Made by a program: the position numbers and the translations under genes. DNA of 64,000 nt from an uncultured Bacteroidota bacterium (GTDB lineage Bacteria > Bacteroidota > Bacteroidia > Chitinophagales > Chitinophagaceae): positions 1 to 64,000 of the forward strand of contig CAIYTT010000071.1 in the NCBI GenBank assembly GCA_903929195.1, in the 5' to 3' direction. Below, one piece after another: positions 1 through 64,000 of the stretch (position 1 is the first letter of the stretch; each line of letters opens with the position of its first letter). The notes under the pieces were generated by a model. The model did no database searches, was not told the origin of the DNA, and saw nothing but the letters and a program-made list of their open reading frames with translations.

Positions 1-87
1 AAAGTAGTTGACTAAATACTGGCTGTCCGACAAATGATGTAGATTTGTTCATATCAATTTTATGGTGTGGTAACTACAAAGTTGAGA

Positions 88-113
88 AAGGGTGGCCATA
101 TTTGACCACCCTT
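88..113 (-). terminator. Hairpin terminator of the recombinase gene
   Basis: An 8-bp perfect stem (AAGGGTGG at 88-95 and CCACCCTT at 106-113) with a 10-nt loop lies just past the stop codon of the serine recombinase. Read on the minus strand it is followed by a short T-rich tract (TTTCTC), which fits an intrinsic terminator. The bases left of it to the window edge show nothing recognisable. Confidence 0.6.
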
Positions 114-116
114 AGT

Positions 117-851
117 TTATTTTTTTTCTCGGACAACAATAGCTGAAATTCTTTGATTAGTTATTTTTAGCCCCTGAGCAGCAAGCCTCCTGATAATCTC
201 CTCACTGGATACCTTTTCCTTGACCTTCCAGTGGAACGCCTTTTTGAGCAGCTTACCATACTTATTGAGCACAATAGACCTCTTACCGTTTGACTTGACA
301 ATGTCATAACCGATAGGCGGCGCAGTAGGCCATTCACCACGCAGTAGCATCTCCTTCACACCGGCCATACATTTCTCCCTGCGCTGTTGGTTCTCGTACT
401 CGCTAAAGATGAACTGTATATTTTGTTGCAGGCTGCCGCTAGCGGTTGAAGCATCGGTTGGCTGGGTAACGGAACAGACTATTATACCCTGCTTTTTGAG
501 TTGTTCAGCTATATAGATGGCATTAGCACCAGAACGGCTGAACCGATCAACGCTATAGACTATAATGTGCGATATTTTCTCCCTGCTCTTCTTCAGAAAA
601 GATAGCATGTTATTGAACTGCTTTCTTTCATCGGTCTTTGCACTCTCAAACGTGCCGCCGAAGTAGCCCATAATTTCAAGGCTTCCCTTTTTAGCAAACA
701 TTTCACAAGCCTTCTTCTGTGTATCAAGGCTTAGATTGTTGTCGGCCTGCTCTTTAGTTGAAACACGTGTATAGATAACGCAGTTACTTCCTTTAGTTTT
801 TGCCTTATTTGAGCCTTTAGCAAAGGTTTTGAATAGTGTAATGTCGCTCAT
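117..851 (-). CDS. Serine recombinase, C-terminally truncated
   Basis: Site-specific recombinase of the resolvase/invertase superfamily. The N-terminal catalytic domain (about residues 22-165) has the nucleophile motif TRVSTKEQ (Ser31) and the conserved YSVDRFSRSG stretch. After it comes the start of the Recombinase domain (APPIGYDI, then about 50 residues), but the protein ends at 244 aa, exactly where large serine recombinases normally continue with an NPxYxG motif, zinc ribbon and coiled coil. The last codons lie in an A8 run, so a frameshift is possible, but the other two frames also close quickly. It starts inside an ATGA overlap with the upstream 90-codon gene. It may be the remnant integrase of a mobile element that brought in the island. 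Confidence 0.85.
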   Translation of the reverse strand: MSDITLFKTFAKGSNKAKTKGSNCVIYTRVSTKEQADNNLSLDTQKKACEMFAKKGSLEIMGYFGGTFESAKTDERKQFNNMLSFLKKSREKISHIIVYSVDRFSRSGANAIYIAEQLKKQGIIVCSVTQPTDASTASGSLQQNIQFIFSEYENQQRREKCMAGVKEMLLRGEWPTAPPIGYDIVKSNGKRSIVLNKYGKLLKKAFHWKVKEKVSSEEIIRRLAAQGLKITNQRISAIVVREKK

Positions 852-1120
852 GCTGCTTTAGTTTGTTGATTATCAATGTGTAGTGCAATTTTCCTGCCAG
901 ATTTTTTCCTTTTAGAAACCACATTATAAACAAACCGAGTGTATTTCTTTATTGTGTCTATCAGTTCATTTACCTGTTCATCAGTGTAGTTTTTAAATCT
1001 CTCAAATTTCCTTACTTCTTCCGGGGTAATGTCATGTGTCCGGTCTATTGAATCTAAATTAAAGTCTTTTTTCATGCCGTATATTTTTTCTTTCATAATT
1101 AACAAACCATTTCTTGCCAT
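848..1120 (-). CDS. Small hypothetical protein paired with the recombinase
   Basis: A 90-codon ORF whose stop overlaps the recombinase start (ATGA), so the two are probably translated together. The product is charged and helical, with a basic C-terminal third (VVSKRKKSGRK). No family is recognised. Its position suggests an accessory or excision-directionality factor, but this is inference only. The true start may be Met9 (MKEKIYGM) or Met16 (MKKDFNLD); the first Met is used because it gives the longest frame. Confidence that it is translated is moderate. Confidence 0.55.
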   Translation of the reverse strand: MARNGLLIMKEKIYGMKKDFNLDSIDRTHDITPEEVRKFERFKNYTDEQVNELIDTIKKYTRFVYNVVSKRKKSGRKIALHIDNQQTKAA

Positions 1121-1370
1121 AGACTTTCATAGCGTTCCGCTTTATCGGCTCAATGCTATTAATTAGTTTGAAACTCCATGTCTATTAATCCAATGGCTGT
1201 TGGCTTTATCCAAAATTGGATACTTTTTAATGTAACATTTGCATTCATAAATTTTCGTTTTTCTGTTTTTTAAAATGGTTCACTTATTTGTCATTTCTAC
1301 TTATCCGGTTTAAAAAAGGCATAAAGATACCTGCACCCAAAGAGGCACTTTACAGGTTTACCCTGAGCTG

Positions 1371-1414
1371 TGTTCTGTTATGCTGAACATTGTTGGGTTA
1401 TGTCGAACAATGTC
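1371..1414. promoter_or_regulatory. Operator-like inverted and direct repeats
   Basis: ACATTGTT (1387-1394) and AACAATGT (1406-1413) form a perfect 8-bp inverted repeat. The same stretch holds a second one (TGTTC at 1371-1375, GAACA at 1385-1389) and a direct repeat of GTTATG-N2-GAACA (from 1377 and from 1397). It lies about 250 bp upstream of the recombinase/small-gene pair. It could be a repressor operator or a recombinase core site. This is inferred from symmetry alone. Confidence 0.4.
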
Positions 1415-1888
1415 ATTTTGTGTAAGCGTTTTATACTCTATCAGCCTGAACTAAAAAACAGGTGATAACAACTACACAAACCAATAATTTTAATAAGCAA
1501 TATGAAATTTTGGCTAAAATCCATACTACAGATACTGCAATTACTACACCGGAAAAATGAAATTGGCAGAGCAAAAAAACGTTCCAAATGAAATCTAATT
1601 CTACTCTAATTTTCAGCAAAATGCAGGCAAATGGTACTTAAATGGAGGGATACATAATTATTTTCGTGTTGACAAAAAGTCCTGCCAGAATCAACTTATC
1701 ATACTGCAATGATGGCAGAATTAGAGTAGATATCAAGGTCATTTTTGGGGTTTCGCTGCTGTTGCACAAATGTTTACTGGTCCGGGTTCATGACGCATTG
1801 TTCAAGAGATTATTGAGTTCTTTGAACCATTGTACTTTATACAGTGGTTTTCAAGTACAATTGCTCCTATAATTTTACGCAGAGAAAA

Positions 1889-2092
1889 TTGCAGTATGTG
1901 CCAATCACAACAACTTTTACACCTTCAGATATATTACAACCGTTTGTGAAAGCATTTGCGCTCAGCTAAAGATTGAAAGCTGGTGACTATAAAGTATTCC
2001 CTGACACCTGCATCGTGATGGGGTTTCAGTATTCAGGCCAATATAGTTACATAGATAATGGTCAATCTAGTGTGAAACGATACCCGGATTAA
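1889..2092 (+). pseudogene. Remnant of an AraC-type regulator N-terminus
   Basis: The frame starting at 1889 reads LQYVPITTTFTPSDILQPF, then an in-frame TAA at 1967, then resumes with AGDYKVFPDTCIVMGFQYSG and ends at 2090-2092. The pattern (an ILxPFVxxF segment, then a FPD..IVMGF strand) resembles the N-terminal sensing domain (DUF6597-like) of AraC-family regulators common in Bacteroidota. The DNA-binding half is missing. I read it as a dead fragment broken by a stop and truncated downstream; the family call is from memory of the motif. Confidence 0.5.
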
Positions 2093-2524
2093 GGAAGGTA
2101 CATTGACAAATCCGGCAGATTAAACTCCCACCCATTTATTTCGAAGTTGCCCTCCATTTAATTTCTTAAACCGAATCATTAGATTATCATTAGATTTGGT
2201 TTAATATTCTTTGGAAACAGATTAACCCATGTACGGAAGCCTGGGCAAAAACATTCAAAAAGAATCCTTCCATTTGGAATTTACTATCAAAAAGGGTCAA
2301 AAAGAAGCTTGTAGACAGCAAAAAGAGTTCAATGTGGCTATGCAATATGAACGTCTAATTCTATACTGAGGTCAAAAAAACTGTTTAATAAGGCCATTGA
2401 TGGCAAAGTGGTAAGCGTCATTGCAGATTTGCACCGGCTCAAATTATTGCAGAATCCATTTTCAATAATTTGATGAAACTAAATAGTACTTTTAAATTTT
2501 AGTTGAAATACAAAGTCGTAGTTT

Positions 2525-3322
2525 ATGCAAGATTATCATACAATACCGTTTGATTTAACTGATGGAGAGAATTCTCAAGCTTTTTTTGCTTACGATAACC
2601 CAAATACCTTAGTGATCTTTGTGCATGGGTTCAAAGGCTCTGCTATTGGTACCTGGAGTGATTTTCCGGAGGCCGTAGTTAATGAAGTTGATTTTTCAAA
2701 AGTGGATTTTATTTTCTACGGATATTCAACTCTAGAGGCTTCTGCTGCTTTTCATGCTGCTGCTTTTAAGAAATTTCTCGTAAAAACGATAGAACCTGTA
2801 AAGAATAATATCATTCCTGCCAGTCAGGGTTTGCAAGAAAGAAGTTATTCAAAAATAATTCTTGTTGCACATTCGCTTGGAGCTTTGATAGTCCGTCAGG
2901 CTATTATTTCTGCTTGTAAAAACAATTACGATTGGCTTAGTAAAGTATCTCTTTTATTATTTGCACCTGCACATACGGGGGCACGGGTGCAGAAGTTAGC
3001 TAAGGAAGTTTTATCAGGATGGGGTGCATTAATTCCGTCTATTGCAAAATATCAATATCCGGTTTATGAAGACCTTGAACCTGATTCTCAATTTATTAAA
3101 ACACTAATTGATGAAACAAAAAAGCTACTGGCTAATAACTATAAATGCAATATTGCTAAAAAGGTCGTCTGGGCAGAAAAAGACCGAGTCGTATCACAAA
3201 TCAATTTCTGTGATGACCCTGACCCTGAACTCATTTATAATAAAGGCCACATAAATGTTTGCAAACCAGATAGCGTCTATGTTAAACCGGTGGAAATATT
3301 AAAGGACGTTCTTAACAATTAG
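2525..3322 (+). CDS. Alpha/beta hydrolase (serine esterase-like), first gene of a putative defence operon
   Basis: A 265-aa serine hydrolase of the alpha/beta fold. The oxyanion strand VIFVHGFKG (about residues 30-38) and nucleophile elbow VAHSLGA (Ser near residue 117) are clear; a C-terminal His in KGHINVC could complete the triad with an upstream Asp. There is no signal peptide, so it should act in the cytoplasm. The gene ends 3 bp before the SNF2 helicase, which is itself coupled to the Hsp70-like gene, so the three form one operon. Related hydrolases sit beside NTPases in other bacterial conflict systems, where they are thought to act as effectors on lipids or other esters. The substrate is unknown. 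Confidence 0.85.
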   Translation: MQDYHTIPFDLTDGENSQAFFAYDNPNTLVIFVHGFKGSAIGTWSDFPEAVVNEVDFSKVDFIFYGYSTLEASAAFHAAAFKKFLVKTIEPVKNNIIPASQGLQERSYSKIILVAHSLGALIVRQAIISACKNNYDWLSKVSLLLFAPAHTGARVQKLAKEVLSGWGALIPSIAKYQYPVYEDLEPDSQFIKTLIDETKKLLANNYKCNIAKKVVWAEKDRVVSQINFCDDPDPELIYNKGHINVCKPDSVYVKPVEILKDVLNN

Positions 3323-3325
3323 TAT

Positions 3326-6300
3326 ATGGATAGTAAAATAAGAAATCTTGAATCATTATCGGCTGAATATAGGCATAAAGGAAATGCATTAAATGGATAC
3401 AACATCTTAAGTCATTTAATTGAGATTGGAGAAAATGACAAAATTAGCCATCTATTGCGAAACCATTTAGACGAATCAGTCGAATTGGATGAATTAAAGC
3501 AACGCTTTGAAATTGATGCTTTAATTGAATATTATAATTTGTGCTTTGTTGCGGCTCTTGCAGGTTTTATTGACCCTAATCTCAATGAACCGTTGCGGCT
3601 TGAAATTGTGAAAATTCTAAGTCATCCATCTGTAGTAAAATATTACACCAATTATTATCCTTACTTTTTAACCTCAATAACATTAAGGTATGCTACCAAC
3701 TGCAAGCAAATCGAGAAAAATACGGTAAAGGCTGAAACAGGATTATTTTATTCATTTTTAATGTTAAACAAAGAAATTAAAAATGATGATGATGTTGAGT
3801 GCTTTATGAACATGTTGGATTATGTCAATTATTCAGGCGACGGCATTAAAGAATTCATGAAGGTATTGAGAAGTAAAACAATGCTACCAGAGTTATTGCA
3901 AAAGAAAGAAAAATCGCCACTAACCAAATCTATTTGGGGTTTCTTTAAATACAGTGAATTTTTAAACAGTTTTAAAGAGTTATTAGAAAAAGCGAACGGC
4001 AATAAAATTTTGCAATCAGGATTTTGGCTCTATCACGGATACTATTTTGACCGAATTGGAAATAATGTAATAGAAATATTTACCGAAGGATTTGACCAAA
4101 TAGCGTTAAACATCGCTGATAATTTCCCGGAAATATTTCAAGAAATTGATGACGAAGGTGACATAATGACATCGGAGCAACAAAAACAAACTGCTATAGA
4201 AACATTGACTAGAACAAAACAAAATATAATGTTTGTTCTTAATAGTCATTTTAAAAATCCTTTATCAACATACTTTATCAAGATTAATAACCGAGGCAAG
4301 GCTCTTTTTAAAGTCGGCGATAGAATATCTTTAAAACGGAACATAAGTCAAAAAGGAAGAGTAGATTTTGTGCTTTCGCCACAGGGGGGGTACCAATTCT
4401 ATGACGTCATGTTTGATAATGGCAGATCACAAACTGTCCCAGAGAATGATTTGCTTCAAGAAGTCTTACTAGAATCGACTTGGGATTTACTTGCAAATAA
4501 CTCATTGAAAGATTATAGGTATTTTTCAATTGCAACAACAATTCATAAAGTACAGAATACAACTTCAAATACAATATCTACGCTAAAAGCATCAAGAACA
4601 GTTTTCAAACCCTACCAATACAAACCTCTTGTTAAGTTTTTAAAATCTGATTTGCGAAGGATTTTAATAGCAGATGAGGTAGGGTTAGGTAAGACAATTG
4701 AGGCAGGTCATGTAATGTTGGAGATGACCGCAAGAGGAAATTTACGGAATGCCTTAGTGATATGTACCAAAGCGTTAAGTGATAAATGGAAAAATGAGCT
4801 TCAAAATAAGTTCAATTTTATTTTCAAAAAGTACGAAAGCACAAGCGAGTTCATCCAGGATATAAGGAATGATGTTGCAGGATCTCGAAAAAGCATTTTG
4901 GGAATATTGAATTATGAAAAATGCAGGAATGAACAGCTGCAAAAAATAATTGAGGAAAACAATTATCATTTTGATTTGCTAATCTGCGATGAAGCTCATA
5001 AAATTAGAAATAGTGAAACTGCACAGCATAAGGGAATAGCAAAGATTGTTGACCAATCGGATGCTGTAATATTCATGACAGCTACTCCTATAATGACGGA
5101 CATTAAGAATCTTCATAGTCTTATTCGTGTAATAGATCGGCAAGGATATGATACTTTCGATATATTCAACAATGCAGTTAATCAGAATCGTCCGTTTATT
5201 AAAGCCTTATCACAATTAAACGAAAATATAAAGCCACTACATGAAATAGCTGACCAACTGCAAAACACTAAGGTCGTCCAGCAAATGACAGCCGACGAAG
5301 AAGTTTACAGTAGAACAGAACCAACAATAGGAGAACTATTTAAGAATGACGCGTTATATAATCGTGCGATGGAAATAATGCGTACGGGAAATAAAATCGT
5401 TGAAAACAGAGTGAAGATTCAGCAGGATTTGATAGAATTAAATTCACTCAACCACATCTATACCAGAACACGAAAGAAGGATGTACTTACAGGTAGAGAT
5501 ATAGTCAAAAGAATGCCTCATACATACTCAATTGACCTTACGGACGAAGAACAGTTTGTATACGATGCTGTAATAAATGAATATAGCGACCCGAATAGTT
5601 TGGGATTAATTCAAAGGAAACGGCAAATGTCGAGTTGTATTGTAGCCTTTAGAACTCCAAAAGAAGAATTGGAAAATGGAAGGTATAATATGGATTTGGT
5701 GGATTCGAAATTCAATATGTTCAGAAACATAATTAACGAAGTGGTGATCAAAGGGAATAAGAAATTAATTGTTTTTGCTTTTTTCACTAATACATTGTTA
5801 TATCTAAAAATAAAATTAAACGAATTAGGCATAGAATCTGAAATTATTTACGGTTCAATTCAAAATAGAACGGAAAGAATAGAAAGGTTTCAGCATGAGG
5901 AAAAAGTGAAGGTGCTATTGTCATCTGAAGTCGGAAGTGAAGGTATTGACCTGCAATTTTGCGATGCTTTAGTGAATTATGATTTACCTTGGAATCCAAT
6001 GGTTGTTGAACAAAGAATCGGGCGAATTGATCGAGTAGGCCAGAAATCGGAATTAATAAACATTTACAATCTCATAATCAATAACACCATTGAAAGCAGA
6101 ATTTACACAAGATTATACGAAAGAATAAATCTCTTTAAAGAATCTATTGGAGATTTAGAAGAAATACTTGGTGAAAAGGAAGATATTCTTAATATAGAAA
6201 AACTTATAGAGAATATATATCGAACTGAACTTACGGTAGAAGAAGAAAATAAGAAACTCGACCAAGGGGCTCTAGCATTAGAAACAGAAAAACAGTACTT

Positions 6301-7321
6301 AGAGAAAGTTCAAACAGAATTACAGTCTGCGTTTGCAAATGATCTCCATTTTAAAAATGAAATAGACAGTATAATAAACAATCACCGATACATTACAAAG
6401 GAGGAAATCATAAAGTATTTAGAAAGTATTATTAGTGAAGAACTTAGTTCGATACAAATAAATCATGTCAATGAAAATATTTCCGAACTATTAATTCCAT
6501 CAAATAGTAAACTGTTACTTTTCGATTTTATAGAAAAATATAAGGACTCGGCAACAACTAATCCTGAAATTGAAAATATATATAAGAAGTTCAAATCGAA
6601 TTATTTTGGCGCAAAAACAATTTCGTTTACGTTTAATCAAGAGTATGCTTTTGAAAATAAAAAAGTTGAATATATTTCCGCATTCCATCCATTAATTAAT
6701 GCTATTACGAACTATTTTCAAAAAAGTGGGTTTGAAAAAAATCAAGCACATAAAATTGCACTCGAAAGAGACTTACTTGCTAAAGAGAAACAAATATCGG
6801 CAGGGTTCTATATCCTAGTCATATACAATATCAGTGTGATGAAGGAATTTGGAGATGGGAGAAAGAATCAATTACATTTTCTACAATCTGCGCTTGCAGA
6901 TATTAATGGAGAAAATATCGAATTATTAGATACCGAAATTAGCGATCATGTATTCGGAATGGTCCAGCTTTATGGAGAAAAATTCCAAACTGATTTCCCT
7001 TTGGATAAACAATTTGTTGATGAGGTAAGGCCATTCTTTGCTGTGAAAATTTATACGAATGAGCAATCAATAAAAGAGGACGAGGAGATTAAATTCTTAT
7101 CTGGAATTAGACGAAGAGCTGAACAAGAATTAAATTACATTGATAAAAGATTAGAGAGAATAGAAGGACAACTGATTGAGAAAAAAGGTATTGAAGCGAT
7201 ATTAAAAAAGGAAATCGAGAATTTAAATTTAAAAAAAGAACAACTTATTTTTAACGAAAAAAACGCCAAAATTGAAACCAATCAATCGTTAATTTCTATC
7301 AATTTACTGCAAATATTATGA
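3326..7321 (+). CDS. Large SNF2/RapA-type helicase-like ATPase
   Basis: A 1331-aa superfamily 2 ATPase. About 330 N-terminal residues have no recognised domain; a short SH3/Tudor-like segment (about 335-385) follows, then the SNF2 core: motif I ADEVGLGKT (about 449), motif II DEAHK (about 554), motif III TATP (about 585), motif V/VI SSEVGSEGIDLQ and QRIGRIDRVGQ (about 875-910). The last 400 residues are largely helical, with a predicted coiled coil near the end. This layout resembles RapA and the DISARM DrmD protein. It probably translocates on or remodels DNA-protein complexes. The stop codon overlaps the next start (ATGA), tying it to the Hsp70-like protein. No DISARM methylase, DrmA or DrmB is nearby. 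Confidence 0.9.
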   Translation: MDSKIRNLESLSAEYRHKGNALNGYNILSHLIEIGENDKISHLLRNHLDESVELDELKQRFEIDALIEYYNLCFVAALAGFIDPNLNEPLRLEIVKILSHPSVVKYYTNYYPYFLTSITLRYATNCKQIEKNTVKAETGLFYSFLMLNKEIKNDDDVECFMNMLDYVNYSGDGIKEFMKVLRSKTMLPELLQKKEKSPLTKSIWGFFKYSEFLNSFKELLEKANGNKILQSGFWLYHGYYFDRIGNNVIEIFTEGFDQIALNIADNFPEIFQEIDDEGDIMTSEQQKQTAIETLTRTKQNIMFVLNSHFKNPLSTYFIKINNRGKALFKVGDRISLKRNISQKGRVDFVLSPQGGYQFYDVMFDNGRSQTVPENDLLQEVLLESTWDLLANNSLKDYRYFSIATTIHKVQNTTSNTISTLKASRTVFKPYQYKPLVKFLKSDLRRILIADEVGLGKTIEAGHVMLEMTARGNLRNALVICTKALSDKWKNELQNKFNFIFKKYESTSEFIQDIRNDVAGSRKSILGILNYEKCRNEQLQKIIEENNYHFDLLICDEAHKIRNSETAQHKGIAKIVDQSDAVIFMTATPIMTDIKNLHSLIRVIDRQGYDTFDIFNNAVNQNRPFIKALSQLNENIKPLHEIADQLQNTKVVQQMTADEEVYSRTEPTIGELFKNDALYNRAMEIMRTGNKIVENRVKIQQDLIELNSLNHIYTRTRKKDVLTGRDIVKRMPHTYSIDLTDEEQFVYDAVINEYSDPNSLGLIQRKRQMSSCIVAFRTPKEELENGRYNMDLVDSKFNMFRNIINEVVIKGNKKLIVFAFFTNTLLYLKIKLNELGIESEIIYGSIQNRTERIERFQHEEKVKVLLSSEVGSEGIDLQFCDALVNYDLPWNPMVVEQRIGRIDRVGQKSELINIYNLIINNTIESRIYTRLYERINLFKESIGDLEEILGEKEDILNIEKLIENIYRTELTVEEENKKLDQGALALETEKQYLEKVQTELQSAFANDLHFKNEIDSIINNHRYITKEEIIKYLESIISEELSSIQINHVNENISELLIPSNSKLLLFDFIEKYKDSATTNPEIENIYKKFKSNYFGAKTISFTFNQEYAFENKKVEYISAFHPLINAITNYFQKSGFEKNQAHKIALERDLLAKEKQISAGFYILVIYNISVMKEFGDGRKNQLHFLQSALADINGENIELLDTEISDHVFGMVQLYGEKFQTDFPLDKQFVDEVRPFFAVKIYTNEQSIKEDEEIKFLSGIRRRAEQELNYIDKRLERIEGQLIEKKGIEAILKKEIENLNLKKEQLIFNEKNAKIETNQSLISINLLQIL

Positions 7322-8784
7322 AAACATATCACATTGGCCTTGATTTCGGAACTTATCAAAGTAAAGCCTGTGTGTATGATGTTGACAAGAACGAACATGA
7401 ATTTTTTAGGTTTCCATCCAATCAATCATTCTTTCTTCCATCGAGAGTAGCAGAAAAAAATGATGGGTGTTTTGAATATGGAAATGATAAAACGAGATTA
7501 CCTCGAAAAGAATATCATTACTTTAAGATTGCAGCGGCAGAGGATGATGAATTTATTTCTGAAACTTATGGAAACTCAAGCATAACATCTAGTTTTTATA
7601 AATTTAATGAGTATAATGATTGTAGTCCTGAATTTTTATCAGTGATATATTTGACTTATTTGCTGTTTACAATTAAGGAAAGTTATCAATCACAGAACAA
7701 TAAAAAAGTTCCCGGCACCGGGCTGATCGGGCGGCTTTTATCTCGTCAAAACGAAGAAAATAGCTCAAAGTTTACGATCCAAATGGGCATTCCTACAGAA
7801 TGGTCTCAGGAGAAAAATCTATTCAGAAAAAGAAAATTTGAAAACATTTTGCTTCTAGCAGAAGTGCTTCAAAAAAAATATAAAAATCTAGCCTATTTTT
7901 TACATGTTCCCAAGAGCCAGTTAATTAAGGACATAAAGGAAATTTACGAGTCAAATTCCTATGATTTCGATTCAAAGGAGGAATTTGATGCAAAACTCAA
8001 TGATTTAGGAATATCTGTTTATCCAGAGACCGCTGCAGGGTTATATTTCATTCTTGAGACTAAACAGTTACGTCCAGGATATTATGCAATTATGGACATA
8101 GGAGGAGGAAGTACCGAATTATCCTTTTTTCGAATTATTGAGAAAAATAAGATTGCCTACCTAGCGTCTGAATCATATATGATGGCTGCAAATAATGTCT
8201 ATGCGGAATATGCCAATAACGAACATTCAATTTCGGCTTTCAGAACGGCAGAACAAGAAATCAAAGAATCAATCAAAAAAAATGATTGGGATAAAAACAA
8301 TAGCATTGTTGACGCATTAAGCAAAGTGGATAAGAAGTTAGATCAAATCGTTTATAAGCTATTTCATAAGAGGGTTTATTTTTTCAGCCAAGGAATGGTA
8401 AAAAAATACCAAGACCAACCGATAATACTTTATGGTGGCGGGTCTTTGTTGCCATTATTGAATGTTGGAAATATAATGATACATGATAATGGAAACAAAA
8501 GTAGTCTGTCGATTCCTATTACATCAATAGTGAAGGAGAAAATAGATAAATATACTGAAATTGTCAATTTATTGCCGCGAGATAAATCATGGAAAAATGA
8601 TTTTACTATGCTTGTAGTCGCTTTAGGACTATCTTATATAAAATCCAATTCAAACGCTATTTGGTTAAAAGAATATCATGCAATTGATGGTGATATAGAC
8701 ACAGCAAACAATCGCCTAGTTCCCCATCCCGTAAATGAGGGTATGTATATTTTTGATGTACTAAATTCAAAATGGAATAGATGA
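7318..8784 (+). CDS. Hsp70/actin-fold ATPase-like protein
   Basis: A 488-aa protein with the nucleotide-binding signature of the Hsp70/actin superfamily: phosphate-1 loop GLDFGTYQSK (about residues 7-16), phosphate-2 motif MDIGGGSTE (about 258-266) and adenosine motif LYGGGSLLPL (about 370-379). It lacks the beta-sandwich substrate domain of DnaK, so it is an Hsp70-like ATPase rather than a chaperone proper. It starts in an ATGA overlap with the helicase gene. Together with the hydrolase it suggests a sensor/regulator ATPase, a DNA-acting motor and an enzyme effector. The family call is firm; the role is inference. Confidence 0.87.
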   Translation: MKTYHIGLDFGTYQSKACVYDVDKNEHEFFRFPSNQSFFLPSRVAEKNDGCFEYGNDKTRLPRKEYHYFKIAAAEDDEFISETYGNSSITSSFYKFNEYNDCSPEFLSVIYLTYLLFTIKESYQSQNNKKVPGTGLIGRLLSRQNEENSSKFTIQMGIPTEWSQEKNLFRKRKFENILLLAEVLQKKYKNLAYFLHVPKSQLIKDIKEIYESNSYDFDSKEEFDAKLNDLGISVYPETAAGLYFILETKQLRPGYYAIMDIGGGSTELSFFRIIEKNKIAYLASESYMMAANNVYAEYANNEHSISAFRTAEQEIKESIKKNDWDKNNSIVDALSKVDKKLDQIVYKLFHKRVYFFSQGMVKKYQDQPIILYGGGSLLPLLNVGNIMIHDNGNKSSLSIPITSIVKEKIDKYTEIVNLLPRDKSWKNDFTMLVVALGLSYIKSNSNAIWLKEYHAIDGDIDTANNRLVPHPVNEGMYIFDVLNSKWNR

Positions 8785-8939
8785 TAGTAAAAAATAAAAC
8801 TTGACGTCGGGTGTTGAAATTAATCGGAAATTATTTGCCCGGTAATCGGAATATCTTTCACGATGTTTACCCGGACATTAGAATATTCTTAGATTTGGAA
8901 TGAAAATAGTCGGGTTTTATACGGAAAATCATTGTGGGT

Positions 8940-9407
8940 ATGACAAATAATGCTGAATTTACCATTGCACGGCTGGAAATAAGGGTCAAAAACCTCAAAA
9001 AGCAGATCGCAGAAAAGCAAAATGCGCTGAATGATGCCCTGAATCAGGTAAAAGACATTACAATTGAAAATGAAAAGCTCAAAAGACAGCTTCGCAAGTA
9101 TGAAAAACCGAAAGATGAGTATGATTATAGCTGGAGTTGGATCAGTAAAATAGTTTTTACGGTAGCCCAAGCTAATAAAACGCTCCGATCAGCCGAAATA
9201 ATTTCGGTACTCCGAGTAAGGGAGCCAGACTTAAACCATAAGACAAGTAAAGAGAAGTTCGTTTCAGCGTTCTTGAATGTGGCTATGCAGCACAAGCGGC
9301 TAATACCCTACAAACTGAAAGGAGTGCGAGGCAATTACTATTGCTTGCCGGAGTGGATAGATGACGAACAAGAATTGTTGCCGGAAATGAGGAAGAAAAT
9401 TTATTGA
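8940..9407 (+). CDS. Coiled-coil protein with a winged-helix-like C-terminus
   Basis: About 155 aa. Residues 5-60 are a heptad-rich coiled coil (IARLEIRVKNLKKQIAEK). The rest (about 65-140) has a helix-helix-helix-strand pattern with the segment TLRSAEIISVLRVREPDL and an ending GNYYCLPEW, which recalls a winged-helix domain. I chose ATG 8940 over GTG 8934 two codons upstream. It lies 155 bp after the Hsp70-like gene and may be transcribed separately. No family is recognised; a DNA-binding or oligomerising role is a guess. Confidence 0.65.
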   Translation: MTNNAEFTIARLEIRVKNLKKQIAEKQNALNDALNQVKDITIENEKLKRQLRKYEKPKDEYDYSWSWISKIVFTVAQANKTLRSAEIISVLRVREPDLNHKTSKEKFVSAFLNVAMQHKRLIPYKLKGVRGNYYCLPEWIDDEQELLPEMRKKIY

Positions 9408-9763
9408 GTTAAGTTAAACGGCAATGCTTTTCTGAATTTATACCAGACATTATGGTTTTCCAAACAGTAAGAAGGAATATCCTGCTCAATCTATTACGTT
9501 AAAGGGTGCTGTTACGTTAATCGGTAAAAGGATGAGGCAATCTCAATTGTCAATCCATAGCTGTTTATCGTCGTAAACTGTGTCCCAATTATGTACCATT
9601 TGTGTGTTGATCGAAAATAACTGCCGATATTTCCCGATAACTAAAAAGTAATGGTGATTTAAGGCTGATGCAGGTGAAACAAGATAGAAATGGCCCAACA
9701 TTTTGTATTTTCTCCTATAAACAGTGGCAATTGACAGGTTTTCAGGCAATGAAGCCGGTAAAA
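9408..9763. other. Intergenic gap with a doubtful small ORF
   Basis: No confident gene. A 68-codon minus-strand ORF (9543-9749) follows the GIY-YIG gene by 15 bp and could be a small co-transcribed protein, but it shows no motif. A direct repeat of TTACGTTAA occurs at about 9495 and 9516. Confidence 0.3.
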
Positions 9764-10189
9764 CTAAGTAGGAAATTTTTTATTCCATTCCGGTAAGCAG
9801 CCATGAACATCAAAATACCGCTGCAATAGGATAGCTTCAACGTATCCAGGCAAATGCTGTATGTTCTTTTCGAAAGTCACATACCAGTATATATCTAATG
9901 CTTCTATTGAAGTGTCTTTTTCCATATTTTCCTCAAAAAACGCTTGACGTTTGATCCCATCTTGTTTATTATTGATTCGCCCCTTTAGTAATTGGGTACT
10001 GAATTTCCCTTTTTGATTTATTGTACCGGATGCGCCAATATACGCAAGCTCCACTTTGCCTTTTCTTAACAGGTATATCATATAGATACCTGCTGATTCA
10101 GGTACATCTTTACTCACCATTAGAAGTGATTGCCCTCTTCTGAAAATGAAATGACCACTTTGTTTATATATATCTAATTCATCGAACAT
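9764..10189 (-). CDS. GIY-YIG nuclease domain protein
   Basis: Small single-domain nuclease. The signature strand GIYMIYLL, followed about 10 residues later by AYIGASG, matches the two halves of the GIY-YIG motif. GRI further on could carry the catalytic Arg, and VEAILLQRY supplies a Glu in the expected C-terminal helix. The frame can be opened to 10264, but Met at 10189 (MFDELDIYKQ) is preferred because the upstream codons look non-coding and a TATCTTTA box-like stretch lies inside them. It is a lone gene between the Hsp70-like operon and the restriction cluster, read away from both. It may be a homing-type or anti-invader nuclease; the target is unknown. Confidence 0.7.
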   Translation of the reverse strand: MFDELDIYKQSGHFIFRRGQSLLMVSKDVPESAGIYMIYLLRKGKVELAYIGASGTINQKGKFSTQLLKGRINNKQDGIKRQAFFEENMEKDTSIEALDIYWYVTFEKNIQHLPGYVEAILLQRYFDVHGCLPEWNKKFPT

Positions 10190-10331
10190 TTCACCATTGC
10201 CTTGAAACTTAAAGATACAACAGGACATAGAATGGTAACCAAATAATATTTTTTTGCTCAGCAACCCAACCTTTTACTTTATTCAGTAGTCTTTATACTG
10301 GAATATTTCTGCGTAATAAATTAAAAACACT

Positions 10332-10339
10332 TACTTTTG
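10332..10339 (+). promoter_or_regulatory. -7 element TACTTTTG of the restriction/CBASS cluster
   Basis: TACTTTTG matches the Bacteroidota -7 consensus TAnnTTTG and sits about 22 bp before the TTG start of the half-size hsdS gene. The -33 element is not obvious. It is the best candidate promoter for the long downstream operon. Confidence 0.45.
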
Positions 10340-10361
10340 TAGCCTGATAACTGAATAAAAT

Positions 10362-10922
10362 TTGAAAAAGAGAATAAACGATATAGTGAAAATCCAAACA
10401 GGGATATATGAAAAGCCAGAGCGTAATGGCGAGGTTTACTATGTTCAGGCAAGGCATTTTGATAGTAACAGAGCATTTATAAAAACTGTAAAACCTGATT
10501 TACCTAATGAAGCAAAACTACATAAACATTACTTACAATTAGGGGATGTTTTAGTTGCAGCAAAGGGGTATGACCATTTTGCAGTAGCGTACTCGGGTAT
10601 TATTAAACCAGCAGTAGCATCCTCTATGTTTATTGTACTAAGGCTGTATGATGCCGAAAATGTGCTGCCGGAGTTTTTAGCATGGCATATTAACCATCCT
10701 AACACACAAAATATCTTATCAGAAAGCTCAAAAGGAACATCGTTACCGTCTATAACGAAAAGCGATGTTGGTGATTTAGAAATATTCATTCCACCAGTTG
10801 CTACACAAATGGCGATACTGGAAATTGACAAGCTAATGAAAAAAGAAAGTAATATTATTTTGAAATTAAATAACCTGAGAGAAAAAAAGATTCAACAACT
10901 AATTTTAAACACCTTAAACTAA
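10362..10922 (+). CDS. hsdS: Half-size type I restriction specificity subunit
   Basis: 186 aa, with one target-recognition domain followed by one conserved helical spacer. Typical HsdS signs are LGDVLVAAKG, SLPSITKSDVGDLEIFIPP and the helix ending in EKKIQQLILNTLN. A full HsdS has two such units, so this is a half subunit that would need to dimerise, or it is a split gene. It starts with TTG, supported by the TACTTTTG promoter just upstream. It lies 3 bp before hsdM. A second, full hsdS lies 3.3 kb downstream, so the methylase could draw on two specificities. Confidence 0.85.
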   Translation: MKKRINDIVKIQTGIYEKPERNGEVYYVQARHFDSNRAFIKTVKPDLPNEAKLHKHYLQLGDVLVAAKGYDHFAVAYSGIIKPAVASSMFIVLRLYDAENVLPEFLAWHINHPNTQNILSESSKGTSLPSITKSDVGDLEIFIPPVATQMAILEIDKLMKKESNIILKLNNLREKKIQQLILNTLN

Positions 10923-10925
10923 AAC

Positions 10926-12491
10926 ATGAGCAATAAAATAACTCAAAAAGACATTAACCAAATTGTATGGAAAGCCTGCGATACCTTTCGTGGTGTTATT
11001 GACCCTAGCCAATACAAGGACTACATCCTGACCATGCTTTTTTTAAAGTATGTTAGTGATGTGCATAAGGACATTTATCAGAAGCACTTAGCCAAGTATG
11101 GCGGTAATGTAGAACGGACGGAACGTGCCATGAAAATGGAACGGTTTACGATCCCTGCCAACAGCACATTTGATTATTTATATGAACACCGCAACGGGAC
11201 GAACATCGGCGAGATCATAGATATAGCGTTAACTGATTTGGAAGAAGCCAACCGGGAGAAATTAAGTAGTGAAGATGGTAGCGGCATTTTTAGGAATATC
11301 AGTTTTAACAGCAATAATCTGGGCGATGTTAAGGATAAAAATAGCCGTTTAAAGAACCTCCTTATTGATTTCAGCGCAATGGATTTAACCCCATCTCATT
11401 TAGAGAACAATGACATTATTGGGGATGCGTATGAGTTTCTGATTTCAAATTTTGCGAGTGATGCAGGCAAAAAAGCCGGAGAATTTTACACGCCAAGCGA
11501 AGTATCTACTCTGCTTGCACGGCTAACCAAATCAAAACCCGGAGCGAGGATATGCGACCCTACCTGTGGCTCTGCTTCCCTGCTGATTAAAGCAGGAAAG
11601 GAAGTCGGTTCTGATAATTTTTCTTTATACGGACAGGAGGCGAATGGTAGTACCTGGGCTTTGGCTGTTATGAATATGTTCCTGCATGGTTTTGACAATG
11701 CCATTATAAGATGGGGAGATACCATACGCAACCCTAAACTTAAAGAAGGAGATGCGCTGATGAGGTTTGATACCGTAGTGGCTAATCCTCCTTTTTCGTT
11801 GGATAAATGGGGCAAGGTAGATGATAAGGAAGAAAACAAGACCGCTAACAGTTTTGATCCTGAATCAGACAAATACAACCGTTTTTGGAGGGGTATACCA
11901 CCTAAAAGCAAGGGTGATTGGGCATTTATCAGCCACATGATTGAAACCACCTACGACAATACTGGCAAAGTGGGAGTAGTTGTGCCGCACGGTGTTTTGT
12001 TCAGAGGTAGCAGCGAAGGTAAAATAAGGCAAAAGACGATTGAGGAGAATATTTTGGAAGCCGTAATTGGATTACCTGCCAACCTATTTTTCGGCACCGG
12101 CATTCCGGCTGCTATCCTGATTTTCAACAAGGGTAAAGGCAACAATAAAAACGTGTTGTTCATAGATGCCAGCCAGCAATATGAAAACGGGAAAAACCAA
12201 AATAAACTGCGCAATGAGGACATCGACCGGATAGTGGCTACTTACCGTAAGTTTAATGTTGGAGAATTGGAGGCCGGTATTGTGGATGAAAAATACAGCT
12301 ACGTAGCTACGTTCGATGAAATACAAGAAAATGATTTTAACTTGAATATACCCCGGTATGTGGACACCTTTGAAGAGGAAGCCGAAGTGGATATTGCAGC
12401 GGTGCAAACGGAAATAGACAGATTAGAGATGGAATTAAAAACCGTTCAGGCTGAGATGAAAAAGCACTTAGATGCACTAAATATAAAATGA
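10926..12491 (+). CDS. hsdM: Type I restriction-modification DNA methyltransferase subunit
   Basis: 521 aa, the normal HsdM length. A helical N-terminal domain (about residues 5-130) precedes the N6-adenine methylase fold with SAM-binding motif ICDPTCGSAS (about 208-217) and catalytic VANPPF (about 285-290). The tail has a coiled coil used to contact HsdS. It methylates adenine in the HsdS-defined site and is also needed for cleavage with HsdR. The gene sits between the half hsdS and the CBASS genes; HsdR is 7.5 kb further down the same strand. Confidence 0.95.
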   Translation: MSNKITQKDINQIVWKACDTFRGVIDPSQYKDYILTMLFLKYVSDVHKDIYQKHLAKYGGNVERTERAMKMERFTIPANSTFDYLYEHRNGTNIGEIIDIALTDLEEANREKLSSEDGSGIFRNISFNSNNLGDVKDKNSRLKNLLIDFSAMDLTPSHLENNDIIGDAYEFLISNFASDAGKKAGEFYTPSEVSTLLARLTKSKPGARICDPTCGSASLLIKAGKEVGSDNFSLYGQEANGSTWALAVMNMFLHGFDNAIIRWGDTIRNPKLKEGDALMRFDTVVANPPFSLDKWGKVDDKEENKTANSFDPESDKYNRFWRGIPPKSKGDWAFISHMIETTYDNTGKVGVVVPHGVLFRGSSEGKIRQKTIEENILEAVIGLPANLFFGTGIPAAILIFNKGKGNNKNVLFIDASQQYENGKNQNKLRNEDIDRIVATYRKFNVGELEAGIVDEKYSYVATFDEIQENDFNLNIPRYVDTFEEEAEVDIAAVQTEIDRLEMELKTVQAEMKKHLDALNIK

Positions 12492-12565
12492 TTCCGGTTG
12501 GATTGAAATTAATACGCCTTCAAGTCAATAACTACTGATGGCAAAAAGAGAAAACTATAAATACA

Positions 12566-13789
12566 ATGCTTACGTTAGAACAAAAAAATCAATTCAGTGA
12601 AATACTGGAAGAGTTAGGTAAAACGCTTGACATTACAAAGGACCAATATGACGCAGCAGTAAGAAGCTACAAATATGTTGGGGAATGGCTTTCGCAAGAA
12701 GGATCGCCGCTTGCAACGTACAGCCCCGAAATTTTACCTCAGGGGTCATTTCTTTTACAAACCATGATTAAACCAATTCATGAAGACGATGAGTTGGACA
12801 TTGACCTTGTTTGCAAACTTGAGAAAATTCAGGCAACCTGGACACAGTTTGAATTGAAGCAGCTCATAGGTGACCGCCTGAAAGCAAATGGAATGCTTAA
12901 TAAACTCTTGATAATTCCTGATGGTAGGCGGTGCTGGACGTTACAGTATGCTGAATCAGCGAAATTTCATTTGGATGTTTTACCTTCTGTAGTTGCTACC
13001 GGTTACCGAACAATTCTTGAAAAGGCATTTTCTAATACCGGCGCTCCCGATACAGATATTTTAGGCATCAGGATAACTGACAGGAATACGCAGAACTACA
13101 GAACATCGTCCAATCTCCATGATTGGTTAAAGAGCAATCCATTCGGTTATGCAATTTGGTTTCAAGACCGCTGTAAAATTTCTACCCAAGAAGTGCGTAT
13201 GATGAGTGAAGCTATTCAGCCCGTTCCGAAATACCAAACGGACAAGTTGCCATTGCAGCGGGTAGTTCAGATACTTAAACGCCATCGGGATATGATGTTT
13301 AAAGGTGATGTACACAAACCAATATCCATTATCATCACAACACTTGCTTCAAAAGCATACAATAAGGAAACTGACATTATTACTGCACTAATGAACGTAG
13401 TAACGGGAATGGCCAGCCATATTGAAGAGCGATGGTCAAATGACCATGGAAAAAGAATTAAATGGATTTCTAATCCTGTACATGAACAAGAAAATTTTGC
13501 CGACAAGTGGGTCGAGTATCCTGAACGGCAAAGCAACTTTTACTTATGGCTCACTGAAGTAAAGAACGACCTAACACGTATCATTGACCAGCAAGGAAAA
13601 ACGCTACAGATATTAAATGAATCAATGGCAAAAACCTTTGGAAAAGATGTTGTAACAAAAACATTCAGCAACTATGCAGAAAACCAATTAAAGAAAAGAG
13701 AAAGTGGAGCTTTAAAAATGGCAGCCGGAACTGGAATGCTTGGAAGTGTAGGAACAACCGTTAAACCACATAATTTTCATGGCAAGTAA
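12566..13789 (+). CDS. CD-NTase (CBASS cyclic-oligonucleotide synthase), first copy
   Basis: 407-aa nucleotidyltransferase of the cGAS/DncV-like superfamily. The signature LPQGSFLLQT (GS near residues 58-59) is followed by DELDIDLV (Asp pair near 78-80), and a third acidic residue lies in KFHLDVLP (about 137). On phage infection such enzymes make a cyclic di- or trinucleotide that turns on an effector. Its 3' end overlaps the E2-like gene by 11 bp, the arrangement of type II-short CBASS. The gap to hsdM is only 75 bp. Clade and product nucleotide cannot be told by eye. Confidence 0.9.
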   Translation: MLTLEQKNQFSEILEELGKTLDITKDQYDAAVRSYKYVGEWLSQEGSPLATYSPEILPQGSFLLQTMIKPIHEDDELDIDLVCKLEKIQATWTQFELKQLIGDRLKANGMLNKLLIIPDGRRCWTLQYAESAKFHLDVLPSVVATGYRTILEKAFSNTGAPDTDILGIRITDRNTQNYRTSSNLHDWLKSNPFGYAIWFQDRCKISTQEVRMMSEAIQPVPKYQTDKLPLQRVVQILKRHRDMMFKGDVHKPISIIITTLASKAYNKETDIITALMNVVTGMASHIEERWSNDHGKRIKWISNPVHEQENFADKWVEYPERQSNFYLWLTEVKNDLTRIIDQQGKTLQILNESMAKTFGKDVVTKTFSNYAENQLKKRESGALKMAAGTGMLGSVGTTVKPHNFHGK

Positions 13790-14219
13790 TTATACACATT
13801 CGTTAAATTTAGCAGTGCAGGCGGCTAAAATAAAGTCCGTATTTCCACTATCCTGCCCGTCAATAAATGGGGGAATATTATCATGGAAACATAATATTAC
13901 TCCTACTCCATTGAGCGCTACCTATGAAGTGAAACTAAGTTATACCTTGGGAAAACACCCTCGTGTATTTGTAACGAAACCCAAACTTGAGCTATTTCCA
14001 GGTGAAACAAAACTGCAACATGTCTATGACACAGATAAGCAATGGATTTGTATTTACTATAAGCCCGGTAGGGAGTGGGACAGTAATATGCACATAGCAG
14101 ATACTATCATTCCCTGGACCAGTGAATGGCTCCTGCATTATGAATGTTGGCTTGCCACTGGAACGTGGCATGGGGGAGGGATACATAATTTACCAAAAGT
14201 GAATAATCAAGTGAACTAA
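13779..14219 (+). CDS. E2-like conjugation protein of type II-short CBASS
   Basis: 146 aa. The C-terminal half has the pattern seen in bacterial E2-like proteins: a Cys-containing strand WICIYYKP (Cys91, the likely catalytic residue), then PWTSEWLLHYE and ECWLATGTWHGGG. In type II-short CBASS an E2-like protein without an E1 or JAB partner acts on the CD-NTase. No E1/JAB gene is present here, in keeping with the short type. The start overlaps the CD-NTase gene, so the two are translationally coupled. It is followed after 13 bp by hsdS rather than by the effector. Confidence 0.8.
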   Translation: MASNYTHSLNLAVQAAKIKSVFPLSCPSINGGILSWKHNITPTPLSATYEVKLSYTLGKHPRVFVTKPKLELFPGETKLQHVYDTDKQWICIYYKPGREWDSNMHIADTIIPWTSEWLLHYECWLATGTWHGGGIHNLPKVNNQVN

Positions 14220-14232
14220 AAAAAGAAAGACG

Positions 14233-15468
14233 GTGAATAAACCAAAACTAAATACAAAACCATTTCTCAATACCCATATACCGGACGACTGGGATGTAAA
14301 ACTATTGGATCGGATATCCCGTAGACGTAGTGGGCATACACCAGACAAAGCGTTTGATAACTACTATAATGGTGGAATCAAATGGGTATCATTAGCAGAC
14401 AGCTTCAGATTGGATCAAGGACTGATAAGAGAAACGGAAATTGAGATTTCCGAAGAAGGGATCAGAAAGTCATCTGCTGTTCTTCTTCCGGCAGGTACAG
14501 TATTAATGTCTAGAGATGCAGGTGTAGGGAAAAGTGCGGTTATGGGAATTGACATGGCAGTATCGCAGCATTTTATTACATGGACATGCGATGAAGCCAT
14601 CTTGAATAAATGGTTCTTGTACTATTGGCTGCAATACAAAAAGGAATATTTTGAAAGGCAGGCCGTAGGTTCAACAATAAAAACAATCGGACTACCATTG
14701 TTTAAAAAACTGCAAATAGTTTACCCGCCAGTTCCTGAACAGAATTCAATCGCCGAGGTCCTCACCACCTGGGATAAAGCCATAACCACCACAACTGCGC
14801 TAATAGCGCAATTAGAACAACGCAAAAAGTGGCTGATGCAGCAGTTACTTACCGGCAAGAAAAGATTAAAAGGGTTTTGTGGTGAGTGGAAAAAATATTC
14901 TTATGAAAATTTATTGAGAGTTGTAAAAAGACACATTGACTGGTCGGACGAAGAACTATACAGTTTATTAAGTGTAAGAAGGCGTTCAGGTGGAATATTT
15001 TTCAGAGAATCCCTCTATGGGCATCAAATTAAAGTAAAAGATTTACGTACAGCCCATGAAGGTGATTTTTTATTTTCAAAAATGCAAATACTTCATGGGG
15101 CATCTGCATTAGTTACAAAAGAATTTTCAGGCGCAAAAATATCGGGTTCATATATTGCAGTAGTTGCAAAAGATACAAAAATATTGAACATGCAGTATTT
15201 AAATTGGGCTTCTCAATTAAAATATTTCTACCACCAAACTTATATTTCAAGCTATGGAGTTCACATAGAAAAAATGACTTTTGATTTTGAGATATTTCTA
15301 AATCTGGATTCAAAATTACCGCCATTTGAAGAACAAACTGCCATAGTTCAAGTGTTGCAAGCAGCGGATAAAGAAGTCGCTATGCTTAATAAAAAAATGG
15401 ACCAACTAAAAGAGCAGAAAAAGGGATTGATGCAGGTATTGCTGACAGGTAAAAAAAGAATACTATGA
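14233..15468 (+). CDS. hsdS: Full-length type I restriction specificity subunit
   Basis: 411 aa with two target-recognition domains (about 1-160 and 215-365), each followed by a conserved helix. Both helices are preceded by the family's PP..EQ motif (YPPVPEQNSI, LPPFEEQTAI) and end in similar LLTGKKR segments. It starts with GTG 13 bp after the E2-like gene. Its last codons overlap the start of the patatin gene (ATGA). An RM subunit therefore lies inside the CBASS gene order and is translationally coupled to a CBASS effector, which is unusual. Confidence 0.93.
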   Translation: MNKPKLNTKPFLNTHIPDDWDVKLLDRISRRRSGHTPDKAFDNYYNGGIKWVSLADSFRLDQGLIRETEIEISEEGIRKSSAVLLPAGTVLMSRDAGVGKSAVMGIDMAVSQHFITWTCDEAILNKWFLYYWLQYKKEYFERQAVGSTIKTIGLPLFKKLQIVYPPVPEQNSIAEVLTTWDKAITTTTALIAQLEQRKKWLMQQLLTGKKRLKGFCGEWKKYSYENLLRVVKRHIDWSDEELYSLLSVRRRSGGIFFRESLYGHQIKVKDLRTAHEGDFLFSKMQILHGASALVTKEFSGAKISGSYIAVVAKDTKILNMQYLNWASQLKYFYHQTYISSYGVHIEKMTFDFEIFLNLDSKLPPFEEQTAIVQVLQAADKEVAMLNKKMDQLKEQKKGLMQVLLTGKKRIL

Positions 15469-16505
15469 GTGAAATTGTTCAAAAACTGCCTGATAAACCA
15501 TTTAAGATATTATCCATAGATGGTGGCGGTATTCGAGGTGTATTCCCTGCTATGTTTTTAACCGATTTGGAAGCAAAACTAAAAGCAGATGGGAACCCGA
15601 ACTGGCAGATTTACCAAAATTTCGATTTGATATGTGGCACTTCAACAGGTGGCATTATTGCCATAGCATTGGCGTTAGGTATACCAGCAAAAGAAATATT
15701 GGAATTGTATATTGAACATGCTGAAACTATTTTCGGCGATAAATGCAACAAGTTTGTTCAATTATTTTATTCAGCCCATAAACGGTATGCGATAGAAACA
15801 TTAATTAGAGAAAAATTCAAAACGGCCAAAGGCGGTATTGACCCTGTACTAAAGGATTGTAAGACAAATATTTGCATACCCGTGTTTGATTTATTAGAGG
15901 GTAAACCATCAGTATTAAAAAAAGACCATCATCCCCGGTTTACAAGGGATTTCCATATACCGGCATACCAGGCAGCCTTAGCCACCGCAGCAGCTCCAGT
16001 TTTTTTTGACCCATATTGTGCAGAATATACAGATTTGCACGGAGTGGTTAAGAATTTCAGTAATAAAGTAGATGGCGGGGTTTTCGCCAACAATCCTACC
16101 TTACTCGGCATAATTGAGGCTCAGGTAGCCTTCTATCAAAAAATGGAAAACCTGAGAGTGCTGTCATTGGGAACAGGATACCAGAAATTTTCTGACGGGG
16201 CAAAACGTAAAAGATGGGGTATAACTTATTGGATTAACCCCAGCAGGAAAAGGATAATTGATTTGTTTATGCAAGCCCAATCGCAACAAGTAGAAAATCT
16301 TGTGGAGCTATTACAAAACGGAATTGATAAAGAAAAAAAGGAAACTCCTAATTTCATTTACCAAAGAATTAATACTCAATTAGACAAAACACTAATGGTT
16401 GAATTAGATGAGACGGATAAGGAAAAATTAAAAAGATTGGCACAAAAAGCCAGTTATCAATTTCACGAACATGCTTCCAATATAATTAGCAGGTATTGTA
16501 GTTAG
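15465..16505 (+). CDS. capV: Patatin-like phospholipase, CBASS effector (CapV-like)
   Basis: 346 aa. All patatin landmarks are visible: glycine-rich oxyanion loop SIDGGGIRG (about 18-26), nucleophile elbow GTSTGG (Ser60) and the catalytic Asp in DGGVFANNP (Asp203). CapV proteins are switched on by a cyclic dinucleotide and break down membrane phospholipids, killing the infected cell. It overlaps the stop of hsdS by 4 bp and precedes the second CD-NTase by 45 bp, the classical capV-CD-NTase order. It could serve either CD-NTase. Confidence 0.92.
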   Translation: MSEIVQKLPDKPFKILSIDGGGIRGVFPAMFLTDLEAKLKADGNPNWQIYQNFDLICGTSTGGIIAIALALGIPAKEILELYIEHAETIFGDKCNKFVQLFYSAHKRYAIETLIREKFKTAKGGIDPVLKDCKTNICIPVFDLLEGKPSVLKKDHHPRFTRDFHIPAYQAALATAAAPVFFDPYCAEYTDLHGVVKNFSNKVDGGVFANNPTLLGIIEAQVAFYQKMENLRVLSLGTGYQKFSDGAKRKRWGITYWINPSRKRIIDLFMQAQSQQVENLVELLQNGIDKEKKETPNFIYQRINTQLDKTLMVELDETDKEKLKRLAQKASYQFHEHASNIISRYCS

Positions 16506-16550
16506 TGCAATTGTATTAATTGCGTCCATTGACAAGAAAAATATTCAGAT

Positions 16551-17414
16551 ATGGCAAATGCACACAACAATTTTTTGAAATTTGAACAAGCAGTTTCCTT
16601 AACATCAGGGAAAAAGAAGCAACTTATAGCATCAAGAAAGGCATTGCAAAACCGCATTACCGAGTATTTTAAAGCCCATGAAAAATTTTTGGTGCCTAAG
16701 TATTATATACAGGGTTCATACAAAATGGGAACAATGGTGATTGATAAAAACGGCACTTATGATGTAGATCTGGGCGTTTATTTCTTAGAGAAGCCTAAAA
16801 TTGAACCCATGACGCTACAAAACACAGTTTTGAAATCGGTGACTGGAATAACACAAGGTGGGGTTGAACACCGTGAAAAATGTGTCAGGGTAATCTATAA
16901 GGGTGATTTTGATATTGACATTCCGGTGTATTACAAAACTCCGACTGACAAGAGCCCATTTCTCGCTACAAAAAATGGGTGGTTAGCAAGCGACCCAAAA
17001 GAATTGTGTGATTGGTTTGAGAAAAAGAAAGATAATAATGGGCAGTTGGTTAGGTTAGTAAAATATTTCAAAGCTTGGGCATATCAGCGAAGTAAGAAAA
17101 TGCCAAATGGAATTTCATTCACTGTATGGGTTGCCAATAATTATAAACCAAATAGCCGAGACGATAGAGCTTTTTTTGATACTGCAAAAGCTATAGAATC
17201 AACATTTGGCGGTGGGTTTGTTGATACGGTCGTTACAAATCCCGCTACCCCACAAGACAATTTATTGAAGCTAGATTTTAACCAGCGGACAAATTTCAAA
17301 GAGGCATTCCGGCAAATGCTGAAGGACACCGAACATGCGCTTCAGACTAATAGCAATAGTAAAGCGCTTAATATTTGGAAACAACAGTTCGGCGAAAAGT
17401 TCCCAATTACATAA
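16551..17414 (+). CDS. CD-NTase, second copy
   Basis: 287-aa cGAS/DncV-like nucleotidyltransferase. The core is IQGSYKMGT (GS near residues 55-56), YDVDLGVYF (Asp pair near 71-73) and a third Asp in FDIDIPVYY (about 120-122). It is clearly shorter than, and different from, the first CD-NTase in the same cluster, so it is not a recent duplicate. It lies between the patatin effector and a two-TM GGDEF protein that begins 11 bp downstream. All three catalytic acids appear intact. The cyclic product is unknown. Confidence 0.88.
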   Translation: MANAHNNFLKFEQAVSLTSGKKKQLIASRKALQNRITEYFKAHEKFLVPKYYIQGSYKMGTMVIDKNGTYDVDLGVYFLEKPKIEPMTLQNTVLKSVTGITQGGVEHREKCVRVIYKGDFDIDIPVYYKTPTDKSPFLATKNGWLASDPKELCDWFEKKKDNNGQLVRLVKYFKAWAYQRSKKMPNGISFTVWVANNYKPNSRDDRAFFDTAKAIESTFGGGFVDTVVTNPATPQDNLLKLDFNQRTNFKEAFRQMLKDTEHALQTNSNSKALNIWKQQFGEKFPIT

Positions 17415-17425
17415 AGACCCGAAAA

Positions 17426-18196
17426 ATGAATAAATACATACGTGATTCTATTGATAGATTTAAAAAGGATGCGCTTTCAAAGGCAATCTATGATATTTTT
17501 AAATGGCTCCTGCCCTTTACTGTGGTATTTGCAGCAACGCATTTAATGCCAAAAAACTTTTCATTTGTAAAAATAATTTCTACAAAATTTGAGATTACCT
17601 TTTATTGGATTGTTCTATATAGTTTGTTTTTGACTATGCTATCGATTTTAGCAGTAAGGGTTATTTTTAAGAAGAAGTTTAATGCTCTTCAAACAGATAA
17701 TTTTACCGATGAATTAACTGGATTAAAAAACCACAAGGCGTTAAAAGAAAATTTAAACCTCAAACTCAATGAGTTTATTCATAGTGCTAAAACACTATCG
17801 CTGATAATTATTGATGTTGATGATTTTAAAGCATTCAATACTAATGTGGGATTTAATACCGCAGATGAAATTCTAAAGAAAGTAGGCGAACTATTATCAA
17901 ATGACAAACGGGCCACTGATGAGACATTTAGGCAATTTCTGAGAGGCGATGAATTTTTAGTGATAGCAACTGAAACTAGTCTCCACGGCGCTTTTATAGC
18001 AGCAGAAAGAAAAAGAGAACTAATTCAAAATGCTATTTTCACTGTTGGAGACAATCAATATAAATTAACTGTTTCTTGCGGTGTAACCGAGTTGAAAAAG
18101 GATGATGATTATAAAACAATTACTGACAGGGTGAATGCGGCTTTAAATGAAGCCAAAAAGCAAGCTGGCAAGAATTGTACAAAATCAATTATCTAA
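17426..18196 (+). CDS. Membrane-anchored GGDEF-domain protein next to a CD-NTase
   Basis: 256 aa. Two transmembrane helices (about 21-40 and 57-81) are followed by a GGDEF domain opening with FTDELTGLKNHKAL and a metal-binding IIDVDDFKAFN. The signature reads FLRGDEF (173-177), so the first Gly is Arg. Upstream is RATD, like an inhibitory-site RxxD but two residues further away than usual. It could be a diguanylate cyclase, or a nucleotide-sensing membrane effector in which the GGDEF fold is a receptor. The frame extends back to 17375 inside the CD-NTase gene, but ATG 17426 gives a sensible membrane protein. I do not know of a described CBASS effector of this architecture. Confidence 0.82.
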   Translation: MNKYIRDSIDRFKKDALSKAIYDIFKWLLPFTVVFAATHLMPKNFSFVKIISTKFEITFYWIVLYSLFLTMLSILAVRVIFKKKFNALQTDNFTDELTGLKNHKALKENLNLKLNEFIHSAKTLSLIIIDVDDFKAFNTNVGFNTADEILKKVGELLSNDKRATDETFRQFLRGDEFLVIATETSLHGAFIAAERKRELIQNAIFTVGDNQYKLTVSCGVTELKKDDDYKTITDRVNAALNEAKKQAGKNCTKSII

Positions 18197-18286
18197 TAAA
18201 CGCATAAAGCTTAATTCATCAGAAAAAAACATTGCCCAAGAATATTGGCCGAACTACAAAATAGCATTGTAAAATAGTATTGAATT

Positions 18287-19969
18287 ATGACCAGTACAGA
18301 ATTAGAAAAGGTTTTAAAAGAACTCATAAGCCAGCCTTATGAGGATGCATGGTTTGAATTCAAAACTAATGTAGCTTCCCATCATGCAAGCGTATCGACC
18401 GAAGGAATTGGAGAGTACATCTCTGCTTTGTCTAATGGTGCTTGCATTGCCAATAAGGATTTCGGTTACTTGGTGCTTGGTATTGAAGATGGTTCGCATA
18501 AAATAGTAGGTACAAATTTTGTACCTCGTACAAGCAAGATCGGGAATCAGGATTTTGAATTATGGCTCAGGACGCTACTATCTCCTAAAGTAAATTTTGA
18601 AATTCATGAATTTACTGTTCAAGACAAACCCATTGTCTTATTTCGTATCCCGGCAGCAAAAGCAGAACCGGTAGTATTTCAGAAGAAAGCGTATATCCGG
18701 ATTAACAGCCATAAAACCGATTTAAAACTATATCCTGATTATGTCCGGTATATTTACAATTCTCTGGAAGATTGGAGTGCAAAAGTTGTAGATAATGCTA
18801 CTGTAGATGATTTAGATACGCAGGCACTACAGGTGGCAAAGCAAAAATTTAAAGACAAATGTATAAATGAAGACTACTATTCTGAAATTGACAATTGGGA
18901 TACAGTTAAGTTATTAGACAAGGCAAAAATAACGGTCAATGGCAAAATTACCCGTACTGCTTTAATACTATTAGGTAAGGCAGAATCATCTCATTACCTA
19001 CTCCCCTTTATTTCAGAAATTACATGGAAGCTGGATACGAATGAGAAAGCGTATGAGCACTATTGTATGCCGCTACTGCTGAACACAACAAAAATTTTAC
19101 AACGCATCCGTAATTACCAGTACAAATTTTTCCCTGACAACCAGTTGCTTGCTGTTTCGGTTAATAAGTATGAAACAAGGGTAATTTTGGAAGCGATGAA
19201 CAATGCAATAGCCCACGAGGACTACACCATGCAGTCTCGCATTATTATTACAGAAAAAACAGACAAATTAGTATTTCAAAATTCAGGCAACTTTTTCTCC
19301 GGTTCACCCGATGAGTATTTTTTCGGGGATAAGACCCCAGAAAAATACCGGAATCAATGGCTAGCAAAAGCGATGGTGAATTTGGGTATGATTGATACCG
19401 TAGGCTATGGTATCCATACCATGTTTCTTGAACAAAAGAAAAGGTATTTCCCATTACCTGACTATTCAAAATCGCAAAGCGACAAGGTTATTTTGGAAAT
19501 ATATGGGCATGAAATAGATGTCAATTATTCAAAACTACTCATTGAGAACCAAAATTTAGATCTTAAAACTGTTATTCTTTTGGACAGGGTTCAAAAGAAA
19601 ATAGCTATAACTAAAGATGCTGCGGACTTCCTCAAAAAGCAAAAATTGATAGAAGGGAGAAGTCCTGGTTATTACGTATCAGCTTCAGTAGCTAAAATAA
19701 CAGGCAAAAAAGCACAATATATTAAAAATAAATCCTTCGATGATAAGTACTTTAAAGATATGGTACTGGAATATATTAAAAACTATGGTCAGGTAACTAA
19801 GGAGGAAATAGACAATCTGCTTTTAGATAAACTTCCGGCTATTTTAGATAAAGAACAGAAGAAAAATAAGATAAGAAACTTGCTTTATTCCCTATCTAAA
19901 AAGGAACAAGTAGTTGAAAATAAAGGGACAAAGCGTTATCCGATGTGGAAATTGAAGACAGATATTTAG
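18287..19969 (+). CDS. Schlafen/AlbA_2-type protein with HATPase-like domain
   Basis: 560 aa. The N-terminal 130 residues form a Schlafen AlbA_2 domain (AWFEFKTNV, FGYLVLGIEDG). A GHKL-type ATP-binding stretch follows at about 300-350 (AMNNAIAHEDY, LVFQNSG), and the last 80 residues look like a winged helix. Such proteins, once annotated as RecG-like, are common passengers in type I restriction loci of Bacteroidota. A nucleic-acid-binding or regulatory role is likely, but the exact job is unknown. It stands 90 bp after the GGDEF gene and 64 bp before hsdR, in the same direction. Confidence 0.8.
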   Translation: MTSTELEKVLKELISQPYEDAWFEFKTNVASHHASVSTEGIGEYISALSNGACIANKDFGYLVLGIEDGSHKIVGTNFVPRTSKIGNQDFELWLRTLLSPKVNFEIHEFTVQDKPIVLFRIPAAKAEPVVFQKKAYIRINSHKTDLKLYPDYVRYIYNSLEDWSAKVVDNATVDDLDTQALQVAKQKFKDKCINEDYYSEIDNWDTVKLLDKAKITVNGKITRTALILLGKAESSHYLLPFISEITWKLDTNEKAYEHYCMPLLLNTTKILQRIRNYQYKFFPDNQLLAVSVNKYETRVILEAMNNAIAHEDYTMQSRIIITEKTDKLVFQNSGNFFSGSPDEYFFGDKTPEKYRNQWLAKAMVNLGMIDTVGYGIHTMFLEQKKRYFPLPDYSKSQSDKVILEIYGHEIDVNYSKLLIENQNLDLKTVILLDRVQKKIAITKDAADFLKKQKLIEGRSPGYYVSASVAKITGKKAQYIKNKSFDDKYFKDMVLEYIKNYGQVTKEEIDNLLLDKLPAILDKEQKKNKIRNLLYSLSKKEQVVENKGTKRYPMWKLKTDI

Positions 19970-20022
19970 CTAAACTTTAGACAGACTTAGCTAAACTTTA
20001 GATAGACTTTTAGACAGACTTA
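19967..20022 (+). repeat. Short tandem repeat before hsdR
   Basis: A 21-bp unit (TAGCTAAACTTTAGA plus 6 nt) occurs twice head to tail (from 19967 and 19988), with a third partial copy from about 20010. It begins at the stop codon of the AlbA_2 gene and fills the gap to hsdR. Slippage here could change spacing or leader structure; no effect is known. Confidence 0.6.
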
Positions 20023-20033
20023 CAGAAAAAGCA

Positions 20034-23000
20034 ATGCACACACCAAGTTTTAAAGAAGATCATATAAGCCAAATACCTGCTTTGCAATTACTGCAAAGGC
20101 TGGGTTATACCTATCTTGGCAAGGAAGAAGCATTGGCATTACGTGGCAATAAAACTACCAACGTATTGCTAGAAGAAGTGCTGCGGAAGCAATTAAATAA
20201 TATTAATAGCATTAAAGTAAGTTCTACTAAAACAGCCATTTTTACCGATGCTAATATCCAAAACGGCATACAGGCATTAAAGGATTTACCCATGAACGAG
20301 GGGTATATTTCCGCTTGCGAAACAGCCTACAATCTTATCACATTAGGTAAAGATTTTGAGCAAAGTATTGATGGCGACAAGAAAAGTTTCCGGCTTCATT
20401 ACATTGATTGGCTCAATATAAACAACAATGTATTTCATGTAACGGAAGAGTATAGTGTAATGCGCAGTACCAGTAAGGAGCATTACATACCTGATCTTGT
20501 TTTGTTTGTCAACGGCATCCCACTTTGCATTATAGAGTGCAAGCGCCCTGATATGAAATCGCCCCTGCAACAAGCCATTTCACAGCATTTACGCAACCAG
20601 CAGGAAGACGGAATAAGAGGTTTGTACGTGTATGCACAGATAATATTAAGTATTACAACAAATGAAGGTAGTTATGCCACCAATGGAACAGCCGAAAAAT
20701 TTTGGGCACATTGGGAAGAAAAGTTCTCATCCCCTGTCGAAGAAAAGAATTACAGAGCGACATTAATAGCATTAAAGAATATGCCGTTGAGCAGGGAACA
20801 GAATGCAAAGCTCTTTACTGACCGGTATAAGTATGTAAAAACGCACTTTGATGAGGTAGAACAGGAACACATTTTGCCTTCAGTGCAGGATGAATACCTA
20901 TTTGGATTATGCAGCCCAACCCGCTTGTTAGATTTTACCTACAATTTCACATTGTTTGATGATGGGGAAAAGAAGATAGCCCGCTACCAGCAGTTCTTTG
21001 CGATTAAAAAGGCTATGCAACGGATTAACCATTTGGAAAATGGCAAAAGGAAAGGTGGTGTAATATGGCATACTCAAGGTAGCGGCAAGTCGTTAACAAT
21101 GGTGATGCTCGCCCAGGCGATAGCCTTGGATAAATCAATCCTTAACCCCAAAATCATATTGGTAACCGACCGTACCGACTTAGATGAGCAAATAACCGGT
21201 ACGTTCCGCAAGTGTGGCATGATTGTAGAAAATGCTGCAACCGGACAGCGTTTGGCAGATTTGTTGTTGAGCAAAAGCGATGCCGTAGTAACCACAATCA
21301 TCAACAAATTTGAAACAGCAGTAAAAAGGGTTGGTAAAATAGATGATCCCAATATTTTTGTTTTAGTAGATGAAGGGCATCGGACACAGCATGGCACTTT
21401 TAATATAGAAATGCAAAAAACGCTACCAAATGCCTGTTTCATTGCATTTACCGGAACACCTTTATTTAAAAAGGACAAAAAGACATCAGATATTTTTGGT
21501 GGTGAGATAGACAGATACACCGTAGATAAAGCAGTACAGGATAAAGCAGTTGTCCCCTTACTGTATGAGGGGCGGCACGCCTATCAAAATGTAAATGACA
21601 AGCCATTAGATGTATTTTTTGATATGGTATCAGAACCGCTGACTGATTACCAAAAGGCCGATTTAAAAAAGAAGTTTAGCAGGGCCGATCAACTAAACAC
21701 CGCAGAGCAGAAAATTTATGCTATATGTTGGGATATAAGTAGGCATTTTAGGGATAATTTTCAGGGTAAAACACCCTTCAAAGGACAATTGGTTACCCCT
21801 ACTAAGGATGCTGCCATTAAATATAAATCGTTTTTGGATGAAATAGGCTTGGTTAGCAGTGCAGTGGTAATTTCTGCACCAGATGACAGAGAAGGTGAGG
21901 ATAGTGCTTATGGAGAAACATCGGATAGATTGAAATCCTTTTGGAACAAAATGATGGATGAGCATGGCAACTCAAAACGTTACAATAAAAACATCATCAG
22001 CAGGTTTAAAAACCAAAAAGACCCCGAAATTATCATTGTGGTAGATAAACTCCTTACCGGTTTTGATGTACCGCAGAACACTGTTCTGTACCTGACAAGA
22101 AAATTGCAGGGACATACATTATTGCAAGCTATAGCCCGTGTCAACCGGATATACCCGGATAAAGACTACGGCTATATCATTGATTACTATGGGGTGTTGG
22201 ATGTATTAGACGAAGCATTGGTGTTGTATTCATCATTTGAAGAATTTGATGAAAACGACTTAGCTGGAACGCTAACCAATATTATCGAAGAAATAAAAAA
22301 ACTGCCGCAGAAACGCTCGGAATTGTGGGATATTTTCAAAACCATTGGTAATAAGAAGGACGCAGAAGCTTACCAGCAGCTATTGAAAGACGAAGCAATA
22401 AGGGTAGTATTCTATGATAAACTGGCAGCCTATGCACGGGTTTTGAAAATGGCATTATCAGCTATCCAGTTTCATAAAGACAATGACGAAGCTACTATAG
22501 GTAGGTACAAAGAGGATTTAGCCTTTTTTATAAAATTACGGAGTGCCGTTTTACAACGCTATTCAGATGCCATTGATTACAAGCAATATGAGGGGCAGAT
22601 TCAAAAGTTGATAGATACCCACATCACAACCGAAAAAGTAGAAATCATTACGGAATTGGTTAACATTTTTGATAAAGAGAAATTTAAGCATGAAGTAGAG
22701 AAGACAATGGGTGATGCCGCCAAAGCAGATAAAATCGCATCCCGGACAGCAAAGCATATTTCGGAAAAGATGGAAGAAGATCCTGCCTTCTATAAAAAGT
22801 TTTCAGAGATGCTCAAGGAAATAATCAAAGCACATGAAGACGGCAGGATAAACGATGCCCAAAAACTAAAGAAGGTCACCGACATTATGAATAGTGTCTT
22901 ATCCGGCACCGATTCCGAAATACCTGAAGAATTAAAGGATAAACCTATAGTCAAAGCATTCTATGGTATTACTAGAGAAGGATTAGAGAGTAAACTAACA

Positions 23001-23246
23001 GACACGCAGACTCTTCAGATCATTGCCACGGACATTGCCTTAAAAGCAGATGAAATTATTCGGCAACTCATAAAAGTAGATTGGCACACCCCCAACAATA
23101 TGGATATTCAAAAAAGAATGGTGCATCAAATTGGCGACTATTTAATTGATGAAGTAAGAGATAAATACCAGCTATCTATTTCATTTGAAGAGATAGATAC
23201 CATAGCTGAGGGTATTGTAGAAGTAGCAAAAATCAGGTATAAATAA
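20034..23246 (+). CDS. hsdR: Type I restriction enzyme motor and nuclease subunit
   Basis: 1070 aa, normal for HsdR. The N-terminal nuclease domain has PDLVLFVNGIPLCIIECK (catalytic Asp, Glu-x-Lys, about 153-170). The translocase core follows, with Walker A GSGKSLT (about 347), DEGH box (about 446), TGTPLF (about 475) and the motif VI region QAIARVNRIYPD (about 700). The helical C-terminal part should contact HsdM. The gene is the last large RM component, separated from hsdM by the CBASS genes. Its stop overlaps the next start (TAATG). Confidence 0.95.
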   Translation: MHTPSFKEDHISQIPALQLLQRLGYTYLGKEEALALRGNKTTNVLLEEVLRKQLNNINSIKVSSTKTAIFTDANIQNGIQALKDLPMNEGYISACETAYNLITLGKDFEQSIDGDKKSFRLHYIDWLNINNNVFHVTEEYSVMRSTSKEHYIPDLVLFVNGIPLCIIECKRPDMKSPLQQAISQHLRNQQEDGIRGLYVYAQIILSITTNEGSYATNGTAEKFWAHWEEKFSSPVEEKNYRATLIALKNMPLSREQNAKLFTDRYKYVKTHFDEVEQEHILPSVQDEYLFGLCSPTRLLDFTYNFTLFDDGEKKIARYQQFFAIKKAMQRINHLENGKRKGGVIWHTQGSGKSLTMVMLAQAIALDKSILNPKIILVTDRTDLDEQITGTFRKCGMIVENAATGQRLADLLLSKSDAVVTTIINKFETAVKRVGKIDDPNIFVLVDEGHRTQHGTFNIEMQKTLPNACFIAFTGTPLFKKDKKTSDIFGGEIDRYTVDKAVQDKAVVPLLYEGRHAYQNVNDKPLDVFFDMVSEPLTDYQKADLKKKFSRADQLNTAEQKIYAICWDISRHFRDNFQGKTPFKGQLVTPTKDAAIKYKSFLDEIGLVSSAVVISAPDDREGEDSAYGETSDRLKSFWNKMMDEHGNSKRYNKNIISRFKNQKDPEIIIVVDKLLTGFDVPQNTVLYLTRKLQGHTLLQAIARVNRIYPDKDYGYIIDYYGVLDVLDEALVLYSSFEEFDENDLAGTLTNIIEEIKKLPQKRSELWDIFKTIGNKKDAEAYQQLLKDEAIRVVFYDKLAAYARVLKMALSAIQFHKDNDEATIGRYKEDLAFFIKLRSAVLQRYSDAIDYKQYEGQIQKLIDTHITTEKVEIITELVNIFDKEKFKHEVEKTMGDAAKADKIASRTAKHISEKMEEDPAFYKKFSEMLKEIIKAHEDGRINDAQKLKKVTDIMNSVLSGTDSEIPEELKDKPIVKAFYGITREGLESKLTDTQTLQIIATDIALKADEIIRQLIKVDWHTPNNMDIQKRMVHQIGDYLIDEVRDKYQLSISFEEIDTIAEGIVEVAKIRYK

Positions 23247-23944
23247 TGGCGGGGGATTTCATTCAATTTGGTTCAAAGCAAATAGATTTTCATTTAAGTT
23301 ATTCCGATAGAAAATCATTGGGTATTACTATTTCGCCCGATATGGAAGTATGGGTAAAAGCCCCGATAGATGCAACAATAGATAAGATTAAAACAAAAGT
23401 GAAACTCAGGGCAGCTTGGATTATAAAGCAGCAGGGGTTCTTTTTGTCCTTTCACCCTAAAACACCCGTTCGGAAATATGTAAGTGGAGAAACACATCTT
23501 TATTTAGGAAGGCAATACCTACTTAGAGTTACCCTGGCCCAAAAAAATGAGGTGAAGTATAAGGGTCGTGAAATAGAGGTGGTGACTAAGGACAAAAAAA
23601 ATGTGCAGGAATTATTGAAACAATGGTACAGAGATAAAGCAAAGGAGAAATTTGCTGCAATAGCCGAACCGCTGATACAGCGGTTCAAAAAGTATAATGT
23701 TGCACCAAAAGAGCTGATAATTCAGGAAATGCCTACCCGCTGGGGTAGCTGCACCACAAAAGGGAAAATCATCTTGAACCCCGAATTAATTAAAGCACCC
23801 AAACACTGCATAGAGTATGTTATCATTCATGAACTTTGCCATCTTGTACATAGAGACCATACCCAAAAGTTCATCGCTCTCCAAACAAAAGAAATGCCTG
23901 ATTGGGAAAAATGGAAAGGAAAATTGGAGATGTTACTGGCGTAA
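23246..23944 (+). CDS. YgjP/DUF45-type metallopeptidase
   Basis: 232 aa. The zinc site IIHELCHLVHRDHTQKF (about 192-208) gives HExxH with a third His downstream, as in the YgjP/WSS1-like DUF45 family. MPTRWGSC, about 35 residues before it, is also typical. The family often closes type I restriction operons; whether it processes a subunit or cleaves DNA-protein crosslinks is not settled. It is coupled to hsdR by a 1-bp stop/start overlap and is the last gene of the cluster. Confidence 0.9.
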   Translation: MAGDFIQFGSKQIDFHLSYSDRKSLGITISPDMEVWVKAPIDATIDKIKTKVKLRAAWIIKQQGFFLSFHPKTPVRKYVSGETHLYLGRQYLLRVTLAQKNEVKYKGREIEVVTKDKKNVQELLKQWYRDKAKEKFAAIAEPLIQRFKKYNVAPKELIIQEMPTRWGSCTTKGKIILNPELIKAPKHCIEYVIIHELCHLVHRDHTQKFIALQTKEMPDWEKWKGKLEMLLA

Positions 23945-23965
23945 GGTTTTGGGGCGTGCATATAC

Positions 23966-24976
23966 TCATTGATCCTTCTTCTTACTCTGGGATTTAGGGA
24001 AATTCTTGGCAATATAATTTTTCATAGTACCGGCTCCTAATCCCAATGCTTTTTCGGCTTTTAAAATTGTACCATATTCTTTGATTGCCCATTTTCTTAC
24101 TTGAATTCTAAATTGGGCATTCAGATCAAGCATAGAAAAACCACGCTGAATTTGGAATTGGCTTAACTCGTTACCAGAATTGTTATGCAGTTGTGTTTTG
24201 CTAAAAAAATCATCTTTTATATCTTTTACAATTTGCTTTTCTATACTTTCTGATAGTTTTTTAGTCTCTCGATAATGTAAAATACGGTAGTTAAAATACA
24301 TGCAAGCCAATTTGTCCAAATCACGAAACCCGCCTTGAAATTTAGATACATTATCTTCAAGAAATTTTTGCAAATCGGTGTTTTTGGGGGCATTTGCAAA
24401 ATGTTCAAAGCCCATTGTCTTTTGAAAACTCATTTTATCCCAAGTCGCATAAAAATCTTTTATTACATTATCCTCATCACTAAAGGAAGGAAATACAATT
24501 ACTAATTGGCTAATTCTATCCCAAAAATAACCTTGCAATTGGTTTTTATCTTCACGAAGTGCTTCGATATCCATTGAAGATGTAAAAACAACACGTAAGT
24601 TGGTTTTTTTACTTATTCCAAAAGTTCCATCAGTAGTTGAAAGTCCCTTAAATAGTAAAAATTGTTGCTCCTCTGTAAGATTTTCGACATCTTCTACCAC
24701 AATTGTTTGGTAACTATGTTCATTGAATAAGTCATCTATTTCACCCTCCTTGGTTGGGAAATTTGACGAAGAAATAAACTCTAATTTCCCTAAGCATAAT
24801 TCTTTATTTGCATTTGAATTTATCTGAGCAAAAGCCTGTTCAATTGCAAAATGTTTACCCGTGCCACGTGACCCAAGGACGATTAAGCAGAACTTTCCTG
24901 GATTTGCAAGAAATACTTTCAATTTATTAAAAGCCAAAATCCTTTTTACACCTCCATTAAATGCTAATTCACTCAT
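23966..24976 (-). CDS. NtrC-like AAA ATPase without the sigma-54 loop
   Basis: 336 aa. Walker A GSRGTGKH (35-42), Walker B TIVVEDVE (91-98) and an arginine-rich DRISQLVI region (about 153-160) follow the plan of sigma-54 activator AAA domains. The GAFTGA loop that touches sigma-54 is not visible. The C-terminal tail (EYGTILKAEKALGLGAG) looks like a Fis-type helix-turn-helix. It is divergent from, and shares about 100 bp of upstream DNA with, the radical-SAM operon. It may be that operon's regulator or a working partner. Convergent with the DUF45 gene. Confidence 0.78.
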   Translation of the reverse strand: MSELAFNGGVKRILAFNKLKVFLANPGKFCLIVLGSRGTGKHFAIEQAFAQINSNANKELCLGKLEFISSSNFPTKEGEIDDLFNEHSYQTIVVEDVENLTEEQQFLLFKGLSTTDGTFGISKKTNLRVVFTSSMDIEALREDKNQLQGYFWDRISQLVIVFPSFSDEDNVIKDFYATWDKMSFQKTMGFEHFANAPKNTDLQKFLEDNVSKFQGGFRDLDKLACMYFNYRILHYRETKKLSESIEKQIVKDIKDDFFSKTQLHNNSGNELSQFQIQRGFSMLDLNAQFRIQVRKWAIKEYGTILKAEKALGLGAGTMKNYIAKNFPKSQSKKKDQ

Positions 24977-25082
24977 TTATATTGTCAATTATTTACCAAA
25001 TATAGGGGGAAATATTTCACCATGCCCAAAGTGCATTCCTTTATTTTTCACATTTGCTATAGTTAATAAATGCCATACAAAT

Positions 25083-25382
25083 ATGCAAAACCAAATTTTG
25101 GAATTTTACTTAACGCACCATTTTATGCTTCAGGGTTGGGATAGAAGCATTGATAAGGCAATGCTGTATAAAGTCTTGCCTTATGTTTCAGCCAGTAAAG
25201 AAGGCAAAAAACTTGCAATAGTAATGCCGTCATTCCTTTCTCAAAAAGGAATACCGCCGAAAGAAGAAAAGTGTTTAGTAATTGTACTCCTACAAAATCT
25301 ACTAAAAACAGCTTACTGGTGCGACCATCCCAACTATTTATTCAAAAAAGAAAAACAATCAGAATTTCAAATCATATACTAA
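25083..25382 (+). CDS. Small hypothetical protein leading the radical-SAM operon
   Basis: 99 aa, starting at ATG 25083. A longer frame from 24861 would overlap the divergent AAA gene and is rejected. The stop overlaps the start of the glycosyltransferase/radical-SAM gene (TAATG), so the two are coupled. It holds a hydrophobic C-terminal helix (CLVIVLLQNLLKTAYW) and two Cys. No family is recognised. It might be a substrate or partner of the fusion enzyme, which is inference from position alone. Confidence 0.6.
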   Translation: MQNQILEFYLTHHFMLQGWDRSIDKAMLYKVLPYVSASKEGKKLAIVMPSFLSQKGIPPKEEKCLVIVLLQNLLKTAYWCDHPNYLFKKEKQSEFQIIY

Positions 25383-27685
25383 TGCACATACTAAAAATCA
25401 TACATGGCTACCCACCAAATTACAATGCTGGCTCAGAAGTTTACAGCCAATCCGTTTGCAACGAACTTTCTAAACGGCATCAGGTATCCATATTTACACG
25501 AGAAGAAAACCCTTATTCACCTGATTTTGGAATCAGGCATGAAAAACAGAATGATCAACTTGATTTATTCTTTGTAAATAATCCGCAGGGCAAAGATGGA
25601 TACCGGCATAAACAAATTGATGAAAACTTTGCCGCACTCATTAGAGAGTTAAAGCCGGACATTGCTCATATCGGGCATCTCAACCACCTCTCAACCGGAA
25701 TTGTAGATGAACTCAACCGATATAAAATTCCAATCGTTTTCACTTTGCATGACTTTTGGCTGATGTGTCCAAGAGGACAATTTTTAACTCGCAACATTGG
25801 GCAAGAAAATAATTTTCAATTATGTTCAGGACAACAAAATTCCAAATGTGCGACGGACTGCTACAAGGTATATTTCAGTGGCAAGGAAGAAAATATACGG
25901 CAGGATATTGAACAATGGAGTAATTGGGTTCACCAAAGAATGATCGAAACGAAAACCATAATTGATAAAGTGGATTTATTCATAGCCCCATCAAACTACT
26001 TGCGCAATCGTTTTATCAACGATTTTTCTATTCCGAGTAACAAAATTATTTATTTGGATTATGGTTTTCCAACAGAATATTTGACACTATCAAAGCAATC
26101 AAAAAAGGAAAGGAATTTTACGTTCGGCTATATCGGCACTCATATTCCGGCAAAAGGGATTAACCAACTCATTGAAGCATTTAAGCAAATAGAAGAACCA
26201 GCTACCCTAAAAATATATGGCAGGAATAATGGACAAAGTACAGATGCTTTAAAACAGATGGCTGCAACCGCTAAAAACAAAATTGAATTTGCCGGAGAAT
26301 ATATCAACCACAACATGGCAAATGATGTTTTTTCTCATGTTGATTGTATTGTAGTCCCATCAATATGGGTTGAAAATTCCCCGCTTGTAATACATGAGGC
26401 CCAGGCTTGCAATATTCCGGTTATAACAGCAAATTTTGGAGGAATGGCCGAGTATGTTCAGCATAAAGTAAATGGGCTTTTGTTTGAACACAGGAATAAA
26501 AATTCTTTGGCTGAACAAATGAAGTTTGCCCTGAATAACCCTGAATTATTAAAACGCTATGGCGAAAGAGGCTATTTATTAGCCGAGAACGGAAATGTAC
26601 CGACTATTTATGACCATTGTAGTGAATTACTAAACATTTACCAATCATTGATTGCTCCGAAAAGCTTCTGGAGAATCACAATTGATACCAATCCTGAAGA
26701 TTGCAATTTGAAATGCATAATGTGCGAAGAACACAGCCCTTATAGCGATTTCATACCGACACTATTCAAAGAAACAGGTGTTAAACGCAGAAGAATGGAA
26801 TTTAGGATTGTCGAAGATATTTTTCTACAAGCAGAAAAATTAGGTGTAAAAGAAATAATTCCATCTACAATGGGAGAACCCTTGCTCTACAAAGAGTTTG
26901 ACAAAATATTTACTATCGCAAGAACAAAGAATATAAAAATTAACCTTACTACCAATGGGACATTCCCTAAGAAAACTGTTACAGAATGGGCAGAATTAAT
27001 TGTACCCAACACAACCGATGTAAAGATTAGTTGGAACGGGGCAACTAAAGAAACCGCAGAAAAGGTGATGCTTGGCATTGACTTTGAAAAGGCTATTGAA
27101 AATGTGAGGGAATTTATCAAATACCGGGATGAACACTTTGCAAATACAGGCTATTTCTGCCGGGTAACATTTCAGTTGACGTTCATGCAAAACAATATGC
27201 ACGAATTGGCTGATATAGTAAAATTGGCTGCATCGCTTGGTGTTGACAGGGTTAAAGGTCATCAGCTTTGGGCACACTTTGATGAAATAAAAAACCTTTC
27301 AATGAAGACATCAACTGAGAGTATAAATAGTTGGAATTTGTTTGTTCAGCAGGCATACGATGCTCAAGAGAAATACAGGAAACCTAACGGCGAAAAAGTG
27401 ATTTTGGAAAACGTTACACCTCTTACCTGTAATGAAAATAAAGCAGTACCGGATGAGTACGAATGTCCGTTCCTAAATAAAGAACTATGGATCTCTGCAA
27501 CCGGAAAAATATCTCCCTGCTGCGCACCTGACAATCTAAGGAAGTCATTAGGCGATTTTGGCAATATTAATGAAACAACCATAGAAGATGTATTGCGAAG
27601 TACCGCCTACAAGGAACTCGCAAAAAACTATAAATCAAAACCGCTTTGTATGACATGTAATATGCGCAAGCCATTTTCAAAGTAA
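25382..27685 (+). CDS. Fusion of GT4 glycosyltransferase and radical-SAM/SPASM enzyme
   Basis: 767 aa. Residues 1 to about 410 form a GT-B glycosyltransferase: N-terminal IIHGYPPNYNAGSEVYS, and sugar-nucleotide site VENSPLVIHEAQACNIPV followed by GGMAEYVQ. Residues about 425 onward form a radical-SAM barrel with the [4Fe-4S] motif CNLKCIMC (about 441-448). A SPASM-like tail has CCAPDN and CMTCNMR. ATG 25382 is chosen; the longer frame from 25271 only adds sequence overlapping the upstream gene. Combining sugar transfer and radical chemistry in one chain suggests two steps on the same substrate, perhaps a peptide or saccharide. The product is unknown. Confidence 0.9.
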   Translation: MHILKIIHGYPPNYNAGSEVYSQSVCNELSKRHQVSIFTREENPYSPDFGIRHEKQNDQLDLFFVNNPQGKDGYRHKQIDENFAALIRELKPDIAHIGHLNHLSTGIVDELNRYKIPIVFTLHDFWLMCPRGQFLTRNIGQENNFQLCSGQQNSKCATDCYKVYFSGKEENIRQDIEQWSNWVHQRMIETKTIIDKVDLFIAPSNYLRNRFINDFSIPSNKIIYLDYGFPTEYLTLSKQSKKERNFTFGYIGTHIPAKGINQLIEAFKQIEEPATLKIYGRNNGQSTDALKQMAATAKNKIEFAGEYINHNMANDVFSHVDCIVVPSIWVENSPLVIHEAQACNIPVITANFGGMAEYVQHKVNGLLFEHRNKNSLAEQMKFALNNPELLKRYGERGYLLAENGNVPTIYDHCSELLNIYQSLIAPKSFWRITIDTNPEDCNLKCIMCEEHSPYSDFIPTLFKETGVKRRRMEFRIVEDIFLQAEKLGVKEIIPSTMGEPLLYKEFDKIFTIARTKNIKINLTTNGTFPKKTVTEWAELIVPNTTDVKISWNGATKETAEKVMLGIDFEKAIENVREFIKYRDEHFANTGYFCRVTFQLTFMQNNMHELADIVKLAASLGVDRVKGHQLWAHFDEIKNLSMKTSTESINSWNLFVQQAYDAQEKYRKPNGEKVILENVTPLTCNENKAVPDEYECPFLNKELWISATGKISPCCAPDNLRKSLGDFGNINETTIEDVLRSTAYKELAKNYKSKPLCMTCNMRKPFSK

Positions 27686-27722
27686 AAAGCTGAATCCATT
27701 ATTCAAAAATTTTAAAAAATAA

Positions 27723-29150
27723 ATGAAACAGATAAAAACGATTGACCAGCTAAGAAGCACAATACCTGCCATTGAGGGCATTGAAGTTGCATTATTGTAT
27801 GGATCATTTGGCAGGAAGGAAGCAACTCCAAATTCAGATATTGATATTCAGCTTTTGGTAAATGATGATTTTGAGGCAGTTACTTTGATTGATCAACTTC
27901 ATAGGGTGTTTGCGGAAGAAATTCAATACATCATAGAGGTTGCCATGAGAAATAAAGTGGTTGCTTATTTTAAACATCAACCTAAAATCGAATTTGCGAT
28001 TTGTACCAACCTTTCAGAAATTAATCGGAATTATCTTGGTTCGGAAATTACAAATATTGAGGAAACAGTTCTTTATGAAAAGCAACCTGCAAGGCACGAT
28101 ATTATATGTTACTTGCATCGTATTGTCAAAGAGCATAAAGAGAACTGTAAGTCAAACGTAAAGATGATTGCTGATTTAACCGACAAATTTGTTTACGAAT
28201 TTGAAAGCTGTTCTTGTATGCATAGAAGAAGTGACGGTTACCAATTTTATTTTTTTTACAATATTGCTTTACAAATTGCTATTCAATTAAATCACCTTTC
28301 CAAAGGATACACCAAGTTCAATTTCCTTCCTAAGTATTTTATTGCAAATGTTTTAACCAAAGAAGAACAAGAAATTTTTTATGAGCTGAAGGGTACGTTG
28401 TTTTTGCCTGATGCTAACCAGCAGAAGAGAAAATTGCTTGATTTCTTTTATTCAGCTCTCAAAACACTGGTTACGCCTGAAAACCTGAATGACACCAAAA
28501 AGTTTTGTGAATGGATTTACAATAGAGATTTCCTTTGGAATTTTAGAGATATAAGTACACACAACGCTAAAATAAAAAGTGGCAGAATTTTTAGAACGGC
28601 TACTATGACATTATTTCAGGATGAAGATAGATTTAACGAATTGCTCAAGGAAAAGAACATCAAAACTGTAATTGATTTAAGAGCAGACAAGGAAATTGAT
28701 GAAAAACCATACTCAGAGCAAACCCTGACCAAATTCAAATACATAAAAGCACAGCTTGACCCGTGGAACCAACCAGATTGGTTTAAACAAAATCATAATC
28801 AGGGGACAAATGAAGAAATTGCTTACCGCTTTTTTGCTATTGGGTGCAATGATAAAATCAAACACGCTTTAGAAGCAATTATTGATGAAGACAGCGGTTC
28901 GGTTGCTATCCATTGTTTTGCCGGAAAAGACAGAACGGGAATCTTTATATCAATTTTACATTTGCTTGTGGACACTCCAAAGGAACTTATTTACGCCGAC
29001 TATTTAGCAAGTGAAGTTGATGTAAGCCTTCCCCGATTAAACTTAGTTCTTGACATAATAAGTAATAGCGGTGGAATTGAGCCTTATTTAATTTCTTGTG
29101 GAATATCTGAACACCAAATTTCAAAACTCAAACACAAATTATTGAACTAA
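27723..29150 (+). CDS. Fusion of MNT-type nucleotidyltransferase and tyrosine phosphatase
   Basis: 475 aa. The N-terminus is a minimal nucleotidyltransferase: LLYGSFGRKE (GS near 26-27) and NSDIDIQLL (Asp pair near 39-41). A helical middle segment follows (about 150-260). The C-terminal third is a tyrosine phosphatase: FRTATMT and IKTVIDLRADKE, then the P-loop IHCFAGKDRTG (nucleophile Cys near residue 398). Opposing activities (adding a nucleotide and removing phosphate) in one chain fit a modification/reversal or nucleotide-signal module. It starts 37 bp after the radical-SAM gene and overlaps the WG-repeat gene (TAATG). Confidence 0.88.
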   Translation: MKQIKTIDQLRSTIPAIEGIEVALLYGSFGRKEATPNSDIDIQLLVNDDFEAVTLIDQLHRVFAEEIQYIIEVAMRNKVVAYFKHQPKIEFAICTNLSEINRNYLGSEITNIEETVLYEKQPARHDIICYLHRIVKEHKENCKSNVKMIADLTDKFVYEFESCSCMHRRSDGYQFYFFYNIALQIAIQLNHLSKGYTKFNFLPKYFIANVLTKEEQEIFYELKGTLFLPDANQQKRKLLDFFYSALKTLVTPENLNDTKKFCEWIYNRDFLWNFRDISTHNAKIKSGRIFRTATMTLFQDEDRFNELLKEKNIKTVIDLRADKEIDEKPYSEQTLTKFKYIKAQLDPWNQPDWFKQNHNQGTNEEIAYRFFAIGCNDKIKHALEAIIDEDSGSVAIHCFAGKDRTGIFISILHLLVDTPKELIYADYLASEVDVSLPRLNLVLDIISNSGGIEPYLISCGISEHQISKLKHKLLN

Positions 29151-29851
29151 TGAATTGGCAAGACATAAAAGTATCGGCAGATAACACGCACTATATATTT
29201 AACGACCAACCCATCTTGGGCAAATTTTTTAGTGAGGTATTAAAATTTCATGCTCCAGGTATCGCTCCAGTAAAGGATATCACCGGAGCATACCACATTG
29301 ATAGTTACGGCAATCCATTATATATTGACAGGTATCAACGGACTTTCGGGTATTACTGCAATAGGGCAGCCGTCGTAAAAAATGGGAATTGGTTGCATCT
29401 GAATGAAAAGGGCGAACATGCATATTCAAATGTATTTTCTTGGGCTGGCAATTATCAGGAAAATATCTGTACTGTTCGTGATGAGAAGAATAGATACTTT
29501 CATATTGACCTACACGGTATTAAAATATACACAGAATACTATGTGTATTGTGGCGACTTTAAAGACGGATATGCATGTGTAAAGCAGAGCAGCGGGCTAT
29601 GGTGTCACATAGATATCAACGGCAATAGGCTTAATAGAATGGATTTTTTAGATTTGGGCATTTTCCATAAGAATTATGCAACCGCTATGGATAGTATCGG
29701 TTGGTATCACATAGATAAAGCAGGGAAAGAGTTATATAAGCAACGCTATTTAGCTGTTGAACCATTTTACAATGGCTGTGCCTTGGCAACGAAGTTCGAT
29801 TATCAGAAAGCTTTAGTTAATGAATTTGGTAATGAAATATTAGGGGTGTAA
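29150..29851 (+). CDS. WG-repeat protein
   Basis: 233 aa made of about six related 25-35-residue units of the WG/KWG type, each with a pattern like G-x-WLHLNEKG, YFHIDLHG, LWCHIDINGN, GWYHIDKAGK. Such beta-rich repeats act as binding surfaces in many bacterial proteins. No signal peptide is seen, so it is probably cytoplasmic. It is coupled to the nucleotidyltransferase/phosphatase gene by a TAATG overlap and is the last gene of the operon. It may recognise the substrate or a trigger; that is inference. Confidence 0.82.
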   Translation: MNWQDIKVSADNTHYIFNDQPILGKFFSEVLKFHAPGIAPVKDITGAYHIDSYGNPLYIDRYQRTFGYYCNRAAVVKNGNWLHLNEKGEHAYSNVFSWAGNYQENICTVRDEKNRYFHIDLHGIKIYTEYYVYCGDFKDGYACVKQSSGLWCHIDINGNRLNRMDFLDLGIFHKNYATAMDSIGWYHIDKAGKELYKQRYLAVEPFYNGCALATKFDYQKALVNEFGNEILGV

Positions 29852-29932
29852 ATACCTCAAAATTACCTTTGATAAATTAACGGCAAAGCAATTGTGCAAT
29901 GAGATTAGTACAATACGATCGAAATATAGACC

Positions 29933-30694
29933 TTAACCATTGCCTGTTTTGTATAGCCGGATAGGTTTGTCAAACTCCCTACTATCGCTGTATGATTTAC
30001 AGCTTTGTATCCTGTTAAGAGAACGGTAGAAATGCTCAATAACTACATTTGCCAACGCTCTCCCCAAAATGGAAATAAGGATACCATTTATTGTAAAACT
30101 ATTCATTTTAAACCAACGACCGTCAATTTTAATGTAATAATTTTCAGCGTCCTGAAAAGCTACTAAACCTGATTTGATTTTCTTTTGTACACCAAATTCC
30201 ATTGAATCCGGTACGAACTTTTTCATAGATAACCCTTTTTGAAAGCTATCAAAAGTATCGTTAAGAGAACCCCTAATTTCAAGCTTTGTTCTATTTTTAG
30301 TTAGTCTCGATATCGGCTTGAAAATCCTTATCAATTGCTTTTCTATCTCACGGCTCCTTTTCTTCCTACTATTGTTTATTATATGGAAGTTGTCATAGAT
30401 TTTTTTAAATTCGACATGATCCACCCTTGTCAGTATACAACTAAGCATAGCTTTTCCAATAAATGGGAACACGTCATCAAGGTCGCTTTTCTTTACTGTC
30501 GCAACAGTAATTTTGGGCTTGTCTTTTGCAGGCGTATTTTTAGATATGTGAAGGTTAATTTCAGTATCATTATTACCATTAAACGCTACTGTTACATGAA
30601 CTTTGTCAGGCAGGTCTTTACTCCCGAATGTGATAAAATTAGGTGTTACTTTGAACCAAAATAGATCACAGGAAAAACTATTAATAAATGCTTC
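29933..30694 (-). CDS. Hypothetical protein
   Basis: About 253 aa, no recognised domain. The N-terminal half looks beta-rich; the middle is basic and helical (NSRKKRSREIEKQ). The frame opens at 30718, but a TAnnTTTG box (TAGATTTG on the minus strand, 30716-30723) overlaps that ATG, so the second Met (MEAFINSF, 30694) is the likely start. It is convergent with the WG-repeat operon and its product is unlike its neighbours. Its role is unknown. Confidence 0.6.
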   Translation of the reverse strand, partial: EAFINSFSCDLFWFKVTPNFITFGSKDLPDKVHVTVAFNGNNDTEINLHISKNTPAKDKPKITVATVKKSDLDDVFPFIGKAMLSCILTRVDHVEFKKIYDNFHIINNSRKKRSREIEKQLIRIFKPISRLTKNRTKLEIRGSLNDTFDSFQKGLSMKKFVPDSMEFGVQKKIKSGLVAFQDAENYYIKIDGRWFKMNSFTINGILISILGRALANVVIEHFYRSLNRIQSCKSYSDSREFDKPIRLYKTGNG

Positions 30695-30715
30695 CATAAT
30701 TAAAATTGCATAGGA

Positions 30716-30723
30716 CAAATCTA
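30716..30723 (-). promoter_or_regulatory. -7 element TAGATTTG
   Basis: Matches TAnnTTTG on the minus strand, about 21 bp before the ATG at 30694. It argues against the longer reading frame. Confidence 0.45.
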
Positions 30724-30764
30724 ACGATTGCTTAATTGAAATTGAGAAAAAGAGTTGTTGAAAT

Positions 30765-30850
30765 TTATAGTTTTAGCCTCTGCGCAACATTGTAAATTTT
30801 TATCAAATCATCCCATATTTGGTTCGACATTTCCCCTGTCGAGCCTACGA
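30765..30850 (-). repeat. Module-border repeat, copy A (C-terminal gene remnant)
   Basis: One of three imperfect copies (A; B at 36519-36605; C at 37601-37686) in the same orientation. On the minus strand all read as the tail of one protein; here TGEMSNQIWDDLIKIYNVA then QRLKL and a stop. Many base differences between copies are silent or conservative, so the source was a real gene. No intact copy is in the window. Copy A marks the left edge of the OLD/UvrD module. Confidence 0.7.
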
Positions 30851-30852
30851 AG

Positions 30853-30887
30853 AAAAAAAGCAACAATGAAAATTGGTTGCTTTTTTT
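30853..30887. terminator. Bidirectional hairpin terminator
   Basis: A perfect 12-bp stem (A7GCAAC at 30853-30864 and GTTGCT7 at 30876-30887) with an 11-nt loop. The A-run and T-run allow termination on both strands. It lies right next to repeat copy A. Confidence 0.75.
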
Positions 30888-30919
30888 ATATCGCATTTTC
30901 ATACACCTTTATAATCACT

Positions 30920-30927
30920 TATCTTTG
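30920..30927 (+). promoter_or_regulatory. -7 element TATCTTTG
   Basis: Matches TAnnTTTG 18 bp before the ATG of the ATPase fragment at 30946. It could also drive the OLD/UvrD genes 260 bp downstream. Confidence 0.45.
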
Positions 30928-30945
30928 CGAGAATACTTGAAAGTG

Positions 30946-31110
30946 ATGAGAGAGTCTATACACATAAAAAATTTAGGACCAATAAAAGATATCTTTATTG
31001 ACAACCTGAATGAAATGACAACCTTACCGTCAAGCATCTTAGGCAAAACAGATGTACCATTTTATGCCAATAGCCAAATGTTATTGCAGAAAGCGGTGTT
31101 GATTGAGTGA
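30946..31110 (+). pseudogene. N-terminal fragment of an OLD/SMC-type AAA ATPase
   Basis: 54 codons. The start MRESIHIKNLGPIKDIFID is the typical first strand-loop of OLD-family ATPases, before the Walker A motif. It then passes into unrelated sequence and stops. It keeps a promoter-like box upstream, so it looks like the surviving 5' end of a former ATPase gene cut by the insertion of the present OLD/UvrD module. Confidence 0.5.
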
Positions 31111-31186
31111 AAAATTGATATTTAATTTTTGTCTTGAATAATCATTTTACTATCAATAACACATTGGTGTAATAAAAATAATAACA

Positions 31187-32467
31187 ATGTTCATATCAAA
31201 TATTAAGCTTTGGAATTTTAGAAAGTTTGGAACTGATGTTGAAATGACGACAGATAGCTTACCAAACTTAGATTTAAACCTAAATAAGGGTTTAAATGTT
31301 GTTATCGGTGAAAATGATTCCGGTAAAACTGCGATTATTGATGCTATTAAACTTGTACTGAAAACACATAGCTATGATTATATCAAAGTTGATGAAAAGG
31401 ACTTTTATAATGACACTTCTCGTTTTAGAATTGAATTGAATTTTAAAGGTTTAATTGCTGATGAAGCAAAAAATTTTACTGAATGGTTGGGTTGGGAAGG
31501 AACTGGAGAGGCTGCGAAGCCAGTCCTAAGAGTTATTTATGATGTTAAAAGACAAGGAAAAAAAATTTTGCCAAGCGATGTGAAAGCTGGTATTGATAAT
31601 GATGGATACCAACTTACTGCCGAAGCAAAGGAATATCTAAAAGCTACTTATTTAAAACCTCTTCGTGATGCTGAAAACGAGTTAATAGCAAAAAGAAATT
31701 CAAGGCTTTCCCAAATACTTTTAGGTGATTCTGCTTTTAAAGGAAAAGAAAAAGACCATGAATTGGTAAAAATATTTGAAGGGCTAAGAGGAAATCTAAA
31801 AAAATATTTTAAAGGCGAATTTGAAATTACAACAATTGTTGAAGGAGAAGAACCGCAAGTTTTCAGACCTCAAGATGGAAAAATAATTAAGGATAAAATA
31901 GATGGTTACATCAAAACATTTTATGGCAATGACTATGAAACTGAATTTGAAGCCGCATCAAATGACATAAAAAGTATTCTCGAAAAACTAACCCTTTCAC
32001 TACAAAACGAGCCAAATCCGGGATTAGGAACACTAAATAGACTTTTTATGGCTGCTGAACTTCTGCACTTAAATAAAAGCAATTGGAGTGGTATTAGATT
32101 AGGCTTAATTGAAGAGTTGGAAGCGCACCTTCACCCACAGGCACAAATGCAGGTGATTGAATCCTTTCAAAAACAAGAAACTATTCAATTAATATTAACA
32201 ACCCATAGCCCAAATTTAGCATCAAAACTTAAACTTGAAAATTTAATTATCTGTAACAATGGAAAAGTTTATCCTATGGGGGCTAATTATACCAAACTTG
32301 GAGGGGATGATTATAAATTTTTAGAAAAATTTCTTGATGTTACAAAAGCAAATTTATTTTTTGCTAAGGGCATTTTATTGGTCGAAGGTTGGGCTGAGGA
32401 GATATTAATTTCAAGTATTGCTAAAAATATTGGAATCAATCTAACGAAATGGGTATTTCGATTGTAA
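31187..32467 (+). CDS. gajA: OLD-family endonuclease, N-terminal part (Gabija GajA-like, frameshifted)
   Basis: 426 aa. An ABC-type ATPase domain with Walker A IGENDSGKTA (about 39-48), signature-like stretch and Walker B LGLIEELEAHLHPQ with a following TTHSP is followed by the first Toprim strand ILLVEGWAEE (about 395). The frame ends 10 codons later at 32467. The rest of the Toprim domain continues in another frame from 32449. Adding one G to the GGG run near 32452-32455 would join them. In Gabija, GajA is the nicking nuclease that partners the UvrD-like GajB, which follows here. Confidence 0.8.
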   Translation: MFISNIKLWNFRKFGTDVEMTTDSLPNLDLNLNKGLNVVIGENDSGKTAIIDAIKLVLKTHSYDYIKVDEKDFYNDTSRFRIELNFKGLIADEAKNFTEWLGWEGTGEAAKPVLRVIYDVKRQGKKILPSDVKAGIDNDGYQLTAEAKEYLKATYLKPLRDAENELIAKRNSRLSQILLGDSAFKGKEKDHELVKIFEGLRGNLKKYFKGEFEITTIVEGEEPQVFRPQDGKIIKDKIDGYIKTFYGNDYETEFEAASNDIKSILEKLTLSLQNEPNPGLGTLNRLFMAAELLHLNKSNWSGIRLGLIEELEAHLHPQAQMQVIESFQKQETIQLILTTHSPNLASKLKLENLIICNNGKVYPMGANYTKLGGDDYKFLEKFLDVTKANLFFAKGILLVEGWAEEILISSIAKNIGINLTKWVFRL

Positions 32468-33021
32468 ATGTTGGCAACTTGGCTTTTACTAAGTATGCAA
32501 ATATTTTCCTTCGTAAAGCATTGCCAGACATGATTATACCAATTGCAATTTTGACTGATTCAGATGTTAGAGAATATCAATTATCGCAAACCGCAGAAGG
32601 AAATAAAATTTATTTAAAAGGAGATACAGATACAATTAACACTGAAACACAGCAAAAGATAATGGCTTTAAGAGCAAAATCAGAAAAAAATGTTCAGTAT
32701 TTTATTGCTCCAAATTGGACTTTAGAATACAGTTTATTTAAATCTGTCAGCCTAACACAAACGTTTCAAACAGTAGTCAAATCAATTCATACCGGAACTG
32801 ATTGGGATACGGACTTTGAAAAAGAACTTGCCAAAAAATTAATAAACAAGGTTTTAGATAAAACCGAAATTGCCTATCAAATTGCAAATGCAATAGATAA
32901 AGATTTATCAGAGGTAGAGAAAGGAATGAAAGTAAACAAGGAGATTATTATTAACGCTAACAATGAAGATGATTCAATAAACTATTTGGTAAAAGCTATT
33001 CGTTATGCCGCAGGCAATTAA
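32449..33021 (+). CDS. gajA: OLD-family endonuclease, C-terminal Toprim part (frameshifted)
   Basis: 190 aa continuing the Toprim fold of the upstream ORF: GISIVNVGNLAF then IAILTDSDVREY, which supplies the DxD metal-binding pair. It overlaps the N-terminal part by 19 bp in a different frame. An ATG at 32449 could in principle allow separate translation by re-initiation. Without this part the N-terminal product has no complete nuclease site. It overlaps the helicase gene by 17 bp. Confidence 0.72.
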   Translation: MGISIVNVGNLAFTKYANIFLRKALPDMIIPIAILTDSDVREYQLSQTAEGNKIYLKGDTDTINTETQQKIMALRAKSEKNVQYFIAPNWTLEYSLFKSVSLTQTFQTVVKSIHTGTDWDTDFEKELAKKLINKVLDKTEIAYQIANAIDKDLSEVEKGMKVNKEIIINANNEDDSINYLVKAIRYAAGN

Positions 33022-34984
33022 TATTACAGAAGACGATATAATGTATGCCCAAAATATCCTGCTTCCACAAGGCAAGACCTTTGATGAGGAGCGGAGAACT
33101 TTTATCAAAAATCTTAGTACAATAGACTTACAAGCAGTCCCAGGTAGTGGAAAAACAACCGCTTTATTAGCAAAACTCCTAATTATTGAAAAGAAATTAC
33201 CATTTGAGGATGGTTCAGGTATTCTCGTTCTATCACATACTAACGCTGCAATTGATGAAATAAAACATAAAATTCAAAAACACTGCCCAAAACTTTTTTC
33301 ATATCCAAACTTCATCGGAACTATTCAGAGTTTTGTAAATGAATTTTTAGCAATCCCTTTTTATTGCCAATGGAAGAAAAAAAAGCCAATTAGAATAGAT
33401 AGCGATATTTTTAAAGAACAATTTGAATATAAATATCCAAGGCGCTTAAAAGTAGGCTTGAAAAAACGATTCGGTAATAAATATTCTAATTTTATAGAAG
33501 AATTAAGTGTACGAGGACTTGAATTAGTTCATTTTTATTCCCGAGAAACCATTACAATACCAAAGGCAGGAAATAATACCGACACTTATAAGAAAGTAGT
33601 TGAAGTTAAAAAAGAATTATTAAATATTGGCATTTTAAATTATAATGATAGCTATTTTTTAGCAAAATGGTATCTTCAAGACCACCCTTTTGTAAAATTA
33701 CTTTTGCAAAAACGTTTTGATTATGTTTTCGTTGATGAAATGCAAGATATGGATTTTCATCAATACGATTTGCTTGAAAAAATATTCTTTGATGAAAATA
33801 GAAGTGTTACCTCGTACCAAAGAATTGGCGATAAAAATCAGTCCATATACAATGGAGAAGTTAAGTCGGATAATATTTGGAATGACAGAAATATTGTCCT
33901 ACCATTAAATGGCAGCCAAAGACTAACTCCTTTACTCGCAAATTTAGTCAATTGTTTTGCTTTGCATCGTCCTCAAGGTTTTGGAATAGTGGGATTAAAT
34001 CCGGGAACAATTAAGCCGTACATACTAAAATTTTCTACAGGAACAATTCAAAATGTAATTCCTACTTTTCTTAATACAATCCAATTATTGCAAGAAAATA
34101 ATCAATTTCCCCTCATTCCGAAACATCCAGTTAAGGTTATAGCTTGGAATTCTGATTGGAAAACACAAGTTGAAAAGGATAAGCCTAACAAAGTTCGTTT
34201 GGTTGATTATTATATTGATTATAGCAAAGAAGGTCACAATAAAAAAATTGATTATCCTTGTTTGAAAGCTTACTTATTGTATTTTGAAAAGAATAAAAAT
34301 ACTTTAGAGCCTATAAGGAAAAACATACTTAATGCCTTACTAAAAATATTACGAATAGAGGAAATTTTTGATTCCGATAATAGAAATTATACAAAGAAAA
34401 AACTAATTGATAAAATTAAAGGAATGAGCGAAATAAAAGGTGATAACAATTACCATACGTTTCAGTTAAATATTTATAATTGGTCATTTGACATTATAAA
34501 GATAAGAACTGATGAAGTTTTAAACGAATTAAAAAATTACATTCCTGATTTTTTAAGGTTATTTGACAAACAAATTAATAAAAGTCGAGCATTTATTGAT
34601 AAGATTATTCAAATAAATGTAGAAGAGCAAAGGCAAAATCAAGAACCCTCGGGTGCTAACAATATTAAATTTGGCAATTTAGATATTGAAATAACAACAG
34701 TTCATGCTGTTAAGGGTCAGACACATTCTGCAACACTTTATTTAGAATCTTCTTATCATGGACATCACGAATCAGAACGCTTGCAGAATCAGTTTCTTGG
34801 TCAAACATTCAACGACAATAGATTAAGACATATAGAGTCGGTAAAAATGGCATATGTAGGATTATCAAGACCAACCGATTTATTATGTATTGCAATTCAT
34901 CAGGATAGATACAACGAATTTTTTAGAGGAATAAATTTAAATGAATGGGAAATAATTGAGGTTGCACCTGTACAAGCGCAATAA
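33005..34984 (+). CDS. gajB: UvrD/Rep-type helicase (Gabija GajB-like)
   Basis: 659-aa superfamily 1 helicase: Walker A AVPGSGKTTAL (about 42-52), motif Ia VLSHTNAAIDE, motif II VFVDEMQDMD (about 241-250), motif III RIGDKNQSIY and motif V TTVHAVKGQTHSATLYLES (about 562). The final VGLSRPTDLL fits motif VI. The pairing of an OLD-Toprim gene with a UvrD-like helicase defines Gabija. This helicase is longer than the roughly 500-aa GajB I recall, so a related OLD/UvrD system is possible. The gene itself looks intact, but its nuclease partner is frameshifted. Confidence 0.85.
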   Translation: MPQAINITEDDIMYAQNILLPQGKTFDEERRTFIKNLSTIDLQAVPGSGKTTALLAKLLIIEKKLPFEDGSGILVLSHTNAAIDEIKHKIQKHCPKLFSYPNFIGTIQSFVNEFLAIPFYCQWKKKKPIRIDSDIFKEQFEYKYPRRLKVGLKKRFGNKYSNFIEELSVRGLELVHFYSRETITIPKAGNNTDTYKKVVEVKKELLNIGILNYNDSYFLAKWYLQDHPFVKLLLQKRFDYVFVDEMQDMDFHQYDLLEKIFFDENRSVTSYQRIGDKNQSIYNGEVKSDNIWNDRNIVLPLNGSQRLTPLLANLVNCFALHRPQGFGIVGLNPGTIKPYILKFSTGTIQNVIPTFLNTIQLLQENNQFPLIPKHPVKVIAWNSDWKTQVEKDKPNKVRLVDYYIDYSKEGHNKKIDYPCLKAYLLYFEKNKNTLEPIRKNILNALLKILRIEEIFDSDNRNYTKKKLIDKIKGMSEIKGDNNYHTFQLNIYNWSFDIIKIRTDEVLNELKNYIPDFLRLFDKQINKSRAFIDKIIQINVEEQRQNQEPSGANNIKFGNLDIEITTVHAVKGQTHSATLYLESSYHGHHESERLQNQFLGQTFNDNRLRHIESVKMAYVGLSRPTDLLCIAIHQDRYNEFFRGINLNEWEIIEVAPVQAQ

Positions 34985-35062
34985 AATATAATGCAGGGAT
35001 GAAGATATTTCAATAGTACAGCATGTTCTAACAGCGTTATTTTCGGTATTTAATAATATACT

Positions 35063-36295
35063 TTATCCTTTAAAACCAATAAAACCATTTTTAAATATTT
35101 CTTCCATGAGTTCTTTTGAAAAGCCAATATTTTGCAAAATTGCAATACATAATATTACTTTTAGTGGCTGCGCAAGTTCATATAATTCTACTCCTTTGGG
35201 CGCTTTTTTCTCCTCCGAAAGGGAATAATGTGTATAATAATTACGAGATTTTTTTATTTTTTTTGTAAATTCTTTTTTATTGGGAACTAAACTATCCAGC
35301 AGACTATTCCAATAATTATCTACCATATAATCAAGTCTTTGTTGCAATGTTGGCATGTTGCCAAATATAAATATTTCATTTAACCAATTATGATATTCAG
35401 TAAATGATACATCAAGAAGATGAATCTTCATTTTTTCAAATGATTCTCTTGGCATTTTATTCGTGTTCTCATGCATTCTTGCATGAAATGTTTCTATAGC
35501 TTGAGCTAAATTCAAAAAAGAATTTTCTGAAAATTTGTGGGAATTGTAGAACTGCTCAAATAAAATATTAAAAGCTGGTTCAAGGCGAGTATGTAAGTTG
35601 TTCCATTTTTGATAAACTTCTTGAAAAACATCTTTAATATTTCTATAATCAAATAACATTTCAAAATGATGTTTGATTTCTTTTGTTTTTTTATCACCTA
35701 TTGACCTACAAGAAATATTAATTTGTTTTTGTGGAAATCTTTGATTGCCAAATTGTTCACCTAAATCTGTAATTAAGGTTTTTCGAGAGAGTGTCATTTT
35801 TATTGGGTAAGTACCGGAATAAAGACCCAAGGTTAAGAAGTTTTGAAATTTACGCATTTCTTCCAAAAAACCTTCAAATTTTAATTCAATTTTACTTTCA
35901 AAATTAATTTCAGCCAATTGAGATATTGTTTGGCTTTCATTGTACCTTGACCATCCCGGTGTTTTTACCATAATTTCAAAACAACCTGATAAAGTGGGCG
36001 ATATAACAAATTTAATTGACTCAGGAAGTTTGTAATGTATTTTATATTCTTTATTTTTCATCATTTCAAACCTATTTTCATCAAATTTGAAACCATCAGA
36101 ACCAAGCCATTGAGCTAAGTTGAAAAATTCAACACTCAATTTATCAAAAAATAATTCTTCTGTCTTTAAATGTGCCCCATCAAGAATAAAGTTTGCGTAA
36201 TACCTTATTATAGGTTCCCCAATGGGTTGTCCCTGTTTTAAATTAGGTCCCTGTTCATGCGTTACAAAACATTTATATAATGCATTTACTATCAT
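35063..36295 (-). CDS. apeA: ApeA-like HEPN protein, main part
   Basis: 410 aa. An N-terminal beta-rich region fits the ApeA N-terminal domain. The C-terminal third is HEPN, with the RNase motif RNYYTH (Arg-x4-His) in KKSRNYYTHYS. ApeA proteins are single-gene defences thought to cleave RNA and stop growth when phage is sensed. The true N-terminus is in another frame upstream (36273-36476): GKWFLP and IIWGITNDS there match the usual ApeA beginning. One extra A in the AAA run near 36286 explains the break. Convergent with the helicase gene. Confidence 0.75.
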   Translation of the reverse strand: MIVNALYKCFVTHEQGPNLKQGQPIGEPIIRYYANFILDGAHLKTEELFFDKLSVEFFNLAQWLGSDGFKFDENRFEMMKNKEYKIHYKLPESIKFVISPTLSGCFEIMVKTPGWSRYNESQTISQLAEINFESKIELKFEGFLEEMRKFQNFLTLGLYSGTYPIKMTLSRKTLITDLGEQFGNQRFPQKQINISCRSIGDKKTKEIKHHFEMLFDYRNIKDVFQEVYQKWNNLHTRLEPAFNILFEQFYNSHKFSENSFLNLAQAIETFHARMHENTNKMPRESFEKMKIHLLDVSFTEYHNWLNEIFIFGNMPTLQQRLDYMVDNYWNSLLDSLVPNKKEFTKKIKKSRNYYTHYSLSEEKKAPKGVELYELAQPLKVILCIAILQNIGFSKELMEEIFKNGFIGFKG

Positions 36296-36476
36296 TTGTA
36301 ATCCCCCATATTATATCTTGATTAGGATTGATTTGTTCAAAAAAATTTCCGTTAAAACTTCCTAAGAGTTCTAAAAAAGTACCATTGTCAGGATCAAATT
36401 TTGCAATTCCATAAGCAACATTATTAGGGTTACTTGGCAAAAACCATTTACCTTTTAATTCAAATGCCTCATTCAT
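36273..36476 (-). CDS. apeA: ApeA-like protein, N-terminal fragment (frameshifted)
   Basis: 67 codons: MNEAFELKGKWFLPSNPN, then a strand-rich stretch ending IIWGITNDSKC. The pattern G-x-W-x-LP and the late WG-x-T motif are those that open ApeA N-terminal domains. It overlaps the main ApeA ORF by 23 bp in a shifted frame. Alone it has no catalytic site. It starts about 40 bp from repeat copy B. Confidence 0.65.
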   Translation of the reverse strand: MNEAFELKGKWFLPSNPNNVAYGIAKFDPDNGTFLELLGSFNGNFFEQINPNQDIIWGITNDSKCII

Positions 36477-36518
36477 ACATAAAGCTAATTTACAAAAAAT
36501 GTCAAAGGTACAAGGTAA

Positions 36519-36605
36519 TTACAACTTCAATTTCTGCGCCACCTTATAAATTTCAATCAAATCTTCATACAATTGGTTCGACATTTCCCCGCTCGGGACT
36601 ACGAA
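36519..36605 (-). repeat. Module-border repeat, copy B
   Basis: Minus strand reads VVPSGEMSNQLYEDLIEIYK, then VAQKLKL and a stop. It is the best-preserved of the three copies (A at 30765, C at 37601). It lies between the ApeA gene and the MNT/HEPN pair. B and C differ by roughly a dozen bases by eye. Confidence 0.75.
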
Positions 36606-36653
36606 GCTCAGTTGGTCTTAATGTTCCAAATAATAATTAACATTTGCGTTCGG

Positions 36654-36700
36654 CTTAATCCCCTGATTAAGTCGGAGTGGTAGCCTAACGATAGCTATCG
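36654..36700. repeat. Hairpin and 12-bp palindrome
   Basis: CTTAATC/GATTAAG (36654-36660, 36665-36671) forms a 7-bp stem with a 4-nt loop. CGATAGCTATCG (36689-36700) is a perfect palindrome. They lie between repeat B and the MNT/HEPN promoter. The first could end transcription from the right on the minus strand; the second could be a protein-binding site. Confidence 0.5.
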
Positions 36701-36808
36701 ATACCTGATTGGCGAGCACACCTATACTCTGACTCATGCCGAATTCCTGCTTTTAATAGAGAATATTATAATATTTTTAGTGTTTATTTATACAATTAAT
36801 ATCTGAAA

Positions 36809-36840
36809 TTGTAGCAATTAAACAAAACAAAGTAACTTTG
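36809..36840 (+). promoter_or_regulatory. Promoter of the MNT/HEPN pair
   Basis: TTG at 36809-36811 and TAACTTTG at 36833-36840, 21 nt apart, fit the Bacteroidota -33/-7 pattern. The MNT start codon follows 17 bp later. Confidence 0.55.
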
Positions 36841-36857
36841 TAAAAAGAATTATTGTG

Positions 36858-37172
36858 ATGAATAATAGTGTTTTTACCGGTGCAATTAAGAAAATTGTAA
36901 CTGATACCGATAGTTCAGCACGGGTTATATTATTTGGTTCAAGGGCTACCGGTAATGCAAGGAGCGATTCTGATTGGGACATTCTTATTTTGCTCAATAG
37001 ACCAACCGTTAAATTGAAGGACGGACAAATTTTCAGGCATAAGCTCCATGACTTAGAATTGCAAACCGGAGAAGCAATCTCAACTTTTGTCTATTCTCAA
37101 CAAGAATGGGAAAATAAATATTCTATTACCCCTTTATACAGGAATATTCAAAAAGAAGGGATAGCTTTATGA
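36858..37172 (+). CDS. MNT-type nucleotidyltransferase (antitoxin of MNT/HEPN pair)
   Basis: About 104 aa. The minimal nucleotidyltransferase core VILFGSRATGNARSDSDWD carries the GS and DxD catalytic motifs (about 25-45). In MNT/HEPN modules the MNT protein adds AMP to the HEPN toxin and so silences it. ATG 36858 is preferred to GTG 36855 directly before it. The stop overlaps the HEPN start (ATGA), the usual arrangement. The pair is a self-contained module between repeat copies B and C. Confidence 0.88.
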   Translation: MNNSVFTGAIKKIVTDTDSSARVILFGSRATGNARSDSDWDILILLNRPTVKLKDGQIFRHKLHDLELQTGEAISTFVYSQQEWENKYSITPLYRNIQKEGIAL

Positions 37173-37561
37173 CAATAGAGAATAAACAAGATTATATTAT
37201 TTACCGACTTGCAAAGGCAGATGAAGCATTAAATGATGCCAAAACCCTGTTCCAAACCGGAAGCGGAAATGCTACTGTAAACAGGTTATACTATGCCTGT
37301 TTTTATGCTGTTACTGCATTATTATTAAACAATAATATCGAAACAAAAACCCATGCCGGCACTAAAACACAGTTTGGGTTGAATTTTATTAAAACCGGCA
37401 TAATTCCCCTAAAATTTAGTCAATTGTATTCAGAAATAATGGATTGTCGTCAAATGGGAGATTATGGCGACATGGTTGATTTTGTATATGAGGATGTAAT
37501 ATTGTTTATGGAACCTGTTGAAGAATTTATAGGTATAATAAAACAATTGATTCGAACTTAG
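37169..37561 (+). CDS. HEPN protein of MNT/HEPN pair
   Basis: 130 aa, all helical. The opening IIYRLAKADEALNDA, RLYYACFYAVTALL and the RQMGDYGD segment are those of COG1895-type HEPN proteins, in which R-x3-DY takes the place of the R-x4-6-H seen in HEPN RNases. It is either a toxin held by the MNT protein or its substrate-binding partner. It starts inside the MNT stop codon. Confidence 0.85.
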   Translation: MTIENKQDYIIYRLAKADEALNDAKTLFQTGSGNATVNRLYYACFYAVTALLLNNNIETKTHAGTKTQFGLNFIKTGIIPLKFSQLYSEIMDCRQMGDYGDMVDFVYEDVILFMEPVEEFIGIIKQLIRT

Positions 37562-37600
37562 ACCTCGGGCAATGTAATTGAGGAATTCAAATACGTATAA

Positions 37601-37686
37601 AGTACAACTTCAATTTCTCTGCGACCTTATAAATTTCCTCCAAATCTTCATGCAAGTGGTTCGACATTTCCCCGCTCGGGACTACC
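37601..37686 (-). repeat. Module-border repeat, copy C
   Basis: Third copy of the sequence at 30765 and 36519. Minus strand reads VVPSGEMSNHLHEDLEEIYK then VAEKLKL; the stop codon has changed to TAC. It closes the MNT/HEPN module on the right and may be the right edge of the island. Confidence 0.75.
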
Positions 37687-37945
37687 CAAAAGAAGGGGAC
37701 TGCAAATCAATATTGTAGTTCCCATTTTCATTGCCCATCTTAAGCCTTTGCCGGTTTTGAAAAATAGTTGAAATACCCACTAGCCTCTCCTGTTGCTACA
37801 ACCTGATAGGGTATAAAACCAATCTGTAAATTATATAATTATTTCGTAAGGTTATATAAAATAAACGTGTAGAATTGTCTCAATTTTGTGTTGTGAACTT
37901 CTTCACAAACGAGCCGTCGCATTACGGTGAATAAAATAATTTTTA
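37687..37945. other. Intergenic region at the island's right edge
   Basis: Together with repeat C it makes a gap of nearly 400 bp without a gene. No ORF, tRNA or clear att site was seen. A short AT-rich stretch (37838-37875) precedes the first gene of the chromosomal-type region. Confidence 0.4.
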
Positions 37946-38290
37946 ATGAAAAATTATAAAAAATTAGTATTAGGTTTAGTTATAGCCATGTCTTGCAGCA
38001 TATATGAAGCCAGTGCTCAGATATATGTAAATGTGCGTCCGGCAAGACCTGTTTATGTGCGTAGTGTAGCGCCCAGCCCACGCCATATTTGGATAGACGA
38101 AGACTGGCAGGAGGTAAACGGTACTTATGTATTTATTGGTGGACACTGGGCAGAACCACCACAAGCCGATTACATATATGAATCAGGACACTGGGGTCAT
38201 ACTAACAGAGGACACAGGTGGGAACCGGGGCGTTGGCACGGCAAAGAAGAACGGAATCGTAACAATTGCAACCATGATAACCGCAGATAA
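37946..38290 (+). CDS. Secreted YXWGXW-repeat-type protein
   Basis: 114 aa with a signal peptide (MKNYKKLVLGLVIAMSCSIY, cleavage likely after EASA). The mature part has Trp/His/Gly-rich motifs (GGHWAEPP, SGHWGHTNRGHRWEPGRWHG) as in YXWGXW-repeat proteins, and a basic, Asn/His-rich tail. Envelope or periplasmic location is expected; function is unknown. It is the first gene right of the island. Confidence 0.75.
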   Translation: MKNYKKLVLGLVIAMSCSIYEASAQIYVNVRPARPVYVRSVAPSPRHIWIDEDWQEVNGTYVFIGGHWAEPPQADYIYESGHWGHTNRGHRWEPGRWHGKEERNRNNCNHDNRR

Positions 38291-38353
38291 TATATTTAAT
38301 TAATATAATTCTTTTTCTTATAATTTCATAAATAATCAAAAAAACAATCAAAA

Positions 38354-38470
38354 ATGAAAAAATCAATATTGGTAATCGTATCGTTATTAATAGTAATTTC
38401 TCTTTTCAGTAATTGCTGCACACAGAAAAGAACAAGTTGTTGTAGGGCATATCATGAAAGAACATGGTAA
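38354..38470 (+). CDS. Small membrane peptide or lipoprotein
   Basis: 38 codons: a lysine start and a hydrophobic helix (SILVIVSLLIVISLF) followed by NCC and a Cys/Arg-rich tail. It resembles entericidin-like small lipoproteins, but the residue before Cys is Asn, so lipid attachment is uncertain. A strong terminator follows 26 bp later, which supports it as a real gene end. Confidence 0.5.
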   Translation: MKKSILVIVSLLIVISLFSNCCTQKRTSCCRAYHERTW

Positions 38471-38496
38471 GGCTAATCAAACATATAGTTTATAAT

Positions 38497-38526
38497 AAAA
38501 GCCAACTTAACAGTTGGCTTTTATGG
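38497..38526 (+). terminator. Hairpin terminator
   Basis: AAAAGCCAAC (38497-38506) and GTTGGCTTTT (38513-38522) form a perfect 10-bp stem with a 6-nt loop and a T-tract. It can act on both strands and also faces the convergent lipoprotein gene. Confidence 0.8.
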
Positions 38527-38584
38527 TAATATGCTAAGTTATCCCCTATTTAGACATTAAAAATAGAATACTTTTTATAATCCC

Positions 38585-39322
38585 CTAATACTTCCGCATT
38601 TTATAAAAGGTATCTATGTTTTCGGAATAAGGTATGTCTTTAAACTCTTTATGTGTAGGTTGTAAATTGTAGGTAACAGTATCAGCACTTTCATCCATTT
38701 GTTGCACATTATTTAAATCATCGTTTGTTGTAATTAAAGCTATTGAAAGTAGTCCGTTTTTAAGACTTAGTTTTCTGGTATGCCAAGAATTATGTTCTTT
38801 TTCCCAGTCAGCATACTCATTTAAAAATAAATTGCCTTTATATTCTTTTAGTATATTATTCTTATTCGTAAGTTCAAAAATTGTATCTGTAAAATTAATG
38901 TGCATTAATAGGGTATCACCCCCTAATCTTTTTACTCCGAATTTGCCTACATTATCGTTTTCGGCATATAGAGAATCGCCTTTTAAAAAATAGAGACTAT
39001 TTTTACTATCTACATAATACATTTTATTGGCTGAACCGTTTTCTTTCGCTTGTTCTTTATTTTCAGTACTATCGTCATCGTCTGCTTGGTAGTTTTCGGG
39101 TACTAATCGCTCATCAAAATCATACAAAATCGTTAATAAATTATCTGTAATTGTAAGCACAGAAATTTCATCATTACTTATAAACGCCCCTTGCATTTTT
39201 TTAGGAAAAGCAGCTAATTCCTTGCCGGCAGCCGGCTGGGGTTTTGTAAAAGAAGGTGCATTATCCGTTTCGCACGATGCAAAAAAGAAAACTACAAGCA
39301 ATGCTACTATCCATTTTTTCAT
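38585..39322 (-). CDS. Putative lipoprotein
   Basis: About 245 aa. The signal peptide MKKWIVALLVVFFFASC ends in a lipobox with Cys17, so the protein should be lipid-anchored. The rest has no recognised domain; it is strand-rich with an acidic stretch (ADDDDSTENKEQ). The frame opens at 39346, but ATG 39322 gives the proper signal peptide and lies 21 bp after a TACCTTTG box. Confidence 0.75.
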   Translation of the reverse strand: MKKWIVALLVVFFFASCETDNAPSFTKPQPAAGKELAAFPKKMQGAFISNDEISVLTITDNLLTILYDFDERLVPENYQADDDDSTENKEQAKENGSANKMYYVDSKNSLYFLKGDSLYAENDNVGKFGVKRLGGDTLLMHINFTDTIFELTNKNNILKEYKGNLFLNEYADWEKEHNSWHTRKLSLKNGLLSIALITTNDDLNNVQQMDESADTVTYNLQPTHKEFKDIPYSENIDTFYKMRKY

Positions 39323-39343
39323 AATAACAACTATTATTTGTTT

Positions 39344-39351
39344 CAAAGGTA
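39344..39351 (-). promoter_or_regulatory. -7 element TACCTTTG
   Basis: Minus-strand match to TAnnTTTG just upstream of the lipoprotein start at 39322. It supports the shorter reading frame. Confidence 0.5.
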
Positions 39352-39376
39352 TAGAAAAGAGCGTTTAAGTAAAAGA

Positions 39377-40156
39377 TTAATCTACTTTTTCAGCTACGCC
39401 TATTCCAAATAAGGCATAGTCATATATTACTGGGTCATTAGGATTCAGCTTTTTAAGAAAAGCTGTAAGTGTAACTGCATTTTGCCAAGTAGCTTTTAAA
39501 TCGGGTATTAACTGTAGCCTATAAGCTACACGAGCCACATGCACATCAAGAGGGCAAATTAACTGCGATGGTTTTATTTTTGTCCATATACCAAAATCTA
39601 CCCCTTGTTCATCTTTTCTTACCATCCATCTTAAATACATGTTTATTCGTTTACAGGCAGAATTATTTACAGGTGTTGCAATGTGTTTTTTAGTTCTATC
39701 GGGGTGTTCGAAAGAGAAAAAATAATTATGAAAATGTACTAAAGCAGCCTCTACATTGGGCGAAAAATAATCGTGAAGTGGCACAAATGCACTTTCTAAC
39801 GATTCGTATTGGCGGTAATGATATTGTAGAAAAGTAATAAAATAAAGCAAATCGGTTGCATTAAATGTTCTATGTACAAAATCTGTAAATGGTTTCAATT
39901 GTTCCGGTTCATGATTCATAATAAACTCATAAGGTTTATCACCCATTAATTGCATTATCTTATTGGTATTATTAATAATAGTTGTTCTGTTACCCCAAGC
40001 TAATATAGCCGCAAAAAGACCGGCAATTTCAATATCTTGTTTTTTAGAATACTTATGTGGTATGCTGATAGGGTCTTTTTCTATAAAATCTTTTTGGTTG
40101 TAAAGCTCCACCTTACTATTTAATAATTGTTTTAGTGTATGCAGTATAACAGTCAT
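39377..40156 (-). CDS. DUF2400 (TIGR02757) family protein
   Basis: 259 aa, the usual length. Family signs are IAGLFAAILAWGNRTTI near residue 45, ACKRINMYLRWMVRKD and ICPLDVHVARVA. The last two resemble helix-hairpin-helix DNA glycosylase segments, so an HhH-type role has been suggested, but no activity is established as far as I know. Same strand as the two outer-membrane genes and the lipoprotein; spacings are small. Confidence 0.85.
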   Translation of the reverse strand: MTVILHTLKQLLNSKVELYNQKDFIEKDPISIPHKYSKKQDIEIAGLFAAILAWGNRTTIINNTNKIMQLMGDKPYEFIMNHEPEQLKPFTDFVHRTFNATDLLYFITFLQYHYRQYESLESAFVPLHDYFSPNVEAALVHFHNYFFSFEHPDRTKKHIATPVNNSACKRINMYLRWMVRKDEQGVDFGIWTKIKPSQLICPLDVHVARVAYRLQLIPDLKATWQNAVTLTAFLKKLNPNDPVIYDYALFGIGVAEKVD

Positions 40157-40200
40157 TTACCTTATATTAATTACGATTCTAATTATACAATATATTATTA

Positions 40201-42837
40201 TTAAAATTCAAAATGAGCACTTACGAAAATACCAAAATATCTTGATTTTGATTCAGATGGTAATAACTTAGGTGTAATTCGCCATACAAAATCAATCCTA
40301 AATACTTGAAAAATATTTGAAACCCCTGTACCCATTTCTAAATATGGATTACCTTGCAAGGTTCTAAACGGATAGTTTTTATTTAAATTTAACTGTTGAT
40401 TCTCGTTGCTTAAAGAGCCAATAATACCTTTTGCTGTCCAAAACTGTCTGAATTTTAGCTTTTTAAACAAAGGTATATAGTTAAAAATGCCTCCGCCAAT
40501 AGTATGTTCAAAATTGAAGCCTGCATATTGGTCGCTAATAAACTCGTACGAATTCATCATTTCAAAAGTATATTTATCGTAATAGTAATATTCATTGCCC
40601 GGGTGTATTACCAGTAATGGATAAGGTAAGGTATTAAAATATTTACCCGCATATATATTATAAAAAACATGCCCAAATGGCGGTACGTTAATATTCTCCT
40701 TTACCGACAGCCTGGCTTTTTGATAATTATAGGCACTATTTAATACACCTTTTACACCTGCATTTACTTCAAACTCAACAACCGGGTATTTTGTGCCTAC
40801 ATTAATTTGCAATATTCTACCTTCTAAATACTTCTCTCTATAGGCATATCTCAAATTGATGCCAATTTCGGAGCTGATAACAGAATTAGAAGGTTTACCA
40901 TTTACATCATAAAATATTCCGGCAGAAGGCAGCGGTGCATAAGGTGTATATTGTACATGTTGCAGTATCAACATATTACTTAATCCATAATGATTTCTTC
41001 TAAATAGTTCTATTCTATCATTATCAAAAAAGGCTTGTTTCCAACCAATTCCCGGTTTTCGTATTAAAGAACTAAATAAATTGTCTGTTTTGAAATGATT
41101 AAAATTATCAAAACTTTGATTTAGGTCGTGAATAACTTTCCCGTAAACATACATTCTAGGATTGCGGTTAAAAACCCATAAGCCATCTAAACCATATTTA
41201 AATCGATTATCTTTATCGCCATAAGCCAGATAGGAGGTTAAATAAATGTCTCTATACTTTTTAGGACTACCTATAGAAACTCTGAATCTATTACCCTCAA
41301 CCGGATTACTACTATATATATAGTAATAAGGGCCTAGCTCCATAAACCCTATATCTTTAACACCGGCAGCAAGAAACGTAATGGTATTTTTATATAAAGT
41401 AGTAATAGGCATAGCATTAATGGTATCTACCATTTTATAAATTGCTTTTTCGTTTTTTGATAGGCTGTCGGGTCTATTTTTACTCCACCATAAATCTGTT
41501 TTTTGTTTTGCAGAATCTAATTTTATTACTTCATCTTTCAGTTTAGGGTCATTTAATACACTGTCTATAGCCGTATCGTTTATGGATATGTGATGGTATG
41601 TAGTCGTTTTTCTGCCTATCATACCCGGAATTTTATCTGCACCATAAAAAGTAAAGTTGGCTATAAATTTATCTTTGGTACAAAACCAGAAACTGTCTAT
41701 GGGTGCAAATTCTTGATACAAACTTACCTTGTCAACCCAATTAATATTTACTTCTTTGCCTACATTCATGCTTATACGTTCTAAAGCATATAAAGTATCT
41801 ACTACCCAAAAATCGCCTGTAAAACAATTTTCGCTTGCACGTTTAGGCTTAAACTGAACTAGAATAATATTATGCCCATAAGCCTTTTGGGTATCAATAA
41901 TTGTATATTTATAATAAAAAGCACCTTCATTGCTAATAGGGCTAACAAATTTTTTATCGAAAACGGGAATAAAATTGCGATACACATTTACATTTTGATA
42001 TAAAGAACCTAAGTATTTAACCATACTTTCATTATTTACACCTTTTATCATACTTGCTTTTATAATTTCCTTTTGTTTTTTCGGGTTATTTTGAAAATAG
42101 TAATCCGAAAGTGTTTCGGTCATATATAAAGGCAAATAAGGTTTTGTATCAGATTCAGAATCCAGATTATCAAATATGAAAGAATAGCTTTTAAGCATTG
42201 GTATTTTTTCAAATTGTTCTTTCGTCATTCTCTGCAAATCCGCTTCTAACTTATTATAAGCTTCATACTTGTAGCTGTTAGCCTTATCTTGATTATTTAC
42301 AGGTTTATGCTCTATTATTCGTTTTAGTAGCAATAGTGCGGGGTCCACACCTTTTGCATGTATGGTAATACCGTCTAATACTGCTGCAGAGCGTTCCATT
42401 TCTACATTAAATGTATATTCATGATTAGAATGGTTTAAAACTTTTAGATGTGTAGCATATCCTAATGCTTCAATATGCAGTGTATCGGTTGGTAAATTAT
42501 TGGTTTGTAGCGTAAAATTACCATCTATATCTGCAACCGTGCCTGTAGCAGAACGCGGGAAAAACACAGTAGCAAAAGGTATTCCTTCTGCTGTATTTAC
42601 GTCAACAACTTTGCCTGTAATTATATAATCTCTTCTATTATTTCTATTTGTAATTACTTTAACGGTATCCTTATTTAATTCTCCAATAGATTTTTGAATA
42701 GAGGAGTCGTTGCCATTTTTTATCGGCAATTGTATTTTTGTTGAATCAGCATGGTTTGCACTATCCTTTGTTTGTGCAACTAAATGCCAACCATATATTA
42801 TTAAAATTAGTAGTAGCGTTATCTTTTTGTAATACAT
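40201..42837 (-). CDS. DUF5686 outer-membrane protein with carboxypeptidase-regulatory domain
   Basis: 878 aa. After a signal peptide (about 1-21, ending in VAQT) and a linker, a CarboxypepD_reg-like fold is seen (about 70-150: ITGKVVDVNTAEGIPFATV, GTVADIDGNFTL). The rest fits DUF5686, with the C-terminal 350 residues rich in alternating strands of a beta-barrel and a terminal Phe (SAHFEF). It belongs to the outer membrane of Bacteroidota, with a likely role in envelope transport or structure. The substrate is unknown. Confidence 0.85.
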   Translation of the reverse strand: MYYKKITLLLILIIYGWHLVAQTKDSANHADSTKIQLPIKNGNDSSIQKSIGELNKDTVKVITNRNNRRDYIITGKVVDVNTAEGIPFATVFFPRSATGTVADIDGNFTLQTNNLPTDTLHIEALGYATHLKVLNHSNHEYTFNVEMERSAAVLDGITIHAKGVDPALLLLKRIIEHKPVNNQDKANSYKYEAYNKLEADLQRMTKEQFEKIPMLKSYSFIFDNLDSESDTKPYLPLYMTETLSDYYFQNNPKKQKEIIKASMIKGVNNESMVKYLGSLYQNVNVYRNFIPVFDKKFVSPISNEGAFYYKYTIIDTQKAYGHNIILVQFKPKRASENCFTGDFWVVDTLYALERISMNVGKEVNINWVDKVSLYQEFAPIDSFWFCTKDKFIANFTFYGADKIPGMIGRKTTTYHHISINDTAIDSVLNDPKLKDEVIKLDSAKQKTDLWWSKNRPDSLSKNEKAIYKMVDTINAMPITTLYKNTITFLAAGVKDIGFMELGPYYYIYSSNPVEGNRFRVSIGSPKKYRDIYLTSYLAYGDKDNRFKYGLDGLWVFNRNPRMYVYGKVIHDLNQSFDNFNHFKTDNLFSSLIRKPGIGWKQAFFDNDRIELFRRNHYGLSNMLILQHVQYTPYAPLPSAGIFYDVNGKPSNSVISSEIGINLRYAYREKYLEGRILQINVGTKYPVVEFEVNAGVKGVLNSAYNYQKARLSVKENINVPPFGHVFYNIYAGKYFNTLPYPLLVIHPGNEYYYYDKYTFEMMNSYEFISDQYAGFNFEHTIGGGIFNYIPLFKKLKFRQFWTAKGIIGSLSNENQQLNLNKNYPFRTLQGNPYLEMGTGVSNIFQVFRIDFVWRITPKLLPSESKSRYFGIFVSAHFEF

Positions 42838-42932
42838 GTATATTTGTAAGCAAACTTAATGCAATGTAATAAATAACACTTACAAATTTCAAAATTATAT
42901 TTTAGTATTAAATAAAACGAGTATTCAATCTA

Positions 42933-44168
42933 TTAAAAAACTTCGCCAAGATTTACAAAAACACCACCCGAGCCACCAGTACCGAAACCATAATCTACAG
43001 CCACATTCGTATTAGAATATTTATTTAATTTAATTCTTATTCCCGCTCCCCAACCAGGCGATATTGTTTCAAATTTATTAGATGGCGGTAGTGAAAAAGA
43101 TTCAGCATTTGCAAACAAAACGCCGCCTATTAAACCATTATTGCTAATACCAAATCTGTATTCTGTTTCTAAGTATATCATATTAGACCCTCTAAATCTG
43201 CCTTGTATATAACCCCTACCTGTATTATTGTACGGGTCGTTACCGGTATTGGGCAACATTAAATAAGGTGGCTTGCCACTAATTGTAAACCATTCATAAG
43301 TCCAAAAGGCTAAAACATTTTTTGAGTCTGCAGGTAATTTTATATACTTCCTTGCCTCTAAAATTAAGGAACGCCAAGTAGCTGTATTTCCGAAAATAGT
43401 AAGATTAGGCTTATATATAATATTTGCAAAATACCCTTTATCCGGATTTATTGAATTAGTTCTATTGTCGTACAATGCATTAAATGTAAAGCCTGACGCT
43501 AACTCAACCGAATTAAATCCATAATTTTCAAAATCGGTAATTTTATTTGGCGGAGGGTCAAGCTCTTTAATATTCCAGTAATAATCAAAATTATAACCGA
43601 TTCCTCCATATAAATTATTTATAACTTTTCGTAATAAGGTTTGATGAAAATGAACGGTAGAATAATCTATTAAGTAACCGTCAGTAAGTGCGGTATATTC
43701 GCCTAAGCCATAAGTATAAGAAGGGAATTTAAGATACCGCCAGTCTATAACAATATTATATTTATTGTCGGGTAGCCAAATGTTTGCAGCTATGGGTACA
43801 ATAATTTGATTCCGAGCGGTGTAATTAAAGCTTGCTAGAATAGTGGAATTATTCGCATTTTTATTAGTATAAAAAACAGCATTTGCAGTTACCACAGCAG
43901 CAAAACCGGTAGCAAGAGTATAGCCGGCAACCGGTATAGCCGAAATTCTGGGTTTAGCAGATTTTATTTCCCCTGTATCTTTACGGCTATTGTTTTTATT
44001 ATGTTTTAAATCTCTCAATACGTCAACCAAATCCATTTCAGAATTATCATATTTATTCGTTTCCGTTTTTAGAGTGTTTAATGTATCAGATACAATTGTT
44101 TGTGCCATAAGTATATTTGGCAGGCTACAACAAAATAGATATGAAAAAACGAATGCAATAATTTTCAA
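42933..44168 (-). CDS. BamA/TamA-type outer-membrane barrel protein
   Basis: 411 aa. A signal peptide (MKIIAFVFSYLFCCSLPNIL, then MAQ) precedes a strand-rich barrel like the Omp85 surface-antigen domain, with the closing signal GVFVNLGEVF ending in Phe. POTRA domains are absent or very short, unlike true BamA. It starts with TTG; no ATG gives a signal peptide. It lies upstream of the DUF5686 gene in the same direction (95 bp gap) and may share its promoter. Confidence 0.75.
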   Translation of the reverse strand: MKIIAFVFSYLFCCSLPNILMAQTIVSDTLNTLKTETNKYDNSEMDLVDVLRDLKHNKNNSRKDTGEIKSAKPRISAIPVAGYTLATGFAAVVTANAVFYTNKNANNSTILASFNYTARNQIIVPIAANIWLPDNKYNIVIDWRYLKFPSYTYGLGEYTALTDGYLIDYSTVHFHQTLLRKVINNLYGGIGYNFDYYWNIKELDPPPNKITDFENYGFNSVELASGFTFNALYDNRTNSINPDKGYFANIIYKPNLTIFGNTATWRSLILEARKYIKLPADSKNVLAFWTYEWFTISGKPPYLMLPNTGNDPYNNTGRGYIQGRFRGSNMIYLETEYRFGISNNGLIGGVLFANAESFSLPPSNKFETISPGWGAGIRIKLNKYSNTNVAVDYGFGTGGSGGVFVNLGEVF

Positions 44169-44601
44169 AAGATGAAATTTAGTATAATATCACAATTGTC
44201 AAATAGTTTTTGTCTATTAAGACAAATTTAGTATGCAAAAGTTAAAAATAAAATCGGATTTACAACAAAGGGACGATTTAGTTTTGAAGTTGTAATGTTA
44301 AAATAGAAAGAAGCTTATGTAAACTTCGTTATGTTTTCTTTACAATTATAAATATGTTGCTTTTAAGTAAGTTTATTTTGCATATAAACAAAAAAGAGTA
44401 AGTTACGCTCATTTATTTTCAACAAAATGCAATCAAATCTAATAATTAACTTAATGTTGTTATTGTAAAACTTATAATTAATTACCTTCGCCCACTGAAT
44501 AAATAGATTCTTCCTGATTTTCTCCGCAGGATGGGTCATTTTTAGGAGAAGAGTAAAAAAAGATTTTATACCTCAAGGGTAAGATTAGAGGATTATTTAT
44601 T
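44169..44601. other. Divergent intergenic region with typA leader
   Basis: AT-rich, no gene seen. TACCTTCG at 44483-44490 is a near match to TAnnTTTG and could be the typA promoter, leaving a leader of about 100 nt. The leader holds an inverted repeat TTCTCC/GGAGAA (44520-44525, 44545-44550). Confidence 0.4.
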
Positions 44602-46410
44602 ATGGATATTCGTAACATCGCCATCATTGCACACGTAGATCACGGTAAGACAACGCTGGTAGATAAAATTCTGCACACAACAAACGTATTTCGCGACAAT
44701 CAGGAAACAGGTGAATTAATAATGGACAGTAATGACCTTGAACGCGAAAGAGGTATTACGATTTTAGCTAAGAACGTTTCCGTTACTTACAAAGGTGTAA
44801 AAATTAATGTAATTGATACACCGGGTCACGCCGATTTTGGCGGTGAAGTAGAGCGCGTATTAAAAATGGCTGATGGGGTATTATTACTTGTTGATGCTTT
44901 TGAAGGCCCAATGCCACAAACACGCTTTGTATTGCAAAAGGCTTTAAACTTGCACCTGCATCCAATAGTTGTTATCAATAAAGTTGATAAACCGAATTGC
45001 CGTCCAGAAGAAGTACATGATGCTGTTTTTGAATTGTTTTTTCAATTAGATGCTACCGAAGAACAATTGAATTTCCCAACTTTATATGGTTCTTCCAAAC
45101 ATGGTTGGTTCAATACATCATTAACCCAAACCGAAGACATAACCATATTATTAGATACAATTCTTGAAAAAGTACCGGCTCCGGTTGATGTTCCCGGTGC
45201 TTTACAATTACAAATAACTTCGCTCGATTACTCTTCCTTTTTAGGTCGTATTGCTATTGGTAAAGTAACTCGCGGTATTATTAAAGAAGGGCAACAAATA
45301 ATGCTTTGCAAAGTAGATGGTACGATGCAACGAAGTAAGGTAAAAGAACTTTATGTATTTGTGGACATGGGTAAAAAACGTGTTACAGAAGTACAATGTG
45401 GTGATATTTGTGCTGTAGTTGGTGTGGAGGGTTTCCAGATTGGTGAAACAATTGCAGATTTTGATAATCCGGAAGCTGTAACTATTATACCAATAGATGA
45501 GCCGACAATGAACATGCAGTTCAGCATTAATAATTCGCCTTTCTTTGGTAAAGAAGGTAAATTTGTTACCAGTAGGCATATACGCGACAGGTTGATGAAG
45601 GAATTAGAAAAGAACCTTGCATTACGCGTTTTAGAAACAGATGATGCAGATAAATTTCTTGTTTATGGTCGTGGTATCCTGCATTTAAGCGTATTGGTAG
45701 AAACCATGCGTAGAGAGGGTTATGAATTAACTGTAGGGCAGCCACAGGTAATAACTAAAGAAATTGATGGTAAAAAATGTGAGCCATTTGAGGTACTTGT
45801 TGTAGATGTACCTGCCGAATTTAGCGGTAAAGTAATAGACTTGGTTACACAACGTAAGGGCGAAATGTTGATAATGGAAACAAAGGGTTTCATGCAACAT
45901 TTGGAGTTCGACATTCCATCTCGCGGTTTGATAGGCTTACGTTCTCAAATGCTTACCGGCACACAAGGCGAGGCGGTTATGGCACACAGATTCAGCGAGT
46001 ATAAACCTTGGAAAGGATTTATTCCGGGCAGAAGCAATGGTGTATTACTTGCAAAAACAGCCGGTAAAGCAACAGGTTATTCTATTGATAAATTACAAGA
46101 TAGAGGTGCATTCTTTATAGACCCAATGCAAGAACTTTATGAAGGACAGATAATTGGTGAGCATATAAAACCGGGAGATTTGGTTGTAAATGTTGCAGAA
46201 ACCAAAAAGTTAACCAACATGCGTTCCAGCGGTACAGATGATTCTGTACGCATAACCCCGAAAATATTAATGACATTAGAAGAATGTATGGAATACATAC
46301 AGCAAGATGAGTGTATTGAAGTTACTCCTCAAAATATTCGTTTAAGAAAAATTATTCTTGATGAAGAAAACAGGAAGAAATTTCAAAAAATGATGAAAGC
46401 TGATAATTAA
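44602..46410 (+). CDS. typA: Translational GTPase TypA/BipA
   Basis: 602 aa, standard length. G1 AHVDHGKT (10-17), G2 region RERGIT, G3 [15 protein letters not shown]4 NKVDKP and G5-like GSSKHG are all present. The C-terminal domain has [20 protein letters not shown], the family hallmark. It binds the ribosome and supports assembly and stress growth. It stands alone, with a terminator after it. Confidence 0.97.
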
Positions 46411-46430
46411 TTAATATAAAAATTAGAATG

Positions 46431-46482
46431 AACCTTAAATATGTATTATTGTTTTATAATATATATTTAAGGTTTTTCTTTT
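46431..46482. terminator. Convergent terminator between typA and ytxJ
   Basis: AACCTTAAATAT (46431-46442) and its complement (46463-46474) form a 12-bp stem with a 20-nt AT-rich loop, followed by TTTCTTTTT. It serves typA and may also serve ytxJ from the other side. Confidence 0.7.
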
Positions 46483-46495
46483 TATAATATTGCAG

Positions 46496-46834
46496 TTACT
46501 TTTGGCTCTTTACTGCATCTTCTATGTCCATCATGCTGATGCCATTATGGCTTTCATTATAAACACATACACCATTTTTTATTAATAATATCTGTGGCGA
46601 CTCATGCTTAACATTATACATTTCGGCAATTTTATTTGATAAAGAACGATGATTTAATAAATCTAAATAATAAAACAATACGTTCTCTACCGGTACAGCT
46701 CTATCTAATCTACTTTTACTCATATTACTAATAGAGCAGGTAGTACTATGTTTAAATATTACAACAGCTTGCTTTGTACTTAGTTCGTTTATAGTATTTA
46801 ATTGTGTTTCGTCATTTAAGTTTATCCAATTCAT
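46496..46834 (-). CDS. ytxJ: YtxJ-type bacilliredoxin-like protein
   Basis: 112 aa, thioredoxin fold. The active-site strand VIFKHSTTCSISNMSKSRL has the single Cys of monothiol bacilliredoxins (TCxIS). PQILLIKNG supplies the conserved cis-Pro. In bacillithiol-using bacteria such proteins remove bacillithiol from proteins. A TAACTTTG box lies only 4 nt before the ATG, so the mRNA may be leaderless. Confidence 0.85.
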   Translation of the reverse strand: MNWINLNDETQLNTINELSTKQAVVIFKHSTTCSISNMSKSRLDRAVPVENVLFYYLDLLNHRSLSNKIAEMYNVKHESPQILLIKNGVCVYNESHNGISMMDIEDAVKSQK

Positions 46835-46838
46835 GGTG

Positions 46839-46846
46839 CAAAGTTA
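46839..46846 (-). promoter_or_regulatory. -7 element TAACTTTG abutting ytxJ
   Basis: Exact TAnnTTTG match on the minus strand, ending 4 nt before the start codon. Transcription would begin at or very near the ATG. Confidence 0.5.
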
Positions 46847-46910
46847 AGTAAATACCTATTTAAGAGTATAGCAATACTTGATACATGAATAAATAATAAA
46901 AAAGTAATAT

Positions 46911-46942
46911 TTTGTTCAAATTAAAAAATGAGATTACTTTAG
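46911..46942 (+). promoter_or_regulatory. Promoter of fabD
   Basis: TTTG at 46911-46914 and TACTTTAG at 46935-46942, 20 nt apart, are close to the Bacteroidota -33/-7 pattern. The fabD start follows 17 nt later. Confidence 0.5.
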
Positions 46943-46959
46943 CAACCTAAAAAAATTGA

Positions 46960-47841
46960 ATGACACACGCAATCGTATTTCCCGGTCAGGGTTCCCAGTT
47001 TAAAGGAATGGGTAAAAATTTATATGAACAAAATGAACTGGCGAAACAGTATTTTGATGATGCAAATAAAATTCTAGGGTTTTCTATTACAGACATTATG
47101 TTTAATGGTACTGATGAAGAATTAAAGCAAACAGAAATTACACAACCTGCTATTTTTTTACACTCGGTAATATTATACAAAACAAACGGTGAATTAGCAC
47201 CCGCAATGGTTGCAGGCCATTCATTAGGCGAATACTCCGCTTTAGTGGCTGCCAATGTTCTTACTTTCGAAGACGGATTAAGATTAGTAAGTGCCAGAGC
47301 TAAAGCTATGCAAACGGCTTGCGAAATAAACCCTTCGAGCATGGCGGCTGTATTAGGGCTTGATGACGCTAAAGTGGAGGAAATTTGTGCATCTATTACT
47401 AACGAAATTGTAGTGGCTGCAAATTATAATATACCCGGACAATTAGTAATAAGCGGTAGTAATGAAGGTATAAGACTGGCTTGCGAAATGCTAAAGGCTG
47501 CCGGGGCTAAACGCGCTCTTAAATTACAGGTAGGCGGTGCTTTTCATTCTCCACTAATGGAGCCGGCTGGTGAGCAACTTGCAATAGCTATTAATAATAC
47601 GCACTTCAGTACCCCGCTATGCCCTGTGTATCAAAATATAGATGCTATGCCATATACCGACCCGCAACAAATAAAACAAAATCTCATTAAGCAACTTACC
47701 TCACCCGTTAGATGGACGCAAACCATACAAAATATGGTAAACAATGGTGCCACACGCTTTACAGAAGTAGGTCCGGGAAATGTCTTACAATCTTTTTCGA
47801 AAAAAATAGCAACAGAGGCTATTGTTGACGGTATTAATTAA
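46960..47841 (+). CDS. fabD: Malonyl-CoA:ACP transacylase
   Basis: 293 aa. N-terminal FPGQGSQFKGMG, active-site elbow AGHSLGEYSAL (Ser near residue 90), His in GGAFHSPLMEP (about 198) and the late EVGPGNVL are the FabD landmarks. It loads malonyl units on acyl carrier protein for fatty-acid synthesis. Single-gene unit with its own promoter and a strong hairpin after it. Confidence 0.96.
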   Translation: MTHAIVFPGQGSQFKGMGKNLYEQNELAKQYFDDANKILGFSITDIMFNGTDEELKQTEITQPAIFLHSVILYKTNGELAPAMVAGHSLGEYSALVAANVLTFEDGLRLVSARAKAMQTACEINPSSMAAVLGLDDAKVEEICASITNEIVVAANYNIPGQLVISGSNEGIRLACEMLKAAGAKRALKLQVGGAFHSPLMEPAGEQLAIAINNTHFSTPLCPVYQNIDAMPYTDPQQIKQNLIKQLTSPVRWTQTIQNMVNNGATRFTEVGPGNVLQSFSKKIATEAIVDGIN

Positions 47842-47866
47842 ATAGAATACAATTATAGTTCATGCC

Positions 47867-47914
47867 AATTGCGTTACTAATATTATATACTTATATAATA
47901 TTAGTAACGCAATT
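47867..47914. terminator. Long perfect hairpin after fabD
   Basis: A 23-bp perfect inverted repeat (47867-47889 with 47892-47914) around a 2-nt loop, starting 26 bp after the fabD stop. It lacks a clean T-run, but the stem itself is AT-rich near the loop. It may be the fabD terminator or a small palindromic element. Confidence 0.65.
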
Positions 47915-48318
47915 AGTAAATATGCTTAATGTTTCCTAATAATGGATATAATTTTTTAATAAAATAAAATACATATTGAATGCGTAAATAAATATTGTTG
48001 AAAAAAATTTTAATAAATAATAATATTCAATATGTATTTAATCTAAATTACTACCAATCAATCATTTAAAAATTGCTACATTTTAATTCTATTTTTAGAT
48101 TTACAGCATAAAATAAATACAAAAAGATATTTTATTCGTAAAATTTAATATTTAATTAAATAATAAATGTTCTTTGTATAAGTATGATAATTAACGAAAT
48201 AAATAATATAAAAAATTATAACGTATAAAAATATAACATACAAAATAAAAATATTGATTAGAATTGGCAATGAAACAGAATTTTCTTTAAAAAGGTTATG
48301 AGAATTCAAGAATAGTTG
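47915..48318. other. Very AT-rich intergenic region before actA
   Basis: About 400 bp of A/T-dominated sequence with many stops in all frames. I see no gene or RNA. It separates fabD from the respiratory operon and may hold regulatory sites. Confidence 0.4.
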
Positions 48319-48326
48319 TAATTTTG
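48319..48326 (+). promoter_or_regulatory. -7 element TAATTTTG of the act-cox operon
   Basis: Exact TAnnTTTG match 26 bp before the actA ATG. The likely start of the 12-kb respiratory operon. Confidence 0.5.
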
Positions 48327-48352
48327 CCCACCTATTATATAAAGTAAAGTTA

Positions 48353-49645
48353 ATGTTCAAACTTATAATTGTGCCAGAATCATTAAAACTACTGTTTAGA
48401 CTTTGTTGTCGAAACACTTTTGCTTTAATTTTCATATTGCTTTTAAGCGATTCGTCCGCATTTGCGGCTCCGGATGGAAAAACACTTTTCCAGTCCAATT
48501 GTGCTTCATGCCATAACCCGTTAAAAGCGGCTACAGGTCCTGCACTTCAAAATATAGATAAGTCGTTCCCAAGTAAAGAATGGGGATACAAATGGATTCA
48601 CAATTCACAGGCTTTAGTAGCTGCCGGTGATAAAGATGCCGTTGCAATATTCGAAAAATATAACAAAATTGCAATGACTGCTTTTCCTCAGTTATCAAAC
48701 GAGGAAATTGACGCCATACTAACTTATGTAGATGAGTTTAAAGCACCTGTAGAAGCAAAAACAGAGGTAAGTGGTACTGGAAAGGAAGAAGATTATACTT
48801 CGCTTTATGTATATATTACTTTAGCATTATTAGTGATTGTTTTGATATTATGGAAAGTAAATCAAAGCCTTACAAGGGCAGCAAATGAAAAAGAAGGAAT
48901 TCAAAATATTAAACAAATCCCACTTCGCCGACATAAAGCAATTATAGCAGTTTCTGCAATATTAATTTTTATTATGGCCGGCTATTGGTTTGTAAACGGT
49001 GCAGTAAACGAAGGTCGTCAACAAAACTATCAGCCTTTACAACCTATTTATTATAGTCATCAGGTACACGCAGGTATCAATCAAGTTAATTGTCTTTATT
49101 GCCATGCCGGTGCAGAAAAAAGCCGTCAAGCTATGATACCTTCTACCAATGTTTGTATGAACTGTCATAAGCAAATTAATGCTTATACTGATAATGAGAA
49201 ACACCCTCTTATTACAGCAGAAGGTGTAAAAATTGATGGTACAAAAGAAATTCAAAAATTATATCAATATGCTGGTTGGGACCCGGAAAAGAAAAAATAT
49301 ATTTTGAATGATAAAGGGGAGATTGCAACCAAAAGGTTAGAGTGGGTAAAAATTCATAATTTGCCGGACCACGTTTACTTTAATCACTCACAGCACGTTA
49401 AAGTAGGAAAAGTACAATGTCAACGTTGCCATGGACCGGTACAAGAAATGGATGAGGTTTATCAATTTGCACCGTTATCTATGGGCTGGTGTATCAATTG
49501 CCACCGTCAAACAGAAGTACAGTTTAAAAATAATAACTACTACACTATTTTTGAAAAATACCATAACGAAATTAAAGCAGGAAAACGTTCGGGAGTAAAA
49601 GTTGCAGAAATAGGCGGTTTGGAATGCCAAAAATGCCACTATTAA
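48353..49645 (+). CDS. actA: Alternative complex III subunit ActA, multihaem cytochrome c
   Basis: 430 aa. After a signal/TM segment (about 12-32) comes a small cytochrome c domain with CASCH (about 50). Two further membrane helices follow (about 147-168 and 192-213), then five CxxCH sites: CLYCH, CMNCH, CQRCH, CINCH and CQKCH. Six haems in total: the five of ActA plus an extra one at the N-terminus. It carries electrons from quinol oxidation out to the oxidase. First gene of actABCDEF-coxBA. Confidence 0.92.
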   Translation: MFKLIIVPESLKLLFRLCCRNTFALIFILLLSDSSAFAAPDGKTLFQSNCASCHNPLKAATGPALQNIDKSFPSKEWGYKWIHNSQALVAAGDKDAVAIFEKYNKIAMTAFPQLSNEEIDAILTYVDEFKAPVEAKTEVSGTGKEEDYTSLYVYITLALLVIVLILWKVNQSLTRAANEKEGIQNIKQIPLRRHKAIIAVSAILIFIMAGYWFVNGAVNEGRQQNYQPLQPIYYSHQVHAGINQVNCLYCHAGAEKSRQAMIPSTNVCMNCHKQINAYTDNEKHPLITAEGVKIDGTKEIQKLYQYAGWDPEKKKYILNDKGEIATKRLEWVKIHNLPDHVYFNHSQHVKVGKVQCQRCHGPVQEMDEVYQFAPLSMGWCINCHRQTEVQFKNNNYYTIFEKYHNEIKAGKRSGVKVAEIGGLECQKCHY

Positions 49646-49796
49646 TAGGTAATGTTTTAAATGCTGAAATTTTAATACTATTGTAACTTAATAATAAAGA
49701 ATTTAATAAGATTTTTGATTTGATAAAAGTTTAGTAGAAGTAATACCAAAATAAATTTGAATTACTATTTGCTACTTTAGAACAAGATTTATAATT

Positions 49797-52700
49797 ATGA
49801 GTCAAAAACAATATTGGCAGAGCCTTGAAGAACTCAACTATACGGAAGCTGACAAGCAGTTGGCAGAGAATGAGTTTAAGGAAGAGTTGCCGTTTGATTT
49901 AAGCGACAATATCTTAGGAGCAACTACTCCTCGCCGCGACTTTTTAAAGTTCCTCGGCTTTAGCACATTAGCTGCTACAGTTGTTGCAGGTTGTGAAATT
50001 CCGGTTCGTAAGGCAATACCTTATGCAATTAAGCCGGAAGATATTGTACCTGGGGTTCCAAATTATTATGCTTCTACTTTTATAGATGGCAATGATTATT
50101 GTCCGATAATTATTAAAACTCGTGATGGTAGGCCTATTAAAGTAGAGGGTAATGAAAACTCTCATATTACTTTTGGTGGCACTTCTGCTCGCGTGCAGGC
50201 ATCTGTTCTTAATTTATACGATAAAGCTCGCAATCGTTTCCCTTCTCAAGATGGAAAAGAAGCTACTTTCAAAGATATTGATACGAATATACTTGCCGGA
50301 TTAGCCGGTAAAGTTGGTTATCTTGTTACAAGTTCAATATACAGCCCTACTACATTAGATTTAATAGAGCAATTCTGTAGAAAGAATACGAATATTAAAC
50401 ATGTAGTGTATGATGCAATTTCTTATTCAGGTATGTTACAAGCAAATGAAGCTTGTTACGGTAAAAAAGCGTTACCAACCTATCATTTCGATAAAGCAAA
50501 AACAATTGTAAGCATTGGTGCAGACTTTTTAGGTACTTGGGTTTCTCCGGTAGAATTTGCTAAAGCTTATGCTAAAGGTAGAAGAGTAAGTGCTAAAGAT
50601 TTAAGATTATCAAGACACTATCAAATAGAATCTACTCTTACTACAACCGGTGCCAGTGCAGATGAAAGAGCAACTTGCAGACCATCGGAAGTTGCTATGG
50701 TTGTAATGGCACTTTATCATGCTGTTGTAAATGGTGTTGCAACTGCATTACCTAGTGAAAAATTAAAAAAATTAGTTTCTAAAGCAGCAAAAGACCTTAG
50801 TAATGATGGCTTAGTTGTTTGTGGTAGCAACGATGTTTATGTACAAATAGTAGTAAATGCTATTAATGATAAAATTGGTGCTAATAGAAATACAATCAAT
50901 TGGAATGTTACTTGCAATACACACAAAGGTATTGACAAAGACATGGTAGAATTAGTGAAAGAAGTACAAGACGGAAAAGTGGGTGTACTTATGTTTCACG
51001 GTGTTAATCCGGTTTATACCTATTTTGATGGTAAAAAATTAGGTGATGCATTAGCAAAAGTTCCTGTTACTGTTTCTTTCGCTGACAGAATGGACGAAAC
51101 AGCACAAAAATGTAAATTTGTAATACCTGATAATAACTATTTAGAAAGTTGGGGTGATGCAGAACCTAAAAATGGTTTCTTTAGCTTAATGCAGCCGGGT
51201 ATTGCACCTCTATTTAAAACACGTGCTTTTCAAGATTCATTGCTGATATGGGCAGGCGAATCTATTAAATATGCAGATTATTGGACAAAATATTGGTTAA
51301 ATAAATTTGGCGGTAATCAAGAGAGATTTGACTTAGCATTACAAAAAGGTATTATTGAACCTGAAAATGGTTTTACGCCTGCCGGTTATGTTGATTTTAA
51401 AGGTGATGTATTAACTGCTTTGGATAAACTGAAAGCAATGCAGCCTGAAAAAGGAACTGAAATTGTTGTTTATCAAAAAATAGGTATCGGTAATGGTGGT
51501 GCTTGGAGTAATAACCCATGGTTATTAGAAATGCCCGACCCAATTACAAGAGCTACTTGGGATAACTACTTATGCGTTTCACCAGCTCGCGGTAAAGAAT
51601 TGAATGCTGAATTAACGGGCTTTACTGAAGTAAATACAAAAAGACCAATCGTTTCTGTTACTACTAAAAATGGTCATACTGAAAAAATGCCGGTTTTAGT
51701 TGTACCCGGTATGCATAATGATGTAGTAGCTGTTGCTGTTGGTTTCGGTAGAGATGCTAAAGTTGGTAGAGCTGCTGCAAGTGATGCAACTAAAGGAGGA
51801 AAAAATGCATATCCTTTTATTAAATTATCTGAAACTAATTTTGATTATTCTAATATTGTAACGATTCAGAAAACTACTGAAACTTACGATTTAGCAATAA
51901 CACAAACACACAACAGCTACGAACACCGTCCTATTGTACACGAATATTCATTAAAAGAATTCAGTGGCGATACTAAGATATTATTGAAACAAAGAGGTGT
52001 TGATATTGCAGAGTTTGCTTCTTTACCTTTTGTAGAAAAAGGAAAAGAAGGCAAAGAGGAAAAAGAAGAAAGAATAATTGGCGAGAATACAGAAGAAAAA
52101 TACAGAGAAAACGGTACTCTATACGACAAATATGAAAATGAAGGTCTAAAATGGGGTATGTCAATAGACCTTAATACGTGTACCGGTTGTGGTGCTTGTG
52201 TGGTAGGTTGTATGGCTGAAAACAATATTTCTGTAGTAGGTAAAGAACATGTTTCCCTTGCTCACGAAATGCATTGGATACGTATTGACCGCTATTTCAG
52301 CGGTAACCCTGAAGATGCAGATTCAATACAAACATTATTCCAACCAATGCTTTGCCAGCATTGCGATAATGCACCATGCGAAAACGTTTGTCCGGTATCT
52401 GCTACAAACCACAGTAGTGAAGGTTTAAACCAAATGGCATATAACCGTTGTATCGGTACTAAATATTGTGCTAATAACTGCCCTTATAAAGTACGCCATT
52501 TTAACTGGATGGACTTTAACGGTGCTGATTGTTTTGAAGGTAACTTATTTGAAGATGGTCGCAGAGATGATATCAATGATGATTTAACAAGAATGGTACT
52601 TAATCCTGATGTTACAGTACGTAGTCGTGGTGTAATGGAAAAATGTTCATTCTGTGTTCAGCGTCTTCAAGAAGCTAAATTGGATGCTAAGAAAGAGGGT

Positions 52701-52958
52701 ACGCCATTAGCAGATGGAAAAGCAAAAACTGCTTGTCAAATGGCTTGTCCTTCTGATGCAATATTATTTGGTAATGTAAACGATAAGACTAGTAAAATCT
52801 ATAATCTTCGTAAGAAAGAGCAAATGGAGCGTACATTCTATGTTTTAGAGCATATACATACTTTGCCGAATATTAATTATCTTGCTAAAATCAGAAATAC
52901 TGATGAGATAGCAGCTCACGATGAAGTAAAAGATATATTTTATACCGACCATATTTAA
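49797..52958 (+). CDS. actB: Alternative complex III subunit ActB, iron-sulfur/molybdopterin-like
   Basis: 1053 aa. A Tat-like signal TPRRDFLKFLGF lies unusually far in (about 43-55), as in the TAT-variant family. The middle resembles a molybdopterin oxidoreductase, though ActB is known to lack the cofactor. The C-terminal 270 residues hold ferredoxin-type clusters: CTGCGACVVGC (about 793), CQHCDNAPCENVCP, CIGTKYCANNCP and CSFCVQR with CQMACP. It passes electrons in the ACIII membrane complex. A lysine/glutamate-rich insert (about 745-775) precedes the clusters. Confidence 0.93.
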   Translation: MSQKQYWQSLEELNYTEADKQLAENEFKEELPFDLSDNILGATTPRRDFLKFLGFSTLAATVVAGCEIPVRKAIPYAIKPEDIVPGVPNYYASTFIDGNDYCPIIIKTRDGRPIKVEGNENSHITFGGTSARVQASVLNLYDKARNRFPSQDGKEATFKDIDTNILAGLAGKVGYLVTSSIYSPTTLDLIEQFCRKNTNIKHVVYDAISYSGMLQANEACYGKKALPTYHFDKAKTIVSIGADFLGTWVSPVEFAKAYAKGRRVSAKDLRLSRHYQIESTLTTTGASADERATCRPSEVAMVVMALYHAVVNGVATALPSEKLKKLVSKAAKDLSNDGLVVCGSNDVYVQIVVNAINDKIGANRNTINWNVTCNTHKGIDKDMVELVKEVQDGKVGVLMFHGVNPVYTYFDGKKLGDALAKVPVTVSFADRMDETAQKCKFVIPDNNYLESWGDAEPKNGFFSLMQPGIAPLFKTRAFQDSLLIWAGESIKYADYWTKYWLNKFGGNQERFDLALQKGIIEPENGFTPAGYVDFKGDVLTALDKLKAMQPEKGTEIVVYQKIGIGNGGAWSNNPWLLEMPDPITRATWDNYLCVSPARGKELNAELTGFTEVNTKRPIVSVTTKNGHTEKMPVLVVPGMHNDVVAVAVGFGRDAKVGRAAASDATKGGKNAYPFIKLSETNFDYSNIVTIQKTTETYDLAITQTHNSYEHRPIVHEYSLKEFSGDTKILLKQRGVDIAEFASLPFVEKGKEGKEEKEERIIGENTEEKYRENGTLYDKYENEGLKWGMSIDLNTCTGCGACVVGCMAENNISVVGKEHVSLAHEMHWIRIDRYFSGNPEDADSIQTLFQPMLCQHCDNAPCENVCPVSATNHSSEGLNQMAYNRCIGTKYCANNCPYKVRHFNWMDFNGADCFEGNLFEDGRRDDINDDLTRMVLNPDVTVRSRGVMEKCSFCVQRLQEAKLDAKKEGTPLADGKAKTACQMACPSDAILFGNVNDKTSKIYNLRKKEQMERTFYVLEHIHTLPNINYLAKIRNTDEIAAHDEVKDIFYTDHI

Positions 52959-53079
52959 TATATTGGTATAATTATTAAGATTGAATATTGTAAGATTGTT
53001 TATATAGAATATTAATAAAATAAAGAGTACTATTATTCCGAGTTTTATTATAAAATTTAAAAAATACTAATTACGTGCT

Positions 53080-54993
53080 ATGCATATTAAGTACGAATCA
53101 TTTATAAGGGAGCCTCTAGTTGAAGGCAATAAAGATTATCATCAGGTAAGCGAAGACATTGTTGCACCTATTGAGGGGAAACCTGGTCGGATGTGGTATG
53201 TTGGTTTTTTCTTTTCCATTATATTATTGTGTTTCGGAATATTTTCCGTTAGCTGGTCAGTATATTGGGGTTTAGGAACTTGGGGTGTAAACAGAACGAT
53301 AGGCTGGGGTTGGGATATCACCAACTTCGTTTGGTGGATTGGTATCGGACACGCTGGTACTCTTATTTCTGCAATTCTATTATTGTTCCGTCAAGGCTGG
53401 CGAACCGGTGTTAATAGGGCAGCAGAAGCAATGACTATATTTGCTGTAATGTGTGCCGGTCAATTCCCTATTTGGCACATGGGTCGTGTTTGGGACGGTT
53501 TCTTTGTATTACCTTATCCGAATACACGTGGTCCATTATGGCCAAACTTCGACTCGCCATTGTTGTGGGACGTATTTGCAATATCTACTTATTTTACAGT
53601 ATCTTTATTATTCTGGTATTCAGGTCTTATTCCCGATTTTGCACTAATACGTGATAGAGCAAAAACAAAATTGCGTAAAATGTTATATGGTGTTGCTTCT
53701 TTCGGTTGGACAGGTACAGCTAAAAACTGGCAACGTCAAGAAGCTTTGGCTTTAGTACTTGCGGGTTTATCAACACCACTTGTACTTTCCGTACACACTA
53801 TTGTATCTTTCGACTTTGCTACATCTGTAATTCCGGGTTGGCACACTACCATTTTCCCTCCATACTTCGTTGCGGGTGCGGTGTTTTCAGGTTTTGCAAT
53901 GGTGAATACTTTATTAGTATTAACTCGTAAAATTTTACATTTAGAAGAATATATTACTATAGGACACTTGGAAGCAATGAATAAAATTATTGTACTTACC
54001 GGGTCAATAGTTGGTGTTGCTTACCTTACGGAGTTGTTTATTGCATGGTACAGTCAATCTTGGGGTGAAATGGCTGCTTTCCAATGGCGTATTTTAGGAC
54101 CTTATTGGTGGAGTTATTGGGCTATGATGACTTGTAACGTGGTTTCTCCTCAATTATTTTGGGTTAAGAAATTGCGTAGAAATGTACCTTTTACATTCGT
54201 AATGTCTATTGTTGTAAACATTGGTATGTGGTTCGAACGTTTCGTAATTATCGTTACTTCTACTTACCGTGATTGGATTCCTGGTAGCTGGTCTTATTAT
54301 TCACCTCAATGGACAGAGGTAGGTTTCTACTTAGGTACTTTTGGTTTATTCTTTACTTGTTATTTCTTATTTGCAAAATATTTCCCTGTAATAGCCATTT
54401 CTGAAATTAAGTTTGTACTTAAAACTTCCGGAAGAAACTTTAAAGAGAAAATGAACCACATTGAAGAAATGAGTGCAGAAAGTTTCTACCATATTGCTGA
54501 GGCTTCTCACCATGATGACCATGATGATACTCATGGAGATGATACACACGGTACACATGATACACATCATAAAGAAGAAAAGACTTTAGTTGATTCAATA
54601 ATGCACCCTTTTAATGATGAACATTTGATAGAAGGAGCAACGGTTGTTGAACATTTATTGTCGCCAATTGTAGAAACTAAGACAGAAACAATAGAAGAAG
54701 TTTCGCACGAAGTAAAGCAAGAAGAGGTTATTACAGTAGCTCCGATAGTAACGCCGGTTGAGGAAATACCGGTTGTTGAAGCAAAAGAGGGAACAACTGA
54801 AACGAACTTCGTTGTTGAGACTGATGATACGAAGGTTGAAGAAATAAAGGAAAGTACTGACGAGGTTGTTGTTAAGGAAACTACAGTTGATGGTGGTGCT
54901 GAAGACAGAGATTTACCGTCAAATAGTCCGATTGTTGACAATACTTTACCAACAACCGATACTGAAAAGAAAGGTGATGATATTGCTGATTAA
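53080..54993 (+). CDS. actC: Alternative complex III subunit ActC with long acidic tail
   Basis: 637 aa. The first 455 residues are an NrfD-like membrane protein with about ten helices and many Trp/His (GWGWDITNFVWWIGIGHAGT), the probable quinol-oxidation and proton-path subunit. The remaining 165 residues are not part of the usual ActC: a His/Asp-rich stretch (ASHHDDHDDTHGDDTHGTHD) and then a Glu/Val/Thr-rich acidic tail to the end. No frameshift is needed; the tail is in frame and lies before actD. Confidence 0.92.
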   Translation: MHIKYESFIREPLVEGNKDYHQVSEDIVAPIEGKPGRMWYVGFFFSIILLCFGIFSVSWSVYWGLGTWGVNRTIGWGWDITNFVWWIGIGHAGTLISAILLLFRQGWRTGVNRAAEAMTIFAVMCAGQFPIWHMGRVWDGFFVLPYPNTRGPLWPNFDSPLLWDVFAISTYFTVSLLFWYSGLIPDFALIRDRAKTKLRKMLYGVASFGWTGTAKNWQRQEALALVLAGLSTPLVLSVHTIVSFDFATSVIPGWHTTIFPPYFVAGAVFSGFAMVNTLLVLTRKILHLEEYITIGHLEAMNKIIVLTGSIVGVAYLTELFIAWYSQSWGEMAAFQWRILGPYWWSYWAMMTCNVVSPQLFWVKKLRRNVPFTFVMSIVVNIGMWFERFVIIVTSTYRDWIPGSWSYYSPQWTEVGFYLGTFGLFFTCYFLFAKYFPVIAISEIKFVLKTSGRNFKEKMNHIEEMSAESFYHIAEASHHDDHDDTHGDDTHGTHDTHHKEEKTLVDSIMHPFNDEHLIEGATVVEHLLSPIVETKTETIEEVSHEVKQEEVITVAPIVTPVEEIPVVEAKEGTTETNFVVETDDTKVEEIKESTDEVVVKETTVDGGAEDRDLPSNSPIVDNTLPTTDTEKKGDDIAD

Positions 54994-55051
54994 TTTTTAC
55001 AATAAACATATTAGTAATTGATTATTTTGAATTTTTGAATTTTAAATTAAA

Positions 55052-55633
55052 ATGGCTATAAAAAAATTTGCTGTTGCCACATATCTTGATGAGGAAGTTT
55101 TATTTCCTGCTGTCAAAAAAGTACGTCGCAGTGGCTATAAGTTACATGATGTTTATACACCGTTTGCAGTACATGGCTTAGATGTTGCTATTGGGCATAA
55201 AGAGACAGACTTGCATATAGCGGGCTTCATTTATGGTTTGTGCGGTACATCTACAGCAGTAGGTTTTATATCTTGGATTTATACTTCCGACTGGCCACAA
55301 AATTATGGTGGTAAACCACACTTTGCATTACCGGCTTGGATACCGATTACATTTGAGCTTACAGTACTTTTTGCTGCTGTAGGTATGGTACTTACATTTT
55401 GCTATCTGAATCAAATAATGCCCGGTGTAAAAAAACATGTTTTTCATCCACGTCAAAGTGATGATACTTTTGTTGTTGCGTTAGAATTAAATGGCAAAAA
55501 TTCGGAAGAAGAGGCAATTGCTTTTTTAAAGTCAACAGGTGCTACTGAAACATCCATACAGATTGCTGAAAGTAGCTGGTGGTATGGTAGATGGGATAAA
55601 AAAGAAGCTTATGAAACGATGACACATATATAA
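55052..55633 (+). CDS. actD: Alternative complex III subunit ActD (DUF3341)
   Basis: 193 aa. It opens with a cytosolic part (ATYLDEEVLFPAVKKVRRSG, DVYTPFAVHGLD) typical of DUF3341. Two membrane helices follow (about 65-82 and 98-120), then a soluble tail. It is a structural membrane subunit of ACIII; no cofactor site is seen. Short gap after actC (58 bp). Confidence 0.92.
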   Translation: MAIKKFAVATYLDEEVLFPAVKKVRRSGYKLHDVYTPFAVHGLDVAIGHKETDLHIAGFIYGLCGTSTAVGFISWIYTSDWPQNYGGKPHFALPAWIPITFELTVLFAAVGMVLTFCYLNQIMPGVKKHVFHPRQSDDTFVVALELNGKNSEEEAIAFLKSTGATETSIQIAESSWWYGRWDKKEAYETMTHI

Positions 55634-55701
55634 TTAGTCTTTTGTAGAGAGATAAAATACTCTACATTTAATATAAAATTTGTTTTGAATTATTTTTATT
55701 T

Positions 55702-56358
55702 ATGAACAAGATTACAAGCATTTTATTAGTTGGGTTTGTTGTTGTATTTGGTCTTTTGTCTTGCGACTCTGGCAATATGCGACGTACACCAGGTCACATT
55801 TATGCACCGGATATGACCTATTCTCGTGCTTATGATGCATATACTTCTAACCCTAATTTTAGTGATAGCCTTACCAGTCGTCCACCGGTGTTAGGTACTG
55901 TTGCGGTTGGTCATCAATTACCCGACCACTTAATAGAAGGTGATACGAACGCATATAAAGCTTTCTCTACTTCTATGAAATTTAATGAGGACGAAATGAA
56001 AGAGGGCGGTAGATTATTTAATATATATTGCGGTATTTGCCATGGACAAAATTTAGATGGTAATGGTCCTTTATATAATGGTGGTAATGGTAAATTTGCT
56101 GCTGCACCTGCTAATTTTAAAGATGCAAAATATTTACACATGCCAATGGGCGTTATGTATGCAGCAGTAAAATTCGGTAAAAATGCTATGGGTTCTTATG
56201 CAAGCCAATTAGACATTAAACAAAGATGGATGGTAATTTCTTATATTAAGAATTTCCAATCAAAAAATGGTGGTGATGCATTTACAATGTCTTCTGAAAA
56301 AACAAATGCTGTTATTATGGACAGTGTTAAGGATAAGGTTGTGCTGTTAAATAAATAA
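55702..56358 (+). CDS. actE: Alternative complex III subunit ActE, monohaem cytochrome c
   Basis: 218 aa lipoprotein: signal segment ending FGLLSC. One haem site YCGICHGQ (about 109-116) lies in a cytochrome c fold, with the axial Met likely in MGSYASQL or PMGVMY. It is the peripheral electron carrier of ACIII, on the periplasmic face, handing electrons to the oxidase or a soluble cytochrome. Confidence 0.92.
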   Translation: MNKITSILLVGFVVVFGLLSCDSGNMRRTPGHIYAPDMTYSRAYDAYTSNPNFSDSLTSRPPVLGTVAVGHQLPDHLIEGDTNAYKAFSTSMKFNEDEMKEGGRLFNIYCGICHGQNLDGNGPLYNGGNGKFAAAPANFKDAKYLHMPMGVMYAAVKFGKNAMGSYASQLDIKQRWMVISYIKNFQSKNGGDAFTMSSEKTNAVIMDSVKDKVVLLNK

Positions 56359-56439
56359 TTTAATTTTACGTAGATAAGTTTTTGAATAAGCAAGGGAAAT
56401 AATAATTAATATTAAAAAATTCTAATAAAGTTGAATACA

Positions 56440-57660
56440 ATGAATGATCGTTTTGTAATTCCAGGACGTTTAAAAAATATGAGTCGTGCCTTTATTTCTA
56501 TAGGTGTGCTTACCTTGATAATGGGTATAATATTTTTTCTTACTAAAAATAATAACATTGATAAAACACGCTTTTGGGCTGTTTTATTGCAAGACAGTGT
56601 TTTCTTTACTATGATTACTGCTGTTAGTATATTTATTCAAGCAGCAGCAAATCTTGCACACGGTAGCTGGATTGTTGCTTATAGACGTGTGCCGGAAGCT
56701 ATTGGTGCTAACGTATGGGTATTTGGTACTATTGCATCAGTTATTTTATTAATTATTGTATTTGTATTTAGAGTTGGTCCTGAACATGTTAACCCTATAT
56801 ATGAGTGGGTAACACCCGGTAACGATAAAATATTAAACGGTAAATCTGCATTTTTAAATCAAGGAATGTATTTAGGTTTTACATTAGTAACCGTTGCTTT
56901 ATGGTCTTATTTTGGTCGCAAATTCCGTTCTATGTCAATAGCACAGCAATCTGCACCTAAAAATGATACTAAAATATTTTGGAAAGTGTTTAGATTAAGT
57001 GGTCTTTTCCTTTTGGTATATGCACTAACCCAAATGAGTACAGCACCATGGTTATGGATAATGAGTATCCAAGCACATTGGTATTCAACATTATTTAGCT
57101 GGTACACTTTTGCAAGTTCTTTTGTTAGTGGTATGTCTCTTATATTACTTTGGGTTGTCTATTTAAAAAATCAAGGTAATTTAGAATTAGTTACTAAAGA
57201 GCACATGCATGATTTAGGTAAATTTATGTTTGCATTTAGTATCTTTTGGACTTACTTATGGTTTTCTCAATATATGCTTATTTGGTATGCAAATATTCCC
57301 GATGAAACTGTTTATTTTAAATTACGTCAACAAGGGCCATACAGCATTATATTTTACTCTAACTTTATTATAAACTTCTTTATGCCAATTTTAATATTAA
57401 TGGCACGCCCAAGTAAAAGAAACTATTTTACAGTTACTTTTATGGCAATGATAATCATATTTGGTCATTGGTTAGATTTTTATCAAATGATTATGCCTGG
57501 TCCGTTAGGAAGTGATTGGCAAATAGGTTTTTATGAAATAGGTATCTTTATAGGCTTTGCAGGTGTATTAATTTATTGTGTATCAAAAACACTTGCTAAA
57601 ACAAATTTAATACCGGAAAATAACTTATTCCTTAAAGAAACTATGATACATATTAGTTAG
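56440..57660 (+). CDS. actF: Alternative complex III subunit ActF
   Basis: 406 aa from ATG 56440 (a TTG at 56431 would add three residues). About ten membrane helices of NrfD/ActC type, e.g. FISIGVLTLIMGIIFFL near the start, and conserved SIQAHWYSTLFSWYTFASSF. It pairs with ActC in the membrane core of ACIII. Same operon. Confidence 0.9.
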   Translation: MNDRFVIPGRLKNMSRAFISIGVLTLIMGIIFFLTKNNNIDKTRFWAVLLQDSVFFTMITAVSIFIQAAANLAHGSWIVAYRRVPEAIGANVWVFGTIASVILLIIVFVFRVGPEHVNPIYEWVTPGNDKILNGKSAFLNQGMYLGFTLVTVALWSYFGRKFRSMSIAQQSAPKNDTKIFWKVFRLSGLFLLVYALTQMSTAPWLWIMSIQAHWYSTLFSWYTFASSFVSGMSLILLWVVYLKNQGNLELVTKEHMHDLGKFMFAFSIFWTYLWFSQYMLIWYANIPDETVYFKLRQQGPYSIIFYSNFIINFFMPILILMARPSKRNYFTVTFMAMIIIFGHWLDFYQMIMPGPLGSDWQIGFYEIGIFIGFAGVLIYCVSKTLAKTNLIPENNLFLKETMIHIS

Positions 57661-57743
57661 TTTTGGTAATATTTTATAAACTTTTTTCATAACAATATTT
57701 GTATATTTTTATATATTAACAGTAAATTTTTAAGTATATAGTC

Positions 57744-58799
57744 ATGGCAGGATTTATTATTTTTTTATTAGTATTATTAGTCTTTGTTATTATTTACCAG
57801 ATTGGTAAATCAAGCGAATTAGCGTCAATAATTCGTGGCGAAGAATATGTGAAATTGAAAACAAACCGCACTATTGCATCTTTGTTTGTTGTATTTTTTA
57901 TCTTGGGTATTTATGGTATTTGGAAATGCAATGAATATTTTAAAGGTATGATGCTTCCTGTAGCTGCATGCAAAACAGGTGAGCGATATGATTCTATGTT
58001 TATGGTAACTCTTGCAGTTACAGGTGTTGTGTTTTTTGCTACACAAGCTGTTTTATTCTGGTTTGCTTTTAAATATCAATCTTCTGAAAAACGTAAATCT
58101 TCTTATTTCTTTTCACATAGTAATTCATTAGAAGTTATTTGGACTACTATTCCTGCTATTGCAATGACAATACTTGTGGCAATAGGTTTAAGAAATTGGT
58201 TTGAAGTTACAGCTCCGGCTCCGGCTAATGCAATGGTTGTTGAAATTGTTGGTAAGCAATTTAACTGGTTAGTAAGATACCCTGGTAAAGATAATGAGTT
58301 AGGTGTAAGAGATTTTAGAAAAATTAACGATGCAAATAACGTATTGGGTTTAGATTGGTCTGACCCTCATAATGCCGATGATATTATTTCTGCTACCGGT
58401 GAAATGCATTTAGTTGTAAACAGACCCGTTAAATTATTAATTGGTTCTAGAGATGTGATTCATGATGTTGGCTTACCTCATTTTAGATTGAAAATGGATG
58501 CTGTTCCGGGTATCTCCTCTACATTGTCTTTTACACCTACAATTACTACTGCTGAAATGAAAACAAAAACAGGAAATCCTGATTTTGTATATGAAATAGC
58601 TTGCGACCAATTGTGTGGAAGTGGACACTATTCAATGAGAGGTACTATTATTGTTGAAACACAAGAAGAATATGATGCTTGGATGGCAAAACAACCTACA
58701 TATTATTCTAACAATAAACCTACAGAAGTGAAGCCTGTAGCAGGTAATACTACTGAGAAAGCAGAGCCGAAAGCTACTGAAAAAGCAATGATTAACTAA
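57744..58799 (+). CDS. coxB: Cytochrome c oxidase subunit II
   Basis: 351 aa. N-terminal helix (about 2-20), further helices near 48-65 and 90-110, then a cupredoxin domain. The binuclear CuA site is CDQLCGSGHYSM (Cys, Cys, His, Met; about 289-300) with the partner His in VIHDVGLPHF. It receives electrons from ACIII or cytochrome c. A Pro/Thr/Lys-rich tail follows. Directly after actF, as in other ACIII-oxidase supercomplex operons. Confidence 0.94.
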   Translation: MAGFIIFLLVLLVFVIIYQIGKSSELASIIRGEEYVKLKTNRTIASLFVVFFILGIYGIWKCNEYFKGMMLPVAACKTGERYDSMFMVTLAVTGVVFFATQAVLFWFAFKYQSSEKRKSSYFFSHSNSLEVIWTTIPAIAMTILVAIGLRNWFEVTAPAPANAMVVEIVGKQFNWLVRYPGKDNELGVRDFRKINDANNVLGLDWSDPHNADDIISATGEMHLVVNRPVKLLIGSRDVIHDVGLPHFRLKMDAVPGISSTLSFTPTITTAEMKTKTGNPDFVYEIACDQLCGSGHYSMRGTIIVETQEEYDAWMAKQPTYYSNNKPTEVKPVAGNTTEKAEPKATEKAMIN

Positions 58800-58869
58800 T
58801 TTACTTTATAGTTTATTTATTTATAAATAAAAAATTAAAGCTACTTAAAATAGCAAAACAAGTAAGAAA

Positions 58870-60708
58870 ATGAATAACGCAGCAATTACACTTGACGGGT
58901 CTCATTTATCACATCCGGCAATTTCAAATGACCATCACGCAGAAGAACATCATGCACATGAGCATCATGAGCAACATTTTGTTTGGAAATATATCTTCAG
59001 TCAAGATCATAAAATGATTTCTAAGCAATTTATTATTACCGGTATTATCTGGGCAATAATAGGTGCTTTATTTTCTGTTTTCTTTCGTTTGCAATTAGGT
59101 TTCCCTGATACTTCTTTCCCGATTATGGAAAAAATGTTAGGTGAGTGGGCAAAAGGTGGTAAATTAACTCCTGAATTTTATTATGCACTTGTTACAATGC
59201 ATGGTACTATACTTGTATTCTTTGTACTTACTGCCGGTCTTAGTGGTACGTTTGCTAATCTTTTAATACCTCTGCAAATTGGTGCAAGAGACATGGCTTC
59301 GCCATTTATGAACATGCTTTCTTATTGGTTCTTTTTCCTTTCCAGTGTTTTTATGTTAGTTTCTCTTTTTGTAGAAACAGGTCCGGCAAGTGGTGGTTGG
59401 ACAACTTATCCGCCATTAAGTGCTTTAAAAGAAGCCTCTAAAGGAGCTGGTTTAGGTATGGATTTATGGTTGATAAGCATGGCATTATTCGTTGTTTCTT
59501 CTTTATTAGGGGGTCTTAACTACATCTCTACTGTATTAAATATGCGTACTAAGGGTATGACAATGACACGTATGCCACTTACAGTTTGGGCTTTATTGTT
59601 TACTGCTGTTTTAGGTGTATTATCTTTCCCTGTTTTATTCTCCGGTTTCGTGCTTTTAATATTTGATAGAAATTTCGGAACAAGTTTCTATTTATCGGAA
59701 ATTTTTATTGGTGGCAAAGCTTTATCTCATATTGGTGGCTCTGCTATTTTGTATCAGCACTTATTCTGGTTCTTGGGTCATCCCGAAGTTTATATTATTA
59801 TGTTACCTGGTATGGGTATGGCATCAGAGATATTATCTATTAATAGTCGCAAACCAATCTTCGGTTATTTTGCAATGATTATTTCATTAGTTGGTATTAC
59901 TTTCCTTGCCTTTGTGGTATGGGCGCATCACATGTTTGTTACCGGTATGAGTCCATTCTTAGGTTCAGTATTCGTATTACTAACACTGTGTATTGCAGTA
60001 CCATCGGCTGTAAAAGTGTTTAACTGGCTTACAACTTTATGGAGAGGTAATATACGCTATAATGTTCAAATGTGTTTTGCTATTGGGTTTGTATCTTTAT
60101 TTATCTCCGGTGGTTTAACGGGTATCTTTTTAGGTAACTCTGCTTTAGATATACACTTACATGATACTTATTTTGTAATTGCTCACTTCCACATTGTAAT
60201 GGGTGTATCGGGTATCTTTGGTATGTTTGCCGGTATTTATCATTGGTTTCCAAAAATGTTTGGTAGATTTTTAAATAGTACTTTGGGATATATACATTTC
60301 TTTGTAACAATAATTGGAGCTTATTTAATATTCTGGCCTATGCATTATGAAGGTATTGCGGGTATGCCACGTAGATATTATGATATTTCTTCTTGGCAGT
60401 CCTTTAAGCAATTTCAGCCAATAAATGGTTTTATAAGTATTGTAAGTATTATTGTATTTGCTGTTCAATTGTTGTTTGTATTTAATTTCTTCTTTAGTAT
60501 TTTCCGTGGTCGCAAAATGACAACAAAAAACCCTTGGGGAGCTACTTCATTAGAATGGACAACAGATATTCACCCAATTCATGGTAACTGGGAAGGAGAT
60601 ATTCCTGAGGTGCACCGTTGGCCGTACGATTATAAAGATGATGGTAATGGTGGTGATTTTATACCACAAACCGTTCCTTTGCGTCCGGGAGAAGAAAATC
60701 ACAAATAA
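58870..60708 (+). CDS. coxA: Cytochrome c oxidase subunit I
   Basis: 612 aa, twelve membrane helices. Haem-copper centre landmarks: TMHGTILVFF (haem ligand His), WFLGHPEVYI (CuB His and cross-linked Tyr), VWAHHMFVTG (CuB His pair) and DTYFVIAHFHIVM (haem ligands). Before the first helix is an unusual His-rich stretch (NDHHAEEHHAHEHHEQHF, about 20-37). Subunit III (coxC) does not follow. A strong terminator ends the operon here. Confidence 0.96.
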   Translation: MNNAAITLDGSHLSHPAISNDHHAEEHHAHEHHEQHFVWKYIFSQDHKMISKQFIITGIIWAIIGALFSVFFRLQLGFPDTSFPIMEKMLGEWAKGGKLTPEFYYALVTMHGTILVFFVLTAGLSGTFANLLIPLQIGARDMASPFMNMLSYWFFFLSSVFMLVSLFVETGPASGGWTTYPPLSALKEASKGAGLGMDLWLISMALFVVSSLLGGLNYISTVLNMRTKGMTMTRMPLTVWALLFTAVLGVLSFPVLFSGFVLLIFDRNFGTSFYLSEIFIGGKALSHIGGSAILYQHLFWFLGHPEVYIIMLPGMGMASEILSINSRKPIFGYFAMIISLVGITFLAFVVWAHHMFVTGMSPFLGSVFVLLTLCIAVPSAVKVFNWLTTLWRGNIRYNVQMCFAIGFVSLFISGGLTGIFLGNSALDIHLHDTYFVIAHFHIVMGVSGIFGMFAGIYHWFPKMFGRFLNSTLGYIHFFVTIIGAYLIFWPMHYEGIAGMPRRYYDISSWQSFKQFQPINGFISIVSIIVFAVQLLFVFNFFFSIFRGRKMTTKNPWGATSLEWTTDIHPIHGNWEGDIPEVHRWPYDYKDDGNGGDFIPQTVPLRPGEENHK

Positions 60709-60729
60709 TATTTTTATATAATTTCAATC

Positions 60730-60760
60730 AGCCATTTTGCTTTTGCAAAATGGCTTTTTT
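60730..60760 (+). terminator. Terminator of the act-cox operon
   Basis: An 11-bp stem (AGCCATTTTGC at 60730-60740, complement at 60745-60755) with a TTTT loop and a T6 run. Classic intrinsic terminator 21 bp after coxA. Confidence 0.9.
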
Positions 60761-60829
60761 GTTTTACTAAATTTAAGCTTATTTATAGTTAAAATAATTT
60801 AAATATTATTATTAGATAGCAGTTTTTAT

Positions 60830-60837
60830 TACTTTTG
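60830..60837 (+). promoter_or_regulatory. -7 element TACTTTTG of the histidine kinase
   Basis: Exact TAnnTTTG match ending 7 nt before the ATG, so transcription should start at or next to the start codon (leaderless mRNA). Confidence 0.5.
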
Positions 60838-60844
60838 TACAAGT

Positions 60845-62140
60845 ATGAGGAAAAATTTTCCAATTATTGTAATATTAATTACACTTTCAGTTGTAGGTAT
60901 TCTTTTTATTCAGCTATCATGGATAAATAATGCTTTAAAATTAAAGCATGAAGAATTTCAAAGAGAAGTTGCTAATGCATTAAAAGAAACAAGAGAAAAG
61001 GTACAAAGTAAATTTATATATAATACAAAACTTATTTTTTTAGATGAAGAATCTAAACAATTTCATCTAAAGAATAATTTTACTGTAGAGAGTGGTGGCT
61101 TTACCAAAGATGAAATATCTGATATTATCAGCAGGGAATTAGCTGCAAATAATATTAAGTTGCCATTTGAATTTTGCATTACTAATATATTTAAAAATAC
61201 CATTTTTCAATCTGACGGTTTTAAAGTCGGAGATGAGCAGTCTGCAAATAAAATAGAATTATCTCCTGAAGATTCTTATATGTCTCATGAAACTTTATAT
61301 TTATCCATACATGAGGATAAGAATTTGATTATTAGAGAAATGGCTTGGATGATTGCAGCATCTATTGTTTTTACTACTATTATTATTCTTGCATTTGCGC
61401 TTACAGTCAGAACTTTATTTTCACAAAAAAAGATTTCTGAAATTAAATCTGATTTTATTAATAATATGACTCACGAGTTGAAAACGCCTTTGGCTACTAT
61501 TTCTCTTGCTATTGATGCACTTACAAATGAAAAAGTGATACATGACCCATTAAAAATTAAGTATTACAGTTCTATGATTAAGGAAGAGAACAAAAGAATG
61601 AATCAACAGGTGGAAAAGATTTTACAAGCTGCAAGATTAGAGAAAGAGGAAATTAAACTAAATATTCAGCAATTAAACGTACACACAATTATAAATAAAG
61701 TATCAGATAATTTGTCTCTACAAATTAAGGATAGAATGGGAACATTAATCTTAAATTTAAATGCCACAAATCCTATTTTATTTGCCGATGAAGTTCATTT
61801 TTCTAATATCATTTTTAATTTATTAGACAATGCAATTAAATACTCTGATAAAACCCCATTAATTGAAGTGGAGACTACTTCATTAAATAATAGTACTTTA
61901 TCTATAAAAATTAAAGATAATGGTATTGGAATGGATAAAGAAACGCAGTCGCAAATATTTGAAAAATTTTATAGAGCACATACCGGTGATATACATAACG
62001 TAAAAGGTTTTGGATTAGGTTTGAGCTATGTAAAAGCTATTATTGAAGCCCATGAGGGCAAAATAAAGGTTGATAGTATTCTTGGCAAGGGTAGCACATT
62101 TACCATTTTATTTCCAACAGATTTAAAGCCAACTAATTAA
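60845..62140 (+). CDS. Sensor histidine kinase
   Basis: 431 aa. Two membrane helices (about 7-25 and 172-196) flank a periplasmic sensor of about 145 residues with no recognised fold. The kinase core follows: H-box MTHELKTPLATIS (His near residue 211), N-box NIIFNLLDNAIKYS, G1 IKDNGIGMD and G2 GFGLGLSYVKAI. No HAMP domain is visible. No response regulator adjoins it in the window. The signal sensed is unknown. Confidence 0.93.
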   Translation: MRKNFPIIVILITLSVVGILFIQLSWINNALKLKHEEFQREVANALKETREKVQSKFIYNTKLIFLDEESKQFHLKNNFTVESGGFTKDEISDIISRELAANNIKLPFEFCITNIFKNTIFQSDGFKVGDEQSANKIELSPEDSYMSHETLYLSIHEDKNLIIREMAWMIAASIVFTTIIILAFALTVRTLFSQKKISEIKSDFINNMTHELKTPLATISLAIDALTNEKVIHDPLKIKYYSSMIKEENKRMNQQVEKILQAARLEKEEIKLNIQQLNVHTIINKVSDNLSLQIKDRMGTLILNLNATNPILFADEVHFSNIIFNLLDNAIKYSDKTPLIEVETTSLNNSTLSIKIKDNGIGMDKETQSQIFEKFYRAHTGDIHNVKGFGLGLSYVKAIIEAHEGKIKVDSILGKGSTFTILFPTDLKPTN

Positions 62141-62176
62141 ATAAAATAATTTTCCTCTTTTTTATTTGCATATTAT

Positions 62177-62192
62177 ACACATATATATGTGT
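62177..62192. repeat. 16-bp palindrome
   Basis: ACACATATATATGTGT is a perfect palindrome between the kinase and the xanthine-dehydrogenase-like gene. It could be a regulator-binding site for the downstream gene; no T-run follows. Confidence 0.4.
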
Positions 62193-62300
62193 GATTATCA
62201 TTTATATGTATTGATAATGACTCCTATCATAGTTGTTTGTGATTTCTATCATTCAAAAGATAGATTAATCTTCTTTTCTTGCACTATATTTTTTGTGCTT

Positions 62301-64000
62301 ATGAAGCAAGCTACTTTTTATGTAAATGGAAAAAAACACAGCATTATGGTTGGTAACCATGAAATGCTGTCTGATGTTATTAGAAATAAAATCGGTCTCA
62401 CCGGTACAAAAGAAGGTTGCTCGCAAGGAAGTTGTGGTGCCTGTACTGTTTTTGTTAATAATGAAGCAGTTTTAAGTTGTATTACCCCTGCACTTAGATA
62501 CGATGGAGCTACTATTACAACTATTGAAGGCATAGCTAATGCAGAAGGATTACATAGGCTGCAAGAAAAATTTGTAGAAAAAGGTGCTATCCAATGTGGA
62601 TTCTGCACGCCGGGAATGTTAATGACTGCTCTTGATTTTTTGAATCATAATCCGAACCCTACAATTGATGAAATTAAAATGGCTCTGTCGGGTAATTTGT
62701 GCAGATGTACCGGATATAAAAAAATAATAGAAGCAGTTGCTGAATACGTAAAAGAAAAACAATTTAATAGTTACGGAATTCCTGCTACAATCATACAGTT
62801 GCACGAAGTAAAGCAGCGAAGTGTAGGTATAGGAAGACCTTATATTGAGGCTACTAAAAAAGCTCAAGGTCTTGCTGATTATGCCGATGATTATCAAATT
62901 AAAGATGCCCTGCATGTTAAATTTTTAAGAAGCATTTATCCTCATGCTAAAATTGATAAGATAGAAACGGAAGATGCTTTAGGTTTATTTGGTGTAAGGT
63001 ATATAGCAACCGGTAGCGAAATACCTGTAACATTTGGCGTGTTACCTATCTCGCAAGATGAAACCGCAATGGCAATTGATAAAACCAGATATATTGGTGA
63101 AATAGTGGCCGCTGTTGCTGCTGATACTGAAGAAATTGCAGAGGAAGCTTGTAAACTTATTAAAGTTAAATATTCGCGCATAAAAGAATATCTAACTATT
63201 GATGATTCCATAAATGATATTGGGGCAAATGAAAAAATTCATGAATATGGAAAATTTAATAATAATATACATAAAAAAGCAGAGTTACGTTTTGGGAATC
63301 AAGATGAAGGGCTAAAAGAAGCAGAAGTTGTAAGTAAGATGTCTTTTGGTTTTGAGGGAATCAATCACGGTTTTACAGAGCCACATGCTGCTACTGCTTT
63401 TTGGGATGAGAACGGTTTAACTATTATTACTGCTACACAAGTTACCCATTATTTGCAGCGGGCATTGGCAAAAACAATGCAAGTGCCTTTAAGTAGAGTT
63501 AGAGTTATTAAGCCTTATGTTGGTGGCGGTTTCGGTGGTAAAGGCGACCCATTTCCGCATGAAATTATTATTGCACATATAGCAAGAAAAGTTCGTAAAC
63601 CGGTAAGGGTATGCTTAACCAGAGAAGAAGTATTTATTACAAATCATGGCAGGCATCCATCAAGAATGACCATTAGTTTAGGTGCTGATAAAAAGGGATT
63701 TTTAAAAGTGTTAGATGCAGATATTGCTATTGATGGTGGTGCTTATGGTAGCTTTGGTGTAGTTACATCCTATTATAACGGTGTGCTATTACAGGCACCC
63801 TATAAATTAGATAATTTCGGATTTAAAACAATAAGAGTTTATACTAATAAGCCGCAATGTGGTGCTATGAGAGGGCATGGTGCTGTAAATTCTAGATTTG
63901 CCGTTGAGTCTTTAATTGATGATATAGCTGCAAAAATAAATATGGACCCTATAGAATTAAGAATGAAGAACTTTCTAGATTCTAATACTTTAACTGTAGG
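62301..64000 (+). CDS. Xanthine dehydrogenase/aldehyde oxidase-family enzyme, 5' part (runs off window)
   Basis: An open frame from ATG 62301 to the window end (566 codons, no stop). Residues 1 to about 155 form the two [2Fe-2S] domains: CSQGSCGACTVF (about 35-46), then QCGFCTPGM and NLCRCTGY (about 99-140). A linker leads into the molybdopterin-binding subunit (RPYIEATKKAQGLADYADD; PYVGGGFGGKGDPF; GAMRGHG). The iron-sulfur and molybdenum parts are fused without a FAD domain between them. It would hydroxylate a purine, aldehyde or aromatic substrate; which one cannot be told. Confidence 0.92.
   Translation, partial: MKQATFYVNGKKHSIMVGNHEMLSDVIRNKIGLTGTKEGCSQGSCGACTVFVNNEAVLSCITPALRYDGATITTIEGIANAEGLHRLQEKFVEKGAIQCGFCTPGMLMTALDFLNHNPNPTIDEIKMALSGNLCRCTGYKKIIEAVAEYVKEKQFNSYGIPATIIQLHEVKQRSVGIGRPYIEATKKAQGLADYADDYQIKDALHVKFLRSIYPHAKIDKIETEDALGLFGVRYIATGSEIPVTFGVLPISQDETAMAIDKTRYIGEIVAAVAADTEEIAEEACKLIKVKYSRIKEYLTIDDSINDIGANEKIHEYGKFNNNIHKKAELRFGNQDEGLKEAEVVSKMSFGFEGINHGFTEPHAATAFWDENGLTIITATQVTHYLQRALAKTMQVPLSRVRVIKPYVGGGFGGKGDPFPHEIIIAHIARKVRKPVRVCLTREEVFITNHGRHPSRMTISLGADKKGFLKVLDADIAIDGGAYGSFGVVTSYYNGVLLQAPYKLDNFGFKTIRVYTNKPQCGAMRGHGAVNSRFAVESLIDDIAAKINMDPIELRMKNFLDSNTLTV

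Follow-up and report, generated by a model that had tools for sequence, protein, structure and literature searches.

Genes and features of the locus

The locus examined here lies within a window, by which we mean the whole analysed stretch of 64,000 nucleotides from an uncultured Bacteroidota bacterium. As the sequence-only reading had proposed, five genes are present at 23966-29851 and their catalytic motifs are intact: a divergent regulator on the minus strand and, on the plus strand, the 99-aa protein small99, a GT4-radical SAM fusion, a nucleotidyltransferase-phosphatase (NTase-PTP) fusion and a WG-repeat protein. Its observation that TAATG overlaps tie most of the genes agrees with two of the three plus-strand junctions, small99/GT4 (25380-25384) and NTase-PTP/WG (29148-29152); the GT4-radical SAM/NTase junction is a 37-nt gap with no overlap. 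Placement in a defence island is likewise borne out, with type I R-M and a DrmD-like helicase upstream and Gabija downstream.

The regulator (23966-24976, minus strand, 336 aa) is an AAA+/HTH protein, derived from a bEBP, in which Pfam recognizes Sigma54_activ_2 (1.8e-5) and PADLOC finds RtcR_PspF1 CARF_AAA_HTH at 1.7e-16 over residues 18-323. Its Walker A sequence, GSRGTGKH, is present and, as had been noticed beforehand, there is no GAFTGA; in the sibling alignment the loop segment is missing. Comparison of upstream regions revealed an operator-like imperfect palindrome, TTGTCAATTATTTACCAA, which adjoins the regulator start (24982-24999, no strand assigned), and CACATTTG (25049-25056, plus strand), a lookalike of the Bacteroidota -7 element. 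A block resembling the former also lies upstream of window-type regulators in L015, L020 and L069, and partly in L019. The GAFTGA loop is intact or nearly so in seven siblings (L014, L018, L021, L025, L029, L067 and L071), and a TGGYAY sigma54-like element was found 39-60 nt upstream in 7/7 loci with the loop vs 0/10 without it. The upstream region of the window has no such element, and a canonical -24/-12 promoter was sought there and not found. Window-type regulators have lost both the loop and the TGGYAY element, and the window regulator probably acts at an ordinary promoter.

The product of small99 (25083-25382, plus strand) is predicted to have an alpha/beta fold (AlphaFold, pLDDT 75) and has relatives in sibling loci that are 44-95% identical. 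It matches nothing in Pfam and no fold in the PDB, for which reason its assignment as a DUF4258/RelE-like toxin was dropped. It had been thought to complete the gene set, and it is indeed present in the window but not universal among sibling operons. The glycoside model described below has no role for small99, which runs counter to that model.

The next gene encodes a protein of 767 aa, in which Pfam places Glycos_transf_1/Glyco_transf_4, then Radical_SAM and SPASM, within 25382-27685. The GT4 glycosyltransferase domain (aa 1-425; 25382-26656, plus strand) has an E331-x7-E339 motif that is invariant in alignment A4. The radical SAM domain (26657-27685, plus strand; Radical_SAM 4e-14, SPASM 6e-11) contains CxxxCxxC as C441, C445 and C448, and an auxiliary cluster as C695, C713, C756 and C759. 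In the numbering of alignment A6, invariant auxiliary cysteines are limited to C270, C288, C289, C331 and C334, and their twitch spacing (C270-x17-C288, C331-x2-C334) suits a single cluster; by the same invariant cysteines, the full seven-cysteine SPASM with two auxiliary clusters is absent from the radical SAM part.

Within 27723-29150 Pfam places Polbeta/NTP_transf_2 (Polbeta 5e-8), then Y_phosphatase3 (2.7e-32). The MNT/Pol-beta nucleotidyltransferase domain (27723-28517, plus strand) has the motif GSFGR...SDxD, with G27, S28, R31, S38, D39 and D41 invariant in the alignment. The PTP domain (28518-29150, plus strand) scores 113 bits vs a cut-off of 22.2, which places it among LipA/PtpB-type phosphatases; in its active site, HCxAGKDRTG, H397, C398 and R404 are invariant, and its closest solved structure is PTPB-type. 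The last gene (29150-29851, plus strand) encodes the WG-repeat protein (WG_beta_rep 6.6e-8), for which no structural relative was found among known structures.

Recurrence, module exchange and mobility

The search yielded about 30 related loci, almost all from Bacteroidota; of 249 genomes of the order, 13 have such loci. Gene order is kept across many Bacteroidota loci, which indicates that the set is not a chance assembly, and the conservation on which the sequence-only reading depended is therefore present. The constant core consists of the GT4, radical SAM and WG parts, and all other parts are swapped. This core occurs in Bacteroidota, in two viral contigs, on Arsenophonus plasmids and in Wolbachia phage WO, with WG proteins of 42-85% identity across Bacteroidota, Arsenophonus and phage WO (alignment A7). 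The WG protein is thus identified as the constant partner of the GT/radical SAM enzyme.

Both of the fusions that had been called unusual exist; however, the GT4-radical SAM fusion is already known in phage WO, so that a unique pair of fusions is ruled out, and NTase-PTP belongs to a group of phosphatase modules that substitute for one another. In sibling loci NTase-PTP is exchanged for PTP alone or for an unrelated histidine phosphatase, with at least 5 changes of this module on the GT4-radical SAM tree. Every complete Bacteroidota operon seen has one phosphatase, of either the PTP or the His_Phos fold, while the NTase is absent from the histidine-phosphatase operons, L044 and L043. Many siblings being without it, the NTase is ruled out as the defining enzyme, and the retention of one of two unrelated phosphatase folds points to dephosphorylation, rather than NTase activity, as the needed step. 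The regulator was exchanged as well (at least 6 changes), as were optional tailoring enzymes, an O-methyltransferase (PF00891) and a carbamoyltransferase (PF02543/PF16861), with at least 10. Such swapping of regulators and phosphatases as modules offers direct tests of pathway function.

In about half of the loci the gene immediately upstream of GT4 encodes a basic peptide of 31-48 aa (L013, L017, L025, L028, L029, L030, L037, L042, L044 and L066; those of L067 and L073 were assigned by shape). Type I reads ...ADIKNPNKGTxGTNxTYDKNQGNRGKQLNPNQ... and type II ...TGKPSGGGRGNN...; none was found in the window genome. Synonymous codon changes are about equal to or above non-synonymous ones in most peptide pairs. 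Type I peptide and operon occur together in 6 genomes vs 0.6 expected (P 2e-6, kinship uncorrected). The family also adjoins Fic, MntA/HepT and viperin genes without GT4-radical SAM, which argues that the peptides are not its private substrate. A pure small-molecule reading leaves these peptides unexplained.

Among viral contigs, a search with GT4-radical SAM gave the two positive contigs, and one with the NTase-PTP profile found no operon; plasmid and phage matches to NTase-PTP were discarded because only the common PTP half was matched. phrog_21308 matches the window GT4-radical SAM protein over residues 1-764 (E 4e-196), and on one phage contig the operon lies between endolysin and integrase. 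Tyrosine integrases are found near L019, L027, L044 and L069. The operon family is widely scattered and, in the best reading, horizontally mobile. Several siblings adjoin housekeeping genes, such as L013 at infC/thrS, which indicates that use in defence is not general. The PADLOC family set gave partial domain matches and no full match to the window operon, and no such operon appears in the searched passages of PMC7159879 on conflict systems. A role in conflict is plausible.

A proposed pathway and its competitors

The chemistry had been taken to suggest the making or editing of a modified molecule, and co-directional enzymes able to make or tailor one are present, but the NTase and its fusion proved dispensable and the phosphatase is what is kept. 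We propose, with a probability of about one half, that the operon is one of the mobile biosynthetic cassettes of the GT4-radical SAM-WG family, whose regulated, inducible expression would yield a tailored glycoside for use in conflict or host interaction. The GT4 domain would transfer sugar from a nucleotide sugar to a small, probably phosphorylated, acceptor, and the radical SAM domain, with its BtrN-like single auxiliary cluster, would then oxidise, epimerise or otherwise edit the sugar or the aglycone. Binding of the intermediate, or its presentation to tailoring enzymes, may fall to the WG protein, whose fusion to an O-methyltransferase in phage WO and Arsenophonus argues that it works with tailoring. 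In relatives the product would be capped by the O-methyltransferase (sometimes WG-fused) or by a TobZ/NodU-type carbamoyltransferase. The model is also favoured by the small-molecule type of these optional enzymes and by the epimerase and PhyH genes that accompany the core in phage WO and Arsenophonus, together with the ABC exporter and UDP-glucose dehydrogenase of phage WO. The phosphatase, PTP in the window and histidine phosphatase elsewhere, would remove phosphate late, and the NTase fused to the PTP may attach an AMP-type mask that can be taken off again, in the manner of self-protecting aminoglycoside pathways. Control of expression would lie with the divergent AAA regulator, which in siblings is often a putative CARF-sensing sigma54-type activator.

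Alternatively, the radical SAM/GT4 enzyme could act in a RiPP-like manner on a short peptide (type I, type II or small99), which would then receive further decorations from the remaining enzymes. The position, codon pattern and co-occurrence of the upstream peptides speak for it, as does the presence of the peptide maturases SuiB and PqqE among the closest radical SAM models and structures. Nevertheless we consider it unlikely, since the window genome and about half of the operons have no such peptide at the locus, the family occurs elsewhere without the enzyme, its sequence varies too little for an ordinary core peptide, the auxiliary cluster resembles that of a twitch domain, and O-methyl, carbamoyl and phosphatase tailoring is more usual with small molecules.

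Decoration of exopolysaccharide or LPS is quite unlikely. Pathways of this kind often contain GT4 enzymes, phage WO has UDP-glucose dehydrogenase and epimerase neighbours, and PMC9203015 ascribes genes of the phage's Undecim Cluster to EPS/LPS, methylation and export, but by annotation only; moreover, the operon's single GT is of soluble type, and flippase, polymerase and a second glycosyltransferase are absent from all Bacteroidota operons examined. A nucleotide-signal or toxin-antitoxin type of system, with the MNT nucleotidyltransferase placing a nucleotide mark on protein or RNA and the phosphatase removing it, seems very improbable: defence-island location and CARF regulators in siblings would suit it, and the NTase resembles the MntA antitoxin (29 bits, below the family cut-off of 60) and HalB (19 bits) at low score, yet the operons lacking the NTase, the absence of a HEPN toxin partner and the lack of a PADLOC system fitting the gene set speak against it.

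The tailored-glycoside cassette can be carried a step further, to a rather doubtful stress- or infection-triggered pathway, in which synthesis of a masked glycoside, released by the phosphatase, would be switched on by a CARF sensor or by a reduced form descended from it. The pathway would be borne on phages and in defence islands, with the same core chemistry in the Undecim Cluster, and bacterial immunity and insect symbiosis would then be connected through a single class of product.

Comparison with known systems

BtrN is a sugar/cyclitol dehydrogenase with one auxiliary cluster and the same cysteine spacing as the window radical SAM domain; sequence similarity to it is weak (E 1e-3), as it is to SuiB (E 9e-6), which counts against the glycoside model. 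Aminoglycoside pathways likewise use GT4 enzymes, carbamoyl/methyl tailoring and phosphate masking, but their aminocyclitol genes are lacking in the window operon. With the MntA/HepT type VII toxin-antitoxin the window shares the NTase fold and the motif of the minimal type; its NTase is instead fused to PTP. The long regulators of the loop-containing siblings except L018 match RtcR_PspF1 or are closely related and have a CARF-like N-terminus, as in RtcR, a CARF-AAA-HTH sigma54 activator, but the operons have no rtcAB and the window regulator begins at the AAA domain. If this reading of the regulators is right, CARF sensing would control biosynthesis and not nucleases or RNA repair.

The closest known counterpart is the mobile-element-borne Undecim Cluster of phage WO (WD0611-WD0621), where the GT/radical SAM fusion was already named as the UC3 protein (PMC9203015). 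This fusion is 49% identical over the full length to that of the window (tblastn, residues 1-765), and a WG protein of the same family follows it immediately, so that the window has an Undecim-type core; of the eleven WD0611-WD0621 homologues only these two are present there. Unlike in the window, the phage WG is fused to an O-methyltransferase; the cluster is without phosphatase, NTase, small99 and AAA regulator, and has instead an NAD-epimerase, GlmU-like protein, PhyH oxygenase, threonine aldolases and ABC/MFS/DMT transporters, including an ABC exporter, with a UDP-glucose dehydrogenase also among the phage WO neighbours. No epimerase, PhyH, transporter or aldolase gene lies next to the window operon. 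The Arsenophonus plasmid cluster (CP132904, CP132908) has GT4, radical SAM (~50% identical) and WG-O-methyltransferase in the same order, but GT4 and radical SAM are separate genes, accompanied by SHMT-like, PhyH, threonine aldolase and NAD-epimerase genes, with no regulator. Neither cluster has a recognised phosphatase, which runs counter to the glycoside model. The window WG is 42-45% identical to those of phage WO and Arsenophonus (A7), and the shared core ties an unexplained phage WO island of a major insect symbiont to free-living Bacteroidota, in which this core is genetically tractable.

Gene content and distribution

The sequence-only reading had described five genes at 23966-29851 of the window, and gene calls and a domain search recovered all of them at these coordinates with the claimed domains: a divergent AAA regulator (-), followed on the + strand by a 99-aa protein (small99), a glycosyltransferase/radical SAM fusion (GT4-rSAM), an MNT nucleotidyltransferase/tyrosine phosphatase fusion (NTase-PTP) and a WG-repeat protein (WG). 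Alignment with regulators of related loci (sibling loci, numbered L013-L090 together with other retrieved contigs) bore out that the GAFTGA segment is missing, the Walker A motif being retained. The TAATG overlaps said to tie most of the genes occur at two of three junctions, the third being a 37-nt gap. Among the catalytic residues, E-x7-E of GT4, CxxxCxxC of the radical SAM part, GS...SDxD of the NTase and HCxAGKDRTG of the PTP are invariant in alignments of relatives.

A gene-neighbourhood check had been proposed, and in the 18 loci that the NTase-PTP fusion retrieved from scanned genomes, all 18 titled as Bacteroidota, the gene order recurs: divergent regulator, small protein, GT4-rSAM, NTase-PTP, an optional tailoring gene and WG. 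A WG-anchored search of 249 genomes of the order found members of the family in 13 (matches at E <= 1e-43, with a clear break from the remaining genomes), two of which, L074 and L075, hold WG remnants only. Occurrence in the phylum is patchy, since NTase-PTP and GT4-rSAM queries matched only one or two of 396 genomes, the window's own counted. The operon is real, conserved and mobile.

Exchange of modules and of control

GT4 and rSAM are split into two genes in L013, L030, L044, L072, L073 and Arsenophonus plasmids, and fused in the other loci. In place of NTase-PTP, the phage contig L044 has an unfused PTP, and L037, L042, L066, L067, L069 and L071 have a histidine phosphatase; L072 and L073 have instead a shorter protein in which a histidine-phosphatase motif (RHA/RHG) was recognised by eye. 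An O-methyltransferase or carbamoyltransferase is present in some loci only. On the GT4-rSAM tree the minimum number of changes is 5 for phosphatase type, 6 for the NTase, 6 for regulator type, 10 for the tailoring gene and 2 for the split or fused state. The smallest version seen, on a GC-rich viral contig (L043:7863-11080), consists of the GT4-rSAM fusion and a WG gene only. Immediately 5' of NTase-PTP a partial second NTase domain, apparently a duplication remnant, is found at L024:356-832 and L070:9815-10291.

Long regulators (584-623 aa) of RtcR_PspF type are encoded in L014, L021, L025, L029, L067 and L071 (two were scanned with PADLOC, E 3e-70 and 1e-75, and the others were assigned by alignment or BLAST), and these six, together with that of L018, retain a GAFTGA-like loop. 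TGGYAY lies 39-60 nt upstream of the first gene in all seven loci with the loop (in L067 located by eye, at ~50 nt) and in none of the ten compared upstream regions of loci with loop-less regulators (Fisher estimate 5e-5, kinship ignored). Since their -12 half is degenerate, these elements can be called no more than sigma54-like; sigma54 is encoded in 10 of 10 genomes checked, the window's among them. GT4-rSAM of L014 is 98% identical to that of the window, yet regulator and upstream region differ, which indicates that control was exchanged on an otherwise near-identical operon. The best fold matches of the long-regulator N-terminus (predicted structure, pLDDT 71) are, with modest scores, CARF proteins of Csm6, ring-nuclease, Can2 and Cam1 types. 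In the system studied in PMC9650030, oligoadenylates did not activate the CARF domain of RtcR. Upstream of window-type regulators a block, TTGTCAATTATTTACCAAATATAGGG...AAATATTT (window 24982-25025), is conserved in L015, L020, L069 and partly L019, and is probably an autoregulatory operator.

Small proteins and genomic setting

Small99, whose structure model had no PDB match, or a distant family of like size, lies 5' of GT4 in many loci, and short basic peptides of types I and II do so in about half; their codon changes point to purifying selection. Type I peptides seem to be a general accessory of genes of conflict type, for they also adjoin a genuine viperin, Fic genes and an MntA/HepT-like pair. 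Members of this family (motif ADIKNPNKGTxGTNxTYDKNQGNRGKQLNPNQ), which also accompanies the GT4-rSAM operon, were located at L090:253-396 (-), L086:6968-7192 (+), L088:7295-7441 (+) and L038:7930-8076 (-), in neighbourhoods with a viperin-CMP kinase gene, an MntA/HepT-Fic cluster and Fic genes.

The window operon is flanked by type I restriction and YgjP genes upstream and Gabija downstream, with a DrmD-like helicase farther left. In L044:6566-12618 a phage carries the operon as cargo, with unfused PTP and both peptide types, flanked by an endolysin gene and a tyrosine integrase; other siblings adjoin integrases, AbiE-like, DUF262-like and methylase genes (identified by eye), an HKD/SNF2 helicase and, elsewhere, infC/thrS. 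Mobility is well supported, and a defence role is suggestive.

The GajA of the window's Gabija is in two overlapping frames (31187-32467, matching profile positions 1-413 of 622, and 32449-33021), which may be a frameshift or an assembly error. The 261-aa frame between WG and Gabija (29933-30718, -) gave no significant family match. Consecutive genes for an alpha/beta hydrolase-like protein, the DrmD-like SNF2 helicase (1331 aa) and an Hsp70-like protein (2525-8784) are possibly a further defence module.

Proposed chemistry and relation to phage WO

The invariant cysteines of the rSAM part are consistent with one auxiliary cluster in BtrN-like spacing (C-x17-C...C-x2-C), while HMM matches are scattered among maturases and MoaA/PqqE types, each far under cut-off. 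BtrN is a cyclitol dehydrogenase, and this analogy would favour a sugar-type substrate. The pathway might proceed by glycosylation, a radical edit, an optional cap and dephosphorylation, the NTase possibly acting as a mask. We infer most strongly that dephosphorylation is an integral step of the pathway in Bacteroidota, given that unrelated phosphatase folds interchange while GT4, rSAM and WG persist; the least secure point is the product class.

A protein of Wolbachia phage WO shares 49% identity with the window GT4-rSAM fusion across 765 residues, and in the next phage gene a stretch matching WG residues 4-228 at 42% precedes one that matches a WG-O-methyltransferase protein of Arsenophonus, whose plasmids carry GT4, rSAM and this WG-OMT fusion as well as epimerase, PhyH and PLP-enzyme genes. 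In the parts of PMC9203015 consulted, Bordenstein and Bordenstein define the Undecim Cluster as eleven genes, describe UC3 as a glycosyltransferase/radical SAM fusion and derive their functional assignments from annotation and homology; those parts contain no mention of WG or of Bacteroidota operons. The operon is a new version of the GT/rSAM/WG cassette, the sole named relative found being the Undecim Cluster, the core of which becomes testable in free-living bacteria through the Bacteroidota operon.
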